From: Cellulophaga baltica
Lineage (GTDB): Bacteria > Bacteroidota > Bacteroidia > Flavobacteriales > Flavobacteriaceae
Assembly: GCF_018861125.1 (NCBI RefSeq)
Contig: NZ_JAHKQN010000029.1
Location: forward strand, 57,531 to 121,530
Reading direction: 5' to 3'
DNA length: 64,000 nt
Shown here: positions 1 to 64,000 of the stretch, piece by piece
How positions within the stretch are numbered: the stretch's first letter is position 1
Layout: each line of letters begins with the position of its first letter
Program-made: the position numbers and the translations under genes
Notes under the pieces: generated by a model
Database searches by the model: none
Seen by the model: the letters and a program-made list of their open reading frames with translations, nothing else
What the model was told of the DNA's origin: nothing

Positions 1-26
1 TCTGGCTTTTTTATTTTTATTAAAAG

Positions 27-218
27 TTAAACAAACAGAAAGCAATCATCACAATTTTTAACCTCACCATAATACGTTTCTCTGTATTTGTGTAAAGTCT
101 TTATTTTAATGCCTAAAAAATACTTTTGTACATAAGTAACTTTAGTATTTAAACTACCCATTTTTACACTGTGTCTCTGTTCTGTTTTTGTTTCTCTTTT
201 AATGTGTATTAACTTCAT
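27..218 (-). CDS. small hypothetical protein (63 aa)
   Basis: A short, basic ORF with no signal peptide or membrane segment. It ends in a C-x2-C pair (CDDC) close to the C-terminus and is rich in Lys, Tyr and Thr. I do not recognise a named family; the well-formed composition and absence of an overlapping gene suggest a small flavobacterial protein rather than noise. No -7 box was found directly upstream on the minus strand. The CxxC could bind a metal or be redox-active, but nothing else supports a function. Confidence 0.5.
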   Translation of the reverse strand: MKLIHIKRETKTEQRHSVKMGSLNTKVTYVQKYFLGIKIKTLHKYRETYYGEVKNCDDCFLFV

Positions 219-426
219 AAAAATTTATTGATTTTAAGGCATTAGTATATGATAATGATAGAGTATTCCTAAAATAAAATGTTAAGGTTTTGTTAACGCT
301 TTTATAGCAGGTAAATAAACATATTCAGCCATTTTCTAAGAGCTTAAATACCTGTGTACGTTATTAAATTAACTGTTCTAACGCATCGTTAATAGTTTTT
401 CTTAGGGGGTTATTGATTTCTGAGTT

Positions 427-434
427 TAAATTTG
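427..434 (+). promoter_or_regulatory. candidate -7 promoter box
   Basis: TAAATTTG matches the Bacteroidetes -7 consensus TAnnTTTG and lies 51 bases before the enoyl-CoA hydratase ATG. No TTG element sits at the expected distance upstream. A one-mismatch alternative, TATCTTTA, lies at 456-463, closer to the start. Confidence 0.35.
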
Positions 435-485
435 TGCAATTTCATATGAAGAAGTTATCTTTAAGTGGATTTAAAAATTTGACAT

Positions 486-1262
486 ATGAGTTTTGATAAT
501 ATTTTAGTTAAAGAGAAAAATAATATTGCAACAGTGACTATTAATCGTCCAACAAAATTAAATGCATTAAATAAAGCTACTATTCAAGAGTTGCACCGTG
601 CTTTTAAAGCACTTAATAAAGATAAAAGAGTAAAGGTAATTATTGTAACGGGTAGTGGAGAAAAAGCCTTTGTTGCTGGTGCCGATATCGCAGAATTTTC
701 TGATTTTTCAGTAAATGAAGGAGAAAAACTAGCAGCTAAAGGACAAAAAAAATTATTTGATTATGTAGAACAACTAAATACGCCAGTAATTGCAGCTGTA
801 AATGGTTTTGCTTTAGGTGGCGGATTAGAGTTGGCAATGGCAAGCCACTTTAGAGTTGCTAGCGATAATGCTAAAATGGGTTTACCCGAAGTTTCTCTGG
901 GAGTTATTCCTGGTTATGGTGGTACGCAACGTTTACCGCAATTAGTAGGTAAGGGTATTGCTAACGAAATGATCATGACCGCTGGTATGATTGATGCAAC
1001 AAAAGCCCTTTCGATAGGTTTGGTAAATTATGTAGTACCTCAAGAAGAATTATTACCCTTATGTGAGAAATTAGCAGGTAAGATATCGAATAATTCATCT
1101 GTTGCGATAAGTTATGCAATAAAAGCAATAAATGCTGGTTTTAGTAGTGATACAGATGGTTTTAAAGAAGAAATTAAAGCTTTTGGAAATTGCTTTGGTA
1201 CTTCCGATTTTGAAGAAGGAACAACAGCATTCTTAGAAAAAAGAAAAGCAAAATTTGAGTAA
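486..1262 (+). CDS. enoyl-CoA hydratase/isomerase family protein
   Basis: Crotonase-fold enzyme of 258 aa, the usual length. It probably hydrates short-chain trans-2-enoyl-CoA (crotonyl-CoA) in fatty-acid beta-oxidation or butanoate metabolism, in the cytoplasm. The oxyanion-hole segment AGAD is at residues 65-68. Both catalytic glutamates of true hydratases are present: E115 in GGGLELA and E135 in GLPEVSLG, followed by the PGYGGTQRL segment. The C-terminus ends in the family-typical EGTTAFLEKRKAKF. A gene for a secreted protein follows after 29 bases on the same strand and may be co-transcribed. Exact chain-length specificity cannot be read from sequence. Confidence 0.93.
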   Translation: MSFDNILVKEKNNIATVTINRPTKLNALNKATIQELHRAFKALNKDKRVKVIIVTGSGEKAFVAGADIAEFSDFSVNEGEKLAAKGQKKLFDYVEQLNTPVIAAVNGFALGGGLELAMASHFRVASDNAKMGLPEVSLGVIPGYGGTQRLPQLVGKGIANEMIMTAGMIDATKALSIGLVNYVVPQEELLPLCEKLAGKISNNSSVAISYAIKAINAGFSSDTDGFKEEIKAFGNCFGTSDFEEGTTAFLEKRKAKFE

Positions 1263-1291
1263 GCCACTGTTTAACCTAAAATCTTAAAATT

Positions 1292-2854
1292 ATGCCTACT
1301 TTGCGTTACAACAAGTTATTCATCTTGTTTTTCTTCGCTTTTATGTGCTTTTCCCAAGCTCAAGAAATGCCGATATCATATACTTTTGGTGAAAAGTATA
1401 GCGATAGATATAAATATTCAAATTTATTAACCACAGCACCAGATGGTAAAGGCGGTAGCATCTTAATTAGGTCTTACTATACAGGAATTATATTAAAGCC
1501 TAAAGGATATTTTATAGAACACTATAATGAGAATCTTGAACTAATAAATACCTACAATTACAAGATAAAGGATGTTGATTATGTAGATGCATTTGTAAAA
1601 AATGGTCAAGTTTATCTATTGTTTCTAGAATATAATTATAATGCTGAGGCATATGAGTATTCTGTGCACAGAAGTCCGTTTGATGAATTTAATTTTACCA
1701 TTGATAAAATACTAAGTATTGATTCGAAACCCGTAGAACAACCGCTAGATCGTAACTACTACAATAGAAATTTTACATCAGGTTTTACAACAACCGTTCT
1801 TTTTAATAAAGAGAGGACTGCTTTTGCAATTAGTTCGCATCACAAAAAAGGAAAAGATAATAAACATATTATTCATGTTTTTGATTCTGGTTTAAATAAA
1901 ATATTTGAGCATGATTTTTCAGGTGAAGTAGAAACAAAAAACTATGCTTTTGAAAACATGGAAACTTCAAAAGATTTAAAGCAGGTGTACTTAACGGCTA
2001 AAGCCTATTTTAAAAAGAAACGTTTTACGGCTAATGAGCGTAAGTTTCAATATGAATTATTACAAATATCAGATGCAGGAGGCAAAATTCAAAATTTTGC
2101 AACTCCTGGTAAATTACCAGAAGCACTTACACCAATTGTTAAAAATGGTAAAGTTATTTGTGTTGGTTTTTTTGCAACTAGAAAAGACAATAGATACAAT
2201 GGTATAGTTTATTATGATATAGACTCAGCAACAATGAAAATTAATGAAGAGAAATATCATAATTTTTCAGAACAATTTATGGTTGATAAATTTGGTTTAG
2301 ATTCGGATAAGATTATTAAGAATCTTGTTTTTAAAGGTGTTGAGGTAACTAAAGACGATTACATTCTATTCAATGCTGAAGAATACTTCGTAACAACAAG
2401 TACACAAAGTGATCCTTCTGGTTCTCGTTTAAAAATTGATCGTTTTCATTATAATGATATTGTGAGTGTTAAATTAGATCCGCAGGGTGAGATGGTCTGG
2501 GCAAGAAATATTAATAAAACAGAAGTTACTCAAGGCGACCCAGCGTATACTTCGTATTGTTCATACACAAAAGGTACTGATACTTACTTTTTTATAAGTA
2601 CAGCTAGTGAAAATCCTCAGAAAATTGGTGACGATCGTATTCTTTTTAAGCAAGGTTTGAGTAGAAATAGAAATGTGTTTGTCATTAAATTAGATGAGAA
2701 CGGTCATATGAATTATGAAAAAGTAATTGATAGTAAAGAAGCCAGATTACCTTTGATGGTATCTATTCCTTTAATTGACACAGCAAATGATAAACTTTTG
2801 TTCTATGCTAAAAGAGGGACTAAAAAGCAACAAGTAAAGGTCAGTTTTGACTAA
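1292..2854 (+). CDS. secreted protein of unknown function (520 aa)
   Basis: I do not recognise the family. The first 24 residues form a signal peptide (hydrophobic FILFFFAFMCF, then SQAQE, a typical flavobacterial cleavage site). The mature protein is hydrophilic and rich in Tyr, Asn and Lys. Repeated short segments such as GKVICVGFF, YILFNAEEYFV and FVIKLDENG resemble beta-propeller or 6-bladed 'quantitated stretch' proteins, but this is inference. No lipobox, membrane anchor or T9SS C-terminal domain is evident. The gene follows enoyl-CoA hydratase by 29 bases and is closed by a clear terminator, so the two probably form one unit. Confidence 0.8.
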   Translation: MPTLRYNKLFILFFFAFMCFSQAQEMPISYTFGEKYSDRYKYSNLLTTAPDGKGGSILIRSYYTGIILKPKGYFIEHYNENLELINTYNYKIKDVDYVDAFVKNGQVYLLFLEYNYNAEAYEYSVHRSPFDEFNFTIDKILSIDSKPVEQPLDRNYYNRNFTSGFTTTVLFNKERTAFAISSHHKKGKDNKHIIHVFDSGLNKIFEHDFSGEVETKNYAFENMETSKDLKQVYLTAKAYFKKKRFTANERKFQYELLQISDAGGKIQNFATPGKLPEALTPIVKNGKVICVGFFATRKDNRYNGIVYYDIDSATMKINEEKYHNFSEQFMVDKFGLDSDKIIKNLVFKGVEVTKDDYILFNAEEYFVTTSTQSDPSGSRLKIDRFHYNDIVSVKLDPQGEMVWARNINKTEVTQGDPAYTSYCSYTKGTDTYFFISTASENPQKIGDDRILFKQGLSRNRNVFVIKLDENGHMNYEKVIDSKEARLPLMVSIPLIDTANDKLLFYAKRGTKKQQVKVSFD

Positions 2855-2880
2855 GCAAAAAAATGTTTTATAAAGTATGA

Positions 2881-2914
2881 AAGCCATTTTCTCCATTAGA
2901 AAATGGCTTTTTTA
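2881..2914 (+). terminator. rho-independent terminator
   Basis: Perfect 12-bp stem AAGCCATTTTCT / AGAAAATGGCTT with a 5-base loop, followed by a T-run. It lies 27 bases after the stop of the unknown secreted protein. Confidence 0.85.
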
Positions 2915-2965
2915 ATAAAATTTAAATTTTAACTAAAATAAAATCTAAAATAAGTATTTATTCCA

Positions 2966-2973
2966 TAATTTTG
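2966..2973 (+). promoter_or_regulatory. -7 promoter box of the radical SAM gene
   Basis: TAATTTTG matches TAnnTTTG and lies 17 bases before the ATG at 2991, the spacing seen repeatedly in this window. No -33 TTG is visible. Confidence 0.55.
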
Positions 2974-2990
2974 GATTAATTCCAAATATT

Positions 2991-4064
2991 ATGACTAATA
3001 AAAGTATTTTAAGAGGTAGGGGTGCACAGCAAAATAGTTCAAATAAATTTTTAGAATTTAGTTACGAACAACGTGATGATTTTTTAGAATTTTGTAGATT
3101 AGAAGGTGAGGAAGCTGATAAAAATAAGACAAAATATATTCCTATTTTTCCTAAAACAATAGTAAATAAAGTTACTAGCCCCGATATTGGAATGGAGTTC
3201 TCTATGAACCCTTATCAAGGCTGTGAGCACGGTTGTATTTATTGTTATGCACGTAACACACATGAGTATTGGGGTTATAGTGCAGGTTTAGATTTTGAAA
3301 GAATTATTTTGGTTAAAAAAGATGCTCCTAGACTATTGGAGGATAAATTAAAAAGTAAAAGATGGAAAGCAACTACAATTGTGCTTTCAGGAAATACAGA
3401 TTGTTACCAGCCTGCAGAAAAACAATTTGAGATTACTAGAGCATGTTTAAAAGTGTTTTTAAAGTATAAACATCCAGTGAGTATTATCACTAAAAATGGA
3501 TTGATTTTACGAGATTTAGATATTTTAAAAGAATTAGCAAATGATAATTTAATTGCCGTAAATATATCCATCACATCATTATCTGAAAAAACGAGAAGAA
3601 TTTTAGAACCCCGAACAGTTTCCATTAAAAAACGATTAGAAACTGTACGTATTTTATCAGAAAATAAAATTCCTGTAAATACTATGTTAGCTCCAATAAT
3701 ACCAGGAATAAATAGTCATGAAATTTTAAACTTAGCAAAGGCTGTTTCTGATAATGGAGCTTTGTCTTTTGGGTTTACTGTCGTACGTTTGAATGGCGCT
3801 ATAGGGCAAATATTTACCGATTGGATTCATAAAACACTGCCTGATAAAGCAACTAAAGTATTACATCAAATTGAAGAATGCCATGGTGGCACTTTAAATG
3901 ATAGTCGTTTTGGACTTCGGAATAGAGGTGAAGGTAAAATTGCAACTCAAATTCATGATTTGATGACAATGGCTAAGAAAAAATATTTTAACAATAAAAC
4001 TAGACCATTACTAAATACTAAGCTACACGAACAGTTTAAAGACGGGCAATTTAAATTGTTTTAA
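2991..4064 (+). CDS. PA0069-type radical SAM protein
   Basis: Radical SAM enzyme of 357 aa. The [4Fe-4S]-binding motif C78-x3-C82-x2-C85 lies in NPYQGCEHGCIYCYARNTHEYWG, a segment diagnostic of the PA0069/Rv2578c group, which is related to spore photoproduct lyase. The cluster would reductively cleave S-adenosylmethionine to start a radical reaction; the substrate of this group is not known to me. The downstream SGNTDCYQPAEK and MLAPIIPGIN segments fit the partial TIM barrel. The start is supported by a -7 box 17 bases upstream. It converges with the HD hydrolase gene, stop codons only 4 bases apart. Confidence 0.88.
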   Translation: MTNKSILRGRGAQQNSSNKFLEFSYEQRDDFLEFCRLEGEEADKNKTKYIPIFPKTIVNKVTSPDIGMEFSMNPYQGCEHGCIYCYARNTHEYWGYSAGLDFERIILVKKDAPRLLEDKLKSKRWKATTIVLSGNTDCYQPAEKQFEITRACLKVFLKYKHPVSIITKNGLILRDLDILKELANDNLIAVNISITSLSEKTRRILEPRTVSIKKRLETVRILSENKIPVNTMLAPIIPGINSHEILNLAKAVSDNGALSFGFTVVRLNGAIGQIFTDWIHKTLPDKATKVLHQIEECHGGTLNDSRFGLRNRGEGKIATQIHDLMTMAKKKYFNNKTRPLLNTKLHEQFKDGQFKLF

Positions 4065-4068
4065 TTTT

Positions 4069-4731
4069 TTAAAATTGAGAATTCCACTCTTTGTAAAACT
4101 GCTCTAAATAATTAAGCATAAACTGGTGTCGTTCTTCAGCAATAGCTTTCCCAGTTTTAGTATTCATTTTATCTTTAAGAAGAAGAAGTTTTTCGTAAAA
4201 ATGATTAATGGTAGGGGCAGAAGATTTTTTATACTCCTCTTTAGTCATATTCAAATTAGGTGCAATATCAGGATTGTATAAAGGTCTGTTTTTAAATCCT
4301 CCATAATTAAAAGTACGTGCAATTCCAATGGCTCCAATAGCATCAATCATATCAGCGTCTTGTATGACCTGCAGTTCTAATGAATTGAATTTCTTTGAGC
4401 CTTTTTCAAGACTATTTTTAAAAGAGATATTCTCAATTATTTTTACAACGTGTGTAATTACTTTTTTATCAATGGCTAAGGCTGTTAAAAACTCTTTAGC
4501 TAGTTTAGGGCCAACAGTTTCATCACCATCAAAAAACTTAGCATCAGCAATATCATGTAATAGCGCACCTAAGCTTACAACTAAAACATCAATCTCTTTT
4601 TCGTCTTTAGCAATTAATAGTGATGTTCTAAATACACGTTGGATATGAAACCAATCGTGTCCACCTTCGGCACCTTGTAAAGTTTCTCTAACAAAAGCGA
4701 TAGTTTCTTCTACAATGGCAGTGTTGGTCAT
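4069..4731 (-). CDS. HD-domain phosphohydrolase
   Basis: HD-superfamily metal-dependent phosphohydrolase of 220 aa. Metal ligands are visible as H25/H29 in GGHDWFHIQRV, the HD pair H59-D60 in ALLHDIADAKF, and a later Asp in QDADMIDAIGAIG. This is the YedJ-like arrangement, with a nucleotide or phosphate ester as probable substrate; exact substrate unknown. Its ATG overlaps the plsC stop by four bases (ATGA), so translation is likely coupled and the two genes form an operon. It has no signal peptide and is cytoplasmic. Confidence 0.85.
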   Translation of the reverse strand: MTNTAIVEETIAFVRETLQGAEGGHDWFHIQRVFRTSLLIAKDEKEIDVLVVSLGALLHDIADAKFFDGDETVGPKLAKEFLTALAIDKKVITHVVKIIENISFKNSLEKGSKKFNSLELQVIQDADMIDAIGAIGIARTFNYGGFKNRPLYNPDIAPNLNMTKEEYKKSSAPTINHFYEKLLLLKDKMNTKTGKAIAEERHQFMLNYLEQFYKEWNSQF

Positions 4732-5465
4732 TTATCTAAAATTATTCCTGAGGTTACTGTATTTTCTATTTGATTAAGAAGTTGCTCAAAATCACCTGTA
4801 TTTTCAATTGGTTTATGAACATCAAGTGTAATATTATTACCAATTCCATTAGGGAATTTACCATACCGTAGCATTTTCCATGAGTTGTTTATACTTATAG
4901 GAACTATTAATGCTGACGGCGCATTTTTCATCAATAACTTTAAGCCCGTAGTTTGAAATTTTTTAGGCTCACCAGTTCTACTTCGAGTTCCTTCTGGGAA
5001 AATAACTGCACTTCTGTTATGATCTTCTATATACTTACCAAGCTTAACAATTTGACCTAATGCTTGTTTGCCATCATTTCTGTCAATTAAAACAGAGCCT
5101 CCATGAACAAGATTAAATGATACACTCGGTATATTTTTACCTAATTCAATTTTACTAACAAACTTTGGATGGTATTTTCGCATCCCCCAAATTATTGGTG
5201 GAATATCGTGCATGCTTTGGTGATTGGCAACAATTATTAATGGTCTTCCTTCTGGAATTTGATGTGGATTATTAAAGGTATAGTAGCTTCCCAAAATATA
5301 AGAACACCTCATTAAGCTTAGGTTTAGTAAACTCACAGTTTTTTTAAGGGCATTATAGCCAAAAACATGAAAAGCAACCCATTGTAAAGGATGAAAAATT
5401 AGTAAACACAATCCAAATGCTAATTGGTAGAGTATGCTTAATGGATATGCTAGAATTTTTTGCAT
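4728..5465 (-). CDS. plsC: 1-acyl-sn-glycerol-3-phosphate acyltransferase
   Basis: PlsC-family acyltransferase, 245 aa. It would transfer an acyl chain to lysophosphatidic acid to give phosphatidic acid at the inner membrane. The N-terminal 35 residues are hydrophobic and form a membrane anchor. The catalytic HX4D motif is H82-QSMH-D87, and the second block FPEGTRSR begins at residue 156. A later PISINNSW segment matches the fourth conserved block. It is the first gene of a two-gene unit with the HD hydrolase. A bacilliredoxin terminator separates it from the upstream gene. Confidence 0.92.
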   Translation of the reverse strand: MQKILAYPLSILYQLAFGLCLLIFHPLQWVAFHVFGYNALKKTVSLLNLSLMRCSYILGSYYTFNNPHQIPEGRPLIIVANHQSMHDIPPIIWGMRKYHPKFVSKIELGKNIPSVSFNLVHGGSVLIDRNDGKQALGQIVKLGKYIEDHNRSAVIFPEGTRSRTGEPKKFQTTGLKLLMKNAPSALIVPISINNSWKMLRYGKFPNGIGNNITLDVHKPIENTGDFEQLLNQIENTVTSGIILDK

Positions 5466-5477
5466 CTCACAAAAATA

Positions 5478-5507
5478 AAAAACCGCTCCTTTTATAGAGC
5501 GGTTTTT
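5478..5507 (-). terminator. terminator of the bacilliredoxin gene
   Basis: On the minus strand an 11-bp stem AAAAACCGCTC / GAGCGGTTTTT with an 8-base loop runs into a T-rich tract. It lies 28 bases after the bacilliredoxin stop and just before plsC. Confidence 0.85.
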
Positions 5508-5534
5508 GGTAAAATATTTTAATACTATTTTATA

Positions 5535-5945
5535 CTAACAAAATTCATCGTAAGCAGACATTAAGTTTTCTGCAATTACTTCAGCTGGTCTACCTTCAAT
5601 ATGATGTCGCTCAATCATATGAACTAACTCACCATTTTTAAATAATGCCATACTTGGTGACGATGGAGGAAAAGGAACCATTAAGCTTCTTGCCTTATCT
5701 ACAGCATCAAAATCTACACCAGCAAAAACAGTAACAATATTATCTGGTTTTTTGCTATTTGTAAGACTAAATTTAGCAGCTGGTCTTGCGTTAGCAGCAG
5801 CACAGCCACAAACTGAGTTTACAACTACTAAAGTTGTTCCGTCAGCATTTACAGCTTTTTCAACAGCTTCAGCTGTATGTAATTCTTCAAACCCAGCAGA
5901 GGCTAGGTCTTCTCTCATTGGTTTTACTAATTCTGCAGGATACAT
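5535..5945 (-). CDS. BrxA/BrxB-family bacilliredoxin
   Basis: YphP/YqiW-type thioredoxin-fold protein of 136 aa. The redox-active C46-G-C48 motif lies in VVNSVCGCAAANARPA, the hallmark of the family. In Bacillus such proteins remove bacillithiol from oxidised protein thiols; the equivalent role here is inferred from the family. Length and the C-terminal GELVHMIERHHIEGRPAEVI segment are typical. It is monocistronic, with its own downstream terminator. Confidence 0.93.
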   Translation of the reverse strand: MYPAELVKPMREDLASAGFEELHTAEAVEKAVNADGTTLVVVNSVCGCAAANARPAAKFSLTNSKKPDNIVTVFAGVDFDAVDKARSLMVPFPPSSPSMALFKNGELVHMIERHHIEGRPAEVIAENLMSAYDEFC

Positions 5946-6060
5946 AATTATATATTTTAATCAATTAAAAATCTAGTTAAGTTATCAAAGATAAGTAATT
6001 TGTCGTAGTTCTTACTTTTCCTTAACTTTTCGTTACACTATTTTTTGTGATTGATTATTA

Positions 6061-6068
6061 TATCTTTG
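6061..6068 (+). promoter_or_regulatory. -7 promoter box of the TerB/DnaJ gene
   Basis: TATCTTTG lies 20 bases before the ATG at 6089. It falls inside the longer reading frame opened by the GTG at 6047, which argues for the later start. Confidence 0.65.
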
Positions 6069-6088
6069 GGAAAAATTATTTTAAAAAA

Positions 6089-6769
6089 ATGAAGTGGATC
6101 TTTCTTATTGTAATATTCTATTTTCTTCAAAGGTTATTTAGTAGCTCAAAAACAACTTTTACAGCACAAAAATCAAGACCTGTAAGCCCTGCAGATTTTG
6201 AATTAAATTTATTGTCATTATGTTCACTTGTTATAAAAGCGGATGGTAAAGTTACACAGAGTGAAATGGCTTATGTACAGGGATATTTTGTAAGTACTTA
6301 TGGAAAGGAGAAAGCAAATGCTATATTCAGAGTTTTTAATGATGTTGTAAAGAAAAAAGAAGTTTCGGTTTCTAACATTTGCAATTATATGAATATGAGA
6401 ACTAGTCCAGAGGTTCGTTTGCAATTGGTACACTTTTTATTTGGTATTGCTCAAGCAGACGGTAACGTTAGTAGTGCTGAGATAAATAAAATACAAGAGA
6501 TTGCAGATTATTTAAGAATAGGTAAAAATAGTTTTGAGAGTGTAAAGGCTATGTTTATTAAATCTGCTGATAATTCTTATAAAGTATTAGAGATTGAAAA
6601 AACTGCCACTGATGATGAAGTGAAAAAGGCTTATAGGAGTATGGCAAAAAAATACCATCCAGACAGGGTAAATACCGAAAACGAAGCGATTAAAAAAGGA
6701 GCTGAAGAAAAGTTTAAGGAAGTTCAAAAAGCTTATGAAACTATTCAGAATGAAAGAGGTTTAAATTAA
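6089..6769 (+). CDS. membrane-anchored TerB/DnaJ-domain protein (DjlA-like)
   Basis: Co-chaperone-like protein of 226 aa from this start. The N-terminus ([17 protein letters not shown]) is one membrane segment. Residues about 45-145 form a TerB-like helical domain with two acidic ADGKVT/ADGNVS motifs, and the C-terminal 65 residues are a J-domain with the HPD motif (KKYHPDR) that stimulates DnaK ATPase. This order matches DjlA. A GTG at 6047 would add 14 residues, but the -7 box lies inside that extension, so ATG 6089 is preferred. HupE/UreJ follows after 13 bases, probably in the same operon. Confidence 0.87.
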
Positions 6770-6782
6770 AAAATATTTAATA

Positions 6783-7367
6783 ATGTCAGAATTTTGGTTT
6801 TATTTAAAACTTGGTTTAGATCATGTGCTTGATTTTGCAGCATACGATCATATTTTATTTTTATCAGTTTTAGCAATTCCGTTTACTTTTAAAACTTGGA
6901 AAAAAGTTGTTGTGTTAGCAACAGTATTCACAATTGCACATTGTTTATCATTAGCTTTATCAGCTTTTGAGATTTTAGAAGTTGATGTAAGTTTAATTGA
7001 GTTTTTAATACCAGTAACTATTGTTCTTACAGCTATTTATAATATTATTTACGTGCGTACTAAAATTGAAAATAGAAGTATTCTGTTTCATGCAGGCGCC
7101 ACAGCTCTTTTTGGATTAATACATGGTTTTGGCTTTTCAAACTATTTTAAAATGTTAATGGTTGAAGAAGAAGATAAGGTTACTCCGTTATTGGGTTTTG
7201 CATCAGGTATTGAATTGTCGCAATTAAGCATTATACTTTCAATATTAATGATAGCATTTTTAACTCAAGAAGTAGCTAAATTAAAACAGTCATTATTTAT
7301 TATTGGAGCATCAATTGTGATAATTTTCATTACTATTCCAATTTTAATTGAGACCTTTCCTTTTTGA
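6783..7367 (+). CDS. HupE/UreJ-family membrane protein
   Basis: Integral membrane protein of 194 aa with about six hydrophobic segments. Family-typical histidines sit in GLDHVLDFAAYDHILF near the N-terminus, TIAHCLSLAL in the second helix, and GLIHGFGFSNYF in the middle. Relatives include the HupE and UreJ nickel or cobalt permease-like proteins, but no hydrogenase or urease gene is nearby, so metal transport is only a family-level guess. The close spacing to the DnaJ-domain gene suggests co-transcription. Confidence 0.85.
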   Translation: MSEFWFYLKLGLDHVLDFAAYDHILFLSVLAIPFTFKTWKKVVVLATVFTIAHCLSLALSAFEILEVDVSLIEFLIPVTIVLTAIYNIIYVRTKIENRSILFHAGATALFGLIHGFGFSNYFKMLMVEEEDKVTPLLGFASGIELSQLSIILSILMIAFLTQEVAKLKQSLFIIGASIVIIFITIPILIETFPF

Positions 7368-7479
7368 TTTTTGGTTAAAATTAACCATCTGTGGTTGTGA
7401 AGGTTGTAGAAAGCAGGTATCTTAGTCATTTATTTCCAAAAATATGAAGTCTATAAATTTTGGAAATATATTTTAATTC

Positions 7480-7917
7480 ATGAAAGATTCAAAGCAAAAA
7501 AAATACGATAAAGCTTATTTAAGAATGGCATTAGAATGGGGTAAACTTTCATTCTGTGAGCGTAAAAAAGTAGGGGCAATTATTGTAAAAGACAGAATGA
7601 TTATTTCTGATGGTTACAACGGTACACCAACTGGTTTTGAAAATTTTTGTGAAGATGATGAAGGGTATACCAAATGGTATGTATTACATGCAGAAGCAAA
7701 TGCAATATTAAAAGTAGCTTCGTCAACCCAATCATGTGATGGAGCAACGTTATATATTACATTGTCGCCCTGTAAAGATTGTAGTAAGCTTATTCATCAA
7801 TCGGGTATAAAACGTGTCGTGTATCAAAATGCATATAAAGATGATTCTGGACTCCAGTTTCTAAAAAAAGCAGGAGTTGAATTAGCGCATCTTCCTGAAA
7901 TCGAAGCCAATTCATAA
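7480..7917 (+). CDS. dCMP deaminase
   Basis: Zinc-dependent deoxycytidylate deaminase of 145 aa, converting dCMP to dUMP for thymidylate synthesis. Zinc site: H70-A-E72 (HAEANAI) and C98-x2-C101 (SPCKDC). The substrate segment DGYNGTPTGF is at 44-53 and an additional Cys lies at 57, as in the ComEB/dCMP deaminase family. The protease gene starts 8 bases after the stop, so these two form an operon, as is common in Flavobacteriaceae. Confidence 0.93.
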   Translation: MKDSKQKKYDKAYLRMALEWGKLSFCERKKVGAIIVKDRMIISDGYNGTPTGFENFCEDDEGYTKWYVLHAEANAILKVASSTQSCDGATLYITLSPCKDCSKLIHQSGIKRVVYQNAYKDDSGLQFLKKAGVELAHLPEIEANS

Positions 7918-7925
7918 TATAAAAT

Positions 7926-9554
7926 ATGAAGAAAAATCAACAATATATATGGCCCACAATTCTTGCGGTAACTCTAGCAATTGGGGTTTTTATTGGAGGA
8001 AAACTTCATTTTAATGATACACCAGAAAAATTATTCACGACTAATTCTAAAAAAGATAAGCTAAATAGGCTTATTGATTATATTGATTATGAGTATGTCG
8101 ATGATATTAATACCGATAGTATTGTTGATGTGGCTGTAAATAATATTTTAGATAAGTTAGATCCACATTCTGTCTATATCCCTAAAGAAGACATGGCAAA
8201 AGTCTCCGAGAGTATGAAAGGGGATTTTGTAGGTATTGGTATCAGTTTTTTTATGGAAAACGATACCATTGCTGTAGTTAGAACAATTGAAGGTGGACCA
8301 AGTTATAATAAAGGCATCCTACCTGGTGATCGTATTTTAATGGCTGACAATGATTCATTATTCGGTCAGAATATGGCAAATACATCAATCATTGATAAAT
8401 TAAAAGGAAAAAAGGGAAGTGCTGTAAAGCTTAAAATTTATCGAGAACAAGAAGATAAAACATTTACGGTTAATGTAAAAAGAGATGATATTCCTTTAAA
8501 AAGTGTTGAAGCGGCTTATATGTTAACCAATGACATGGGGTATATAAAAGTAAATCGTTTTGCAGAATCTACTTATAAAGAGTTTAAAGAGGCCTTGTCT
8601 AGTTTGCAAAATCAAGGTGCGGAAAAGCTGACCTTAGATTTAAGAGATAACCCAGGTGGTTATTTAACCATTGCCGAGCAAATGGCCGATGAATTTTTAC
8701 AAGATGATAAGCTAATTTTATTTACAAAAAACAAAAAAGGTAAAATTGATAAGTCATTTGCAACCAGTAAAGGCTCTTTTGAAGATAAACCAATTTATGT
8801 ACTAATTAATGAACGCTCGGCATCTGCAAGTGAAATTATTGCAGGAGCATTACAAGATAATGATACAGGTACTATTGTGGGTAGGCGTTCTTTCGGTAAA
8901 GGATTAGTGCAACGTGAAATGGAACTGGGTGATGGCTCTGCAGTGCGTTTAACAATATCGCGTTATTATACACCAACAGGTAGATCTATTCAAAAAGATT
9001 ATGCGAATGGAAATAAAGATTATTACCAGAAATTTACAGACCGTTATGCTAGTGGAGAACTAGTATCTGTTGATAGTATTAAAGTTGCCGATTCTTTAAA
9101 GTTCATCACACCTAAAGGAAAAGTTGTTTATGGTGGTGGTGGTATTATTCCTGATGTGTTTGTTCCAATTAGTAATTACGATGAAGAAACAGTAAACTCT
9201 TTATTGAATGTGGGTATTATGTCTCGCTTTGTTTTTAATCATCTCGAAGAAGATAGAACGCGATATAAAGATTATGAAGAACAAGATTTTATCAAGAATT
9301 TTAAAGTAGATAATGTTTTGTTTGAAAAGTTTGTCAATTACATGCAACAATTTGGCGCTCAAGCCGGATCTGCTGATTTGTTTTATAATTTAGAGGATAA
9401 GATTAAACTTTACATAAAAGCATCGTTAGCAGAGCAGTTATTTAACCCGAATGCTTATGCTATAATCAAAGATCAAGATGATGATATGCTAAAAAAAGTG
9501 TTAGAGCTTGATAGCAATCAAGAAATGGAATTAGAAAAAGTAGTAGAGGATTAA
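7926..9554 (+). CDS. S41-family C-terminal processing protease
   Basis: Carboxy-terminal processing serine protease (Prc/CtpA type), 542 aa. It has an N-terminal membrane segment (residues about 9-24), a PDZ domain around 95-180 with GIGISFF and GPSYNKGILPGDRI, then the S41 catalytic core. The serine lies in SASASE (298-303) and the general-base lysine is K325 in FGKGLVQ. It would degrade or trim periplasmic proteins by their C-termini. Its 3' end overlaps the convergent small membrane-protein gene by four bases. Confidence 0.93.
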   Translation: MKKNQQYIWPTILAVTLAIGVFIGGKLHFNDTPEKLFTTNSKKDKLNRLIDYIDYEYVDDINTDSIVDVAVNNILDKLDPHSVYIPKEDMAKVSESMKGDFVGIGISFFMENDTIAVVRTIEGGPSYNKGILPGDRILMADNDSLFGQNMANTSIIDKLKGKKGSAVKLKIYREQEDKTFTVNVKRDDIPLKSVEAAYMLTNDMGYIKVNRFAESTYKEFKEALSSLQNQGAEKLTLDLRDNPGGYLTIAEQMADEFLQDDKLILFTKNKKGKIDKSFATSKGSFEDKPIYVLINERSASASEIIAGALQDNDTGTIVGRRSFGKGLVQREMELGDGSAVRLTISRYYTPTGRSIQKDYANGNKDYYQKFTDRYASGELVSVDSIKVADSLKFITPKGKVVYGGGGIIPDVFVPISNYDEETVNSLLNVGIMSRFVFNHLEEDRTRYKDYEEQDFIKNFKVDNVLFEKFVNYMQQFGAQAGSADLFYNLEDKIKLYIKASLAEQLFNPNAYAIIKDQDDDMLKKVLELDSNQEMELEKVVED

Positions 9555-9754
9555 TTATCTTCTACTTTTTTCTGAATTTTTTTTGATATCATAAAGATAA
9601 GTAAAAGCACAATAGCACATAGAGCGGCAACTATTCCGATAAGTGCAACCATACTATCACCTTCAAATAAATTATCAAAATTTAGTATGGTTGCATTGTA
9701 AATGATCAAACCAGTAGCAATTATAATTAGGATAATATTTATTATTTTATTCAT
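9551..9754 (-). CDS. small membrane protein (67 aa)
   Basis: Two predicted transmembrane helices (about 4-22 and 37-57) joined by an acidic loop (NFDNLFEGD), with a lysine-rich C-terminal tail. No named family is recognised, though short proteins of this design are common in flavobacteria. The gene converges with the S41 protease and overlaps it by four bases; MarC lies upstream on the same strand, 26 bases away, so the two may be co-transcribed. Confidence 0.65.
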   Translation of the reverse strand: MNKIINIILIIIATGLIIYNATILNFDNLFEGDSMVALIGIVAALCAIVLLLIFMISKKIQKKVEDN

Positions 9755-9780
9755 TGTAATAAATTTAAATTTTTAGTAGC

Positions 9781-10359
9781 TTAAAAAAGCTCATTTATGT
9801 TTGCGGCGAATAGTTTTACAGCTATAGCAAGTAAAATTACACCAAAGACTTTTCTAATAACACTAAGACCAGCTTGACCTAGTATGTTTTCTATTTTTTT
9901 TGATGATTTTAATACAATGTAAACAAATACCATATTTATTAAAATACCTACAATAATATTTTCAACGTAATACTCTGCTCGCAATGATAATATAGAAGTC
10001 ATTGTACCAGCACCTGCAATTAAAGGGAATGCAATTGGTACTATTGAAGCACTTTCAGGTTCATCATCATTATATAATGTAATGCCTAAAATCATTTCTA
10101 TAGCTAAGAAAAAGATAATAAAAGAACCCGCAACGGCAAAAGAATTAACGTCAATACCGATAATACTTAAAATTTTATCACCCACAAATAGAAAGGCAAT
10201 CATAATTAATGAAGCAACTAATGATGCTTTTTCTGATTGTATATGTCCAACTTTATTACGCAAACCGATGATTATAGGAATACTTCCTAAAATATCAATA
10301 ACAGCAAAAAGTACCATTGTTGCAGTAGCAATTTCTTTAAGATCAAAACGTAAACCCAT
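9781..10359 (-). CDS. MarC-family integral membrane protein
   Basis: MarC/YchE family protein of 192 aa with six hydrophobic segments. Family signatures are AVIDILGSIPIIIGL near the N-terminus and PIAFPLIAGAGTMTSIL in the middle. Function is poorly defined for the family; some members were once linked to multidrug resistance but that link was not upheld. A second, divergent MarC copy lies at 23.9 kb. A -7 box 17 bases before the ATG supports the start. Confidence 0.9.
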   Translation of the reverse strand: MGLRFDLKEIATATMVLFAVIDILGSIPIIIGLRNKVGHIQSEKASLVASLIMIAFLFVGDKILSIIGIDVNSFAVAGSFIIFFLAIEMILGITLYNDDEPESASIVPIAFPLIAGAGTMTSILSLRAEYYVENIIVGILINMVFVYIVLKSSKKIENILGQAGLSVIRKVFGVILLAIAVKLFAANINELF

Positions 10360-10376
10360 ATCAAGTAATTTGTATG

Positions 10377-10384
10377 CAAATTTA
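10377..10384 (-). promoter_or_regulatory. -7 promoter box of marC-like gene
   Basis: On the minus strand this reads TAAATTTG, 17 bases before the MarC start. It is divergent from the DUF3109 promoter about 50 bases away. Confidence 0.5.
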
Positions 10385-10435
10385 CATTATAAATCAAGTA
10401 AAGGAAGTTATAGCTATAAATAAATTTAGATAAAG

Positions 10436-10443
10436 TATCTTTG
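10436..10443 (+). promoter_or_regulatory. -7 promoter box of the DUF3109 gene
   Basis: TATCTTTG lies 18 bases before ATG 10462. Its final TTG is the apparent start codon of a longer reading frame, so that upstream start is an artefact of the promoter. Confidence 0.65.
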
Positions 10444-10461
10444 TATTTTATAACAAGTAGT

Positions 10462-11031
10462 ATGTTTCAGATAGGAAAAACCCTGATATCAGAGGAAATT
10501 ATAGAGAATGATTTTGTTTGCAATATAACCGCATGTAAAGGTGCTTGTTGTATTGATGGAGATGCAGGGGCTCCGCTTGATGAAAAAGAAACGGAGATTT
10601 TAGTAGATATTTACCAAGATGTAAAACCTTTTTTAAGACCTGAAGGTATTGCTGTTATTGAAAAAGAAGGTGCTTTTGTAAAGGGTGAAGATGGTGAGTG
10701 GGAAACTCCTTTAGTTAATGGTAGTGAATGTGCTTATGTAGTTTTTTCTAAAAATGGAACTGCTAAATGTGCATTAGAAGATGCTTATAATGAAGGAATA
10801 ACTACATGGAAAAAACCCGTTTCATGCCATATGTACCCTGTTAGAATACGCGAATATTCAGAATTTACAGCTGTAAATTATCATAAGTGGCATATTTGCG
10901 ATGATGCATGTTCTTTGGGGGCTGAATTACAAGTGCCTATTTATAAATTTGTAAAAGAAGCTTTAGTGCGTAAATTTGGCGAAGAGTGGTATACGGAATT
11001 GGAGCAAGTAGCTAATGATATGGCTAAATAG
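10462..11031 (+). CDS. DUF3109-family cysteine-rich protein
   Basis: 189-aa protein of the DUF3109 family. Its N-terminus carries a dense cysteine block (FVCNITACKGACCIDGDAG) and further cysteines occur in SECAYV, AKCALED, SCHMYP and the C-terminal HICDDACSLG. This resembles metal or Fe-S binding zinc-finger-like YkgJ proteins, but the biochemical role is unknown. Start chosen at ATG 10462 because the upstream TTG belongs to the -7 box. The last 8 bases overlap the 3' end of the convergent histidine kinase gene. Confidence 0.87.
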   Translation: MFQIGKTLISEEIIENDFVCNITACKGACCIDGDAGAPLDEKETEILVDIYQDVKPFLRPEGIAVIEKEGAFVKGEDGEWETPLVNGSECAYVVFSKNGTAKCALEDAYNEGITTWKKPVSCHMYPVRIREYSEFTAVNYHKWHICDDACSLGAELQVPIYKFVKEALVRKFGEEWYTELEQVANDMAK

Positions 11032-12970
11032 TAGGGAGTGAAATTACTACTTTTGTACCACAAGGGGTATCTGTATTATCATAAAGGTCGATAATTTCCA
11101 CATCAAAAGAATTGTGGTAATCTTTTGAGAAATTATATAAACGTTCTTTTGTGATATTTATACCGATTGATTTTCTTTTTAAAACCTTATTTTCTTTTAT
11201 CACTTCAGAAGCTCCTCGGCCAATACCATTATCTGTAATAGTGATTATATTAAAATAATCATCTTTAGAAAAAACATCTAATCTGATTTTTTTTTCTCCT
11301 ATTTTTGAAGATAAGCCATGCCAAATTGCATTTTCTAAAAAGGGTTGTAGTATTAAAGAAGGAATTTTAATATGTTCTGTATCAATGTTTTTTTCTACTT
11401 TAATTTGAAAATCTATTTCGTTTGAAAATCTAATATTTTCAATATTCATATAAAGTTCAATAGTTTCTAATTCGTCAGATAAAGAGATTTCTTTTAGTGT
11501 AGAAGCTTCAAGAATTTTGCGTACTAGTTTTGAAAATTTATTTAGATAATAAACTGCATTTTTAGTTTCATTATTAATAATATACAGTTTTATAGAATTT
11601 AAAGAGTTGAATAAAAAATGAGGGTTCATTTGACTCCTTAGCATAGTTTGTTCAAGGGTTAATAATTTTTTCTCACTTTTTAGTTGAAACTGTCGGTATA
11701 GTATGTAGAGTATTAAAGCAAGAAGAGCTAAAGAAAGCAAACTAACTAAAATAGTATTTTCATTTTTTTTAAGTTCGAGTCTTACTCTTTCATTTTCACG
11801 AGCTAAAGCCTCAATTTGGCTATTCTTCTTCTCAGTATCATACCTAAACAGAATATCATTTACGTATTTGATATTTGTTTCATTATTGATAGTTTCATCA
11901 ATTAATTTTGCTTTTTTATAATATTGTAGTGACTTTTTATAATCCTTTTTTATAGAATATAATTCTGATAGGTGACTATAGCCTAAAACTTGAGATTTAG
12001 GGGAATTATGTTCTTTTGCCAAAAATATCCCATTTAATAAGTGGTTTTCAGCACTTTTGTATTCTTTGAGTTGTATTTGAGCCATTCCTAAATTTAAGTA
12101 GATAGATGCGGCCAGATAATTATTATTAGCTTTTTGGGCTTCTTTTAATGTGGTTTTTAATAATTTTTTTGCTTCAATGGTTTTGTTTTGTTTTATATAA
12201 ACCTGTGCTATATAATTATTGCAAATTAACTTTCCTATATCATTATTAATTTGACTGCTGTATGTGTAACTTTTTTTATAATATTTAAGAGCTAAATCCA
12301 ATTGACCCAATTCTTCATAACAAGTGCCAATATTTTGATTGTTTACCGCTAGGCCGATAGCGTTTCCAATATTTTCGTCTTGTTTTAATGAAGTATTGAA
12401 TTTTTCTATTGCAATTTGATATTGCTTCAAAGACAAATATATATTACCAATATTATTTAGTGCGAAAGTTATATTTCGTTTTACTTGATAATTTGGTTCT
12501 TTTTCTAATTCTCCTAATTCTAAAGCTCGTTGAGCATAATCTAATGAGGTTTTTATAGCATCAATATACTTGTAAGAGAGGCTTAGCATATTTAGACTGT
12601 ACAGTTGTAAAACAACATTATTAGCTTGTTTAGCTATTTTTAATGCTTCTTTGTGATGGTTTATCCCTTTTTGTAATTGTGACGTATTTCTGTATTTATT
12701 ACCCAAGTGATTTAAGGCATATGATTGGCCTTCTAAATAATTATTCTTTCTAGAGATTTTTAAAAAGTAATTAAGTAGAATTGTGTCGTATTTTACGTTA
12801 TTTAATTTTTTGTTGAGAGTATCATATTTTTGTGGTGTTGAAGCAACTATGCTATCAACTTTATTTTTAAAGTTTTGAGGTATTTGTTGTGATAATGAAT
12901 AATTTATATTAAAAAATATAAAATAGACACAGAGTTTTTTAATTGTTTTATACTTTGGTTGTATTGACAT
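11024..12970 (-). CDS. TPR-repeat sensor histidine kinase (LytS/YpdA type)
   Basis: 648-aa sensor kinase. The order is an N-terminal hydrophobic signal/anchor (about 11-26), six or more tetratricopeptide repeats (about 75-365), a short coiled coil, one transmembrane helix (about 407-426), a His_kinase domain with H451 in SQMNPHFLFNSLNSIK, and an ATPase domain with NAIWHGL and DNGIGRG. With a signal at the front and one later helix, the TPR region is probably periplasmic and senses a ligand or protein. It would phosphorylate the LytTR regulator encoded directly upstream. ATG 13006 would add 12 residues ahead of the hydrophobic segment and leave a 6-base gap to the regulator; 12970 gives a more ordinary N-terminus. 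Confidence 0.92.
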   Translation of the reverse strand: MSIQPKYKTIKKLCVYFIFFNINYSLSQQIPQNFKNKVDSIVASTPQKYDTLNKKLNNVKYDTILLNYFLKISRKNNYLEGQSYALNHLGNKYRNTSQLQKGINHHKEALKIAKQANNVVLQLYSLNMLSLSYKYIDAIKTSLDYAQRALELGELEKEPNYQVKRNITFALNNIGNIYLSLKQYQIAIEKFNTSLKQDENIGNAIGLAVNNQNIGTCYEELGQLDLALKYYKKSYTYSSQINNDIGKLICNNYIAQVYIKQNKTIEAKKLLKTTLKEAQKANNNYLAASIYLNLGMAQIQLKEYKSAENHLLNGIFLAKEHNSPKSQVLGYSHLSELYSIKKDYKKSLQYYKKAKLIDETINNETNIKYVNDILFRYDTEKKNSQIEALARENERVRLELKKNENTILVSLLSLALLALILYILYRQFQLKSEKKLLTLEQTMLRSQMNPHFLFNSLNSIKLYIINNETKNAVYYLNKFSKLVRKILEASTLKEISLSDELETIELYMNIENIRFSNEIDFQIKVEKNIDTEHIKIPSLILQPFLENAIWHGLSSKIGEKKIRLDVFSKDDYFNIITITDNGIGRGASEVIKENKVLKRKSIGINITKERLYNFSKDYHNSFDVEIIDLYDNTDTPCGTKVVISLPTI

Positions 12971-13012
12971 GCGTCTATTTATTTTAAGCTGAAAACAAAG
13001 TATCATTCAAAA

Positions 13013-13753
13013 CTACAAAAGGTCTAGAAAATCAGATTTTTTTTGTCTTGATACTGGTATTTTTTGATTGTTTTCTAAAACAATGTATCCTTCTGCTTTA
13101 TAAAATTCTTTTACTTTAGTTAAATTTATTATATATGAATTATGGACTCTAAAAAAAGTGTCATCTGGTAAAATTTCATTGACTTCTTTTAATTTTTTAG
13201 TAATCACAATTTTGGTTTCATCACATAGAAAAATGGTGCTGTAGTTTCCATCAGATTCTATATATGAGATTTCTTCATTGCGTAAAAATAGTATCTTACC
13301 ATCAGCATTTATGGTTATTTTTTTTTGAGTTTGGCTTTCGTGAAAATTTAAAAGAATTTGTTCTAATTTATCTGGTGTAAAATGTTTTGTGTTAAATTTT
13401 TTTATTTTTTCAACTGTAGCGTTCAAATCATCAGAATCAATAGGCTTTAATAAATAATCAATCGCTTCATTTTTTAAAGCTTTAATAGCATATTGATTGT
13501 ATGCAGTTGTAATAACCACAGGAAAATCTCTATTACTTAACCTCTGCATGAATTGAAAACCATCCATTGTAGGCATTTCTATGTCTAAAAAAAGACAGTC
13601 TGGTATGTTTTTATTATTGTTTAAATATGATAATGCTTCAATAGGATTTGTAAATGATGCTACAATATCAATCTCGTTACTGAAGTTAGTGAGCTCCCAG
13701 GTTAAACTTTGGAGAGCCTTTGCTTCGTCATCTACGATTACAGCTTTTAACAT
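13013..13753 (-). CDS. LytTR-family response regulator
   Basis: 246-aa regulator. The receiver domain (1-120) has the acidic pocket D8-D9, phospho-acceptor D57 in FLDIEMP, T83 and K103. The LytTR DNA-binding domain (about 146-245) has the typical SYIESDGNYSTIF and FFRVHNSYIINL segments. It pairs with the kinase gene that follows. LytTR domains bind paired direct repeats about 21 bp apart; such pairs lie upstream at 13821-13854 and 13908-13941, so positive autoregulation is likely. Nearest known analogues are E. coli BtsR and YpdB. Confidence 0.95.
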   Translation of the reverse strand: MLKAVIVDDEAKALQSLTWELTNFSNEIDIVASFTNPIEALSYLNNNKNIPDCLFLDIEMPTMDGFQFMQRLSNRDFPVVITTAYNQYAIKALKNEAIDYLLKPIDSDDLNATVEKIKKFNTKHFTPDKLEQILLNFHESQTQKKITINADGKILFLRNEEISYIESDGNYSTIFLCDETKIVITKKLKEVNEILPDDTFFRVHNSYIINLTKVKEFYKAEGYIVLENNQKIPVSRQKKSDFLDLL

Positions 13754-13782
13754 GTTTGTTCGGTATAAAGTATTGGGTGTTT

Positions 13783-13790
13783 CAAAAATA
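13783..13790 (-). promoter_or_regulatory. -7 promoter box of the LytTR/kinase operon
   Basis: Minus strand reads TATTTTTG, 29 bases before the regulator ATG and exactly 30 bases beyond the repeat core at 13821. Preceding bases AAATACTCT match AAATAATCT before the rightward box at 13971. A TTG lies 26 bases upstream, further than usual, as expected of an activator-dependent promoter. Confidence 0.7.
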
Positions 13791-13820
13791 AGAGTATTTT
13801 TTAATTATTTAATGTTCAAT

Positions 13821-13854
13821 GTGTAATTGGTTAGTTTTTAAGTGTAGTTGGTTA
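13821..13854 (-). promoter_or_regulatory. predicted LytTR binding site, leftward pair
   Basis: Read on the minus strand, TAACCAACTACAC and TAACCAATTACAC are direct repeats with a 21-bp period (12 of 13 identical). Shared core is ACCAA(C/T)TACAC. The core resembles the published E. coli BtsR half-site ACC(G/A)CT(C/T)A, also repeated every 21 bp. The pair sits 68-101 bases upstream of the regulator ATG. Confidence 0.75.
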
Positions 13855-13907
13855 AAATATCCCATTTTATTTTTGTAATAGTTATATTACTTATTTGGTT
13901 TTAGGAT

Positions 13908-13941
13908 TACCATTTATACAGTTTTTTATACCATTTATACA
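13908..13941 (+). promoter_or_regulatory. predicted LytTR binding site, rightward pair
   Basis: TACCATTTATACA occurs twice, identically, at 13908-13920 and 13929-13941: a 13-base direct repeat with 21-bp period. Its core ACCATTTATAC matches the leftward pair at 8-9 of 11 positions, in opposite orientation. It ends 30 bases before a TATTTTAG box. Confidence 0.75.
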
Positions 13942-13970
13942 TTCCAATTCTTTAAAATATTAAATAATCT

Positions 13971-13978
13971 TATTTTAG
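13971..13978 (+). promoter_or_regulatory. rightward -7 promoter box downstream of the LytTR repeat
   Basis: TATTTTAG, one mismatch from TAnnTTTG, is preceded by AAATAATCT. Fifteen of 17 bases match the leftward operon promoter. It would start a transcript near 13983, about 73 bases before the small membrane ORF. Confidence 0.6.
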
Positions 13979-14056
13979 TACTGTAAAACAATGAGTTAAA
14001 TAAAAACTGCTGAATTTTTATTGAATAAATAATCAAATTTTATAAAAGAAGTGAAC

Positions 14057-14131
14057 ATGTTTTTAGCAATAGTTTTATTTATGGTTTTAATAGTTCTTAT
14101 AGCTATTATACTTTTCACTGAAAATAATTAA
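14057..14131 (+). CDS. putative 24-aa single-pass membrane peptide
   Basis: A 24-codon ORF beginning ATG TTT TTA and ending TAA encodes MFLAIVLFMVLIVLIAIILF followed by TENN: one hydrophobic helix of about 20 residues and a short polar tail. An in-frame GTG at 14051 would add two residues. A purine stretch AAAAGAA lies 6-12 bases upstream. It is the first ORF after the predicted LytTR-activated rightward promoter, with no other gene before the hairpin at 14411. Small membrane peptides often modulate transporters or sensor kinases; such a role here is inference, and no homologue is known to me. Confidence 0.5.
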   Translation: MFLAIVLFMVLIVLIAIILFTENN

Positions 14132-14410
14132 GACCTAATAATTATTAACTTATTTAGATAATAATCAATTTACAATAAAAACTGTCAAGCCAATTAATAC
14201 TATTGAGTATAAGCTATATGTAATAAATTTAATTACTGAGTTCTGAAATTTATTTTCAGGTATTTGATTTTTAGGTTTCGGGGGGAACTTCCTAAGTCAA
14301 TAAAAAGTCGTTAATGAACAAATTTTACTATGGCGATTTAATAGTATGGTTTGGCAGTGTTGTAAATTTCAATTATTTTAGTTTAAGATATTTAAAATAT
14401 AATTTAAATT
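14132..14410 (+). other. unassigned transcribed region after the small peptide ORF
   Basis: About 280 bases lie between the peptide ORF and the hairpin, presumably in the same rightward transcript. An unusual GGTTTCGGGGGGAAC segment (14276-14288 region) stands out in AT-rich DNA. A 32-codon ORF starts at 14314 (MNKFYYGDLIVWFG...) and ends at 14412 inside the hairpin; its composition is unremarkable and I do not call it. The region could be a 3' UTR or regulatory RNA. Confidence 0.35.
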
Positions 14411-14449
14411 AAAACACCTCCCAAAGACATTGTCTTTGGGAGGTGTTTT
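14411..14449. terminator. strong hairpin, likely terminator of the rightward transcript
   Basis: A 19-bp perfect inverted repeat, AAAACACCTCCCAAAGACA and its complement, separated by one base. T-rich tracts lie on both sides (GTTTTG rightward, TTTTAATTT leftward). The sdhCAB operon has its own terminator at 14480-14508, so this hairpin best serves the rightward transcript. Confidence 0.75.
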
Positions 14450-14479
14450 GTTGAAAACAACTTTGTACTACATAAAAAA

Positions 14480-14508
14480 TAAAAAAACCCAAACATCAGC
14501 TTGGGTTT
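14480..14508 (-). terminator. terminator of the sdhCAB operon
   Basis: On the minus strand AAACCCAA-gctgatg-TTTGGGTTT is followed by a run of T, 32 bases after the sdhB stop. Confidence 0.85.
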
Positions 14509-14539
14509 CAATCTTATAAAATTTTAAAAGAGGTTATTG

Positions 14540-15280
14540 TTAAAAATTTGATTTTAGTAACTCTCTATTCATTCTTGCAATGTTTTCTAATGAAATTCCT
14601 TTTGGGCATTCAACTTCACAAGCTCCTGTATTTGTACAGTTACCAAAGCCTTCTAAATCCATTTGTGCAACCATGTTTCTAACACGATCAGTTGCTTCAA
14701 CTTGCCCTTGCGGTAACAATGCGTATTGAGATACTTTTGCGCCAACAAAAAGCATTGCAGAAGAGTTTTTACAACTTGCAACACAAGCACCACAACCAAT
14801 ACAAGTTGCAGCATCCATTGCTTCATCAGCAGCATGCTTAGAAATAGGAAGTGAGTTGGCATCTTGTGTATTACCAGAAGTATTTACAGAAATGTAACCA
14901 CCAGCGTGCTGAATACGATCAAATGCACCTCTATCAACAACTAAATCCTTTAATACAGGAAAAGCTTTTGCTCTAAACGGTTCAATTGTAATTGTGTCGC
15001 CATCTTTAAACATACGCATATGTAATTGGCAAGTAGTTACACCTCTATCTGGTCCGTGAGCTTCACCGTTTATGTACATAGAACACATACCGCAAATACC
15101 TTCACGACAATCATGATCAAATGCTACTGGCTCTTCACCAGAATTAATTAACTGCTCGTTTAAAACATCCATCATTTCTAAGAAAGACATGTGTTCTGAG
15201 ATCTCAGTCACTTTATAATCGACCATTTTACCTTTCGACTGGGCATCTTTTTGACGCCAAATTTTAAGTGTTAAATTCAT
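14540..15280 (-). CDS. sdhB: succinate dehydrogenase/fumarate reductase iron-sulfur subunit
   Basis: 246-aa electron-transfer subunit of respiratory complex II. [2Fe-2S] ligands are C58, C63, C66 and C84 ([13 protein letters not shown]). The ferredoxin-like half carries C160-x2-C163-x2-C166-x3-C170 ([11 protein letters not shown]) and C215, C221, C225, which together hold the [4Fe-4S] and [3Fe-4S] clusters. It passes electrons from the FAD of SdhA to the quinone site at the membrane. It is the last gene of sdhCAB, 10 bases after sdhA. Confidence 0.96.
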
Positions 15281-15290
15281 AATGTCTATC

Positions 15291-17306
15291 TTATTTGTAT
15301 GAACGTTGTTTTAATTCGATTTCATTGAACTCTAGCTCTTCTTTGTGTAAAACAGCTTCGCCAGGCTCTCCTTTATATTCCCAAGCTGAAACAAAAGCAA
15401 ACTCTTTATCGTTACGTTTTGCTTCACCTTTTTGTTCGCCATCTAACTCTACAGATTCTTCTCTAAAGTGACCACCACAAGATTCTTCTCTTGCTAAGGC
15501 ATCTTTTGCAAACAACTCTCCTAATTCTAAGAAATCAGCCACACGACCAGCTTTCTCTAATTCGTTATTAAACTCGTCTGCTTTACCAGGTACACTAACA
15601 TTTTTGTAAAAATCTTCACGTAAAGCTTTAATTTCTACCATTGCCTCTTTTAAGCCAGTTGCGTTACGAGACATTCCACATTTCTCCCACATAATATTAC
15701 CAAGTTTTTTGTGGTAATAATCTACTGAGTGAGAACCTTTGTTATTTACAAAGAAGTTAATTTTATCAGTTACTTCTTTCTCAGCTGCATCAAATTCAGG
15801 TGAATCCGTTGGAATTTTTCCTGTTCTAATTTCATGAGAAAGATAATCTCCAATTGTATAAGGTAATACAAAATAACCATCTGCTAAACCTTGCATTAGG
15901 GCTGAAGCTCCTAATCTATTTGCACCATGATCAGAGAAGTTTGCTTCACCAATACAGTATAAACCATCTACAGTAGTCATTAAGTTATAATCAACCCAAA
16001 CACCACCCATTGTATAATGCACTGCAGGGTAAATCATCATTGGTGTTTTATATGGATCCTGATCTACGATTTTTTCGTACATCTGGAAAAGGTTACCGTA
16101 TTTAGCTTTAACTATTGCAGCACCAAGTTCATATATTTTAGCAGCAGAAGCATTTTTGATGTTATGAATTTTAGCTTGTTCTTTACCATATCTTTCAATA
16201 GCAGAAGCAAAATCTAAATAAACAGCTTCACCTGTAGCATTCACACCATAACCAGCATCGCAACGTTCTTTTGCGGCACGTGATGCAACATCACGAGGTA
16301 CTAAGTTACCAAATGCAGGATATCTTCTTTCTAAGTAATAATCTCTCTCGTCTTCAGACAAATCAGTTGGCTTTTTCTTGCCTTCACGAATTGCCATTAC
16401 ATCATCCATATTTTTAGGAACCCAAATACGGCCATCGTTACGTAAAGACTCAGACATCAATGTTAATTTAGACTGATAATCTCCTGAACGTGGAATACAA
16501 GTTGGGTGAATTTGTGTGTAACAAGGGTTGGCAAAAAATGCACCTTTTTTGTGTATTTTCCAAGCGGCAGTAGCATTAGAACCCATTGCATTAGTAGATA
16601 AGAAATAAACATTTCCATATCCACCAGAAGCAATAACTACAGCGTGAGCTGAATGACGTTCTATTTCACCAGTAACTAAGTTACGTGCAATAATACCACG
16701 AGCTTTTCCATTAACTTTAACAACATCTAACATTTCATGACGGTTGAACGGAGTAATTTTACCACGTGCAATTTGTCTGTTCATTGCAGAATATGCTCCT
16801 AACAATAATTGTTGTCCTGTTTGACCTTTTGCGTAGAAAGTACGAGATACTAATACGCCACCAAATGAACGGTTATCAAGTAATCCGCCATAATCACGTG
16901 CAAAAGGAACTCCTTGAGCAACACATTGGTCAATAATATTTGCTGAAACTTCTGCTAAACGATAAACGTTTGCTTCACGAGAACGATAATCACCACCTTT
17001 TACGGTATCATAAAATAAACGGTAAGTTGAGTCACCATCACCCTGATAGTTTTTCGCGGCATTAATACCACCTTGAGCAGCAATTGAGTGAGCTCTACGT
17101 GGTGAATCTTGGTAGCAAAATGTTTTTACATTATAGCCTAGTTCTGCTAAAGTTGCAGCAGCTGAACCACCTGCTAATCCTGTTCCAACTACAATAACAT
17201 CAATATTACGTTTGTTGGCAGGGTTAACTAAATCAATATGATTTTTATAATCAATCCATTTATCCTTTAATGGACCTTTTGGTACTTTTGAGTCTAATAC
17301 AGACAT
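15291..17306 (-). CDS. sdhA: succinate dehydrogenase/fumarate reductase flavoprotein subunit
   Basis: 671-aa catalytic subunit oxidising succinate to fumarate in the TCA cycle. The FAD-binding [10 protein letters not shown] motif is at 41-50 and H73 in HSIAAQGG is the probable covalent FAD attachment site. HPT (HPTCIPRSG) and the late arginine-rich active-site segments (LGASALMQG) are present. Length and sequence fit the type B complex of Bacteroidetes, with one cytochrome b subunit. It lies 12 bases downstream of sdhC. Confidence 0.96.
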
Positions 17307-17318
17307 AAGTATATGGTA

Positions 17319-17996
17319 TTAATGATTAAAATGATGATAAATTGCGATGAATATAAATCCTAATGGGATTATAATAGCATACGCTTTACCAAAAATTTGT
17401 AACTTTTCTTTTCTCATTGACGTTACGCCTGCAGATTGAAATGCAGAACTAAAACCGTGCATTAAGTGTAATGATAAAAACACAAAAGCAATTACATATG
17501 CAATAACGCGTATTGGATTTACAAACTTATGAACAAGCTCTTCGTAATAACGAAAGCTTTCTCCGTCAGCCAATAACCCAGACATATTGCCTTGAATGTA
17601 TTTTGTGTTTAATTCTGGTAACCAGAAATCAATAAAGTGAAGCACTAAAAAGGCTAAAATAGCCAATCCGCTATAAATCATGTTTCTACTCATCCAGCTA
17701 GAATTAGCTGCTCCGTTATTTTTAGCGTACTTTACTACTCTAGCATTTTTGTTTTTAATTTCTAAATAGAAACCCATCACAAAGTGATAAATTACTCCAA
17801 AAATTAAAATGGGTTGCAATAAATATTGAACAGCCCAAAAAGTCCCCATAAAATGTGACGCTTCATTAAAAGCATCAGGACTAAAAACTGACAAAATATT
17901 AATGGCAAAATGCTGAAGTAGAAAAAACATTAAAAAGAAAGCAGAAAGCGCCATTGCATACTTTCTACCAATCGAAGATTTAAAAAATCCGCTCAT
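17319..17996 (-). CDS. sdhC: succinate dehydrogenase cytochrome b subunit
   Basis: 225-aa membrane anchor with five hydrophobic helices, as in type B di-heme complex II. Histidines in the helices (LQHFAINIL, VIYHFVMGF, VLHFIDFW, LHLMHGFSS) are likely heme ligands. There is no separate sdhD, as expected for this type. It is the first gene of the operon; a well-spaced promoter 19 bases upstream supports the start. Confidence 0.95.
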   Translation of the reverse strand: MSGFFKSSIGRKYAMALSAFFLMFFLLQHFAINILSVFSPDAFNEASHFMGTFWAVQYLLQPILIFGVIYHFVMGFYLEIKNKNARVVKYAKNNGAANSSWMSRNMIYSGLAILAFLVLHFIDFWLPELNTKYIQGNMSGLLADGESFRYYEELVHKFVNPIRVIAYVIAFVFLSLHLMHGFSSAFQSAGVTSMRKEKLQIFGKAYAIIIPLGFIFIAIYHHFNH

Positions 17997-18015
17997 TAGT
18001 TGTTTATTTTTTATA

Positions 18016-18046
18016 CAAATCTAAACCACAAACGAATTATTAGCAA
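18016..18046 (-). promoter_or_regulatory. promoter of sdhCAB
   Basis: On the minus strand TTG (18046-18044), a 20-base spacer and TAGATTTG (18023-18016) match the Bacteroidetes promoter. The box ends 19 bases before the sdhC ATG. Confidence 0.75.
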
Positions 18047-18333
18047 ACTTTAATGCTGTATATTGTGCTTATTTAGAATGAAAATAAGTAACTTTTTAAG
18101 AATTTGGTTATTTTTCACTATAACGATTGAGAAAAGTTATAAAATTACACTTTAAAAGGTTTCGAATGCTAATTTTAAGTTCTCAAATTACAAACCTAAT
18201 AGTTGGTTATTGGTGTGTCAAATTAAAATATTTTACAAATAGTAACTTTAGGACGTCTTTTTTTTACTTTAATCATAGTAATTCAATTTAGTAGTTTAAT
18301 TAAAGAATTCTAAAACAAACTATTTAGTATTTT
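18047..18333. other. intergenic region upstream of sdhC
   Basis: About 290 AT-rich bases between the sdh promoter and the DUF2721 stop. I see no ORF, RNA gene or clear terminator. A TAGTTGGTTA at 18200-18209 matches part of the LytTR repeat but has no partner 21 bp away. Confidence 0.4.
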
Positions 18334-18720
18334 TCACTCTAAATCTTTTAACTGAATTGAAAGTGCTTTTGTTGACATTTGAACTTCAATAAAAGATAGA
18401 ATTAAGGATGCCATTAGTGAAAAAAGACTAAAACCAAATACAAGTTTTGCCCAAAAATTTAATTCCACATAAATTAAAAACATAGTAATTACCGCCAGTA
18501 AAAAACTGAGTATGGCAACTGCTTGCATGTTTTTAATTATTGTTAGCCTTTGTCTTAATTTTTTTACTTGTAAACTAATAGAATGCAATTCTGTTTCTTG
18601 GTATTTTTGATGCAATTGTCTTATTAAAGCGGCAATTGCCAAATATCTCGCATTGTATGCAAGCATAGTTAATGATATTGCGGGAAATAATAATGAAGGA
18701 ATACTAAGAGAAAGCTCCAT
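18334..18720 (-). CDS. DUF2721-family membrane protein
   Basis: 128-aa protein with an N-terminal hydrophobic segment (IPSLLFPAISLTMLAYNARYLAIAAL interrupted by the family's Asn-Arg) and two further helices in the C-terminal half. The start LFPAISLTMLAYNARY and following R-x-L-H are typical of DUF2721. Function unknown. It starts 3 bases after the stop of the large BNR protein gene and is surely co-transcribed with it. Confidence 0.8.
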   Translation of the reverse strand: MELSLSIPSLLFPAISLTMLAYNARYLAIAALIRQLHQKYQETELHSISLQVKKLRQRLTIIKNMQAVAILSFLLAVITMFLIYVELNFWAKLVFGFSLFSLMASLILSFIEVQMSTKALSIQLKDLE

Positions 18721-18723
18721 ATT

Positions 18724-21558
18724 TTATTCTATTATAAAATTTATAGTTTCTGTTGTATACTTATTTTTCACTTTTACAGTGTAACTTCCTTTAGGTAAGT
18801 AAGTTTTACCATCAGAAGCAGTCTTTAATTCTGTCTTTACCTTTTTTAAATAATTAGCTTTACCAGCCTTTGAAAAAGAAACATCATAAGATAAAATATT
18901 AAATCCTTTTGATGCTTCAAGTGTAGTTTCACTAACTGTTACACCACTTGAGCTTAATATTGAAATATCATATACATTTGGTTTATTAGTATAAAATGTA
19001 ATATCTACACCTGGTGTATTTGGTTTTCTCCAACTATTTCTTGTTTCTCCCCATTTGCCAGAGTGTTTAATAGTATCAATAGCGAATATATGTAGATTTT
19101 TTGATGAAATTTCAGGTGTCATTAATTCTAATTTAGAAATATCTGTTCTGTAAATACTTCTACCATGTGTGCCGACAATTAAATGTTTTACATCTGGTTG
19201 AATTACTAAATCATGCACTGCAACATTAGGTATTCCACTTTGAAAATTTTCCCATAGCGCTCCTTTGTTAAATGAAAGGTATAATCCGTTGTCAGTACCA
19301 ATAAGTAACAAATTTTCATTTACTGGGTCTTCAATAATTACATTTACTGGTGAGGCAGGAACATTATTTGTAATACTTTGCCAAGTTTTACCATAATCTT
19401 CACTGCTATAAATATAGGGGCTAAAATCATCGTTTCTATAACCGTTTAGTGTTGCATAAACACGACTTTTTTTATGCTTTGAAGCAATGACTCTACTTAC
19501 CCACAAATCTTTTGGAAGTGAAGTTGCTATATTTACCCAACTATTTCCGCTATCGTCGGTTCTTTGAATAAGTCCGTCATCACTACCAGTATATATTAAT
19601 CCAAATTTAAAAGGAGATTCTGATATAGTAGTTAGGGTGCCGTAAGCAACATTTCCTGGTTTTCCACCTTGAGTTAGGTCTGTTGAAATAGTTTCCCAGT
19701 TGTCCCCTTTATTTAACGAACGGTGTAATTTATTACTTCCTAAATATAATATGTCTTGGTTGTGTGGTGATAACAAAATAGGTGTTTGCCAATTAAAACG
19801 ATAGGCTTCATCTTCCGATTCTGGTTTGGGTTGAATATATTCTCTTGTATCATTTTCTAAATCTAACCTATAATAATTTCCGAATTGATACCCTGTATAT
19901 ACAATATTTGAGTTGCGATTGTCTATTTGTACTTGCATGCCATCACCACCCATAATAGATTTCCAAGGGTAATCTCCAGACTGATGCCAAGCTTCATTCT
20001 CGGTTACATTGCTTGGTCCTTTCCAAACACCATTATCTTGCAAGCCACCGTATATGTTATAAGGTGTTTCATGATCAATATTAACGGCATAAAATTGACC
20101 GACTGCATTTGGGTTGTTTTTTATCCAACTTTTGCCATCGTCGTATGAAATGTTGACACCGCCATCATTTCCGTTAATTAAATGACCTGGCATTTGTGGA
20201 TTCACCCAAACATAATGATGGTCTGAATGTACATTTCTAGCACTTATTGAACTGTACGTTTTTCCAGCATCTTCAGATTTTATAACTGGTACGCCTGATA
20301 GGTATACTTTATCAGCATTACTAGGGTCGATACTTATTTGTCCAAAATAATAACCATAGCTATAGTATAAGTCATCAATAAAGTCTAAGTTTTGCTTTGT
20401 CCAGGTTTTTCCTGCGTTATTACTACGATAAACTTCAGCCCCAATAACAGGAGTTTCAAATACTATCGGATTTACACTTTTTAAATAATCTTCTATTTCA
20501 TTAGGCTTAACGAACCCACTTCTAATTAGTTGTTTAATGTTTTCTGCCCTGTGTTTTTCTTGAAAATTATTGTTTTTAATAAATGAATTTAAAGTTTTGC
20601 CAGGTAAGCTTAATACTTGCTCAGGTGTCATCGTATTAAGTTCTTTGCTTTTTAAATTTTTAGAAGAATCAACAGGTCTTCTGTTTTGATTGTCATGTAC
20701 AACATAAACAGTGTTTTCATCAAAAACAGCAAGTCCAATTCTCCCAACTCCTTCACCTGTAGGGAAACCACTTTCTGGGCTAGAAATTTTAGTCCAAGTT
20801 TCACCAGCATCAGTACTCTTATAAATTCCAGAATTTGTTCCATTGCCAGAAAAATTCCAAGCTTTTCTATCTTTTTCCCAAGCAGTAGCGTAAATCGTAT
20901 TAAAATTATGTGGTGCAATCGCTACATCAATTATACCTGTTACTGCATTTATATAAAGTGTTTTTTTCCAAGTTTTACCACCATCAATAGTTTTAAAAAT
21001 ACCTCGTTCTTCGTTTGGAGAGTATAAATGACCTGTAGCACCAACAACTACTTCATCAGGATTTTTAGGGTTAATTATAATTCTACCAATATGATGAGAA
21101 TCCTTAAGTCCCATATTTTGCCAAGATACACCTGCATTTGTCGATTTTAAAATGCCTATACCTGCATAAGAAGATCGTGAAGCATTATTTTCACCAGTTC
21201 CAACCCAAATGGTGCCATTTTTCCAATCAACAGCAATATCTCCAATATTTTGTGTTTCAGCATTATCTAAAACGGGTGTAAATGTTGTTCCGTTATTTTT
21301 AGTATACCAAAGTCCGCCTGAAGCATAGGCGACGTAAAATTCTGTTGGATCATCAGAGTTAACCGCAATATCAACAACGCGACCACTCATTACAGATGGT
21401 CCTATATTTTCAAATGGAATATTTTTTAAAATAGAAATATTGTTCAATTTGTCTTTCTCTTTTAAAGCGATTTCAACTTTTTCAGATGAAGTAGGTGTAA
21501 TTTGTGCATTTGTTAGTGAAATTGAAAGTAAAAAAAAGGAAAGTAGTTGTTTTTGCAT
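18724..21558 (-). CDS. secreted BNR/VPS10-like beta-propeller protein
   Basis: 944-aa exported protein with signal peptide MQKQLLSFFLLSISLTNAQ. Many Asp-box/BNR repeats (for example STNAGVSWQ, TIDGGKTWKK, STDAGETWTK, SNNAGKTWTK, SEDYGKTWQ) across residues about 50-800 define the sortilin/VPS10-like 'glycosyl hydrolase' group of Bacteroidetes. Such proteins probably form two stacked propellers; enzymatic activity has not been shown for this type. A C-terminal beta-sandwich-like tail follows. It leads a two-gene unit with the DUF2721 protein and is divergent from aminopeptidase P. Confidence 0.88.
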   Translation of the reverse strand: MQKQLLSFFLLSISLTNAQITPTSSEKVEIALKEKDKLNNISILKNIPFENIGPSVMSGRVVDIAVNSDDPTEFYVAYASGGLWYTKNNGTTFTPVLDNAETQNIGDIAVDWKNGTIWVGTGENNASRSSYAGIGILKSTNAGVSWQNMGLKDSHHIGRIIINPKNPDEVVVGATGHLYSPNEERGIFKTIDGGKTWKKTLYINAVTGIIDVAIAPHNFNTIYATAWEKDRKAWNFSGNGTNSGIYKSTDAGETWTKISSPESGFPTGEGVGRIGLAVFDENTVYVVHDNQNRRPVDSSKNLKSKELNTMTPEQVLSLPGKTLNSFIKNNNFQEKHRAENIKQLIRSGFVKPNEIEDYLKSVNPIVFETPVIGAEVYRSNNAGKTWTKQNLDFIDDLYYSYGYYFGQISIDPSNADKVYLSGVPVIKSEDAGKTYSSISARNVHSDHHYVWVNPQMPGHLINGNDGGVNISYDDGKSWIKNNPNAVGQFYAVNIDHETPYNIYGGLQDNGVWKGPSNVTENEAWHQSGDYPWKSIMGGDGMQVQIDNRNSNIVYTGYQFGNYYRLDLENDTREYIQPKPESEDEAYRFNWQTPILLSPHNQDILYLGSNKLHRSLNKGDNWETISTDLTQGGKPGNVAYGTLTTISESPFKFGLIYTGSDDGLIQRTDDSGNSWVNIATSLPKDLWVSRVIASKHKKSRVYATLNGYRNDDFSPYIYSSEDYGKTWQSITNNVPASPVNVIIEDPVNENLLLIGTDNGLYLSFNKGALWENFQSGIPNVAVHDLVIQPDVKHLIVGTHGRSIYRTDISKLELMTPEISSKNLHIFAIDTIKHSGKWGETRNSWRKPNTPGVDITFYTNKPNVYDISILSSSGVTVSETTLEASKGFNILSYDVSFSKAGKANYLKKVKTELKTASDGKTYLPKGSYTVKVKNKYTTETINFIIE

Positions 21559-21609
21559 CTTAGTTATAATTAGTCTTTGGAAAGTTAAGAAAACTATACC
21601 AAAAAAAGG

Positions 21610-21623
21610 AAACCAAACGGTCT
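21610..21623. promoter_or_regulatory. possible TetR-type operator
   Basis: AAACCAAACGGTCT is a near-palindrome with 4-base centre. Close variants occur at 57322-57335 (complement strand) and 57447-57460. It lies between two divergent genes, just upstream of the aminopeptidase promoter. Confidence 0.35.
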
Positions 21624-21632
21624 ACTTTTTCT

Positions 21633-21660
21633 TTGGTCTCTTTTATAATTCATACTTTTG
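21633..21660 (+). promoter_or_regulatory. promoter of the aminopeptidase P gene
   Basis: TTG (21633-21635), 17-base spacer, TACTTTTG (21653-21660). The box ends 66 bases before the ATG. Confidence 0.65.
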
Positions 21661-21726
21661 ATGAGCTATTACAAAATAAAATTTGTGAGAGGAGTAGAGG
21701 TCTAAATTTTAATAAAATAGAATCAT

Positions 21727-23019
21727 ATGAAGTACGATAGTATAAGCAGTAATTTATTCATTAAGAATAGAAAAAAGTTCATGGCTCAAATGAGGTCGAA
21801 AAGTATTGCTGTTTTCAATTCAAATGATATTTACCCTATAGGTGCAGACAGTACATTACCTTTTGAACAACACAGAGATATTTTTTATTTATCGGGTGCA
21901 GATCAAGAGGAGACAATACTTCTTTTGTTTCCTGAGGCAAATGATGAAAAACACAGAGAAATATTATTTGTTCGTGAGACCAATGAACATATTGCTGTTT
22001 GGGAAGGAGAGAAATTAACTAAAGAAAGAGCAACTGAAGTTTCTGGTATTGAAACTATATATTGGTTAACGGACTTTGATCGCGTGTTTTTTGATTTAAT
22101 GACAGAAGCAGATATCATTTACTTTAATACAAATGAGCATTACCGTCAGGCAGTAGAAACGCAAACAAGGGAAGATCGTTTTATTCAGAAGTGTAAAATG
22201 CAATTTCCGGCACACCAATACGCAAAAAGCAACCCTATTTTACAAGAAATACGAGGTGTAAAAGAGCGAGAAGAAATTGATTTGATGCAAATTGCTTGTA
22301 ATATTACGGAGAAAGGTTTTAGAAGATTGTTAGGTTTTGTAAAGCCAGGTGTTTTTGAATATGAGATAGAAGCAGAGCTACTGCATGAATTTATTAGAAA
22401 CAAATCAAAAGGGTTTGCTTATACGCCAATAATAGCATCAGGCAACAATGCTAATGTGTTGCACTATATTGAGAATAATCAAGAATGTAAAGCAGGCGAT
22501 TTAATACTAATGGATGTTGCTGCTGAATATGCGAACTATTCAAGTGATTTAACACGTACAATTCCTGTAAGTGGTAAATTTAATGACAGGCAAAAAGAGG
22601 TTTACGAAGCTGTACTTCGTGTGAAAAATGAAGCTACAAAAATGTTAGTTCCTGGAACTATTTGGGCTGAATATCATAAAGAATGTGGTAAAATAATGAC
22701 TTCAGAATTATTAGGCTTAGGCTTATTAGATATGGCGGATGTTCAAAATGAAAATGCTGATTGGCCGGCCTATAAAAAATATTTCATGCATGGTACTAGT
22801 CACCACATTGGTTTAAATACACATGATTATGGGGCATTAAAAACACCTATGAAAGCAAATATGGTTTTCACAGTAGAACCAGGTATTTATATTCCAGAAG
22901 AAAAATTTGGTATTCGCCTTGAAGATGATGTTGTAATTCAAGAAAAAGGAGCGCCTTTTAATCTAATGGCTAATATTCCTATTGAGGTAGATGAAATTGA
23001 AACTTTAATGAATAGCTAA
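21727..23019 (+). CDS. M24-family aminopeptidase P
   Basis: 430-aa Xaa-Pro aminopeptidase, which removes N-terminal residues ahead of proline. The N-terminal creatinase-like domain covers about 1-175. The pita-bread catalytic domain supplies the di-metal ligands D263 and D274 (LMDVAAEYANYSSDLTRT), His in HGTSHHIGLNTHD, and Glu in VEPGIYI and RLEDDVV. It has no signal peptide, so it is cytoplasmic. It is followed by a bidirectional terminator. Confidence 0.94.
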   Translation: MKYDSISSNLFIKNRKKFMAQMRSKSIAVFNSNDIYPIGADSTLPFEQHRDIFYLSGADQEETILLLFPEANDEKHREILFVRETNEHIAVWEGEKLTKERATEVSGIETIYWLTDFDRVFFDLMTEADIIYFNTNEHYRQAVETQTREDRFIQKCKMQFPAHQYAKSNPILQEIRGVKEREEIDLMQIACNITEKGFRRLLGFVKPGVFEYEIEAELLHEFIRNKSKGFAYTPIIASGNNANVLHYIENNQECKAGDLILMDVAAEYANYSSDLTRTIPVSGKFNDRQKEVYEAVLRVKNEATKMLVPGTIWAEYHKECGKIMTSELLGLGLLDMADVQNENADWPAYKKYFMHGTSHHIGLNTHDYGALKTPMKANMVFTVEPGIYIPEEKFGIRLEDDVVIQEKGAPFNLMANIPIEVDEIETLMNS

Positions 23020-23041
23020 ATAAGCTATAGTTTTATAAATA

Positions 23042-23069
23042 AAAAACGACCCAATTTTGGGTCGTTTTT
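23042..23069. terminator. bidirectional terminator
   Basis: Perfect 13-bp inverted repeat AAAAACGACCCAA / TTGGGTCGTTTTT with a 2-base centre, between the convergent aminopeptidase and fasciclin genes. Confidence 0.88.
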
Positions 23070-23089
23070 GGTTAAAAGTAATTTTGTTT

Positions 23090-23677
23090 TTACATTCTAG
23101 GTAAAACTACAGTATCAACTACGTGTATAATTCCATTTGATTGGTGAACATCTGCAATAATAACAGTTGAAACATTTTCGTTAGCATCTTTCAATTTTAA
23201 TGATTTACCATTCATCATGGCAGTTAACATATCGCCATTTACGGTTTTAAAAATAGCCACTCCTTTTCCTTTTTTAATAGCTTTAATAATACTTTTAGCA
23301 TCATGGTTTCCTGCAAGCACATGGTATGTTAAAACGGCTTGTAGTTTTTTCTTGTTTTCAGGTTTTAATAAAGTTTCAACGGTGCCTTTTGGTAGTTTTG
23401 AAAAAGCATCATTGGTAGGAGCAAATACTGTAAAAGGTCCTTCGCCTTGTAAAGTTTTTACTAAATCAGCAGCCTTAACAGCAGCAACAAGTGTTGTGTG
23501 ATCTTTGGAGTTTACGGCATTGGAGATTATATCTTTGTTAGGATACATTTCTGCTCCGCCAACCGTTTTGGTTTCCATTTTACCTTTTTTTATCATTGCT
23601 TTTTCTTGAGCAAATGTTGAAGTAGCTATAAATAGCATTACTAAACTAATCGATTTTAAAATTGTACTAGATTTCAT
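23090..23677 (-). CDS. secreted fasciclin (FAS1) domain protein
   Basis: 195-aa exported protein: signal peptide to about residue 23 (ISLVMLFIATSTFAQ) and a single FAS1 domain (about 50-195). The FAS1 H1/H2 blocks are FTVFAPTNDAFSKLP and a C-terminal DVHQSNGIIHVVDTVVLP. Bacterial FAS1 proteins mediate adhesion or matrix contacts; the partner here is unknown. Monocistronic. Confidence 0.92.
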   Translation of the reverse strand: MKSSTILKSISLVMLFIATSTFAQEKAMIKKGKMETKTVGGAEMYPNKDIISNAVNSKDHTTLVAAVKAADLVKTLQGEGPFTVFAPTNDAFSKLPKGTVETLLKPENKKKLQAVLTYHVLAGNHDAKSIIKAIKKGKGVAIFKTVNGDMLTAMMNGKSLKLKDANENVSTVIIADVHQSNGIIHVVDTVVLPRM

Positions 23678-23826
23678 ATTTTATGTTTTTATTTGATTAC
23701 GCTTTACCTACGGAAGAAATATATGATGGGTTTGGTTTTTAATGATATAATTTTAGATTAGGTACAAACAAATTGATTTAACTTGCAGAAAAACTATTAG
23801 TTAAATATTATAAACTTTTGGTTTTG

Positions 23827-23834
23827 TAGCTTTG
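23827..23834 (+). promoter_or_regulatory. -7 promoter box of the second MarC gene
   Basis: TAGCTTTG lies 24 bases before the ATG at 23859; no -33 element at standard distance. Confidence 0.45.
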
Positions 23835-23858
23835 AGTTTTTTATATACCTAAATTAGA

Positions 23859-24473
23859 ATGACAGAAATAATAACCACTATATTTTTTTTGATAGCAGTA
23901 ATTGATCCGTTAGGATCGGTTCCTGTTTATCTTGAAGCGACTAAAAATTTTGATAAACACCATAAAAGAAAAATTGCCATACGCGCTTCAATTGTAGCTT
24001 TTGGTGTTTTGTTATTCTTTATTATTATAGGGCAGTTAATTCTGGAGGGTATGGCGGTTTCATTAAATGCTTTTCAAATATCAGGAGGTGTAATTTTATT
24101 TCTATTTGCTTTAACAATGATATTTGGTGATGGTAAACCAGAAAGTGAAAAAAGTCAAATTTCAGATTATAAACATGTAGCAATTTTTCCAATAGCAATA
24201 CCTTCAATTGCATCTCCAGGGGCAATTATGGCTGTGGTATTAATGACGAATAATAACTTATACACCATTCAGCAACAAGCAGTAACTACCGTTTTGGTTG
24301 TTTTGGTTATTGGTCTTACCTGTGTATTGTTATTAGTAGCTAATATTGTTCAGAAAAAAGTGGGAGAATATGGAATTACTGTAATTAGTAAAATTATGGG
24401 TTTAATATTGGCATCATATGCTGTGCAAAGTATTTTAGGTGGACTTCGTGATTTTTTTACAGTTTTGCATTAA
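23859..24473 (+). CDS. MarC-family integral membrane protein
   Basis: 204-aa six-helix membrane protein of the MarC/YhgN family. Signatures AVIDPLGSVPVYLEATKNF and PIAIPSIASPGAIMAVV are clear. It is clearly paralogous to the 9.8-kb MarC but differs throughout, so it is an old duplication or separate subfamily (the YhgN-like PLGSVP form). Transport substrate unknown. MiaE follows 54 bases later with its own promoter. Confidence 0.9.
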   Translation: MTEIITTIFFLIAVIDPLGSVPVYLEATKNFDKHHKRKIAIRASIVAFGVLLFFIIIGQLILEGMAVSLNAFQISGGVILFLFALTMIFGDGKPESEKSQISDYKHVAIFPIAIPSIASPGAIMAVVLMTNNNLYTIQQQAVTTVLVVLVIGLTCVLLLVANIVQKKVGEYGITVISKIMGLILASYAVQSILGGLRDFFTVLH

Positions 24474-24477
24474 CGCT

Positions 24478-24504
24478 TTGTTCGTAGTCAAAACCATATC
24501 TTTG
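24478..24504 (+). promoter_or_regulatory. promoter of miaE
   Basis: TTG (24478-24480), 16-base spacer, TATCTTTG (24497-24504), 23 bases before the ATG. Confidence 0.55.
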
Positions 24505-24527
24505 TTATTTATCAATTATATTTTCTT

Positions 24528-25109
24528 ATGCTCGGATTAAAATTAGAAACAGACCCACGTTGGGCAAAATTAGTAGAGACTAATATTGAAGAAATACTTA
24601 CGGATCATGCTTGGTGTGAGCAAAAGGCAGCAACAAATGCGATAACAATAATTTCTTTGAATTCTGAACATGAAGAATTGGTGACGGAACTATTGAAATT
24701 GGCTCAAGAAGAACTAGAGCATTTTCAAATGGTTCATGATATTATTAAAAAAAGAGGTTTTACACTAGGTAGGGAACGGAAAGATAGTTATGTAAATGAA
24801 CTTTTTAAAGTTCAAATGAAGGGGGGAAGTCGTCAGCAAGCGCTGGTAAATAGATTGTTGTTTTCGGCAATGATTGAGGCACGTAGTTGTGAGCGTTTTA
24901 AAGTATTGTCAGAAAATATAAAAGATAAAGAGCTTTCAAAATTTTATAGAGACTTAATGATTAGTGAGGCAGGTCATTATACTACTTTTTTAGGTTTTGC
25001 ACGTAAATATGGAGAAGGTATTGATGTAGATAAACTTTGGAAAGAGTTATTAGTTGCTGAAGGAGAAATTATTAAAAACTACGGAAAGTCTGAAACTATT
25101 CACGGGTAG
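24528..25109 (+). CDS. miaE: tRNA 2-methylthio-N6-isopentenyladenosine-37 hydroxylase
   Basis: 193-aa ferritin-like diiron monooxygenase that hydroxylates the isopentenyl group of ms2i6A37 in tRNA. Candidate diiron ligands follow the family: E62-x2-H65 (EELEHF), E117 (IEARSCERF) and E147-x2-H150 (SEAGHY). Length and the C-terminal GFARKYGEG segment are typical. Its final 14 bases overlap the 3' end of the convergent brnQ gene, with no terminator between them. Confidence 0.92.
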   Translation: MLGLKLETDPRWAKLVETNIEEILTDHAWCEQKAATNAITIISLNSEHEELVTELLKLAQEELEHFQMVHDIIKKRGFTLGRERKDSYVNELFKVQMKGGSRQQALVNRLLFSAMIEARSCERFKVLSENIKDKELSKFYRDLMISEAGHYTTFLGFARKYGEGIDVDKLWKELLVAEGEIIKNYGKSETIHG

Positions 25110-26367
25110 TTTTTTTAATTAGATTAGCGATAACAAAACTTAGTAAAGCCGGTAAAATCCATCCTATATTATAATTGCTTAACGGAATGTAATTTTTTAT
25201 AGCTGTTGATGAAAACCCTATACTGTCTATAAAATCAGGAATACTAAATAGCAATGTGGTAATTACTACTATCTTAAATACCTGTGAAGAGCCATATTTT
25301 TCAGGTACTACATTTAATAGTATCAATATTATTGTAAGCGGATAAATAAACATTAAAGCTGGAACTGCAAATTGTATAATACTATTCACGTTAAATTGTC
25401 CCATTACCACACCTAATAAACAGCCTATAAAAGCCGTAGCATAAAAAGCTTTTTTTGATCCTTTACTGAGGTGTTTTATAAAATCAGCAGTTCCGGTTAC
25501 AACTCCTACAGCGGTTGTAAAACATGCAAGGCTTACAAGAATACTTAAAAGAAAATTTGCAGTATCACCTAAAGTATTTTTGCTAATACCATTTAGCAAT
25601 TCAGTTCTTGAAATTGTTTCACTAAATTCATTATGCATTAATGCGCCTGTAATAATTAAACCAGCATAAATAAGAAATAAAGCAAACCCAGAGAGCCAAC
25701 CTGCTCTTCTTATTAAAACCCTTTTTTCTTCATAAGAATCTTTTTTGTTATTGATGTTTATAGATACAATTATTACGCCTCCTACTACCACTGCTGCTAT
25801 AGCATCAAAAGTTTGATACCCTTCTAAAATGCCTTTTGAAAAAGGATTCCTAAAAGTAGTGGTTCCAAAATTTAAGTCAAATGTGAATAAAGTAACTCCA
25901 ATAATTGCTAACAAGATTATAATTATAGTAGGTGTAAGTATCTTACCAAGTATATTTAAAATTTTAGACCGATTTATAGCGAATAAAAAGACTAAAGTAA
26001 AATATGCTATGCTAGTATATAAATAAGGTGTGTCAAAAAATGGCTTTATTGCAATTTCGTGCGTAACTGAAGCTGTCCGAGGTGATGGTAAACTTGCAGC
26101 AATAAGGTAAATTAGTAGGGAGTAAATAATACTAAACTTGGTGCCTACTTTTTTTCCAAAATCAAAAATTGTTCCTTGTAATTTAGCGTGTGCAAAAATT
26201 CCGAGTATTGGAACAATTACGGCAGAAATTGAAAAACCTATGGCAACTAACCACCACATGTTCCCAGATTGGAAACCTAATAAAGGTGGGAATATTAAAT
26301 TTCCTGCTCCGAAAAATAATGAGAAAAGAGCAAAAGAAGTTACAAGTGTTTTTTTGATGTTTTGCAT
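25096..26367 (-). CDS. brnQ: branched-chain amino acid carrier BrnQ
   Basis: 423-aa LIVCS-family symporter with about 12 transmembrane helices, taking up leucine, isoleucine and valine with a cation. The N-terminal FALFSLFFGAGNLIFPPLLGFQSG segment is the diagnostic BrnQ motif. The gene converges with miaE and is separated from the zinc-ribbon gene by 274 bases that hold a 10-bp inverted repeat. Confidence 0.94.
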   Translation of the reverse strand: MQNIKKTLVTSFALFSLFFGAGNLIFPPLLGFQSGNMWWLVAIGFSISAVIVPILGIFAHAKLQGTIFDFGKKVGTKFSIIYSLLIYLIAASLPSPRTASVTHEIAIKPFFDTPYLYTSIAYFTLVFLFAINRSKILNILGKILTPTIIIILLAIIGVTLFTFDLNFGTTTFRNPFSKGILEGYQTFDAIAAVVVGGVIIVSININNKKDSYEEKRVLIRRAGWLSGFALFLIYAGLIITGALMHNEFSETISRTELLNGISKNTLGDTANFLLSILVSLACFTTAVGVVTGTADFIKHLSKGSKKAFYATAFIGCLLGVVMGQFNVNSIIQFAVPALMFIYPLTIILILLNVVPEKYGSSQVFKIVVITTLLFSIPDFIDSIGFSSTAIKNYIPLSNYNIGWILPALLSFVIANLIKKTTRE

Positions 26368-26538
26368 GAAATTTTAAAAATAAAGGGGAAAGGTAATTGA
26401 AATTCTATTCTGGTATCTTTCTTTTGGTAATGATTTTTAGCGTTTTACCGAAAAAACCACACCTTTTGACAATTATTGCCAAAAAAAGTTAGGAAGCATT
26501 CAATAAAATGAAGTAAAGTATCGTTCTAGTATTAAATC

Positions 26539-26568
26539 ATTTACATATTTTATTTTTCATATGTAAAT
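26539..26568. promoter_or_regulatory. perfect 10-bp inverted repeat, possible operator
   Basis: ATTTACATAT (26539-26548) and ATATGTAAAT (26559-26568) are exact complements with a 10-base spacer, so half-sites are centred 20 bp apart. There is no T-tract after it, which argues against a terminator. It lies between divergent brnQ and the zinc-ribbon gene, 73 bases before the latter. Confidence 0.45.
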
Positions 26569-26641
26569 AAGTGAAATTTAAATAATGTAAGATTACTAGT
26601 GTTAAGTTCCCAAAACTTACTGCAAATAAAATATATAACCT

Positions 26642-26899
26642 ATGAAAAAAGTACTCTCTAGCTGTAGCTCTACATTTAATTTTGTGTGCTGTTCAATTTT
26701 TGGTCATCATTATACAGTCTCAAGAAACGTTACTTCTCACATTAAAGAATATAAATGCATACATTGCGATAAGCAAGTTTCAACTGATGCTGATGGTAAT
26801 ATTTCTGTATTGACTGCAGAAATGAAAGAAATTAACAGAGAGCTTGAAAACATTCATAGCAAAAGGCATATACGAACTTCTCACCAGCAAGTTGCATAG
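26642..26899 (+). CDS. small cysteine-rich protein (85 aa)
   Basis: Short protein with C8, C16-C17, H22-H23 and a C39-x2-C42 pair (EYKCIHCDKQ), suggesting a zinc-ribbon-like fold. The GHHYTVSRNVTSHIKEYKC core resembles other flavobacterial small proteins I have seen unnamed. The C-terminal half is a charged helix (LTAEMKEINRELENI). No signal peptide; function unknown. It stands alone, with an inverted repeat upstream. Confidence 0.7.
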   Translation: MKKVLSSCSSTFNFVCCSIFGHHYTVSRNVTSHIKEYKCIHCDKQVSTDADGNISVLTAEMKEINRELENIHSKRHIRTSHQQVA

Positions 26900-27049
26900 C
26901 CTATTTCTTATATTTGAATTTTTACCCTGTGTGGTTTAAAAATTCTAAAGATATTCCTGAAATCCTAATGACTTATAAATATGTTACTTTGCATTTGCCC
27001 TATGCGCGGTAACTTGAATTTGTCGTTTATTTTTTGGGAATTCTTTTTT

Positions 27050-28096
27050 TTATTCCTCAAATGAATTCCAGCCTTGTGCTTTTAACGGAATTTTAGTTTC
27101 TCCACGAGTAACCAAATGTGCGCCTTGGTCTTTATCAGTCATAAAACCTATTACTGTTAAATGAGGATTTCCTTTAATTTTTTCAAAATCTTTTTGATCA
27201 ACCGTAAAAAGTAGTTCGTAATCTTCACCACCACTTAGGGCAACTAAAGTACTGTCCATTTTAAATTCTTCACAAGCGGCAATAACAGTTGGGTCTAATG
27301 GAATTTTATCTTCATATAAATCACAGCCAACATTACTCTCTTTGCATAAATGTAAAATCTCAGAAGATAAGCCATCGCTAATATCAATCATTGACGTTGG
27401 TTTAACTTCCAACTTTTCAAGTATTTCAACAATGTCTTTACGTGCTTCTGGCTTTAGTTGTCGTTCAACTATGTAAGAATAAGGTTCTAAATCTGGTTGA
27501 CTGTTTGGGTTTACTTTAAAAACTTCATTTTCGCGTTCTAAAACTTGTAATCCCATGTAAGCACCACCTAAATCACCAGAAACCACTAGTAAATCATTGG
27601 GTTTTGCACCACTTCGGTAGGTAATATCTTTTTCTTCAATTGAACCTATAGCTGTAATACTAATAAGTAATCCAGTTTTTGATGAGGTTGTATCGCCACC
27701 AATTAAGTCTACATTGTATCCTTTTGTTGCCAATTCAATGCCAGCATATAAATCTTCTAATGCTTCTAGTGGAAATCTATTTGAAACTGCAACAGACACT
27801 GTAAGTTGAGTTGCAATGGCATTCATGGAATAAATATCAGATAAATTAACCATAGCGGCTTTGTAACCTAAGTGCTTTAAAGGCATATAGGCTAAATCAA
27901 AATGTACCCCTTCAACAAGTAAATCTGTAGAGAGAACAGTTTTTCTATTTTTGTAATCTAAAATAGCAGCGTCATCTCCTATACCTTTAATTGTGGATTC
28001 ATGTGAAATGGCAAAATCTTTAGTAAGGTGCTCGATTAAACCGAATTCACCCAGTTGTTCTAAAGACGTTCTTTTTTGATTTTTATCTTCTATCAT
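27050..28096 (-). CDS. thiL: thiamine-phosphate kinase
   Basis: 348-aa AIR-synthase-fold kinase phosphorylating thiamine monophosphate to thiamine pyrophosphate. The Mg/ATP motifs GIGDDAAILD near residue 38, LSTDLLVEGVHFD, and DLIGGDTTSSKTG are present, as is the later MIDISDGLSSEI. A promoter with full -33 and -7 elements ends only four bases before the ATG, so the mRNA may be leaderless. Other thi genes are not in the window. Confidence 0.94.
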   Translation of the reverse strand: MIEDKNQKRTSLEQLGEFGLIEHLTKDFAISHESTIKGIGDDAAILDYKNRKTVLSTDLLVEGVHFDLAYMPLKHLGYKAAMVNLSDIYSMNAIATQLTVSVAVSNRFPLEALEDLYAGIELATKGYNVDLIGGDTTSSKTGLLISITAIGSIEEKDITYRSGAKPNDLLVVSGDLGGAYMGLQVLERENEVFKVNPNSQPDLEPYSYIVERQLKPEARKDIVEILEKLEVKPTSMIDISDGLSSEILHLCKESNVGCDLYEDKIPLDPTVIAACEEFKMDSTLVALSGGEDYELLFTVDQKDFEKIKGNPHLTVIGFMTDKDQGAHLVTRGETKIPLKAQGWNSFEE

Positions 28097-28100
28097 AGTG

Positions 28101-28128
28101 CAAAAATAAGAAGTATAATTTTATGCAA
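28101..28128 (-). promoter_or_regulatory. promoter of thiL, next to the start codon
   Basis: On the minus strand TTG (28128-28126), 17-base spacer, TATTTTTG (28108-28101). It ends four bases before the ATG. Confidence 0.65.
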
Positions 28129-28156
28129 GATGATTTATTAATTTTTGAAGGTGTAT

Positions 28157-29107
28157 TTAAAACTTTAAAGCATTTTTTTGATTTGATAATGCAGCATATT
28201 TCTCTAAAACTTTTAAGCAAAGCAAATCTTCTAATTTTTTATCTTGAAACCTCTTAATGTGTTGGTGGGCATTATTAATTATTTCTTCAGATTCTTTAAT
28301 GTTTTTTGAATAATAATTAATTTTTTCTTCAAGATCAGAACAATCGTCTTTTACTTCAACATAATGAACACCAGCCTTTAAGGTGCCTTCCATAAACCAA
28401 GTTTCATACTTAGGTTTCGGCATTATACATAAAGAGTTTGATGACATAGCCCATTTTAAATTTGTGGCAACATCGTACCCTTCAGGACAATAAATAAATT
28501 TATAAGCTAGTTGCTCATTTATAGTCATAAATTCTTTTATCCAAGGTTCGTTATCGTGCTCTTTTTTTATTTGACCAATATTACAAAGCGGATGATTGTA
28601 AAAATTTTTTACAAAATTCACTCTAAGAGGTTTTCTCGCCTGACCTCTCCAAACAAGCATATCTTCCTTTTCTGAAAATTTAAGTGAATCTTTTACCCAT
28701 TTAAAATGTCTCCTTTTATTTAATTTGAATAAAACTGAATTTGCAATAGCACCATGAATAGGTCTAGCTTTAAATAAAGTTGGATATGGGTTTATATGAG
28801 TTTCATCACCAAAATGGTAGGCAAACTTAACATTTGAATTAAAATAATGTAGAAATTCTTTCAAATCTAGGTAATAAAAAGTGCCCTTAGTATTTTTAAA
28901 ATCTTTAACAGCAACAGCCTGTTCAGGTACTTCAAAATTATCATTAAATTTCACATAATAAGCAAGCCTTTCTTTTACTTCATTAGCATCGCATATTTTC
29001 TCGTAAGTTCTTATTTTATTATAAAAATTTTTAAAATAAAAATCAGGTAAAGCATTTCTACTAAACCTTTTAATGTAATAAATAATGTTAATGTCATCTA
29101 GTTTCAT
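28157..29107 (-). CDS. GT90-family glycosyltransferase (CAP10/LpsA-like)
   Basis: 316-aa protein of the Glyco_transf_90 family, which transfers sugars (xylose or glucose) to glycans or lipopolysaccharide. Family blocks are LVWRGQARKPLRVNFV, then CPEGYDVATNLKWAMSSNSLCIMPKP, GTLKAGVHYVEVKDDCSDLEEKI and the C-terminal AHQHIKRF. An upstream ATG at 29209 would add 34 residues, but a -7 box lies inside that stretch, and the remaining N-terminus MKLDDINIIYYIKRF is typical. The likely target, cell-surface glycan or LPS core, is inference. No other glycan genes are adjacent. Confidence 0.85.
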   Translation of the reverse strand: MKLDDINIIYYIKRFSRNALPDFYFKNFYNKIRTYEKICDANEVKERLAYYVKFNDNFEVPEQAVAVKDFKNTKGTFYYLDLKEFLHYFNSNVKFAYHFGDETHINPYPTLFKARPIHGAIANSVLFKLNKRRHFKWVKDSLKFSEKEDMLVWRGQARKPLRVNFVKNFYNHPLCNIGQIKKEHDNEPWIKEFMTINEQLAYKFIYCPEGYDVATNLKWAMSSNSLCIMPKPKYETWFMEGTLKAGVHYVEVKDDCSDLEEKINYYSKNIKESEEIINNAHQHIKRFQDKKLEDLLCLKVLEKYAALSNQKNALKF

Positions 29108-29113
29108 GGTGAA

Positions 29114-29121
29114 CAAATGTA
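29114..29121 (-). promoter_or_regulatory. -7 box of the GT90 gene
   Basis: Minus strand reads TACATTTG, six bases before ATG 29107; a -33 TTG is not evident. If used, the transcript has almost no leader. Confidence 0.4.
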
Positions 29122-29248
29122 GAAAAGTTAAAGTAAAAATTAAATTTAAAAATTGTTGTATCTTATAGCGACTACAAGTATAAATAAAACTTATACTAGT
29201 ATGCATCATATAAATGTTAGTTCCTATGGAAAAAAGCGACTTATAATG

Positions 29249-29256
29249 TATATTTG
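29249..29256 (+). promoter_or_regulatory. -7 promoter box of the SUF cluster
   Basis: TATATTTG, 29 bases before the A-type carrier ATG at 29286. Confidence 0.5.
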
Positions 29257-29285
29257 TAAATTATTTAGAACAAATCCAATATAGT

Positions 29286-29615
29286 ATGATTCAAGTATCG
29301 GAAACGGCAAAAAAAAGAGTCATCTCTCTAATGACTGAGGAGGGGTTTGATTCGTCAAAAGATTATGTTCGTGTAGGCGTTAAAAGTGGCGGTTGTAGTG
29401 GCTTGTCTTATGAATTAAAATTTGATGACAAAATAGGGGAAACAGATAAAGTTTTTGAAGCTAATGATGTGCGCATTATAGTTGAGAAAAAGAGTTTTCT
29501 TTATTTGGTTGGGACAGTCTTAGAATATTCAGGCGGTCTTAACGGAAAAGGTTTTGTGTTTAACAATCCGAATGCACAAAGAACCTGTGGTTGTGGAGAA
29601 AGTTTTTCTCTATAA
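29286..29615 (+). CDS. A-type iron-sulfur carrier (SufA/IscA family)
   Basis: 109-aa carrier that receives Fe-S clusters from the SufBCD scaffold and hands them to apoproteins. The three invariant cysteines are present: C37 (SGGCSGLSY), C101 and C103 (TCGCGESF). It is first in the SUF cluster and precedes sufB by about 70 bases. SufA versus ErpA identity cannot be settled from this sequence alone; context favours SufA. Confidence 0.93.
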   Translation: MIQVSETAKKRVISLMTEEGFDSSKDYVRVGVKSGGCSGLSYELKFDDKIGETDKVFEANDVRIIVEKKSFLYLVGTVLEYSGGLNGKGFVFNNPNAQRTCGCGESFSL

Positions 29616-29687
29616 GATTAAGAATTTAAAATTAAACAATACACCTTTGAGAATACCAATCAAAGGTATATTGGTAAATTGAAAAAG

Positions 29688-31133
29688 ATGGCATATACAG
29701 AAGAAGAGCTGAAAAAAGAGTTAGAAACCAAAGAGTATGAGTACGGTTTTTATACAGATATTGAGTCAGAGACTTTTCCAGTAGGTTTAAGTGAAGAGAT
29801 AGTTATAGCTATTTCTAAAAAGAAAGAGGAGCCAGAATGGATGACCTTATGGCGTTTAGAAGCTTTTAAAATATGGAAAGAAATGGAAGAACCAGAATGG
29901 GCAAATGTTCATTATGAGAAACCAGATTTTCAAGCAATAAGTTACTATTCAGCACCTAAAAAAGCAGATCCTAATAAAACGTTAGATGATGTAGATCCGG
30001 AGTTGTTAGAGATGTACAAAAAATTAGGTATATCTGTTGATGAGCAAAAGAAATTACAAAACGTAGCAGTAGATATTGTTATGGATTCTGTTTCTGTGGC
30101 TACAACATTTAAAAAGACATTGGCAGAAAAAGGAATTATATTTTGTTCTATTTCTGAAGCTATAAAAGAGCACCCTGAGTTGGTTAAAAAGTATTTAGGT
30201 TCTGTAGTTCCTAAAACAGATAACTTTTATGCGGCATTAAATTCTGCGGTATTTTCTGATGGTAGTTTCTGTTACATTCCAAAAGGCGTACGTTGTCCAA
30301 TGGAACTTTCTACTTATTTCAGAATTAATCAAGCAGGTACAGGTCAGTTTGAACGTACATTGGTAATTGCTGATGAAGCTAGTTATGTTAGTTACCTTGA
30401 AGGTTGTACTGCGCCGTCACGTGATGAAAATCAATTGCACGCTGCAGTGGTAGAATTAATTTCACTTGATGATGCTGAAATTAAATATTCGACAGTACAA
30501 AACTGGTTCCCAGGTAATAAAGAGGGTAAAGGTGGTGTTTACAATTTTGTAACTAAAAGAGCTTTATGTGAGAAAAACGCAAAAGTTTCTTGGACGCAAG
30601 TTGAAACGGGTTCTGCTGTAACTTGGAAATACCCTTCTTGTATTTTAAAAGGTGATAATTCAATTGGTGAATTTTACTCAATAGCAGTAACTAATAATTA
30701 CCAACAAGCAGATACAGGTACAAAAATGATTCATTTAGGTAAAAACACTAAGTCAACCATTATATCAAAAGGTATTTCTGCTGGTAAATCACAAAACTCA
30801 TATAGAGGATTGGTGCAAGTTAGTAGTCGTGCTGCAAATGCACGTAACTTCTCGCAATGTGATTCATTGTTAATGGGTAATGAATGTGGTGCACACACAT
30901 TCCCATATATTGAAGCAAAAAATAAATCTGCAATGATTGAGCATGAGGCTACAACAAGTAAAATTGGTGAAGATCAAATTTTCTATTGTAACCAACGTGG
31001 TATTGATACTGAAAAAGCAATTGCATTAATTGTAAATGGTTTCAGTAAAGAGGTATTGAATAAATTGCCAATGGAATTTGCAGTAGAGGCTCAAAAACTA
31101 TTAGAAATTAGTTTAGAAGGTTCAGTAGGATAA
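29688..31133 (+). CDS. sufB: Fe-S cluster assembly protein SufB
   Basis: 481-aa core scaffold subunit of the SufBC2D complex, which assembles Fe-S clusters in the cytoplasm. The protein shows the [19 protein letters not shown] block, the catalytic-region [14 protein letters not shown] and the C-terminal [10 protein letters not shown] segment. An in-frame TTG at 29679 would add three residues; ATG 29688 (MAYTEEEL) is the usual N-terminus. sufC follows after 35 bases. Confidence 0.96.
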
Positions 31134-31168
31134 ATAAAATTTAGTAAAAAGACTTAAATTACACAAAG

Positions 31169-31921
31169 ATGTTACAAATAAAAAATCTACATGCAAGTGT
31201 AGAAGATAAAGAGATTTTAAAGGGAATTAATTTAGAAGTTAAACCTGGAGAAGTACATGCTATTATGGGCCCAAATGGTTCTGGTAAAAGTACATTATCT
31301 TCGGTAATTGCTGGTAAAGAAGAATTTGAGGTAACTGAAGGTCAGGTTATTTTAGAAGGTGAAGATCTAGAAGATGTTTCTCCTGAAGAAAGAGCACACA
31401 AAGGTATTTTCCTTTCTTTTCAATATCCGGTTGAAATTCCTGGAGTTTCTGTAACAAACTTTATGAAAACGGCTATTAACGAGGGTAGAAAAGCAAAAGG
31501 ATTAGAAGATATGCCAGCAAATGAAATGCTGAAATTGATTCGTGAAAAATCTGAAATGCTTGAAATTGACCGTAAGTTTTTATCACGTTCATTAAATGAG
31601 GGTTTTTCAGGTGGTGAGAAAAAACGTAATGAGATTTTTCAAATGGCAATGTTAGAGCCAAAAGTTGCCATCTTAGATGAAACAGATTCTGGTTTAGATA
31701 TTGATGCGTTACGTATTGTATCAAACGGAGTTAATAAACTTAGAAGCAAGGATAATGCAGTTATTGTAATTACGCATTACCAACGTTTGTTAGAATATAT
31801 TGTTCCTGATTTTGTTCACGTTTTACATAATGGAAAAATTGTTAAATCTGGAGGAAAAGAATTAGCTCTAGAATTAGAAGAAAAAGGATACGATTGGCTT
31901 AAAAATGAAGCTACAGTTTAA
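31169..31921 (+). CDS. sufC: Fe-S cluster assembly ATPase SufC
   Basis: 250-aa ABC-type ATPase of SufBC2D. Walker A GPNGSGKST is at 34-42, the family-specific signature is LNEGFSGGEKKRNEI, Walker B is VAILDETDSGLD, and the switch His is in VITHYQRLL. ATP hydrolysis changes SufB-SufD shape during cluster assembly. It has no membrane partner; the gap to sufD is 52 bases. Confidence 0.97.
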   Translation: MLQIKNLHASVEDKEILKGINLEVKPGEVHAIMGPNGSGKSTLSSVIAGKEEFEVTEGQVILEGEDLEDVSPEERAHKGIFLSFQYPVEIPGVSVTNFMKTAINEGRKAKGLEDMPANEMLKLIREKSEMLEIDRKFLSRSLNEGFSGGEKKRNEIFQMAMLEPKVAILDETDSGLDIDALRIVSNGVNKLRSKDNAVIVITHYQRLLEYIVPDFVHVLHNGKIVKSGGKELALELEEKGYDWLKNEATV

Positions 31922-31973
31922 AAAAAGTACAATGTACTTCAAGCTAAAAACTTCATAATTAATACTAAAAAAA

Positions 31974-33290
31974 ATGAGTTTAAAAGATAAATTAGTTTCT
32001 TCTTTCATGGCATTTGAGAACAATGTGGATGTTGAACATCCTGTTCACGAAGTGCGTGTAGATGCTTTGAAAAACTTTGAAAATAAAGGTTTCCCTAGTA
32101 AAAAGGAAGAAGCTTGGAAGTATACTTCATTAAAAAGTCTTGAAAAAATAGACTTTAGTATTTTTCCAAAAGAGAAAAACACATTAGAATATAAAGACGT
32201 TAAAGAATATTTCATCAACGAAATAGATACCTATAAAATTGTTTTTATAGACGGTATTTTTAGCTCTTACTTATCAGAGACGACACATGATGGTGTTGAT
32301 ATTTGTTTAATGAGTTCGGCTTTATCAAAGCCAATGTACAAGCAAATTATTGAGGTGTATTTTAATAAAATAGCGTCAAAAGATGATTCGTTAACAACAT
32401 TAAATACTGCATTCAGTAAAGAAGGAGCTTACATTTATATTCCTAAAAATAAAATGCCTAAAAAGCCAATTGAAATTATTCATTTTGCTACAGGTAATGA
32501 AGCTTCTTTAATGTTACAGCCACGTAATTTAGTTGTAGTTGAAGAAAATGCTGAGGTTCAAATTTTAGAACGTCACCAGAGTTTGACTTCAAATGAAGTT
32601 TTAACAAACTGTGTGACTGAAATTTTTGCGGCAGATAGTGCAATTGTTGATTATTACAAAATTCAGAATGATGCTGAAAATGCATCATTAATTGATAATA
32701 CGTACGTAAATCAAAAGAATAAGAGTGTTGTAAATGTACATACTTTTAGTTTTGGTGGTAAGTTAACTCGTAATAACTTAAATTTTTTCCAGAACGGTGA
32801 GTATATGGATTCTGTAATGAAAGGTGTTACTATCTTAGGGGCTAAACAACATGTTGATCACCACACGTTAGTACATCATATTGAACCTAATTGTGAAAGT
32901 CATCAAGATTATAAAGGTATTTTTGCAGAGAATTCAACAGGTGTTTTTAATGGTAAAATTATTGTAGATAAAATTGCTCAAAAAACAAACGCATTCCAGC
33001 AAAATAACAATATACTAATAAGTGATAAAGCGACTATCAATACAAAACCTCAGTTAGAAATTTTTGCTGATGATGTAAAATGTTCCCACGGTTGTACTAT
33101 TGGTCAGTTAGATGAAGATGCAATGTTCTATTTACAATCAAGAGGTATTCCTCAAAAAGAAGCTAGAGCATTATTAATGTATGCTTTTGCTAATAATGTA
33201 TTGGCAAGTGTACGTATACCAGAACTTAAAATTAGAATTAATAAATTAATAGCTAATAAATTAGGTGTTAATTTAGGGTTTGATATATAA
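31974..33290 (+). CDS. sufD: Fe-S cluster assembly protein SufD
   Basis: 438-aa SufB paralogue and partner in SufBC2D. It has the N-terminal GFPSKKEEAWKYTSLKSL block and the C-terminal VKCSHGCTIGQLDEDAMFYLQSRGI block, including the Cys and His residues used at the SufB-SufD interface. A terminator 43 bases later ends the first part of the cluster. Confidence 0.95.
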   Translation: MSLKDKLVSSFMAFENNVDVEHPVHEVRVDALKNFENKGFPSKKEEAWKYTSLKSLEKIDFSIFPKEKNTLEYKDVKEYFINEIDTYKIVFIDGIFSSYLSETTHDGVDICLMSSALSKPMYKQIIEVYFNKIASKDDSLTTLNTAFSKEGAYIYIPKNKMPKKPIEIIHFATGNEASLMLQPRNLVVVEENAEVQILERHQSLTSNEVLTNCVTEIFAADSAIVDYYKIQNDAENASLIDNTYVNQKNKSVVNVHTFSFGGKLTRNNLNFFQNGEYMDSVMKGVTILGAKQHVDHHTLVHHIEPNCESHQDYKGIFAENSTGVFNGKIIVDKIAQKTNAFQQNNNILISDKATINTKPQLEIFADDVKCSHGCTIGQLDEDAMFYLQSRGIPQKEARALLMYAFANNVLASVRIPELKIRINKLIANKLGVNLGFDI

Positions 33291-33333
33291 AAATACAGTT
33301 TAACGGAAACTGTTAAAATATTAAAAATAATTA

Positions 33334-33360
33334 ACGACACTTTATGAGTGTCGTTTTTTT
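33334..33360 (+). terminator. terminator after sufD
   Basis: ACGACAC-tttatga-GTGTCGT followed by six T. It splits the SUF cluster before the outer-membrane protein gene. Confidence 0.82.
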
Positions 33361-33421
33361 ATGCGTTAAAATTAACTGATATATTAGCAGTATAATTGTA
33401 AACTTTTAACTCATAACTCGT

Positions 33422-34012
33422 ATGAAAAATCTTTATTTTTTAACAATTTCAATGTTTTTAATTGCCACATCGTTATGTGCACAAGACCAAAAATGGAGCA
33501 TTGAAGCAAATTACCCTATTTCTGTTGGAGAAGACTTAGGAAATGACGTGCCTGGTATTATTGATTTAGGCTTAAAATACCGTTTTGTAGATTTAAATAT
33601 CGTAAAATTAGGAGCTAGTATAAATGCAGGTGTACTAAATGGTAATGTAGGTAGTGGTGATTTTGATAACTCGATAGATTTTGATGAGACTGATTGGTTA
33701 ATTCAACCTAGAGTGTTTACTGATATTACAATACCAACTTTGAGTAAACTGCACCCTAGTGTAGGTTTGGGGTATACATTTATTGAATCTAAATTTGATG
33801 GATCTTCTTTTGGTGAATCTTTTGATAATACAGAATCATTTGGAGGTCTAAATATAAATTTAGGACTATCTTATGATATTATAAATAGGATTTTCGTTCA
33901 AGTTCAATATGATTACGTAAGATCTAATTATGATTATGAAGTAAACGATGTAGAATATGAAAATGATCAAAACCTAGGATTTTTAAAATTAGGTGTAGGT
34001 TTTAGATTTTAA
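33422..34012 (+). CDS. small outer-membrane beta-barrel protein
   Basis: 196-aa exported protein: signal peptide to about residue 21 (FLIATSLCAQ) and repeated amphipathic strands ending in a terminal Phe (LKLGVGFRF), a mark of 8-stranded outer-membrane barrels. Acidic loops contain many Asp, Ser and Gly (GNVGSGDFDNSIDFDETD). No named family recognised; OmpW/OmpX-like at fold level. It sits between sufD and sufS with a terminator before it and a separate sufS promoter after it, so it is not clearly part of the SUF operon. Confidence 0.75.
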   Translation: MKNLYFLTISMFLIATSLCAQDQKWSIEANYPISVGEDLGNDVPGIIDLGLKYRFVDLNIVKLGASINAGVLNGNVGSGDFDNSIDFDETDWLIQPRVFTDITIPTLSKLHPSVGLGYTFIESKFDGSSFGESFDNTESFGGLNINLGLSYDIINRIFVQVQYDYVRSNYDYEVNDVEYENDQNLGFLKLGVGFRF

Positions 34013-34033
34013 TTAAGACTTGTTAGAATTATT

Positions 34034-34075
34034 ACTTCTGCTATGTAGTAAGTATCTTTGCAACTTAGCAGAAGT
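34034..34075. promoter_or_regulatory. inverted repeat bracketing the sufS promoter
   Basis: ACTTCTGCTA (34034-34043) and TAGCAGAAGT (34066-34075) are exact complements around a 22-base centre that contains the sufS -7 box. Position suggests a repressor operator; the binding protein is unknown. Confidence 0.5.
34053..34060 (+). promoter_or_regulatory. -7 promoter box of sufS
   Basis: TATCTTTG, 18 bases before ATG 34079. Its terminal TTG doubles as a false upstream start codon in the same frame. Confidence 0.6.
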
Positions 34076-34078
34076 ATT

Positions 34079-35296
34079 ATGATAAATGTTACAAATATTC
34101 GTAAAGATTTTCCAATATTAAACCGTGAAGTAAACGGTAAGCCATTGGTTTATTTTGATAATGCAGCAACATCTCAAACTCCACAGCAGGTTATTGATGT
34201 TATTGTAGATTATTACAGTAATTACAATGCAAATATTCACCGTGGCGTTCATGCACTTTCCCAAGAAGCTACGGATAAATACGAACAAGCTAGGCAAACT
34301 ATTCAAAAGCATTTTAATGCGGCCAAAGCACACGAAATAATATTTACATCAGGTACAACACATGGTATAAATTTAGTGGCTAATGGTTTTTCATCACTAT
34401 TAAAAAAAGGCGATGAAATTATAGTTTCAGCAATGGAGCATCATTCTAATATTGTTCCTTGGCAAATGTTATGTGAGCGTACAGGTGCCATTTTAAAAGT
34501 AATCCCTATGAATTTAGAAGGAGAGCTTTTAATGGATGTTTACCATACTAATTTGTTGTCCGATAAAACAAAACTTGTTTTCTGCAACCATGTATCTAAC
34601 GCGTTAGGTACAGTAAACCCTATTAAAGAGATTATTGATGCTGCACATAAAGTTGGCGCGGCAGTTTTAATTGACGGAGCACAAGCAGCACCGCATATAA
34701 AAGCAGATGTACAAGCATTAGATATGGACTTTTATGTTGTTTCCGCACATAAAATTTGTGGTCCAACTGGGGAGGGTATTCTGTACGGTAAAGAAGAGTG
34801 GTTAAATAAATTACCACCGTATCAAGGAGGTGGTGAAATGATTGCTGAGGTTAGTTTTGAAAAAACTACTTATGCAGCTCTACCTCATAAATTTGAAGCA
34901 GGTACTCCAAATATTTGTGGGGGTATAGCTATGGCAGCGGGAATCGATTATATGAATGCTATTGGTTTTGATGCTATTGCAAGTTATGAGCATGAACTTT
35001 TAGACTATGCTACGGAACAGCTTTTAGCTATTGAGGGTTTAAAAATTTATGGTACTGCTAAAGAGAAAACAGCAGTAATTTCATTTAATATAGGTGTAAT
35101 TCACCCTTATGATATTGGTTCTATTCTAGATAAATTAGGTGTTGCGGTACGTACAGGTCACCATTGTGCACAACCTATTATGGATTTTTTTAAAATACCA
35201 GGTACGGTAAGAGCTAGCTTTAGTTTTTACAATACTAAAGAAGAAATTGATGTTATGGTTGCTGCATTGATGCGTGCAAAAGGAATGTTAGAGTAA
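34079..35296 (+). CDS. sufS: cysteine desulfurase SufS
   Basis: 405-aa group II PLP enzyme that removes sulfur from cysteine for Fe-S assembly. PLP lysine is K225 (VSAHKICGPTG), with H120-H121 region (MEHHSNIVPW) and the persulfide Cys C363 (RTGHHCAQP). The start at ATG 34079 is chosen because the TTG at 34058 lies in the -7 box. SufE, its activator, follows with its own promoter. Confidence 0.96.
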   Translation: MINVTNIRKDFPILNREVNGKPLVYFDNAATSQTPQQVIDVIVDYYSNYNANIHRGVHALSQEATDKYEQARQTIQKHFNAAKAHEIIFTSGTTHGINLVANGFSSLLKKGDEIIVSAMEHHSNIVPWQMLCERTGAILKVIPMNLEGELLMDVYHTNLLSDKTKLVFCNHVSNALGTVNPIKEIIDAAHKVGAAVLIDGAQAAPHIKADVQALDMDFYVVSAHKICGPTGEGILYGKEEWLNKLPPYQGGGEMIAEVSFEKTTYAALPHKFEAGTPNICGGIAMAAGIDYMNAIGFDAIASYEHELLDYATEQLLAIEGLKIYGTAKEKTAVISFNIGVIHPYDIGSILDKLGVAVRTGHHCAQPIMDFFKIPGTVRASFSFYNTKEEIDVMVAALMRAKGMLE

Positions 35297-35351
35297 TATG
35301 TACGTAATTATTTAGTACTTTTTCGACTTAGTTATTACATTCTTAAAATGG

Positions 35352-35382
35352 TTGAAATCTACTCTAACATATTGTATTTTTG
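35352..35382 (+). promoter_or_regulatory. promoter of sufE
   Basis: TTG (35352-35354), 20-base spacer, TATTTTTG (35375-35382), 42 bases before the ATG. Confidence 0.65.
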
Positions 35383-35424
35383 TAATCATTAAATTCTTCT
35401 TTTTCTGAAGATTAATAATAGTTT

Positions 35425-35847
35425 ATGACAATTAAAGAGATACAGGCAGATATAGTAGATGAGTTTTCAATGTTTGAAGATTGGATGCAACGTTATGAAT
35501 ATATGATTGAGTTAGGAAAATCACTCCCTATCATTGAAGAGCAATATAAAACAGACGATAATATTATAAAAGGCTGTCAAAGTAAAGTGTGGGTTCATGC
35601 TGATTTAGAAACAGATAAATTAGTATTTACAGCTGATAGTGATGCAATAATCACAAAAGGTATAATAGCAATATTAATACGTGCATTTAGCAATCAGAAA
35701 CCACAAGACATTATAGATGCAAATACCGATTTTATTGATGAGATTGGTTTAAAAGAGCATTTGTCACCGACAAGGGCAAATGGTTTGGTGAGTATGATCA
35801 AACAAATAAAATTATATGCGATTGCATACCAAACCCAATTAGGATAG
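35425..35847 (+). CDS. sufE: SufE-family sulfur acceptor
   Basis: 140-aa protein that accepts the persulfide sulfur from SufS and stimulates it. The active cysteine is C51 in IKGCQSKVWV, the invariant family motif. It forms a unit with DUF59 (15-base gap), DUF2480 and probably DUF3078 genes that follow. Confidence 0.95.
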   Translation: MTIKEIQADIVDEFSMFEDWMQRYEYMIELGKSLPIIEEQYKTDDNIIKGCQSKVWVHADLETDKLVFTADSDAIITKGIIAILIRAFSNQKPQDIIDANTDFIDEIGLKEHLSPTRANGLVSMIKQIKLYAIAYQTQLG

Positions 35848-35862
35848 TTAAAAGATAAAAAG

Positions 35863-36189
35863 ATGAGCGATACAGCAATAGATACTCAAGAGTTAGGTGA
35901 AAAAATTGTAGTAGTATTAAAAACTATTTATGATCCTGAAATACCAGTTGATATATATGAACTAGGTCTTATTTATGATGTTTTTGTAAATGAAGATTTT
36001 GAAGTTAAAATATTAATGACATTAACGTCACCAAATTGCCCTGTAGCAGAATCATTACCAGCAGAGGTTGAAGAAAAGGTGAAATCACTAGATGCAATTA
36101 AAGATGCTGAAGTTGAAATTACTTTTGATCCACCTTGGACTCAAGATTTAATGAGTGAAGAAGCTAAATTAGAACTAGGAATGCTTTAA
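35863..36189 (+). CDS. DUF59/MIP18-family Fe-S assembly protein (SufT-like)
   Basis: 108-aa protein with the DUF59 signature YDPEIPVDIYELGLIYDV and LMTLTSPNCPVAESLP, where the Cys is the conserved one. SufT-type proteins help mature Fe-S proteins; position in the SUF cluster agrees. It ends with the usual FDPPWTQDLMSEEAKLELGML. Cytoplasmic. Confidence 0.93.
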   Translation: MSDTAIDTQELGEKIVVVLKTIYDPEIPVDIYELGLIYDVFVNEDFEVKILMTLTSPNCPVAESLPAEVEEKVKSLDAIKDAEVEITFDPPWTQDLMSEEAKLELGML

Positions 36190-36205
36190 ATAAGCTTACC
36201 AGTAT

Positions 36206-36709
36206 ATGGATGAAATAGTAAATAGAGTTTCTCAGAGTAAGCTAATTACTTTCAATTTGGAAGATTATTATCCAAAAGGGAAGCGTATAGTTATAGATAT
36301 TAAAGATTGGCTGTATGAAGGTTTTATACTTCGTGAGAAAGATTTTCGTGAGGTTCTAGAACAACATGATTGGACCAAATATCAAGATTCATATGTGGCT
36401 TTGGGTTGTAGTACCGATGCTATAATTCCTGGTTGGGCATACATGTTAATTGCAACGAAACTTCAGCCATATGTTAAAAAAGTGATAACAGGAACTCTTG
36501 AAAATTTAGAGACAATATTGTATCAAACTATAATTGAAAACCTTGATGTTTCAAGTTTTGAAGGTAAACCAGTAATCATAAAAGGCTGTAGCTCAAAGCC
36601 AGTTCCAACAAATGCATATGTTATGGCTACTACAAAAATTCAGACTGTTGCTAAAAATGTTATGTATGGTGAAGCGTGTTCTTCTGTTCCACTATTTAGA
36701 AAAATTTAA
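36206..36709 (+). CDS. DUF2480-family protein
   Basis: 167-aa cytoplasmic protein of DUF2480, a Bacteroidetes family usually found after the sufE-DUF59 pair. Two conserved Cys-containing segments, VALGCSTDAIIPGWAYM and IIKGCSSKPVPTNAYV, could contact a metal or Fe-S cluster, though function is unknown. A role in Fe-S assembly is inferred from neighbours only. It follows the DUF59 gene by 16 bases. Confidence 0.88.
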   Translation: MDEIVNRVSQSKLITFNLEDYYPKGKRIVIDIKDWLYEGFILREKDFREVLEQHDWTKYQDSYVALGCSTDAIIPGWAYMLIATKLQPYVKKVITGTLENLETILYQTIIENLDVSSFEGKPVIIKGCSSKPVPTNAYVMATTKIQTVAKNVMYGEACSSVPLFRKI

Positions 36710-36731
36710 GATTAAGTTGTAGATATATTCA

Positions 36732-36739
36732 TACCTTTG
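36732..36739 (+). promoter_or_regulatory. -7 promoter box of the DUF3078 gene
   Basis: TACCTTTG, 33 bases before the ATG at 36773; a TTG lies only 12 bases further up, too close for a standard -33. Confidence 0.5.
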
Positions 36740-36772
36740 GCGTTGATTTTTTTAAACACTAAACATTAAATT

Positions 36773-37699
36773 ATGAAAAAATTAGTATTGACGTTAGTAG
36801 CTACATTTGCATTAGCATCTAGTTACGGGCAAACAACAGAGGCTGAATTAAAAGCTGAAAAAAAGGCCAAGAATGATTCTATCGCAGCAATTCAAGGTCG
36901 TGTAGATGCAATTCAGAAAGAAATTGACAACATGCCGGGCTGGAAAAAAGGAGCTTTTGGTACTATTGGTGGTAGCTTGTCAAATTTTAATAACTGGTAT
37001 GCACAAGGAACACCAAACAACAGTTCAGGTACTATTGGGTTTACAGTAAATGCTTTTGCTAATCTTAAGCAAGAAAAGTTTTTCTGGAACAACTCTTTAA
37101 ATGCAAATCTTTCTTGGGTAAAGTTAGATGATAAAGATGATGATACTGATAGTGATGAATTTGAAGCAACTACTGATGTTTTTACAATAACATCTTTATA
37201 CGGTAGAAACTTAACTAAGCATTTTGCTTTATCTGCTTTAGGTGAGTACAGAACTACAATTATCAACAACTTTAACGATCCTGGTTATTTAGATTTAGGT
37301 ATTGGTGGTACTTGGACTCCTATTCAAGATTTAGTAGTAGTAATTCACCCATTAAACTATAATTTTGTTTTTAGCGATGAAGATGCTATTTATGAGTCAT
37401 CTTTAGGTGCTAAAATAGTTGCAGATTATACTAAAAAATTAGGTGCAATTAGCTTTAAAACTAACTTATCTTCTTTTCTTAGTTATGAAAGTTCTGATTT
37501 ATCAAGTGTAACTTGGACAAACTCTTTTGGGTATACATTATGGAAAATGATTGGTGTTGGTTTTGACTTTGGTTTAAGAAGCAATAAACAAGAGGCTTTA
37601 GATTACTCTAATAATACTTTAGGTAACAGTGATACTTTTGATACCGTAGATAATGACTTACAGACTTTTTGGATGCTAGGTTTAAACTATTCTTTCTAA
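36773..37699 (+). CDS. DUF3078-family outer-membrane protein
   Basis: 308-aa exported protein. Signal peptide to about residue 19 (VATFALASSYGQ), then a charged coiled-coil helix (TEAELKAEKKAKNDSIAAIQGRV...), then the family barrel starting GWKKGAFGTIGGSLSNFNNWYAQG. It ends in Phe (GLNYSF), as outer-membrane barrels do. Function unknown. A second member lies at 49019-50125 without the helix. Confidence 0.88.
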   Translation: MKKLVLTLVATFALASSYGQTTEAELKAEKKAKNDSIAAIQGRVDAIQKEIDNMPGWKKGAFGTIGGSLSNFNNWYAQGTPNNSSGTIGFTVNAFANLKQEKFFWNNSLNANLSWVKLDDKDDDTDSDEFEATTDVFTITSLYGRNLTKHFALSALGEYRTTIINNFNDPGYLDLGIGGTWTPIQDLVVVIHPLNYNFVFSDEDAIYESSLGAKIVADYTKKLGAISFKTNLSSFLSYESSDLSSVTWTNSFGYTLWKMIGVGFDFGLRSNKQEALDYSNNTLGNSDTFDTVDNDLQTFWMLGLNYSF

Positions 37700-37756
37700 G
37701 TAATAGTAATTATAAAATCTATAAAAATAAATATAGATTTTAAAGGTGAAATAAAT

Positions 37757-37787
37757 AAAAACCCCAGAATTTTATCCTGGGGTTTTT
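37757..37787. terminator. bidirectional terminator
   Basis: AAAAACCCCAG / CTGGGGTTTTT, 11-bp stem with 9-base loop, between convergent DUF3078 and ASCH genes. Confidence 0.85.
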
Positions 37788-37899
37788 CATATTTAATATT
37801 GTTTGTGTCACCTATCTTTTAATGATTATAAACTTTAAAATTATTTAGTTGTCAAATAGTAAACGTGTGTAACTTTGGCCTGTTTAATGCCTAATTGTT

Positions 37900-38355
37900 T
37901 TATTCGTATACTTTTTCAAATTCTTGACAAACAATAATCATACTTTCATTAGGTGTTTTCTTGAACACATGAAGCTCTCTTGAGAAATAATCCCAATGTG
38001 TTTTTTTCCAGGAATCTAAGGTTTTATCACCTTCTTTAATTGCAAAATCAGAATCAATAGCGAAAAAAGGTTTTAGCTTAACTGCTGTAATTTTTATAAT
38101 GCACTTCGGATTTTTATTCCAATCTGTAATAACTAAATAAGACCCAATTTTAGGTAAGGTTTCATTTTTATTTTGTAAAGCAATTAATGTATTTGAAGTT
38201 GCTTTTTTTAAACCCTTTAATGTCAAATCAACTGATGAGTTAGCTTCACTTTCATTATCTGATAAGTGAATTGTTCTAGGGGTTTCTACAAGCACATTTT
38301 TTAAATTTTTATCTAGATAATTGTCCCACATAGTTTGGGCTGAGGTATTTTCCAT
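37900..38355 (-). CDS. ASCH-domain protein
   Basis: 151-aa protein of the ASCH family (PUA-like fold, RNA-binding or nucleotide-related). The LPKIGSYLVITDWNKNPKCIIKIT strand-turn and the C-terminal EGDKTLDSWKKTHWDYFSREL match the family, whose members include N4-acetylcytidine amidohydrolase YqfB. Catalytic identity is not certain here. It is flanked by a terminator downstream and a -7 box about 70 bases upstream. Confidence 0.83.
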   Translation of the reverse strand: MENTSAQTMWDNYLDKNLKNVLVETPRTIHLSDNESEANSSVDLTLKGLKKATSNTLIALQNKNETLPKIGSYLVITDWNKNPKCIIKITAVKLKPFFAIDSDFAIKEGDKTLDSWKKTHWDYFSRELHVFKKTPNESMIIVCQEFEKVYE

Positions 38356-38424
38356 ATTTATTCTAAAATAAGTACTAATAATTTTTTTTGATAGATAAGT
38401 TTAAACTAAATATAAATTAACTTT

Positions 38425-38432
38425 CAAACTTA
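38425..38432 (-). promoter_or_regulatory. candidate -7 box of the ASCH gene
   Basis: Minus strand reads TAAGTTTG, 69 bases before the ATG; no -33 TTG at normal spacing. Confidence 0.35.
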
Positions 38433-39031
38433 TCCAGAATACTAATTTACATAGTATTTTTTAATCACTATATATTTCATACTTAATTTATCCATTCAAC
38501 CTCTACATTGTTAATTTCAACAATGTTGTAATAGTTAAAGGCAATTATTTTATTTCTATTTCTGTATATTTATAGTAGTTTATGCTTGATTTTATGTATA
38601 GTTATTGGAGTAATATTTTTAATTTTAGGCATAGTTAAATTTCCCTAAAGTATTTATCTTTTAAAAGCTTCATTTAATAACTTTATTGCCTGTAAACTTA
38701 AATCTTGAGCTGTAAATTTAAATTGAAGAAAGTTTGTTGAGTGCTACTTAAATTTCATGTTATATTTTAGGAGAATTATTCAGTTAAATAGTTGTTTAAA
38801 ACCATTAATTAAATTGTTGAGAATCAGGTTGATTATAGCTTTACTGGTTTATTTGAATTTTTAGTTTTGTTACATATTGGCGTATTATAACTAATTTTAA
38901 TAGTGATATTTGAATGGATGTGAATATTTTAACTGAAATTCTATAATAGAAGATATAGTTAAAACGTTTGATGATTTTACAAGTAGTTCAACTGATGAAA
39001 AAGTATTTTGGGCTTTAATAATATATATTAA
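38433..39031. other. AT-rich intergenic region with direct and inverted repeats
   Basis: No convincing gene in about 600 bases. There is a 7-bp hairpin CATTGTT/AACAATG at 38506-38525, and a direct repeat CTGTAAA(C/T)TTAAAT at 38690-38703 and 38710-38723 with a 20-bp period. A TTG at 38737-38739 and TATTTTAG at 38763-38770 could form a rightward promoter. A 35-codon ORF at 38757-38864 overlaps that box and is not called. Confidence 0.4.
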
Positions 39032-39838
39032 ATGAAGTTTATATATCTAATTTTAATTTTGATAATTTTTTCATGTAAAAATGAAGAAAATAAATCAGCT
39101 GAAAATCCTTCACCTGAATTTATAACTTATGAAGAATATTCAGGAAAAGAACCAAACATGCCTAAAGAAACAGAAGTTTACGTTCCGGTGCCTCCTGTAG
39201 TTTCAGTAAAAGAAAGTAACGGTGTGCCAAGCGATGCTATTACCTTATTTGATAATGATAATTTAGATGAATGGGTGAGTGTTAATGATAATTCTAAAAT
39301 AGTAGATTGGACCATTAATGCAGATAGTAGTTTTACAATAAAAAGTATAACAGGAAATATTAGAACAATTAAAGAATTTGGAGATATTCAATTGCATTTA
39401 GAATGGAAATCGCCAATTGATAATGCTTCTAATGTTGGTCAAGAAGTTGATAGTGGTGTTTTTTTGCAAGGCAGATATGAAATTCAAATACTAGATAATA
39501 CTAGTAACACAAATTTTACTAATGGATTTGTTGCATCTGTTTACAAACAACAAATACCTTTGGTTAAAGCCACTATGCCAATGGGTAAATGGAATACTTT
39601 TGACATAGTTTACCATGCTCCAGAATTTGATAAAAGAGGACATAAAACAAAATCAGCAACTATAACTTTATTGCATAATGGGGTTTTAGTTCAAGATAAT
39701 GCAGAAATTAAAGGAACAACTCGATTTATAGGTTGGCCAAAAAACGAAGCCCACGGTAAAGCTCCAATAATTCTTCAAAATCATAAGGATAGTCGTAAGA
39801 TTAGTTTTAGAAATATTTGGGTTCGGGAATTAAACTAG
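39032..39838 (+). CDS. DUF1080-domain lipoprotein
   Basis: 268-aa predicted lipoprotein; the lipobox is IFSC with C15 as the lipid-anchor Cys. A linker of about 40 residues is followed by a DUF1080 (concanavalin-like, 3-keto-disaccharide hydrolase) domain: ITLFDNDNLDEWVSV, VDSGVFLQGRYEIQILDN, and a final ILQNHKDSRKISFRNIWVREL. It probably acts on sugars at the cell envelope, but the substrate is unknown and no CAZyme neighbours support a guess. Confidence 0.88.
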   Translation: MKFIYLILILIIFSCKNEENKSAENPSPEFITYEEYSGKEPNMPKETEVYVPVPPVVSVKESNGVPSDAITLFDNDNLDEWVSVNDNSKIVDWTINADSSFTIKSITGNIRTIKEFGDIQLHLEWKSPIDNASNVGQEVDSGVFLQGRYEIQILDNTSNTNFTNGFVASVYKQQIPLVKATMPMGKWNTFDIVYHAPEFDKRGHKTKSATITLLHNGVLVQDNAEIKGTTRFIGWPKNEAHGKAPIILQNHKDSRKISFRNIWVRELN

Positions 39839-39906
39839 CGTAAAATTTTAAAATTTAGTTACATTTTTCCTTCAATAATTCTCTAAAGTAAAAGATGAAA
39901 TTTGAG

Positions 39907-39914
39907 TATCTTTG
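39907..39914 (+). promoter_or_regulatory. -7 promoter box of yicC-gmk-nadD
   Basis: TATCTTTG, 19 bases before the yicC ATG at 39934. Confidence 0.6.
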
Positions 39915-39933
39915 CAAAAAATAAAATCTACAT

Positions 39934-40791
39934 ATGATTCATTCAATGACGGGGTTTGGAAAACACGTAATCCAACTCCCAAGTAAAAAAATTACCATTG
40001 AGATTAAATCTTTAAACAGTAAGAGTTTAGATTTAAATGCAAGAATGCCATCAGCTTACAAAGAAAAAGAGTTGCAACTACGTAAAACAATAGCGAGTGC
40101 ATTAGTAAGAGGTAAAGTAGATTTTGGCTTGTATGTTGAAAATACAGGTAATGCAACTACATCAGTTATTAATGAGGTTGTTGTAAAACAATACATGGCG
40201 CAATTAAATGAGATAGCTAATGTTGAAGATGTTCAGTTATTAGAAATGGCAATGCGTATGCCAGATGCTATGAAAACTGAACGAGAAGATATTGATGAAC
40301 ATGAGTTTGTAGCTATTGAAGAAGCTTTAGAGGTAGCTTTAAAAGATATTAATAAATTTAGAGCTGAAGAAGGTCAAGTTTTAGATAATGATTTTGTAGG
40401 TAGAATAAGTACTATTAAAATGTTGTTGGCTGAAGTAGCTGCTCTTGATAAAGATAGATTAGCAACAATTCGTGAGCGATTAGAAAGAGCAGTATCTGAT
40501 TTAAAAACAGATTTAGATGCAAATCGTTTTGAGCAAGAGTTAATTTATTACCTTGAAAAATACGATATTACTGAAGAAAAAGTAAGATTGGCGAACCACT
40601 TAGATTATTTTATGACCACTTTAAAATCAGAGGATTCTAATGGTAGAAAACTAGGTTTTATTTGCCAAGAAATAGGTAGAGAAATAAATACAATTGGCTC
40701 AAAAGCAAATTTTGCACCTTTACAACAAGTAGTGGTTCAAATGAAAGATGAGTTAGAGAAAATTAAAGAACAAATGCTTAATGTTTTGTAA
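39934..40791 (+). CDS. YicC/YloC-family endoribonuclease
   Basis: 285-aa protein with the N-terminal MIHSMTGFGKH motif and the C-terminal DUF1732 segment (FEQELIYYLEKYDITEEKVRLANHLDYF, then GRKLGFICQEIGREINTIGSKAN). YicC-family members are RNA-cleaving endoribonucleases acting on RNA in the cytoplasm. Its stop and the gmk ATG overlap by one base, and gmk-nadD follow, an operon seen widely in bacteria. Confidence 0.92.
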   Translation: MIHSMTGFGKHVIQLPSKKITIEIKSLNSKSLDLNARMPSAYKEKELQLRKTIASALVRGKVDFGLYVENTGNATTSVINEVVVKQYMAQLNEIANVEDVQLLEMAMRMPDAMKTEREDIDEHEFVAIEEALEVALKDINKFRAEEGQVLDNDFVGRISTIKMLLAEVAALDKDRLATIRERLERAVSDLKTDLDANRFEQELIYYLEKYDITEEKVRLANHLDYFMTTLKSEDSNGRKLGFICQEIGREINTIGSKANFAPLQQVVVQMKDELEKIKEQMLNVL

Positions 40792-41369
40792 TGAAAGGAG
40801 GTAAACTAATTATATTTTCAGCACCTTCTGGTAGTGGGAAAACAACAATAGTAAGGCACTTATTGGAGCATGATGATTTAAACTTAGCATTCTCTATATC
40901 AGCAACTTCTAGGCCTCGAAGAGGTAAAGAGAAAAATGGTGAACATTATTATTTTATGTCACTTTCTGAATTTAAAAATCATATTAAACATGATGATTTT
41001 TTAGAGTGGGAAGAAGTGTACCGCGATAATTTTTATGGTACTTTAAAGAGTGAAGTAGAACGTTTATGGGCAGAAGGCAAAAATGTAATTTTCGATATTG
41101 ATGTTGTAGGCGGACTCAGAATAAAAAAGAAGTTTCCTGATCAAACATTGGCTGTATTTGTTAAACCACCAAGTGTTGATGAATTAAAAATTCGCCTAAA
41201 GAAAAGAAGTACCGAGAGTGACGATAAGATAAACATGCGAGTTGCAAAGGCATCAGTAGAATTAGCAACCGCTCCACAGTTTGATAAAATTATTAAAAAT
41301 TACGATTTAGATACCGCTTTAGTTGAAGCTAAAGAGTTGGTTGCAGAATTTATTAAGTCTGATAAATAG
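40791..41369 (+). CDS. gmk: guanylate kinase
   Basis: 192-aa kinase converting GMP to GDP with ATP. P-loop APSGSGKTT is at 11-19; the GMP-binding SATSRPRRGKEKNGEHYYFMS and YGTLKSEV segments follow. Usual family length. It begins on the last base of yicC, and nadD starts one base after its stop. Confidence 0.96.
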   Translation: MKGGKLIIFSAPSGSGKTTIVRHLLEHDDLNLAFSISATSRPRRGKEKNGEHYYFMSLSEFKNHIKHDDFLEWEEVYRDNFYGTLKSEVERLWAEGKNVIFDIDVVGGLRIKKKFPDQTLAVFVKPPSVDELKIRLKKRSTESDDKINMRVAKASVELATAPQFDKIIKNYDLDTALVEAKELVAEFIKSDK

Positions 41370-41370
41370 A

Positions 41371-41955
41371 GTGAAAAAAGTAGGGTTATATTTCGGAACA
41401 TTCAATCCTATCCACATGGGGCATTTGATAATTGCAAACCATATGGTTGAATTTTCCGAATTAGATGAAGTTTGGTTTGTGGTAACCCCACAGAGTCCAT
41501 TTAAAACCAAAAAATCACTTTTGAACAACAACGATAGGTATCAAATGGTATATGATGCCACAGAGGCATATGATAAATTAAAACCAAGTACTATTGAGTT
41601 TAATTTGCCACAACCTAATTATACCATAAATACTTTAGTACATCTTTCTGAAAAGTATCCTAAGGGACATGAATTTTCTTTAATAATGGGAGAAGATAAT
41701 TTAAAGAGTTTTCATAAGTGGAAAAATTATGAAATAATGCTTGAGGATTATAACATTTATATATATCCAAGAGTCTCAGAAGGGGAAATAGACCACCAGT
41801 TTAAAAGTCACCCTAAAGTACATCGTGTAGATGCGCCTATAATGGAAATTTCTTCGACTTTTATTCGTAAAGCTCATAAAGAAGGTAAAAATATTAAGCC
41901 ATTATTACCTCTTGAAACTTGGGAGTATATAGATAAAATGAATTTTTACAGATAG
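41371..41955 (+). CDS. nadD: nicotinate-nucleotide adenylyltransferase
   Basis: 194-aa nucleotidyltransferase making deamido-NAD from nicotinate mononucleotide and ATP. The GLYFGTFNPIHMGH N-terminus with HxGH and the C-terminal ISSTFIRK signature are present. I place the start at GTG 41371, one base after gmk, because the longer frame opened by TTG 41323 lies inside gmk and adds 16 unrelated residues. Confidence 0.93.
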   Translation: MKKVGLYFGTFNPIHMGHLIIANHMVEFSELDEVWFVVTPQSPFKTKKSLLNNNDRYQMVYDATEAYDKLKPSTIEFNLPQPNYTINTLVHLSEKYPKGHEFSLIMGEDNLKSFHKWKNYEIMLEDYNIYIYPRVSEGEIDHQFKSHPKVHRVDAPIMEISSTFIRKAHKEGKNIKPLLPLETWEYIDKMNFYR

Positions 41956-42086
41956 ATATTCTTCTTATTAATTTTATTTAATAAAAATCTATACTTTTCA
42001 CATTAAATATGTTAATCTTATTTTAAACGGATTTGTATTAGTTTGCTTTTTTCTAATTTAGAAAGTTATAAACTAACTCATATTTT

Positions 42087-44588
42087 ATGAAAAAAAAATT
42101 ACTATTGTGTTTTTGTATTGCAATTATACCCTTTTGCAATGTCAACGCACAGAAAAAGAAAAGCAAAAAATCTAATGAAAAAGGTGTAGAAAAAACTACT
42201 TCAAAATCAAAAGATAAGAGCCCTATTAAAGATTACAATGCTGTAATTACTAAAGATGCTGTTACTGATGATGGCTTATTTAAAACACATCAAGTTAAAA
42301 ACACGTACTACTACGAGATACCATTTAATGTTTTAGAAAAAGATATGCTTTGGGTAAGTAGAATTGCTCAAATACCTAGTGGTTTAGGTGGTGGATACTT
42401 GAATGCTGGTTCAAAAACAAATGAGCAAGTTGTTAATTGGAAGCGATTTCAGAATAAAATTTTATTAAAAGTTAAGTCATTTTCCAATGTTGCTGCCAGT
42501 ACAAAAGCTATTTCAAAATCAGTTCAAGTAAATAACTATGAGCCTACTTTATTTTCTTTTGATATAAAGGCATTCAATAAAGATTCAACAGCTGTAGTTG
42601 TTGATGTAACTAAGTTTTTTTCAAGTGACATTACTGCTATTAGTGGTTTGTCTAGTAGGTTGCGAAAAGAGTACAAGGTAAAGAAGTTAGATGCTTCAAG
42701 AAGTTATATTAATAGTATTAAGAGTTTTCCTGAGAATATAGAAGTAAAGCAAGATTTCACTTACGACGCTTCTGAACCACCGGGAAGAGCAAATACAGGG
42801 GCAATAAGTCTTCAGATGAACCAATCTATGATTCTTTTGCCTGAAAAACCGATGCAACCAAGGTTATTTGATCCAAGAGTAGGCTTTTTTACAGTTAGCC
42901 AATATGATTATGGTAGTAAAGAGTTAAAAGCGGATGAAAAAACATATATCAGACGTTGGAGATTAGAACCAAAAGATCCTGAAGCCTATGCAAAAGGTGA
43001 ATTAGTAGAACCAATAAAACCAATTGTTTATTATTTAGATCCAGCAACTCCTGAAAATTTAAAAGAATATATTAAACAAGGTATTGAAGATTGGCAAAAA
43101 CCATTTGAAACTGCTGGTTTTAAAAACGCTATTATAGCAAAAGATGCTCCTACACCAGAAGAAGATCCTGATTTTAGTCCTGAAGATATTCGTTATTCTG
43201 TAGTGCGCTATGTTGCCAGTACAACCAGAAATGCTGTTGGGCCAAGTGTTTCTGACCCTAGAAGTGGTGAGATAATTGAAAGTGATATTATTTGGTATCA
43301 TAATCATCTAAGAAGTTATAGAAATAGGTATTTATTAGAAACAGGTGCGGCTAATCCTTCGGCACGAACATTAAATACACCTGATGAAGAAATTGGAGAG
43401 ATGATGCGTATGGTAATTGCCCATGAAGTAGGTCATGCTTTAGGTTTTCCTCACAACATGGCAGCGAGTTATGCTTACCCTGTTGAATCCTTACGAAAAA
43501 GTGAATTTACTAAACAATTCGGACTTGCAGCTAGTTTAATGGATTACACTAGGTATAACTATGTGGCACAGCCCGGAGATAAAAATGTAAGATTTATCCG
43601 CCAAATGGGTCCTTATGATCATTATGCAACAAATTGGGGATACCGTTACATTTCAGAGATTAAAACACCAGAGGAAGAAACACCAATATTAGATCAATGG
43701 ATTGAAGAAAAAGCTAATGATCCGAAATATAAATTTGGTAGACAGTCAAGTTCATTTGATCCGCAATCTCAAACAGAAGGTGTTGGTGATGATCCTGTTT
43801 TAGCTAGTACTTACGGATTAAAAAATTTAAAATACGTTGCATCTAATTTACCAACTTGGACATCGGGTAAAACAAATAATTATGCAGATTTAGAAGAGCT
43901 TTACGGTGAGTTATTAAGTGTTTATAGTCGTTATGTAGGGCATGTGGTAACAAACATTGGTGGTGTTTTTGAAAATATAAAAAAACCAGAACAAGGTGGC
44001 TTAATTTATACGCCTTTAGATAAGCAATCTCAAAAAGAATCAATGGTTTGGTTGCAAAAAAACTTATTTGCAACACCAGAGTGGTTAATTGATAAAAACA
44101 TTTTGCAAAATATTGACCATGCTGGGTATTCAGAAAAAGTTAGAAGATTACAAGAACGTCATCTTAATTCAATTTTAAGTTTTGATCGTTTAGGTAGATT
44201 GATTGATGCCGAAACAACTGAGGAAAACTATTATGCAGCATTACAAATGTTGAAAGATTTACGCTCGGGTATTTTTAGTGAAGTAAATAACGGTAGAAAT
44301 ATTTCAATATATAGAAGAAACTTACAGCGTTCCTATATTGATAGAATGGGGTATTTGCTAAAAGAAGATAATGTGGTTAGGCGTTCACGAAGATCAGGTT
44401 TTGAGGGTGCTATTAATTATGATGTAAATACATCAGATGTAAGAGCATTAGTTCGTGGTGAATTAGCTACACTAAAATCAAAACTAAAAAATGCTAAAAG
44501 CTCTAGTGTAAATAATATTACGCGTTATCATTATGAAGATGCTATTGCTCGTATTGATGCTTTATTTGATACTAGTTCAAGTAAATAA
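42087..44588 (+). CDS. secreted zinc-dependent metalloprotease (DUF5117/DUF5118 type)
   Basis: 833-aa exported protein with signal peptide to about residue 21. The N-terminal part matches DUF5118/DUF5117, and a metzincin zinc site H446-E447-x2-H450-x5-H456 lies in AHEVGHALGFPHN, followed by a Met-turn candidate SLMDYTRYN. Lysine-rich KKKSKKSNEKG after the signal is a linker. It would degrade proteins at the cell surface or periplasm. Closed by a strong bidirectional terminator. Confidence 0.92.
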   Translation: MKKKLLLCFCIAIIPFCNVNAQKKKSKKSNEKGVEKTTSKSKDKSPIKDYNAVITKDAVTDDGLFKTHQVKNTYYYEIPFNVLEKDMLWVSRIAQIPSGLGGGYLNAGSKTNEQVVNWKRFQNKILLKVKSFSNVAASTKAISKSVQVNNYEPTLFSFDIKAFNKDSTAVVVDVTKFFSSDITAISGLSSRLRKEYKVKKLDASRSYINSIKSFPENIEVKQDFTYDASEPPGRANTGAISLQMNQSMILLPEKPMQPRLFDPRVGFFTVSQYDYGSKELKADEKTYIRRWRLEPKDPEAYAKGELVEPIKPIVYYLDPATPENLKEYIKQGIEDWQKPFETAGFKNAIIAKDAPTPEEDPDFSPEDIRYSVVRYVASTTRNAVGPSVSDPRSGEIIESDIIWYHNHLRSYRNRYLLETGAANPSARTLNTPDEEIGEMMRMVIAHEVGHALGFPHNMAASYAYPVESLRKSEFTKQFGLAASLMDYTRYNYVAQPGDKNVRFIRQMGPYDHYATNWGYRYISEIKTPEEETPILDQWIEEKANDPKYKFGRQSSSFDPQSQTEGVGDDPVLASTYGLKNLKYVASNLPTWTSGKTNNYADLEELYGELLSVYSRYVGHVVTNIGGVFENIKKPEQGGLIYTPLDKQSQKESMVWLQKNLFATPEWLIDKNILQNIDHAGYSEKVRRLQERHLNSILSFDRLGRLIDAETTEENYYAALQMLKDLRSGIFSEVNNGRNISIYRRNLQRSYIDRMGYLLKEDNVVRRSRRSGFEGAINYDVNTSDVRALVRGELATLKSKLKNAKSSSVNNITRYHYEDAIARIDALFDTSSSK

Positions 44589-44614
44589 TAGATTAAGTAA
44601 TAAGTTTTAGAAAT

Positions 44615-44654
44615 AAAAAAGCGAATAAATTAAACTTAATTTATTCGCTTTTTT
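44615..44654. terminator. bidirectional terminator
   Basis: Perfect 13-bp core GCGAATAAATTAA with its complement, flanked by A6 and T6, between convergent metalloprotease and phosphate transporter genes. Confidence 0.9.
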
Positions 44655-44671
44655 ATTCATTATTTTGAGCT

Positions 44672-46963
44672 TTATTTTTTCTCTACATCTTCATTAGATG
44701 CAATTTTAGCAGGTTCTATACTACTATCATGCTCACTATAATACAATTCTATTAAATTCATTGTAGTGGTTAATAAATCTTTAGTTTCTTGTAATAATGA
44801 AAAATAAAGTGCTGTGTTTTTTGGGCTTGATTCTTCCGTTCTAGTTCGCTCGACTTGTTTAGCTATTTTTTGTTTAACTAAATCAAAAGCTTCGTGTTTT
44901 GTTTTTAGTATTTCACCAATTTGTTCGAAAGATCTTGATTCAAAAGCCTCTTTTGTTTTTTGAAAAACGCTTTGTAATTTGTAATCAATCTCTTTTAATT
45001 CCTTTATTTGGTTGTATTTTAATTTTTTGTGGTTGTTGTGAATGTGTTTGTGACTGACTTTACTAATATATTCAAGTGACTGTGCTAAGTCTTGTAAGTA
45101 GCCCAAAATACTAATGTAAAAATTACTAGCTCCTACACTACTATCATCTAAATTTTTAATAAAGTAGAAGATATTATCTCTTAAGTCATCAATTTCTTTA
45201 GATAACTTTACTACTCCTTTTTTATTTTTCTTTAATGCATCTAAATCATGCCTAGCAATACCGTCAATACTATTCGTATATATTTTATTACTTCTGCTAA
45301 TTACATTTGAAATATTATTAGCACTTTCTTCAATAACACCTTGTATAGAGCTACTTTCAGATTTTCTAAGAGTATCTTCAGCTTTATATTCTTGTGCTTT
45401 TTTATTCTGCTTAAAATAGTTTCTTGTAATCATTAAAAAAGCCAAAATAAGTAGCACAATTAGGGCTGGAAAACCACCATAATGAATGATTACAGCAATT
45501 GTAGCAGCGGCTAATGAAGCAACTATGGCAGTAAAAAACCAACCACCAATAACATTTAATACACCAGCAACTCTATAAACAGCACTTTCTGCTCCCCAAG
45601 CTTTATCAGCAAGTGATGTTCCCATAGCAACCATAAAAGTCACATAGGTTGTAGATAACGGTAATTTCATTGATGTTGCAAGTGATATTAATATACTGGC
45701 AACCATTAAATTTACAGCAGCTCTAACCAAATCAAAAGCTGGTTTATCTTGTTCTTTTACCTTTATAATTGAAGGAGCAGGTTTCTTAAATCTTTCATCT
45801 AATTTCTTTTGTGCAGTAATAGGTAAAAGAGTAGTTAGTGATTCAGAAACATTTGAAGAGAAGCGAACAATTATTCTTGATAAAAAGTTTGGCTCAAAAC
45901 GTTCTTCACCTTCATCTTGTCTTGATAAGTCAACACTTGTTTTTACCACATTTTTAGCTTTTGAAGAAAACCAAATGGTTAAAATCATTATCAATCCTGA
46001 GATTAGTAATAAGTATACAGGAGTTTTTACAGGGTTTGCTAAGCCACTCATTACATATTCAGAAGCTAAAATATCTGTAGAATTCCAATCTTGAAAAGAT
46101 TGTAAAGCGGCAATAGGTACGCCTATAAAGTTTACCAAATCGTTACCAGCAAATGCCATTGCCAATGCGAATGTTCCTAAAAGAATAATTAGTTTATAAA
46201 CATTTACTTTTAATAAAGTACTTAATGTATAAGTAGCTAAACTCCACACTATAAAGTTTATTAAAATAAAAAGCTCAGTTTGTGCGGCTATAAAATCAGA
46301 TATTGGGCCATCTAAAATTGAAGCACTTTTTAATCCTTTTACTATAATAAAATAGATAATACCAGTAATAGCAATACCACCAAATAAAGAGCTAATCCAT
46401 TTTGGTTTGTTGTCAAAATTAAAAGTGATTAATAATCGTGTTATATATTGAATAATTGCACCTGTGGAAAAGGCAACAACTACTGATAAAAGAATACCAA
46501 AAATAATTTGTATTGCTTTGTCAGTATTTATATAATCGCCTAATGTCATTAGGCTATCATCTAAGTCAAATATTTTTAATATTGATATTGCAACTGCCGC
46601 ACCTAAAAGCTCAAAAACAATTGAAACAGTTGTTGAAGTTGGCATTCCTAATGTGTTAAAGAAATCTAGTAGCAAAATATCAGTAATCATAACCGCCATA
46701 AAAATGATCATGACTTCTGAAAAGAAAAAATTATTCGGATTGAAAATACCTGTTTTAGCAATATCCATCATGCCACTTGAAGATACAGCACCTAGGGTTA
46801 TTCCAATACTAGCAACAATCATTATTGTCTTAAATGATACAGCTTTTGAGCCTATGGCCGAATTTAAAAAGTTAACAGCATCATTACTAACTCCTACTAC
46901 TAAATCTGCTATTGCCAAGATTGCTAAGGCAGCAATCATGAAAAGGTATATGTTCTCGCCCAT
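44672..46963 (-). CDS. PiT-family phosphate transporter with PhoU-like C-terminal domain
   Basis: 763-aa inner-membrane transporter. The N-terminal PiT half carries GVSNDAVNFLNSAIGSKA and a later duplicate FAGNDLVNFIGVPIAALQS (the Na/phosphate symporter signature), across about ten helices to residue about 530. After that a soluble helical domain of about 220 residues (SNNISNVISRSNKIYTNSIDGI...) resembles PhoU/DUF47. In other bacteria these are separate genes; here they are one protein. It would take up phosphate with a cation, and the tail may sense or gate it. Confidence 0.9.
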   Translation of the reverse strand: MGENIYLFMIAALAILAIADLVVGVSNDAVNFLNSAIGSKAVSFKTIMIVASIGITLGAVSSSGMMDIAKTGIFNPNNFFFSEVMIIFMAVMITDILLLDFFNTLGMPTSTTVSIVFELLGAAVAISILKIFDLDDSLMTLGDYINTDKAIQIIFGILLSVVVAFSTGAIIQYITRLLITFNFDNKPKWISSLFGGIAITGIIYFIIVKGLKSASILDGPISDFIAAQTELFILINFIVWSLATYTLSTLLKVNVYKLIILLGTFALAMAFAGNDLVNFIGVPIAALQSFQDWNSTDILASEYVMSGLANPVKTPVYLLLISGLIMILTIWFSSKAKNVVKTSVDLSRQDEGEERFEPNFLSRIIVRFSSNVSESLTTLLPITAQKKLDERFKKPAPSIIKVKEQDKPAFDLVRAAVNLMVASILISLATSMKLPLSTTYVTFMVAMGTSLADKAWGAESAVYRVAGVLNVIGGWFFTAIVASLAAATIAVIIHYGGFPALIVLLILAFLMITRNYFKQNKKAQEYKAEDTLRKSESSSIQGVIEESANNISNVISRSNKIYTNSIDGIARHDLDALKKNKKGVVKLSKEIDDLRDNIFYFIKNLDDSSVGASNFYISILGYLQDLAQSLEYISKVSHKHIHNNHKKLKYNQIKELKEIDYKLQSVFQKTKEAFESRSFEQIGEILKTKHEAFDLVKQKIAKQVERTRTEESSPKNTALYFSLLQETKDLLTTTMNLIELYYSEHDSSIEPAKIASNEDVEKK

Positions 46964-47129
46964 TTAAATTGAAAATAAGAGCAAAAGTCCTATTTATAAA
47001 ATAAATTAAGGTTAATAAAACGTTATGAAATTAAGTATTGCAGTTAATAAAGTAAATATGCGGTAACAATTAAGAGCTACGAAATTTAATGTCTTATTAA
47101 TGAGATTGTTATTTGTGTGCTTAAGGAAT

Positions 47130-47522
47130 TTATTTTAAAGGATTTTTTTCTTGAAATGTTGTTTTTTGAGACATGGCTAATTCATCTTCAAATGCAGTAT
47201 CAATTTCAACAATTTTTGTTTTCAAATGGCCATTTATTCTTACAGTTTCATTGTCTTTAACTAGAACAGCTATTTCCTTAGTTTCATAACCTAAAAAACT
47301 AAATACGAGTGTGTATTCACCAGGAATAACATCAGCTAATTCAAAATTTCCATGAAAATTGGTTTGCGCAGTGTGATTGCTATTCTTTAATTGAACTTGA
47401 GCAAATAATATTGGTTCGTCATTCAACGCTATGTCCGAAACCTTACCAACAATGGTTCCTTTGTTTTGAGAGAATACATTTCCAACAATACATAGCATAA
47501 TAATTAAGAATACTTTTTTCAT
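47130..47522 (-). CDS. secreted CarboxypepD_reg-like protein
   Basis: 130-aa exported protein. The signal peptide (KVFLIIMLCIVGNVFSQ) precedes one carboxypeptidase regulatory-like beta-sandwich with GTIVGKVSDIALNDEPILFAQVQLKNSNHTAQTNF and PGEYTLVFSFLGYETKEI. In Bacteroidetes this domain is normally the front of TonB-dependent receptors, but here it stands alone with a short tail. I use ATG 47522; a GTG at 47525 adds one Met. An 8-bp hairpin lies directly upstream. Confidence 0.8.
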   Translation of the reverse strand: MKKVFLIIMLCIVGNVFSQNKGTIVGKVSDIALNDEPILFAQVQLKNSNHTAQTNFHGNFELADVIPGEYTLVFSFLGYETKEIAVLVKDNETVRINGHLKTKIVEIDTAFEDELAMSQKTTFQEKNPLK

Positions 47523-47525
47523 CAC

Positions 47526-47551
47526 TTTGCACTTTTATTTTGCAGTGCAAA
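47526..47551 (-). promoter_or_regulatory. hairpin in the leader of the CarboxypepD_reg gene
   Basis: TTTGCACT and AGTGCAAA are exact 8-bp complements with a 10-base loop, ending three bases before ATG 47522. It could be an mRNA hairpin that limits translation, or an operator. Confidence 0.45.
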
Positions 47552-47669
47552 ATAAAGTCTTAAACGTAAAATTAATGTTACTTGTAGGTTAAGAATAGAT
47601 GATAGTTTTGTTTGTCTTTTTTAATACATTTTATTTTCTAAAAAAGTATCTTGCATTAAATTTTATACT

Positions 47670-49013
47670 ATGCATTGGGAGCAGTTACTATCTTTAAAAA
47701 GACAGGGCGATAAACATAAACGATTACGAAAAGAACAAGATGAAACTAGACTAGGTTTTGAGGTAGACTACGATCGTATTATTTTTTCATCTGCCTTTAG
47801 AAGTTTGCAAGATAAAACTCAAGTTATACCGCTTTCAAAAACAGATTTTATTCATACGAGACTTACACACAGTTTAGAAGTTTCAGTAGTTGGGCGTAGT
47901 TTAGGTAGAATAGTTGGTAAAAAAATCTTAGAAAAACATCCGTATTTAAAGGAAGTTCACGGATTTCAAATTAACGATTTTGGTGCTATAGTTGCTGCAG
48001 CAGCTTTATCTCACGATATAGGTAATCCGCCTTTTGGCCATAGTGGAGAAAAAGCTATTGGAGAGTTTTTTAAAACAGGTGAAGGTTTAAAATATAAATC
48101 ATTACTTACTGATAAGGAATACCAAGATATTATAGATTTTGAAGGTAATGCCAATGGTTTTCGTTTGCTTGCTGCTGACAGAGTTGGGGTCGAAGGTGGC
48201 TTAAGGTTGAGTTATGGAACTTTAGGTGCTTTTATGAAATATCCTAAAGAATCGTTACCTAAAAATCCTACAAATAATATAGCTGACAAAAAATTTGGTT
48301 TTTTTCAGTCTGATAAAAATGCATTTGCAACTATTGCCGAAGAATTAGGCTTAATTCAAACCCGAGATGGTGGTGCTATTAGTTTTTCAAGGCACCCATT
48401 AACATATTTGGTTGAAGCAGCAGATGATATTTGCTACACTATTATTGATTTTGAAGATGGAATAAATTTGGGTTTAATACCTGAGGATTTTGCTTTAGAG
48501 TATCTAATAAAGCTCGTAAAAGATAGTATTAATACTAAAAAGTATAATGCTATGGCACATATGGAAGATAGGTTGAGTTACTTGCGCGCCTTGGCAATAA
48601 ATACTCTTATTCAAGATGCTGTAAATGTTTTTATAGAAAATGAAGAAGCTATTTTAAAAGGAGAGTTTCATGTTTCACTATTAGATAAAAGTAAATACAA
48701 AGCTCAAATTGATGATATTATTACAATTAGTGTAAATAAAATATACCGTTCTTCAGAGGTGCTAGAAAAAGAAATAGCAGGTTACAAAATCATATCAGAT
48801 ATTTTGAATGTTTATACCAAAGCACTTATTAATAAAAAAGAACATAAAACTTCAAATTACGATAAGTTGTTAATTGAAACTTTACCTGATTTTTATAAAA
48901 ATACCGAAGATAATCTATACAATATACTTTTAAATACGTGTTGTTATGTCGCGAGCTTATCAGATAGTGCGGCGGTGCATATTCATAATAAAATTATGGG
49001 CAAACAACTGTAA
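47670..49013 (+). CDS. dgt: dGTP triphosphohydrolase
   Basis: 447-aa HD-domain enzyme cleaving dGTP to deoxyguanosine and tripolyphosphate. Metal ligands: H67 (HTRLTHSLEV) and H115-D116 (SHDIGNPPFGH). N-terminal DETRLGFEVDYDRIIFSSAFRSLQDKTQV is the standard Dgt opening. It ends five bases from the convergent DUF3078 stop. Confidence 0.94.
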   Translation: MHWEQLLSLKRQGDKHKRLRKEQDETRLGFEVDYDRIIFSSAFRSLQDKTQVIPLSKTDFIHTRLTHSLEVSVVGRSLGRIVGKKILEKHPYLKEVHGFQINDFGAIVAAAALSHDIGNPPFGHSGEKAIGEFFKTGEGLKYKSLLTDKEYQDIIDFEGNANGFRLLAADRVGVEGGLRLSYGTLGAFMKYPKESLPKNPTNNIADKKFGFFQSDKNAFATIAEELGLIQTRDGGAISFSRHPLTYLVEAADDICYTIIDFEDGINLGLIPEDFALEYLIKLVKDSINTKKYNAMAHMEDRLSYLRALAINTLIQDAVNVFIENEEAILKGEFHVSLLDKSKYKAQIDDIITISVNKIYRSSEVLEKEIAGYKIISDILNVYTKALINKKEHKTSNYDKLLIETLPDFYKNTEDNLYNILLNTCCYVASLSDSAAVHIHNKIMGKQL

Positions 49014-49018
49014 TCTAT

Positions 49019-50125
49019 TTAAAAATCATAGCTGAAAGCAATTCCTAAAGTTTGTTTAAATTGAACTTTTGGCACTCCTCTTTGGGTGATAACACCATCA
49101 TCATTAGTTATTTCATCAAATAAAGTATCATCATCATATTTTAATTGAGTTCCTAATGTGGTGTTTAAATATTTATTAATAACAAATTTGAAGTTGAGTT
49201 GCCAATCAACATCAATATTACCAAAGCTGTTTAGATAATCAGTATATAAACTAATTGAGTGACTCAACGTTGTATTTTCCATAATGGTTCCTTCCCATGT
49301 ATTGGTGAGTAGAAATCCGAGCTCCATATATACGTTTTCTCCTTCTGTTATTATATTTCCATCATCATCGTAAGTAGCTTCCTCTACACCAAAAGAACCA
49401 CTATTTGCTAATGTTTGATCTAATACGAAAGTTGATTTTTGTGTAACGGGTGACAAATATAAATTTAAATTTTTTCCTTCAGGAATATAAGAGGTACCCG
49501 CACCAAATGTTAGATAACCAGGAGCCATAAACCTTGAAATAGGGGTTGTTCTATCAGGATAAGTGTAACCATTTGTAAATTGGGTGTTAAATGTAGTTTT
49601 TACTGAATAGTACCAATTTGAAATAGTATCTCTTCGGTAACTGAAAGTAGAACTAAAGTTAATCGCATCGGTTGTTTTTCGGAGCTTTTGGCCCTCTTGA
49701 GCATTCAGACCATAATTCATTTCTAAATCATTATTCCACTGAATATATCTAAACTTGTAATTTCGAGCTAGCTTAGTAGTAACGGCACCTGATACTGCAT
49801 TATCACCACCTGCACTCCAGTTAACAAAAGCAGTTTCACTTAATGTAAAACCAAATTGATTTGTGTTGTCCCAAAATGAGGGGATGTTAAAACTGTTAAA
49901 TTTATTTTTTAGAGGCTTTGTTTTTTTAAATGAAATTACTGGATTAGTCAAGTTAGCCCCACGTGGTATATTTTTTATTCTATTTTGAACTGATCGTATT
50001 ACGATGGTGTCAATAATAATAGAATCTGCTTCAGCTGTAAGAGGGATACTATCTTGAGACCAGCTTTGGTTTGTGATAAATAATAACGTGCAAATAAGAC
50101 TTAATTTTAATTTATTAAGAAGCAT
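49019..50125 (-). CDS. DUF3078-family outer-membrane protein
   Basis: 368-aa exported protein, signal peptide to about residue 23 (FITNQSWSQ). DUF3078 barrel features include SFWDNTNQFGFTLSETAFVNWSAGG and the terminal Phe (GIAFSYDF). It lacks the coiled-coil N-terminus of the other copy at 36.8 kb. Its start overlaps the dxs stop by 11 bases, so it is in an operon with an isoprenoid gene; a functional link is not known. Confidence 0.87.
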   Translation of the reverse strand: MLLNKLKLSLICTLLFITNQSWSQDSIPLTAEADSIIIDTIVIRSVQNRIKNIPRGANLTNPVISFKKTKPLKNKFNSFNIPSFWDNTNQFGFTLSETAFVNWSAGGDNAVSGAVTTKLARNYKFRYIQWNNDLEMNYGLNAQEGQKLRKTTDAINFSSTFSYRRDTISNWYYSVKTTFNTQFTNGYTYPDRTTPISRFMAPGYLTFGAGTSYIPEGKNLNLYLSPVTQKSTFVLDQTLANSGSFGVEEATYDDDGNIITEGENVYMELGFLLTNTWEGTIMENTTLSHSISLYTDYLNSFGNIDVDWQLNFKFVINKYLNTTLGTQLKYDDDTLFDEITNDDGVITQRGVPKVQFKQTLGIAFSYDF

Positions 50126-51887
50126 TTAAAATGGTATTTAGTTGAAATTTAAAAGATTGTAGGTCAATTTTTGACAGTTTATGAAGTTCTTGGGTTGTTC
50201 CATGTTCCAAAAATCTATCATCTATACCCATTATTGTAATAGGTACATAATTGTTAATTTCATTTGCGAATTCTAAAATACTACTACCAAACCCACCTAT
50301 TTTACAACCATCTTCAATAGTAATAATATGTTGGTAATTATTTAAAATTTTCACAAGTTGTGTTTTGTCTAGTGGTTTAATAAATCGCATATTATAATGA
50401 CCAATTTTATCTTGTTCTTTAATCGTATTGATTACTTCTGAAACCATATTCCCCATATGACCGATTGACAATACTGCAATTTTCGTTCCACTTTTTAATT
50501 CTTCAGATTTTCCAATTTCAATTTTTTCAAACGGAAGTTGCCATTCTTTTAAAACCCCTCGCCCTCTCGGATATCTTATGGCAATAGGGTTTGGTAAACC
50601 TAATTGTGCGGTGTACATTATGTTTCTTAGTTCTAATTCATTGATTGGAGCAAATAAAATAAGATTAGGTATGCATTTTAAATACGCAATATCGTATACA
50701 CCATGATGTGTAGCTCCGTCATGACCAACTAAGCCAGCTCTATCTAAACAAAAAATCACGGGTAAATTTTGAATCGCAACATCGTGTATTACTTGGTCGT
50801 ATGCACGCTGTAAAAAGGTAGAATAAATAGTGCAAAAAGGAATGAAACCTTCCGTAGTCATACCTGCAGCTAAAGTCACTGCATGTTGTTCTGCAATGCC
50901 AACATCAAAAGCTCTTTCAGGAATTGCTTCCATCATATATTTCAATGAACTCCCGGTAGGCATAGCAGGTGTTATACCTATAATTTTTTTATTTGTATTT
51001 GCTAATTCAAGAATTGTAAGTCCAAAAACATCTTGATATTTTGGGGTTATTTCTTCTGAGGTTTTTGGTAATAAATCACCAGTTTTTTTATCAAATTTAC
51101 CAGGTGCATGATAGGTAACTTGGTTTTCTTCAGCTTTTTGTAAGCCTTTGCCTTTTACAGTTATTATATGTAATAATTTAGGACCTGGTTTAGCCTTTAG
51201 CTTTTCTAGAGTTTCAATTAATACAGGCAGATCATGCCCGTTGATAGGGCCTGTGTAGTCAAAATTCAAACATTCAAAAATATTTTCATCTTTGGCAGTT
51301 CCTTTTTTAACATTGGTAAGGTATTTTTTTAATGCCCCCACACTAGGATCAATACCAATTGCATTGTCATTTAAAATTATTAAAATATTCGCATCTGTTG
51401 CTCCTGCATGGTTTAGTGCTTCAAATGCCATTCCACTCGCTATAGATGCATCACCAATAACCGCAATGTGTTGTTTATTTAAATCTCCTTTAATTTTTGA
51501 AGCAATTGCCATTCCTAAAATTGCTGAAATAGAAGTAGAGCTATGACCAGTACCAAAATCATCATATTTACTTTCATTCCTTTTAGGAAATCCGCTTATA
51601 CCGTTAAGCTGTCTGTTTGTTTCAAAAATTTCTTTTCTTCCAGTAAGTATTTTATGGCCGTACGCTTGGTGGCCTACATCCCAAATGAGCTTATCTATTG
51701 GAGTGTTAAAAACATAGTGTAGTGCAATAGTCAATTCTGTTACACCTAAGCTAGCACCTAAATGCCCCTCTTTTGTAGCAACAATATCAATTATAAACTC
51801 ACGTAATTCTTTAGCAAGTAGTAATAAATCAGGTTGCTTTAGCTTGCGTAAATCCTCAGGTGTGTTTATTTGGTTAAGTAAAACCAT
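50115..51887 (-). CDS. dxs: 1-deoxy-D-xylulose-5-phosphate synthase
   Basis: 590-aa thiamine-diphosphate enzyme joining pyruvate and glyceraldehyde 3-phosphate, first step of the MEP isoprenoid pathway. The TPP motif (GDASIASGMAFEALNHAG ... ILNDN) and the transketolase C-half with GLVGHDGATHHGVYD are present. It is slightly shorter than the E. coli enzyme (about 620), without missing motifs. It is translationally linked to a DUF3078 gene. Confidence 0.95.
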   Translation of the reverse strand: MVLLNQINTPEDLRKLKQPDLLLLAKELREFIIDIVATKEGHLGASLGVTELTIALHYVFNTPIDKLIWDVGHQAYGHKILTGRKEIFETNRQLNGISGFPKRNESKYDDFGTGHSSTSISAILGMAIASKIKGDLNKQHIAVIGDASIASGMAFEALNHAGATDANILIILNDNAIGIDPSVGALKKYLTNVKKGTAKDENIFECLNFDYTGPINGHDLPVLIETLEKLKAKPGPKLLHIITVKGKGLQKAEENQVTYHAPGKFDKKTGDLLPKTSEEITPKYQDVFGLTILELANTNKKIIGITPAMPTGSSLKYMMEAIPERAFDVGIAEQHAVTLAAGMTTEGFIPFCTIYSTFLQRAYDQVIHDVAIQNLPVIFCLDRAGLVGHDGATHHGVYDIAYLKCIPNLILFAPINELELRNIMYTAQLGLPNPIAIRYPRGRGVLKEWQLPFEKIEIGKSEELKSGTKIAVLSIGHMGNMVSEVINTIKEQDKIGHYNMRFIKPLDKTQLVKILNNYQHIITIEDGCKIGGFGSSILEFANEINNYVPITIMGIDDRFLEHGTTQELHKLSKIDLQSFKFQLNTILNAS

Positions 51888-51906
51888 TGACTATTTTATT
51901 TAGTTG

Positions 51907-51914
51907 CAAAAATA
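51907..51914 (-). promoter_or_regulatory. -7 promoter box of dxs
   Basis: Minus strand TATTTTTG, 19 bases before the dxs ATG. Confidence 0.55.
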
Positions 51915-51945
51915 CTTTTTTATTTTAATACTTTAATCTTTATAC

Positions 51946-51953
51946 TAGCTTTG
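51946..51953 (+). promoter_or_regulatory. -7 promoter box of tadA
   Basis: TAGCTTTG, 20 bases before the tadA ATG; divergent from the dxs box 31 bases away. Confidence 0.55.
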
Positions 51954-51973
51954 ATAATTCTAAATATAAAGCA

Positions 51974-52423
51974 ATGATTACTCCATTTGATGACACTTAT
52001 TTTATGAAAAAAGCTTTACAAGAAGCTGATGAGGCTTTTAGTAAAGGAGAAGTTCCTGTTGGTGCCGTGATTGTAATAAAAGATAGAATTATCGCTAGAG
52101 CACATAATTTAACAGAGCAACTTAATGATGTTACTGCTCATGCCGAAATGCAAGCAATTACTGCTGCTGCAAATTTTTTAGGTGGTAAATATTTGAAAGA
52201 TTGTACCCTTTATGTGACTTTAGAGCCTTGTCAAATGTGTGCAGGAGCTTTGTATTGGAGTCAGATTTCTAAAATCGTATACGGAGCAAGAGATTTGGAG
52301 CGTGGTTTTGGTGTTATGGGGACAAAATTACATCCAAAAACAACAATAGAAGGTGGCGTTTTAGAAAAAGAAGCTTCAGAAATACTGAAACGTTTTTTTA
52401 TTCAAAAACGTAATTTAAATTAA
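51974..52423 (+). CDS. tadA: tRNA adenosine(34) deaminase
   Basis: 149-aa zinc deaminase making inosine at the wobble base of tRNA-Arg(ACG). H56-A-E58 (HAEMQAI) and C86-x2-C89 (PCQMC) form the zinc site, followed by GALYWSQISKIVYGARD, the TadA-type segment. Typical length. Divergent from dxs and convergent with the cold-shock gene. Confidence 0.93.
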   Translation: MITPFDDTYFMKKALQEADEAFSKGEVPVGAVIVIKDRIIARAHNLTEQLNDVTAHAEMQAITAAANFLGGKYLKDCTLYVTLEPCQMCAGALYWSQISKIVYGARDLERGFGVMGTKLHPKTTIEGGVLEKEASEILKRFFIQKRNLN

Positions 52424-52483
52424 AAAAAGCAACTGCTATAATATGCAAGGTGTTGCTTGTACTAATAAATAGTGGTTAATAAT

Positions 52484-52678
52484 TTAACCGATAACTTGTA
52501 CTTGTGAAGCTACAATACCTTTTCGGCCTTCAGCTTCTTCATATTCTACTTTGTCTCCCTCATTAAGCTCTGTACCGTTCAATGAAGTGGCGTGTACAAA
52601 AATATCATTTCCTGTGCTGTCGTTTGTAATGAATCCATAACCTTTAGATGCATTATAAAATTTTACTGTTCCGGTCAT
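52484..52678 (-). CDS. cold-shock domain protein
   Basis: 64-aa CSD protein binding single-stranded nucleic acid. RNP1 is KGYGFI (12-17) and RNP2 is DIFVH (25-29), with conserved GTVKFYN at the start. The predicted leader is short (about 25 bases from the -7 box), unlike the long E. coli cspA leader, so classic cold-shock thermoregulation by leader folding seems unlikely. Confidence 0.95.
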   Translation of the reverse strand: MTGTVKFYNASKGYGFITNDSTGNDIFVHATSLNGTELNEGDKVEYEEAEGRKGIVASQVQVIG

Positions 52679-52707
52679 TTTAAAGATAATTATGAAATTG
52701 ATTACTA

Positions 52708-52715
52708 CAAATTTA
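52708..52715 (-). promoter_or_regulatory. -7 promoter box of the cold-shock gene
   Basis: Minus strand TAAATTTG, 29 bases before the ATG. Confidence 0.5.
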
Positions 52716-52755
52716 TAATTTTTTCTGAAACAGGGGATTAAAAAACATGTGTAGT

Positions 52756-53019
52756 TTATTGATTACCAGTATTTTTGGATTCTTTTGCGTTCATTTTTCT
52801 TATGTTTTCTTCATTTAACATATAATCTTTTACATTTTTGCCTTTGCTCGCTTTATATAAGAATAAGGGCATAGCAACAAAAAAAATACCTGCAGTACCA
52901 AAACCTATAAATTTATGGGCAAGTTTCAATTCTTCTTGTTCTATATAAAAACCATAACAAATTGATAGTATGGAAGCTAGAAGTACAAGAGTAGTTATGT
53001 GTTGAAATTTTAGTTTCAT
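52756..53019 (-). CDS. small membrane protein (87 aa)
   Basis: Two transmembrane helices (about 7-25 and 37-55) and a charged C-terminal tail (SKGKNVKDYMLNEENIRKMNAKESK). No named family recognised. It follows the ClC channel gene by 18 bases on the same strand and is probably co-transcribed. Confidence 0.72.
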   Translation of the reverse strand: MKLKFQHITTLVLLASILSICYGFYIEQEELKLAHKFIGFGTAGIFFVAMPLFLYKASKGKNVKDYMLNEENIRKMNAKESKNTGNQ

Positions 53020-53037
53020 TTATAAGATGTATGTGGT

Positions 53038-54831
53038 TTACTTTGTAAAATTAATCAACTTTCGTCTATAAGCAGTTAATAATTTTGACTTAGATATAAA
53101 ACCTACATACTTCCCTTTATTTAAAACAGGTAAATTCCATGCGCCACTATCTTGAAATTTTTGCATAATATCGGTCATCTTATCTTTATCTAATTCAATG
53201 ATCTCAGGTGGTGTATGCATCACATCTTTAGCATATACTTTGTCGTATAATTTTTGATTAAACATAATAGATCTGATATCATCTAATAGTATAATGCCTA
53301 ATAATGTTTTTTTATTAGTATCAATTACTGGGAATATATTTCTATTTGATTTTACAACGGCTTTATGAACCATGTCGCCTAATGACATATCAGGATTCAT
53401 AATTGCAAAATTGTTTTCAATTACAGCGTCAATATCCATGAAAGTTAAAACTGCATGATCTTTATCATGTGTGATTAACTCTCCTTTTCTACCAAGCTCC
53501 ATGTTATATACTGAGTGCGGATTGGCATATTTTGTTATTGAGTATGATATTGCTGCTGTAATCATTAAAGGTATAAAAAGCTCATAACCGCTCGTTAATT
53601 CTGCAATTAAAAATATTGCGGTTAAAGGTGCATGAAGAACGCCTGCCATTAAACCGGCCATTCCTACAAGTGTAAAATTACTTTCAGAAACCTTAAAACT
53701 AAACAGCCCAATATTATTAATGACTTTAGCTACACAATTGCCCAAAATACTACCCATAAATAGGGTTGGGGCAAAAATACCACCAACGCCACCAGCACCA
53801 AATGTTAGTGCACTTGCAATAATTTTAAATAGTACTAGCCCTATTAAAAGCAAAATAATAGTCCAGACGTTTGTAACATCTAAATTAAAAATATTGTTTT
53901 TTAATAGTACTTCAGGGTTACCTTGTACAAGGTTGTTTATAATGTCAAAACCTTCACCATATAAAGGTGGTATTAAGTAAACTAATATACCAATACCAAT
54001 GCCACCTATTAATACCCGTTTTATTGGTGAATCTATTTTATCGAAGAATTTTTGAATTCTATCATATACTTCTGTAAAGTATATTGAAGTTAAACCAGTA
54101 AATACACCTAATACCATAAAAAAAGGAACATCACCTATTTTAAAAGTATCTTCAATTTTAAAAGGGAGTAAAATATCATTTCCAAAGAAAAAATAAGAAG
54201 TTATTATTGCAGAAATTGATGCCAATAATAAAGGTAACATTGATGCAATTGTTAAATCAAGACTAAAAACTTCAATGGCAAATATTATTGCAGCAATTGG
54301 AGCTTTGAATATTGAAGATAATGCACCTGCAGCAGCACAACCAATTAATAGATTTCTGTTTGTTTGGTTCATGTGAAACAAACGAGCTATGTTTGAGCTT
54401 ATAGCAGCGCCAGTTGCAACTGTTGGGCCTTCTAAACCAACTGACCCACCAAAACCAACTGTTAGTGGTGCGGTAATTAAAGAGCCAAACATTTGAAATT
54501 TACGAATAATACCTTTTCGTTTTGATATAGCATAAAGTGTAGATGGAATACCGTGACTTACCTTATTTCTAATTATATATTTAGATATAAGATATACGAG
54601 AACAAAACCAATTATTGGAAATACAAAATAGAATGCCTGTTGGTAATATTTCACCAATTTGCCTTCTAATAAATGCTGAAAGAAGTGTGTAAGGTTTTTT
54701 AAGATAACCGCACCAACACCTGATGTAAAACCTACCAATATGCTTAATAAGTATACAAATTTTCTTTCAGGAATGTTTTTAATTCGCCAAACTAGAAATT
54801 TAGCAAACCAATTTTTTTTAGTCGCCTCCAT
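53038..54831 (-). CDS. ClC-family chloride channel/transporter with CBS domains
   Basis: 597-aa membrane protein of the ClC family. Selectivity-filter motifs are HGIPS (GSGIP-like), GLEGP with gating-type E134, and GGIFAP. About ten or more helices reach residue about 440, then two CBS domains (about 465-595) that commonly bind adenine nucleotides. A gating Glu alone does not separate Cl-/H+ antiporter from channel. It lies 36 bases downstream of aspS on the same strand. Confidence 0.93.
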   Translation of the reverse strand: MEATKKNWFAKFLVWRIKNIPERKFVYLLSILVGFTSGVGAVILKNLTHFFQHLLEGKLVKYYQQAFYFVFPIIGFVLVYLISKYIIRNKVSHGIPSTLYAISKRKGIIRKFQMFGSLITAPLTVGFGGSVGLEGPTVATGAAISSNIARLFHMNQTNRNLLIGCAAAGALSSIFKAPIAAIIFAIEVFSLDLTIASMLPLLLASISAIITSYFFFGNDILLPFKIEDTFKIGDVPFFMVLGVFTGLTSIYFTEVYDRIQKFFDKIDSPIKRVLIGGIGIGILVYLIPPLYGEGFDIINNLVQGNPEVLLKNNIFNLDVTNVWTIILLLIGLVLFKIIASALTFGAGGVGGIFAPTLFMGSILGNCVAKVINNIGLFSFKVSESNFTLVGMAGLMAGVLHAPLTAIFLIAELTSGYELFIPLMITAAISYSITKYANPHSVYNMELGRKGELITHDKDHAVLTFMDIDAVIENNFAIMNPDMSLGDMVHKAVVKSNRNIFPVIDTNKKTLLGIILLDDIRSIMFNQKLYDKVYAKDVMHTPPEIIELDKDKMTDIMQKFQDSGAWNLPVLNKGKYVGFISKSKLLTAYRRKLINFTK

Positions 54832-54840
54832 TTTACAAAG

Positions 54841-54862
54841 AATCCCGAAATTAATCGGGATT
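54841..54862. repeat. hairpin between aspS and the ClC gene
   Basis: AATCCCGA / TCGGGATT, 8-bp stem, 6-base loop. A T-run follows it only on the plus strand, where no gene needs it, so its role in the leftward aspS-ClC transcript is unclear. Confidence 0.45.
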
Positions 54863-54867
54863 GTTTT

Positions 54868-56622
54868 TTATTCTTGTATGTTTAATTTTAAGCTTAGTTC
54901 TTTTAATTGATCATCATCAATAAATGCAGGGGCATCAATCATTACATCTCTACCGCTATTATTTTTTGGGAATGCAATAAAGTCTCTAATAGTTTCTTGA
55001 CCGCCTAATATTGATACTAACCTATCTAAACCAAATGCTAAACCACCGTGTGGTGGTGCACCATATTGAAATGCATCCATTAAAAAGCCAAATTGAGCTT
55101 TTGCTTCTTCGGGTGTAAAGCCTAAATGTTTAAACATCGTTGCTTGCATTTCTTTGTCATGAATACGAATAGAACCACCACCTATTTCATTTCCGTTTAA
55201 GACTAAATCATAAGCATTTGCCTTTACAGCACCTGGATCAGTGTCTAGTAACTCTAATTGACCAGGCTTAGGTGAAGTAAATGGGTGGTGCATTGCATGG
55301 TAATGACCTGTTTCTTCATCTAATTCTAATAAAGGGAAATCAATTACCCATAACGGAGCAAACTCCTTAGGGTTTCTTAGGTTTAAACGTTCTGCTAATT
55401 CCATACGTAAAGCACTAAGTTGTGCTCTGGTTTTATTAGCATCACCAGAAAGTACACAAATTAAATCTCCTGGTTTTGAACCAGTAATTTTCGCCCAGTT
55501 TGCAATATCATCTTGATCGTAGAATTTATCTACTGTAGATTTAAAACTACCATCTTCATTACATTTAGCGTAAACCATCCCTTTAGCACCAACTTGTGGT
55601 CTTTTCACCCAGTTTACTAAAGCATCCAATTCTTTTCTAGTATAACTAGCAGCGCCTGGTACAGCGATACCAACTACTAGTTCGGCATCATTAAAAACTC
55701 CAAATTCTTTATGTTGAGCAACTTCGTTTAATTCGCCAAACTCCATTCCAAAACGAATATCAGGCTTATCATTACCATACTTTCGCATAGCATCATCATA
55801 AGTCATTCTTGGGAAGTTTTCAATCTCAACACCATTAATTTCTTTTAATAAGTGCTTTGTTAAGTTTTCAAAAACATTTAAAATATCTTCTTGCTCAACA
55901 AAAGCCATTTCACAATCAATCTGTGTAAATTCTGGCTGTCTATCGGCACGTAAATCTTCATCTCTAAAACATTTTACAATCTGGAAATATTTATCCATAC
56001 CACCAACCATAAGCAATTGCTTAAAAGTTTGAGGTGATTGTGGCAATGCATAAAATTGACCCTCATTCATACGGCTTGGTACAACAAAATCTCTTGCACC
56101 TTCAGGTGTAGATTTTATCAAGTATGGCGTTTCAACTTCTATAAATCCACCATCAGATAAAAACTTACGAACTTCCATCGCAACTTTATGCCTGAAAATC
56201 AGATTGTTTTTTACAGGGTTTCTACGAATATCTAAATAACGATATTTCATTCTTATATCTTCACCACCATCAGTTTTATCTTCAATTGTGAATGGAGGAA
56301 CTTGTGCATTATTTAAAACGGTAAGTTCAGTAACTAAAACCTCAATATCACCAGTTGGTATGTTTGGGTTTTTTGAAGCACGTTCAACAACTTTACCTTT
56401 TACTTGTACAACAAATTCACGACCAAGCTTTTGGGCTTTCGTTATAATGTCTTTAGGAGTACTTTCTTCATCAAAATATAATTGTGTAATTCCATAACGG
56501 TCTCTTAAATCAACATAGATCATAAAACCTTTGTCACGAATACCTTGTACCCAACCTGATAAAATTACTTCTTGATTATTGTGTGCTACTCTTAAATCGC
56601 CACAAGTATGACTTCTGTACAT
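54868..56622 (-). CDS. aspS: aspartate-tRNA ligase
   Basis: 584-aa class II aminoacyl-tRNA synthetase. An N-terminal OB-fold (residues 1-105) binds the anticodon, then motif 2 ([18 protein letters not shown]) and motif 3 ([16 protein letters not shown]) of the catalytic core. The bacterial insertion domain is present. Own -7 box 20 bases upstream. Confidence 0.96.
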
Positions 56623-56642
56623 GCTAAATATTTATTTAGGGG

Positions 56643-56650
56643 CAAATTTA
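56643..56650 (-). promoter_or_regulatory. -7 promoter box of aspS
   Basis: Minus strand TAAATTTG, 20 bases before the ATG. Confidence 0.5.
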
Positions 56651-56812
56651 GTAAGTATCTTTAATTTAATTGAATTTATTAGAACTGTTTTTAAAGGTAT
56701 TTTATCTAATTTATAAGCATTCAATAATTGTTAAAATGTTGATTTTTAAATAATTAAAGTTTTAATGTAAATTTAATGTTATGTAAATGTGTCTTTAAAG
56801 TAAAATAAAATG

Positions 56813-56820
56813 TATATTTG
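56813..56820 (+). promoter_or_regulatory. -7 promoter box of the MORN-repeat gene
   Basis: TATATTTG, 47 bases before the ATG at 56868. Confidence 0.5.
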
Positions 56821-56867
56821 TTACGTTAAGGTAAATAGAAGAAGTCTAATTTTAAAAATATATATAC

Positions 56868-57215
56868 ATGAAAACAATTACATTTTTTATTGCATTGTTT
56901 ATGACAGTTGCAATATCAGCACAAGACACAGAGCCAACATTTACAAAAGAAGGAGATAAAGTTATTGCAACATATTATCATGAAAATGGTCAAATTGCAC
57001 AAACTGGTGAATTTTTAAAAGGGAAGCTAAACGGAGAGTGGAACATGTTTGACCAAGCAGGTAAAAAAATTGCTACGGGAGAATATGCTAAGGGAAAAAA
57101 AACAGGAAAGTGGTTTTTCTTTAAAGGTGAAACAATTCAAGAAGTAGATTTTGAAAATAGTCAAATTGTAAGTGTTGAACAACACGAAGGAAAAGAAGCT
57201 TTGGTTATTAACTAA
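56868..57215 (+). CDS. secreted MORN-repeat/YwqK-like protein
   Basis: 115-aa exported protein: signal peptide to about residue 19 (FMTVAISAQ) and two to three MORN-type repeats (YYHENGQIAQTGEFLKGKLNG, then GEYAKGKKTGKWFFF). Databases often label this group 'YwqK antitoxin', but no toxin gene is adjacent. MORN repeats bind membranes or proteins; the partner is unknown. It stands alone between its promoter and terminator. Confidence 0.8.
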   Translation: MKTITFFIALFMTVAISAQDTEPTFTKEGDKVIATYYHENGQIAQTGEFLKGKLNGEWNMFDQAGKKIATGEYAKGKKTGKWFFFKGETIQEVDFENSQIVSVEQHEGKEALVIN

Positions 57216-57237
57216 GGTTATTTTAAAAAAAAATATT

Positions 57238-57266
57238 TAAACCCGATGAGCAATCATCGGGTTTTT
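57238..57266 (+). terminator. terminator of the MORN-repeat gene
   Basis: AAACCCGATGA / TCATCGGGTTT, with T6, about 22 bases after the stop. Confidence 0.85.
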
Positions 57267-57520
57267 TGTGTTATTTATTTAAAAATTATGTTTTGTTGAG
57301 GTTTTTATGCTGTGGTAAAACAGACTATTTGGTTTACAAAACCTTTTGTTATAATTGAACGCTTTCAGATAGTTGCGTTTTACCGATTATGATTGGTAAA
57401 ATAACGGTCACTTAAATTTTACAGTTTTTATACAAACATTCAGTTTAAACCACTTGGTCTGTATTGATGTTTATTCCAATTATAAAAAAGGTTATTAATA
57501 ATTGGTAATTACTAGTATTA
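57267..57520. other. non-coding region with operator-like repeats between two terminators
   Basis: No ORF is called. It contains two 14-bp near-palindromic sites in opposite orientation: AGACTATTTGGTTT (57322-57335) and AAACCACTTGGTCT (57447-57460), both followed by AT-rich DNA. An inverted repeat TTTTACC-N10-GGTAAAA lies between them (57378-57401). The sites resemble the one at 21610 and TetR-type operators. Confidence 0.4.
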
Positions 57521-57556
57521 AAAAACCCTCTCAATAGTAAAATTGAGAGGGTTTTT
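57521..57556 (-). terminator. terminator of the efflux operon
   Basis: 15-bp perfect stem AAAAACCCTCTCAAT / ATTGAGAGGGTTTTT with a 6-base loop, 19 bases after the RND gene stop. Confidence 0.9.
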
Positions 57557-57575
57557 AGGTTTTTAAAGTAAGCTA

Positions 57576-60500
57576 TTACTCTACAATAGTAGCCTCTGTG
57601 TCTTTAGAAAATTTAACTCTTAACCACATTTTAAATCTCATTATTAAAAAGAATAATACAGGTACAAGAATTAAAGTTAAGAAGGTCGCAATTAGCAATC
57701 CGTAAATTACGGTCCATGCTAATGGTCCCCAAAAAACAACGTTATCACCACCCATATAAATATTAGCATCAAACTCACCAAATAATGTAAAGAAGTTTAT
57801 GTTAAGTCCGATTGCTAATGGAATAAGACCCAAAATTGTAGTAATTGCAGTTAGCAGTACGGGACGTAAACGTGCCTTACCTGCTTTCACAATACTTTCG
57901 AATAAATCATCTTCGGTCAAATAATCATCTTCTTCTAAATCAAGATCATTCTTTTTTCTATCAATAAGTAATTGTGCATAATCTAGTAAAACCACACCAT
58001 TATTTACAACAATTCCGGCAAGTGATATTATACCAACCATTGTCATCATAATAACAAAGGCACTACCTGAAATTACAATTCCACCAAATACACCAATAAA
58101 ACTTAAAAAGATTGCAATCATTATGATTGTTGGTTTAGATACTGAGTTGAACTGGAATATTAATATAAAGAATATTAAGCCTAACCCCGTAAAAAAGGCT
58201 CCCACCAAAAAGGCCATTTGTTTGTTTTGTTCTTCAATCTGGCCCGTATAATCAATAACGACTCCTTCAGGTGTTTCTTCAAAATTTTTCATTTCATTTT
58301 GAATTTCAGCAACAATTGCACCTGCATCTGTATGCCCAGGAGACATTGCAGAATAAACCGTTACAACACGTTTTGTGTCTTTATGTTTAATAGCGCTGAA
58401 ACCCGAACTGTTGCTTTGTTTTGCAACTGATGATAGTGGTACAGTTATTAACTGACCAACTGTGTTTCTAAATGTAATATTTTGATTAAATAAAGCACTT
58501 GTATTATAACGATCATTTTTATTAAAACGAACATAAACATCATAATCATCACCATCTTCTTTATAGATACCAGCTTTTGAACCAAAAATTGAATTACGTA
58601 ATTGTGTACCAACCTGTGCGGCACTAATACCCAATTCCCCTGCTTTTTCTCTGTCAATTTGAACAAGCATTGTAGGCTTATCTTTATTAACATCTATTTT
58701 TAACTCATCAATACCAGCTATATTTTTGGTGTTGATGAATTTTCTCATTTTTTCAGCAGTAGTAATTAACTCTACATAATCATCACCTTGTATTTCAATA
58801 TTAATTGGAGAACCTGCAGGTGGACCAGCAGCATCTTTCTCAACAGATATTAATACACCAGGGTAAATACCTACAAGGGCTTCTTGTACTCTTTGGCGTA
58901 ATAACTCACTATCTTTTCCTTTACGGAATTTATACTCACGCATTGTAGCGGTTATTTTCGCTTTGTGAGGCATTTCTGCTGAAGAACCACCATCGGTATT
59001 TGGGTTTCCGGCACCTTCACCAACTTGTGATACGGCACTTTCAACTAAAAAATTATAATCACCATCTCTATACTCTTCATTATTTACTACAGTATATACG
59101 CGTTTTTCAATTTGCTCTGTAATTGCATTTGTCTTTGCAATATCAGTACCTTCAGGGTATTCAATGTAGACGATAATTTGATTTGGTTTATTGTCAGGGA
59201 AAAACTCAACTTTTGTTCGTTGAGTACCTAATGAGATTCCAAAACCAATAAAAGAAAGTATTAATAAAGCAAAAGTTCCAATCGTTAACAAAACTGGTTT
59301 TTTACCTGACAATGCACTTCTTAATTGACGTTCGTACCAATTCTCTAATTTAACCAGAGTTTTTGTCTGAAAAGAATTTGCCCATTTGCGTAAAAACATT
59401 CGATAAACCCAAAGCATAACAGCAGTAAACACCATTAAAGAGCCTAAACCTCTATATGAACCACCAAATATGATTATTAAAATTCCGATAACCGCCATTA
59501 TTGCAGTTGTTTTAATAATTTGTTTAAGTGGCATATCTTTATCGTTAACGCTCATAAACTGAGAAACTAATACCGAATTAAAGAAAATAGCAACAAATAA
59601 TGATGAGCCTAAAACAACGGAAAGTGTTATGGGTAAAATAACCATAAACTCACCCATTATACCAGGCCATAAACCTAACGGTACGAAAGCAGCAACTGTT
59701 GTAGCTGTTGAAATGATAATTGGGAAAGCAATCTCACCGATACCATTTTTAGCAGCTTCAAAACGGCTCATGCCTTCTTCATCCATAAGTCTGTAGACAT
59801 TTTCTACAACAACGATTCCGTTATCCACCAACATCCCCAGACCCATAATAAGTCCGAATAATACCATAGTATTTAAACTATGCCCTAAAAACCCTAATAT
59901 CATTAGTGACATGAACATTGACATTGGAATGGCAAAACCAACAAAAATGGCATTTTTAAACCCTAAAAAGAACATAAGTACGGTAACAACCAATATGACC
60001 CCGAAGATGATATTGTTAACTAAGTCATCAACTTTACCAATAGTTACTGACGATTGATCGTTAGCTATGGTAACTTTTAAATCTCTAGGAAATTCTTTTT
60101 CAATTGCATTATCAACAATAACTCTAATTTGATCAACTGCAGCTACCATGTTTGTACCTGCACGCTTTTTTACATCAAGCATTACAACAGGTTCACCATA
60201 TTCTCTTGCGTATGTAGTTTTTTCTTCTTCTTTAAACTTTACTTTTGCAACATCTTTTAAGTATATTGCTTTACCATTTTCAGCTTTTACTACAAAGTTT
60301 TCTAGTTCAGATGGTTTATCAATTTCACCAATAATACGAATGGTACGTCTTTGACCACTTGCAATTAAGTTACCAGCAGACATGGTTACATTCCCATTAT
60401 TAATCGTGTTGATGATGTCGTTAAAGGTAACTTGAGAAGCCATCATCTTATAAATATCCACAGCAACTTCAACTTCTTTTTCTTGAGCACCACGAATATC

Positions 60501-61073
60501 TACCTTCTTAATTTCAAGTATATTCTCTATTTCATCTTGGAGATATTCACCATATTCTTTTAACTTTTCAATTGGATAATCACCAGAAATATTAATATTT
60601 AAAATTGCAATTTCTTCAGATAAACTTAATTCAAAAACTTCTGGTTCAACTTTTGCCCCATTAAAAGTTGGCCAATCTTCACCCGAGGTTTCAGAGTCAA
60701 TTTCGTCTTTTACCTTTTGTTTTGCTTCTTCGACAGTAATATTCTCATCAAATTCTACAATTAAAATACCGTAATCTTCTTGTGAAGTTGAGGTAATTTC
60801 AACCACATTACTTACCGTTTTTAATTGATCTTCTAAGGGGTCGGTAATAAGCTTTTCAATATCTTCAGCCGTATTACCAGGAAAAATAGAACTTACGTAT
60901 ATTTTAGTTTCGTTTACTTCTGGAAAATCTTCTCTTGGCATGTTGAAAAACGCAGCGATACCAAGGTAAAATATGACTAAAATAAGAACGTACATGGTCG
61001 TTTTATTGTTTATAGCCCATGATGACCACTTGAACTCCTTATCGACTTCTTTTTTATTTTTTTTATCAGTCAT
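57576..61073 (-). CDS. RND efflux transporter permease subunit
   Basis: 1165-aa inner-membrane pump of the AcrB/MexB type, taking drugs or toxic compounds from the periplasm using proton flow. The N-terminal NMPREDFPEVN and the pore-helix DPLEDQLKTVSNV, the helix GLIMGLGMLVDNGIVVVENV and the repeat MTMVGIISLAGIVVNNGVVLLDYAQ are conserved; the two halves each hold six helices. It is about 120 residues longer than AcrB, with an extra hydrophobic stretch (AVIGILIIIFGGSYRGLGSLMVFTAVMLW). Substrate unknown. Last gene of TetR-TolC-adaptor-pump. Confidence 0.94.
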   Translation of the reverse strand: MTDKKNKKEVDKEFKWSSWAINNKTTMYVLILVIFYLGIAAFFNMPREDFPEVNETKIYVSSIFPGNTAEDIEKLITDPLEDQLKTVSNVVEITSTSQEDYGILIVEFDENITVEEAKQKVKDEIDSETSGEDWPTFNGAKVEPEVFELSLSEEIAILNINISGDYPIEKLKEYGEYLQDEIENILEIKKVDIRGAQEKEVEVAVDIYKMMASQVTFNDIINTINNGNVTMSAGNLIASGQRRTIRIIGEIDKPSELENFVVKAENGKAIYLKDVAKVKFKEEEKTTYAREYGEPVVMLDVKKRAGTNMVAAVDQIRVIVDNAIEKEFPRDLKVTIANDQSSVTIGKVDDLVNNIIFGVILVVTVLMFFLGFKNAIFVGFAIPMSMFMSLMILGFLGHSLNTMVLFGLIMGLGMLVDNGIVVVENVYRLMDEEGMSRFEAAKNGIGEIAFPIIISTATTVAAFVPLGLWPGIMGEFMVILPITLSVVLGSSLFVAIFFNSVLVSQFMSVNDKDMPLKQIIKTTAIMAVIGILIIIFGGSYRGLGSLMVFTAVMLWVYRMFLRKWANSFQTKTLVKLENWYERQLRSALSGKKPVLLTIGTFALLILSFIGFGISLGTQRTKVEFFPDNKPNQIIVYIEYPEGTDIAKTNAITEQIEKRVYTVVNNEEYRDGDYNFLVESAVSQVGEGAGNPNTDGGSSAEMPHKAKITATMREYKFRKGKDSELLRQRVQEALVGIYPGVLISVEKDAAGPPAGSPINIEIQGDDYVELITTAEKMRKFINTKNIAGIDELKIDVNKDKPTMLVQIDREKAGELGISAAQVGTQLRNSIFGSKAGIYKEDGDDYDVYVRFNKNDRYNTSALFNQNITFRNTVGQLITVPLSSVAKQSNSSGFSAIKHKDTKRVVTVYSAMSPGHTDAGAIVAEIQNEMKNFEETPEGVVIDYTGQIEEQNKQMAFLVGAFFTGLGLIFFILIFQFNSVSKPTIIMIAIFLSFIGVFGGIVISGSAFVIMMTMVGIISLAGIVVNNGVVLLDYAQLLIDRKKNDLDLEEDDYLTEDDLFESIVKAGKARLRPVLLTAITTILGLIPLAIGLNINFFTLFGEFDANIYMGGDNVVFWGPLAWTVIYGLLIATFLTLILVPVLFFLIMRFKMWLRVKFSKDTEATIVE

Positions 61074-61090
61074 TGGTTGTTTTTTAAAAA

Positions 61091-62260
61091 TTAAAGGTTG
61101 ATAACTTTAACTGCTTGCCCGTTTTCAACACTACGTGCACCTTCACTAATTATTTCATCATCATTTTTAACACCTTCTAACACTTCAATAACATCACCTT
61201 GTGTTTTTCCAGTTTTAATAACTACTTTTTTAGCTACGCCTTCATCATTCGTTTTTTTATCTGTAACTACATAAATGTACTGTTCTCCTTCAGCATTTTC
61301 AGAAACGATACTTTGTGGAATTAAAATTGCACTTTCACTAGTGTAATCATTAATTTTAAGCTTTGCAGTTAGGTTTGGCTTAATTGTTTTGTCTTTATTA
61401 GGTATGCCAACTTCAACTTTAAAAGTTCTGTTTGCAGGATTTATAAAATTACCAGCTTGACGAATTTTTGTAGAAATTTGTTTACCTAGAACAGGGAAAT
61501 CAACTTCTACATTTTTCCCTTTCGTTACATAAGGTATATAGCTTTCAGGAACATCAGTTTCAATATACATATCGTTTAAGTTAACAATACGCATTAACTG
61601 TGTTTGACCAGCGGCAACAACACTTCCCTTTTCTGTTATTACATCATCAATAGTACCAGAGAAAGGTGCTTTAATTACTGTTTTTGAAATTTGTTTTTCT
61701 AATTGTTCAATACCTCTTGTTTGAGCTTCGTAAGTAGATTTAGCTTGTAAAAATTGAATTTCACTTCCAATTTTTTGGTCCCATAAACGTTTTTGACGCT
61801 CATAAGTTGTTTTTGCTAATTCAGCTTGTATTTGTAGTTGCGATAACTGTTGTGTTAATCCGCCATCATCAATTTTACCCAATGCTTGTCCCTTACTTAC
61901 ACGTTGCCCTTCTTTTACATATAAGCCGGTTAATATTCCGTTATATTCTGGTGTAATTACTAAAAGGTCTTTTGTAGTAACATTACCTTGTAGCTCTAAG
62001 TAATGATTAAAAACTGCTGTTTCAGCAGTAAAAGTTGTAATTAAAGGTACTTTTTTAATGGTGTCGTATTGTAACAACGCTTCATCAAGTTGCTTTAATT
62101 TGTTGTTTATTGTTTCTTGCTCTTCAGCAAGCTCAGTGCGTTTTTCTCTAATAGTAGTTACGTTTTCAGTTGCAATTACATCTTCAACGGTTTTCTTTTT
62201 GTTTCCTCCGCATGATATAAATATCAAAGCAGTTGTAGCTATAATGTATATATTTTTCAT
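61091..62260 (-). CDS. RND efflux periplasmic adaptor lipoprotein
   Basis: 389-aa membrane-fusion protein linking the pump to the outer-membrane channel. Lipobox IFISC with C17 indicates lipidation. A coiled coil follows (TIREKRTELAEEQETINNKLKQL), then the biotinyl-lipoyl half GILTGLYVKEGQRVSKGQALGKID and its return KAPFSGTIDDVITEKGSVVAAGQ, and a beta-barrel domain. It starts 32 bases after tolC and ends 17 bases before the pump. Confidence 0.93.
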   Translation of the reverse strand: MKNIYIIATTALIFISCGGNKKKTVEDVIATENVTTIREKRTELAEEQETINNKLKQLDEALLQYDTIKKVPLITTFTAETAVFNHYLELQGNVTTKDLLVITPEYNGILTGLYVKEGQRVSKGQALGKIDDGGLTQQLSQLQIQAELAKTTYERQKRLWDQKIGSEIQFLQAKSTYEAQTRGIEQLEKQISKTVIKAPFSGTIDDVITEKGSVVAAGQTQLMRIVNLNDMYIETDVPESYIPYVTKGKNVEVDFPVLGKQISTKIRQAGNFINPANRTFKVEVGIPNKDKTIKPNLTAKLKINDYTSESAILIPQSIVSENAEGEQYIYVVTDKKTNDEGVAKKVVIKTGKTQGDVIEVLEGVKNDDEIISEGARSVENGQAVKVINL

Positions 62261-62292
62261 CTTATTTTTTGCTGTTGATTATGAATATTGTG

Positions 62293-63627
62293 TTAGTTAT
62301 TTAATACGTTTTCTAATTCTGTTTTAGAATTAATTAAATCTACCATTGATTGTAAGTAGGTGTTTTGAGCATCATAAAGTTGTGTTTGAGCTTGCCTTAG
62401 TTCAAAACTACTTGCGATTCCTTCAGCATATTTTATTTGATTTTTGTGTTCAATACGTTCTGCTAATTTTAAATTATTTTTATTGTTGTCGTATTGCTCA
62501 ATTGCAAGTATGTAGTCGCTTTTAGCTTTTTCTAATTGAAGATTAATTTGCTGTTCAGCTTCAATTAATTGTGTTTTTGCTTTTTCTAAAGCAATTTTAG
62601 CTCTTTGGGTACTTGCACTTCTTTTTAATGAGCTAAATATTGGAATGTTTAAATCGACACCTATAATAGAGTAATCGTACCAGTCAGCTTCACTACCAAA
62701 ATAACCGAAATCTTCGTTGTATGAATTTGCACCGTAATTTACATAAGCATTTAATGTTGGTAATGCTTTACTTTTTTGAAGTTTTAATTCTAAAGCACGT
62801 TGCTCGTTTAAATTTAATGCCAATTTGTAATCTATATTATTATTGATATCAAAATTAGTATCAGTTAATGCTAAATTAGTTTGACTATTTGCTAAACTTT
62901 CAAGATCATCGGTCAACACTGTCGGAGAATCTGTAGAAATACCCATAGTTAGGTTTAACATTTGTAATGTAATTTCTTTTAAGCGTATTACGTTATTATA
63001 CTGGTTTTCAAGAGAAGTTAGTGTTATTTGTAACTGTTCGTAATTTTCTTCTTCTGCTAGTCCATTTTCAAACATTTCTTTTGTTTCAAAAAGGTTCTTC
63101 TCAATAGCAGCGATATTTTTTTCTACTATTTTTATGCTTTCATCTGCTAAAAGCACATTGCCATAAACTTCAACAACAGATTTTCTAATATCTAATTTTG
63201 TTTTTTCCGTATTGTTTTCGCTATACTTTAAAAAAGTTTTTGCAGCTTGTATGCCTACAATATATGAACCGTCAAAAATTTGTTGTGAAAGTGTTACTGA
63301 TGGGTTCATGGTATGTTGCGGAGAGAAAATCACAGCTGTGTATGTGCCTTCTTCTCCACCGAAAAATTCAGCAGGTATTAAACTTTCGACTTGTTTTATC
63401 TGATTTTGGTAGCTTACAGCTCCATTAATTTGTGGCAATCCTCCAGCAATAGTTTCCCATTTTTGTTTTTGTGCATCTAAAATATCTCTATCTGCATTTA
63501 TAGCAGAATAACTATGCTCAAGGGCATAATTAATGGCTTCTTCTAAGCTATAACTATTTGATTTCTCTTGAGAAAAACTCACGGTAAACCAAAATGTTGT
63601 AAGTGCAATTAATAAGTTGTTTTTCAT
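62293..63627 (-). CDS. TolC-family outer-membrane efflux protein
   Basis: 444-aa outer-membrane channel for the efflux complex. Signal peptide to about residue 19 (TFWFTVSFSQ), then YSLEEAINYALEHS (the TolC opening) and long helices with heptads (QINLQLEKAKSDYILAIEQYD, KYAEGIASSFELRQAQTQLYDAQN). Its ATG follows the TetR stop with no gap, so translation is probably coupled. Ends in VLNN. Confidence 0.93.
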   Translation of the reverse strand: MKNNLLIALTTFWFTVSFSQEKSNSYSLEEAINYALEHSYSAINADRDILDAQKQKWETIAGGLPQINGAVSYQNQIKQVESLIPAEFFGGEEGTYTAVIFSPQHTMNPSVTLSQQIFDGSYIVGIQAAKTFLKYSENNTEKTKLDIRKSVVEVYGNVLLADESIKIVEKNIAAIEKNLFETKEMFENGLAEEENYEQLQITLTSLENQYNNVIRLKEITLQMLNLTMGISTDSPTVLTDDLESLANSQTNLALTDTNFDINNNIDYKLALNLNEQRALELKLQKSKALPTLNAYVNYGANSYNEDFGYFGSEADWYDYSIIGVDLNIPIFSSLKRSASTQRAKIALEKAKTQLIEAEQQINLQLEKAKSDYILAIEQYDNNKNNLKLAERIEHKNQIKYAEGIASSFELRQAQTQLYDAQNTYLQSMVDLINSKTELENVLNN

Positions 63628-64000
63628 TTATTCGTGATTTGAATTGATAAGTTTGTTTAATATTTTTCTTCCTTCAGGGGTCACAATTCCTCTAATGTGG
63701 TATTCTAAATATTCATCTTGTATTTTTTTTAAAGAAAACATTTCACTTGGGAAAAGTGTATTGTCTTTAATACTACTTGCTCCTAAAAAATAAATTCTTG
63801 AAATAAATTCTACATCTATATTTTTTCGGTAAATACCTAATTCAATGCCTTTTTTTATATTGTTTATGGTACAGTCTTGCATTGCTTCATATTGTTTTTG
63901 CTTTAATGAAGCATAAATTTTTGGGTAATATTTTTGTAGCTGGTATTGTGGTGATGATTTTTCATTTTTCAATTGACTCATTACAAACTTTTTAATTTCT
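63628..64000 (-). CDS. TetR/AcrR-family regulator, C-terminal part (gene runs off the window)
   Basis: The frame stays open through the right edge, so only the ligand-binding C-terminal domain (over 120 residues) is seen; the helix-turn-helix is outside. The segment QDCTINNIKKGIELGIYRKNIDVEFISRIYF and the closing YHIRGIVTPEGRKILNKLI match TetR regulators of Bacteroidetes efflux operons. A Met at 63981 is internal, not the start. It would repress the operon it leads. Confidence 0.82.
   Translation of the reverse strand, partial: EIKKFVMSQLKNEKSSPQYQLQKYYPKIYASLKQKQYEAMQDCTINNIKKGIELGIYRKNIDVEFISRIYFLGASSIKDNTLFPSEMFSLKKIQDEYLEYHIRGIVTPEGRKILNKLINSNHE

Follow-up and report, generated by a model that had tools for sequence, protein, structure and literature searches.

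Divergent LytTR operators and a candidate structured RNA effector in Cellulophaga baltica and other Flavobacteriaceae

LytTR response regulators bind paired direct repeats about 21 bp apart. In Cellulophaga baltica, a stretch of 64,000 nucleotides (contig NZ_JAHKQN010000029.1, positions 57,531 to 121,530; hereafter, the window) contains a LytTR regulator gene next to two operator-promoter modules facing in opposite directions. A first, sequence-only reading proposed that the regulator activates its own operon and one divergent target. What is this divergent target, and do relatives keep the same arrangement?

Operators beside a LytTR regulator gene

The regulator assignment was borne out, the receiver and LytTR domains scoring 81.3 and 73.5 bits against Pfam cut-offs of 30.2 and 22.6, and a TPR sensor histidine kinase lies alongside. 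The features of this part of the window are as follows.

13013..13753, minus strand: LytTR response regulator, 246 aa (Pfam Response_reg 7.4e-23, LytTR 1.7e-20)
11024..13006, minus strand: TPR sensor histidine kinase (His_kinase, PF06580), 3' of the regulator and codirectional
13821..13852, minus strand: leftward operator pair, belonging to the regulator/kinase promoter, with a 21-bp period between half-sites 13842-13852 and 13821-13831
13783..13790, minus strand: TATTTTTG, the -7 box for regulator transcription, separated from the core by 30 bases
13909..13940, plus strand: operator pair of the divergent promoter, with a 21-bp period between half-sites 13909-13919 and 13930-13940
13971..13978, plus strand: TATTTTAG, the -7 box for divergent transcription, separated from the core by 30 bases

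The four cores announced for the two mirror-image pairs of 21-bp direct repeats were all found, at their positions and with 0 mismatches; a scripted count gave these 4 exact ACCAWYTAYAC cores in the 64-kb window, against a mean of 0.36 per window and a maximum of 3 in 200 runs of a first-order Markov simulation. Core pairs at 21 bp occurred in none of the 200 simulated windows, versus 2 in the real one. The gap of 30 bases from each pair to its -7 box proved exact at both promoters, and the bases preceding the boxes are indeed alike (AAATACTCT and AAATAATCT). Both boxes are of the TAnnTT type, the Bacteroidota-type -7 consensus being TAnnTTTG; a sigma-70-type promoter scan found no excess, the sigma-70 model being uninformative for Bacteroidota. 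The whole-genome scan for such pairs that the sequence-only reading had suggested returned the window pairs as both of the 0-mismatch sites of the genome, together with one 1-mismatch site (G000:C33:10399). At ≤3 mismatches, 23 sites were found, versus 4 for a reversed-pattern control; three of the 21 sites other than the window pairs were inspected.

Regulator orthologs with at least 61% identity (range, 61 to 86%) were present in 26 of the 60 genomes searched, the C. baltica genome included, and 33 further ortholog loci (60 to 77% identity) were added from named genome contigs, some of them metagenome-assembled genomes, including Maribacter, Arenibacter, Muricauda/Allomuricauda, Eudoraea, Zeaxanthinibacter, Robiginitalea, Winogradskyella, Polaribacter, Lacinutrix, Olleya, and Tenacibaculum. 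The resulting set of 59 loci comprises L001-L026, L054-L085, and L089; loci L027-L030 (≤44% identity), L086-L088, and L090-L133 (≤55%) were left out of its counts. A kinase homolog adjoins the regulator in all 59. Within the C. baltica genome, the regulator query gave 37 matches, some of which may reflect only the receiver domain. In a PDB sequence search with the regulator, the best matches were receiver domains. A plasmid collection gave no match.

The alignment of relatives, also suggested at the outset, shows that both pairs recur, as does the spacing of 29 to 30 nt to the box. Pairs were scored at spacings of 14 to 32 within 400 nt at the 59 loci, with mismatches totaled over the 24 positions of two 12-mers. 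At 21 bp and ≤3 total mismatches, the divergent pair was found at 45/59 loci and the autoregulatory pair at 10/59, while each of the remaining 18 spacings yielded 0 or 1 locus. Best scores averaged 2.15 (divergent direction) and 4.93 (the regulator's own direction) at 21 bp, compared with 6.2 to 8.0 at other spacings; since the own-direction mean also beats those of other spacings, weaker autoregulatory pairs occur beyond the 10 loci. A TANNTT[TAC][GC] box stood 29 to 30 nt past the second 12-mer in 25 of the 45 divergent and 6 of the 10 autoregulatory cases, and a control read backwards showed no box at this distance. By this comparative measure, the operator geometry is evidently real and under selection. 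The two modules, first described as equals, are not so: the divergent module is, on the same counts, better conserved than the autoregulatory one.

A structured RNA behind the divergent promoter

Comparison of the window with the locus of its nearest relative (L002) revealed a perfectly conserved noncoding block, ATTTGATTTTTAGGTTTCGGGGGGAACTTCCTAAGTCAAT, on the divergent side. Forms of this block were found at the same locus in 18 of the 18 genomes of the genus examined, C. baltica included, and it occurs as AGGTTTCGGGGGAACTACCT in Maribacter, Arenibacter, Muricauda, Eudoraea, Zeaxanthinibacter, Robiginitalea, and others. It forms the center of an element of about 150 to 230 nt with two long-range closing helices, whose parts in the window are the following.

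14179..14360, plus strand: conserved structured RNA element (minimum free energy of -50.4 kcal/mol, z -5.5; 57 bits with covariance model R1)
14181..14192, plus strand: 5' strand of the outer closing helix P1a, ACTGTCAAGCCA, partner 14347-14358
14347..14358, plus strand: 3' strand of P1a, TGGTTTGGCAGT, partner 14181-14192
14197..14208, plus strand: 5' strand of the inner closing helix P1b, ATACTATTGAGT, partner 14336-14347
14336..14347, plus strand: 3' strand of P1b, ATTTAATAGTAT, its last base common to the outermost possible P1a pair
14271..14295, plus strand: core hairpin TTAGG-TTTCGGGGGGAACTT-CCTAA with a conserved G-rich loop, near-invariant in aligned copies
14411..14449, plus strand: symmetric hairpin, near-perfect, with the divergent RNA on one side and a convergent sdhB-like gene on the other; terminator score on the minus strand only

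A second copy of the element folds at z -4.1. Examples of the closing strands are ACTGTCAAGCCA/TGGTTTGGCAGT in the window, GTACGGCTCC/GGAGCCGTAC in L157, ATTGCGACCC/GGGTCGTAAT in L014, and TTTACGATTC/GAATCGTAAA in L021. The first 36 copies were selected with the motif GTTTCGGGGG+AACT.CCT and 20 later ones through R1, which was trained on that motif, so that the invariance of the core among them is partly by construction. Together they make an alignment of 56 copies, the 20 being those of 24 family-scan matches that remain when L165, L166, L170, and L187 are left out as duplicate genomes.

Covariation was assessed in two ways, both without control for phylogeny. The 56 copies, aligned from sequence alone, give 16,653 column pairs; of the 9 ranked highest by mutual information (MI-APC), 8 are nested and form base pairs in 80% or more of the sequence weight, and rank 2 does so in just 32%. 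Among ranks 10 to 30, only 207-237 and 203-240 fit the structure, and most high-ranking pairs beyond rank 9 are not base pairs. In alignment A3, which has 18 of the 36 motif-selected copies and was likewise built from sequence only, pairing is seen in 95.8% of cells. Changes on both sides of a pair numbered 45, compared with 16.3 (SD, 4.7) after shuffling and at most 14 after sliding by 1 to 3 columns, a test in which the unslid version is favored because the structure was derived from A3 itself.

With R1, the element was found in 36 of the 59 ortholog loci, in some through longer stretches of the same genome, and was absent from 22; L058 is too short on the RNA side to tell. Scores ranged from the 57 bits of the window copy up to 188 bits elsewhere. 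Under stricter filters, a scan of 199 family genomes (one per genus) gave exactly one copy in each of 24, some of which had also supplied training sequences for R1, and a scan of 148 genomes of the order gave four matches, every one in the same family. In 23 of the 24 RNA-bearing genomes, a LytTR ortholog lies divergently within 1.5 kb, and a divergent operator is present in 19 at ≤3 mismatches and in 22 at ≤5. Since some entries are likely from the same species (L061/L178 and L068/L181), these counts are of loci and not of independent lineages. In one genome (G120; L175/L214), the RNA, a small transmembrane ORF, and a 0-mismatch operator stand together beside an hflX-like gene; some 490 kb separate the RNA from the regulator ortholog (72%), beside which no divergent pair is left at ≤4 mismatches, as if operator and regulated unit had stayed together.

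Could this RNA act in cis, as a riboswitch-like leader of the next downstream gene? Structured leaders are common, and in 8 same-genus relatives (L014-L021) an nrdB-like ORF follows in the same direction. The gene downstream varies among lineages, however, and in the window the RNA is followed by the symmetric hairpin and then by the convergent sdhB-like gene, which leaves nothing to control in cis. We regard a leader function as very improbable. The hairpin at 14411-14449 could provide an end for both the divergent and the opposing transcripts. The gene names nrd, sdhB, lipB, and hflX were assigned by eye, without a family scan.

At the gathering score, the window and 15 related loci (a few of which end inside the element) gave 0 matches to 4227 Rfam families. 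The 37 low-threshold matches, all on terminator-like hairpins and to sRNA, leader, miRNA, and snoRNA families of other organisms, were set aside as chance. The element is distinct from 6S RNA, as the 6S-Flavo RNA (RF01685) of the same genome sits on another contig. A search for antisense targets of the G-rich loop in 18 genomes gave 55 matches beyond the 11 at the locus itself, versus 54 for a reversed-pattern control. Among the literature matches listed, as far as their available text goes, we recognized none describing the element or a LytTR-controlled RNA in Bacteroidota, structured-RNA surveys such as PMC8040213 and PMC2864571 lying outside this scope. The element appears to be an uncatalogued structured RNA common to many Flavobacteriaceae, with a putative regulatory function.

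Proteins of the divergent stretch and a proposed circuit

Between the divergent promoter and the RNA, the window holds a short ORF.

14057..14131, plus strand: 24-aa hydrophobic ORF, without a KKC start

This ORF is probably a reduced form of a small protein of relatives, of about 40 to 70 aa, with a start of the type M(K/R/Q)(K/R)(C/S) (MKKC, MQKS, and the like), a hydrophobic stretch forming a single transmembrane (TM) segment, and a short polar tail. In RNA-bearing relatives, it is typically the first ORF behind the divergent promoter. Among ten close pairs, which are mutually nonindependent, substitutions at codon positions 1:2:3 numbered 42:21:99, a pattern indicating that the relatives' ORF is coding and under purifying selection. 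Of the 24 RNA-bearing genomes, 21 have it, 20 of them in a form with the M-K/R/Q-K/R-C/S start and the window in its reduced form; it was not recognized at the nearest relative's locus (L002; G004), though the operator and RNA persist there. Behind the TM ORF, 14 of the 24 genomes have an ORF of 177 to 200 aa, which is absent from 10, the window included. Examples of both proteins gave nothing above the cut-off in Pfam or NCBIfam. An AlphaFold model of the ~185-aa protein from L061 (5 sequences; mean pLDDT, 76.3) consists of an N-terminal helix followed by mostly beta structure, and a search of the PDB with it gave no fold match at an E value of ≤0.001. Uncharacterized proteins of about 170 to 200 aa lie in the divergent stretches of L003-L006, L009-L012, L056, L057, L061, L063, and L068.

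These observations raise the possibility that the small TM protein is the functional product, feeding back on the kinase like MgrB, a feedback peptide that acts on a kinase, and that the RNA is only a 3' untranslated region (3'-UTR) stabilizing or terminating its mRNA. The position of the RNA at the 3' end of the operon in many relatives means that it could be a 3'-UTR element, and the TM ORF is under purifying selection, first behind the promoter, and present in 21/24 RNA-bearing genomes. Yet the ORF is cut to 24 aa in the window and was not found in 3/24 genomes nor in G004, while the RNA stays, and a terminator would require much less elaboration and conservation than this RNA shows. We consider the TM protein unlikely to be the main product.

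The reading that we consider probable is an autoregulated LytTR two-component switch that activates both promoters, with the structured RNA as its main effector and the TM peptide as an accessory or feedback product. The TPR histidine kinase would phosphorylate the LytTR regulator, which would bind both 21-bp direct-repeat operators, 30 nt before the -7 boxes, and activate both promoters. The leftward promoter would yield more regulator and kinase, a positive feedback. The rightward promoter would yield a transcript whose constant product is the structured RNA, a long-range double stem displaying the G-rich hairpin. The single-TM protein, and often the ~185-aa protein, would be further products of this stretch in most RNA-bearing relatives. 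The RNA may act posttranscriptionally, by base pairing or protein binding, and the TM peptide may act back on the kinase or serve as an accessory. At the level of sequence, the comparisons establish the operators and boxes with their conservation, the conservation and covariation of the RNA, its linkage to the regulator, and, for the TM ORF of relatives, coding constraint; that the regulator binds and activates, that one transcript spans the stretch, and that RNA and peptide have the roles proposed is what we infer.

VirR is LytTR-like and uses direct-repeat boxes. The arrangement here recalls VirRS-VR-RNA of Clostridium and FasBCA-FasX of Streptococcus, in which a two-component system acts through a regulatory RNA, the regulatory role of the RNA being a proposal in our case; it differs from them in its paired mirror-image operators, in its occurrence in Bacteroidota, and in that no trans target was found. 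FasA is homologous to AgrA and promotes the transcription of FasX, as stated in a review (PMC3673130). In the agr system, according to the same source, AgrA is of the LytTR type; of two divergent promoters, one drives its own operon and the second a long structured RNA in which a small peptide is encoded as well (PMC3673130). The resemblance to the staphylococcal agr P2/P3-RNAIII locus is one of architecture: a LytTR-type regulator, whose use of the sites is here putative, and divergent promoters with direct-repeat sites, one side leading to its own operon. In the window, the 24-aa ORF and the structured RNA are in line behind one promoter, possibly on a single transcript. The Flavobacteriaceae locus differs from agr in its phylum, in its TPR-PF06580 kinase, and in a divergent site that is better conserved than the autoregulatory one, and the window RNA, unlike RNAIII, has no gathering-score match in Rfam, the RNAIII family included. 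The regulator scores 37 bits against the 400-bit cut-off of the AgrA equivalog NF046049, and no agrB- or agrD-like gene was seen among the ORFs between 9000 and 20000 that have 60 aa or more, nor among five domain-scanned proteins.

The sites of BtsSR and YpdAB are direct repeats of ACC-type half-sites. These systems of gammaproteobacteria resemble the present one in combining a LytS-type kinase and a LytTR regulator with conserved motifs in target promoters, the targets there being transport proteins (PMC5552118); the C. baltica regulator scores 140.2 bits with the BtsR equivalog (NCBIfam NF008677), below its cut-off of 246. Within Flavobacteriaceae, Rfp18 of Flavobacterium psychrophilum is also a structured RNA, an sRNA with a regulatory effect, comparable here by description only; no LytTR link is described for it, the term LytTR occurring 0 times in the main text of its report (PMC9723704).

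LytTR systems are abundant in Bacteroidota, and a covarying RNA outside Rfam tied to one of them would represent a defined regulon output and a new class of RNA. We know of no RNA effector assigned to the LytTR systems of this phylum. If the reading is correct, the design known from Gram-positive bacteria, a LytTR switch coupled to a regulatory RNA, also exists in a distant phylum, apparently of independent origin. We give about even chances to the fuller proposal of a LytTR-controlled RNA effector module of Flavobacteriaceae, built independently with an architecture like that of agr P2/P3-RNAIII, in which one side carries the feedback genes and the other a dual-function transcript, encoding the TM peptide and the RNA of a new class, that carries out the response.

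Further operator sites and a sister clade

The forecast of the regulator's own operon plus one divergent target stands in part. The divergent module recurs and its putative target is now located, as the stretch ending in the structured RNA; there may be further targets, given the 1-mismatch third pair in the same genome. This pair (G000:C33:10399-10430; L033 1501-1532) lies just past a long gene (an 821-codon open frame), with TAAATTTA 30 nt 3' of the core and a terminator-like hairpin shortly after. At the corresponding position, the best pair has 2 to 5 mismatches in 7 of 17 same-genus relatives, a count made without a control. In some relatives, the genes 3' of this position include a DUF3108-like gene in L218 (own pair with 6 mismatches) and an OmpA-family gene in L224 (4 mismatches), others being similar by eye. 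The regulon may thus extend further, with a possible connection to the cell envelope.

One might then suppose that the system is an ordinary autoregulated LytTR one, with envelope proteins as its divergent target, and that the conservation of the RNA is incidental to that operon. The DUF3108-like and OmpA-family genes behind the third site would fit, as would the 177- to 200-aa ORF in the divergent stretch of 14/24 genomes; but that ORF is missing from 10/24, the window among them, where the RNA is present, and the covariation and conserved loop of the RNA demand a function of its own. This explanation seems improbable to us, and we retain the structured RNA as the candidate main effector.

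The element is lacking in a sister clade (Winogradskyella, Gelidibacter, Olleya, Polaribacter, and others; 22/59 loci), which mostly has the divergent operator. At several of its loci, two hairpins (AGTGATCGTGGGGATTCACT and GATTAAATGCTATTAATC) and a terminator lie upstream of ribonucleotide-reductase-like genes (by eye); in an RNAalifold consensus, only hairpin GATTAAATGCTATTAATC and the terminator appear. Such a hairpin series follows the divergent operator in L022, L024, L067, L069, L070, L071, and related loci. It is suggested to be a short transcript, possibly a different small RNA. GGGGA loops in both clades hint at kinship, their homology being putative.

Repeated, similar promoters with LytTR-like pairs were also seen in three genomes (G002, G003, and G006), upstream of unrelated genes (L191, L192, L197, L202, L203, L204, L207, L208, L209, and L211). 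Several of them are followed by GCGTTTA... hairpin-like stretches, and they resemble the promoter of a cassette or mobile repeat.
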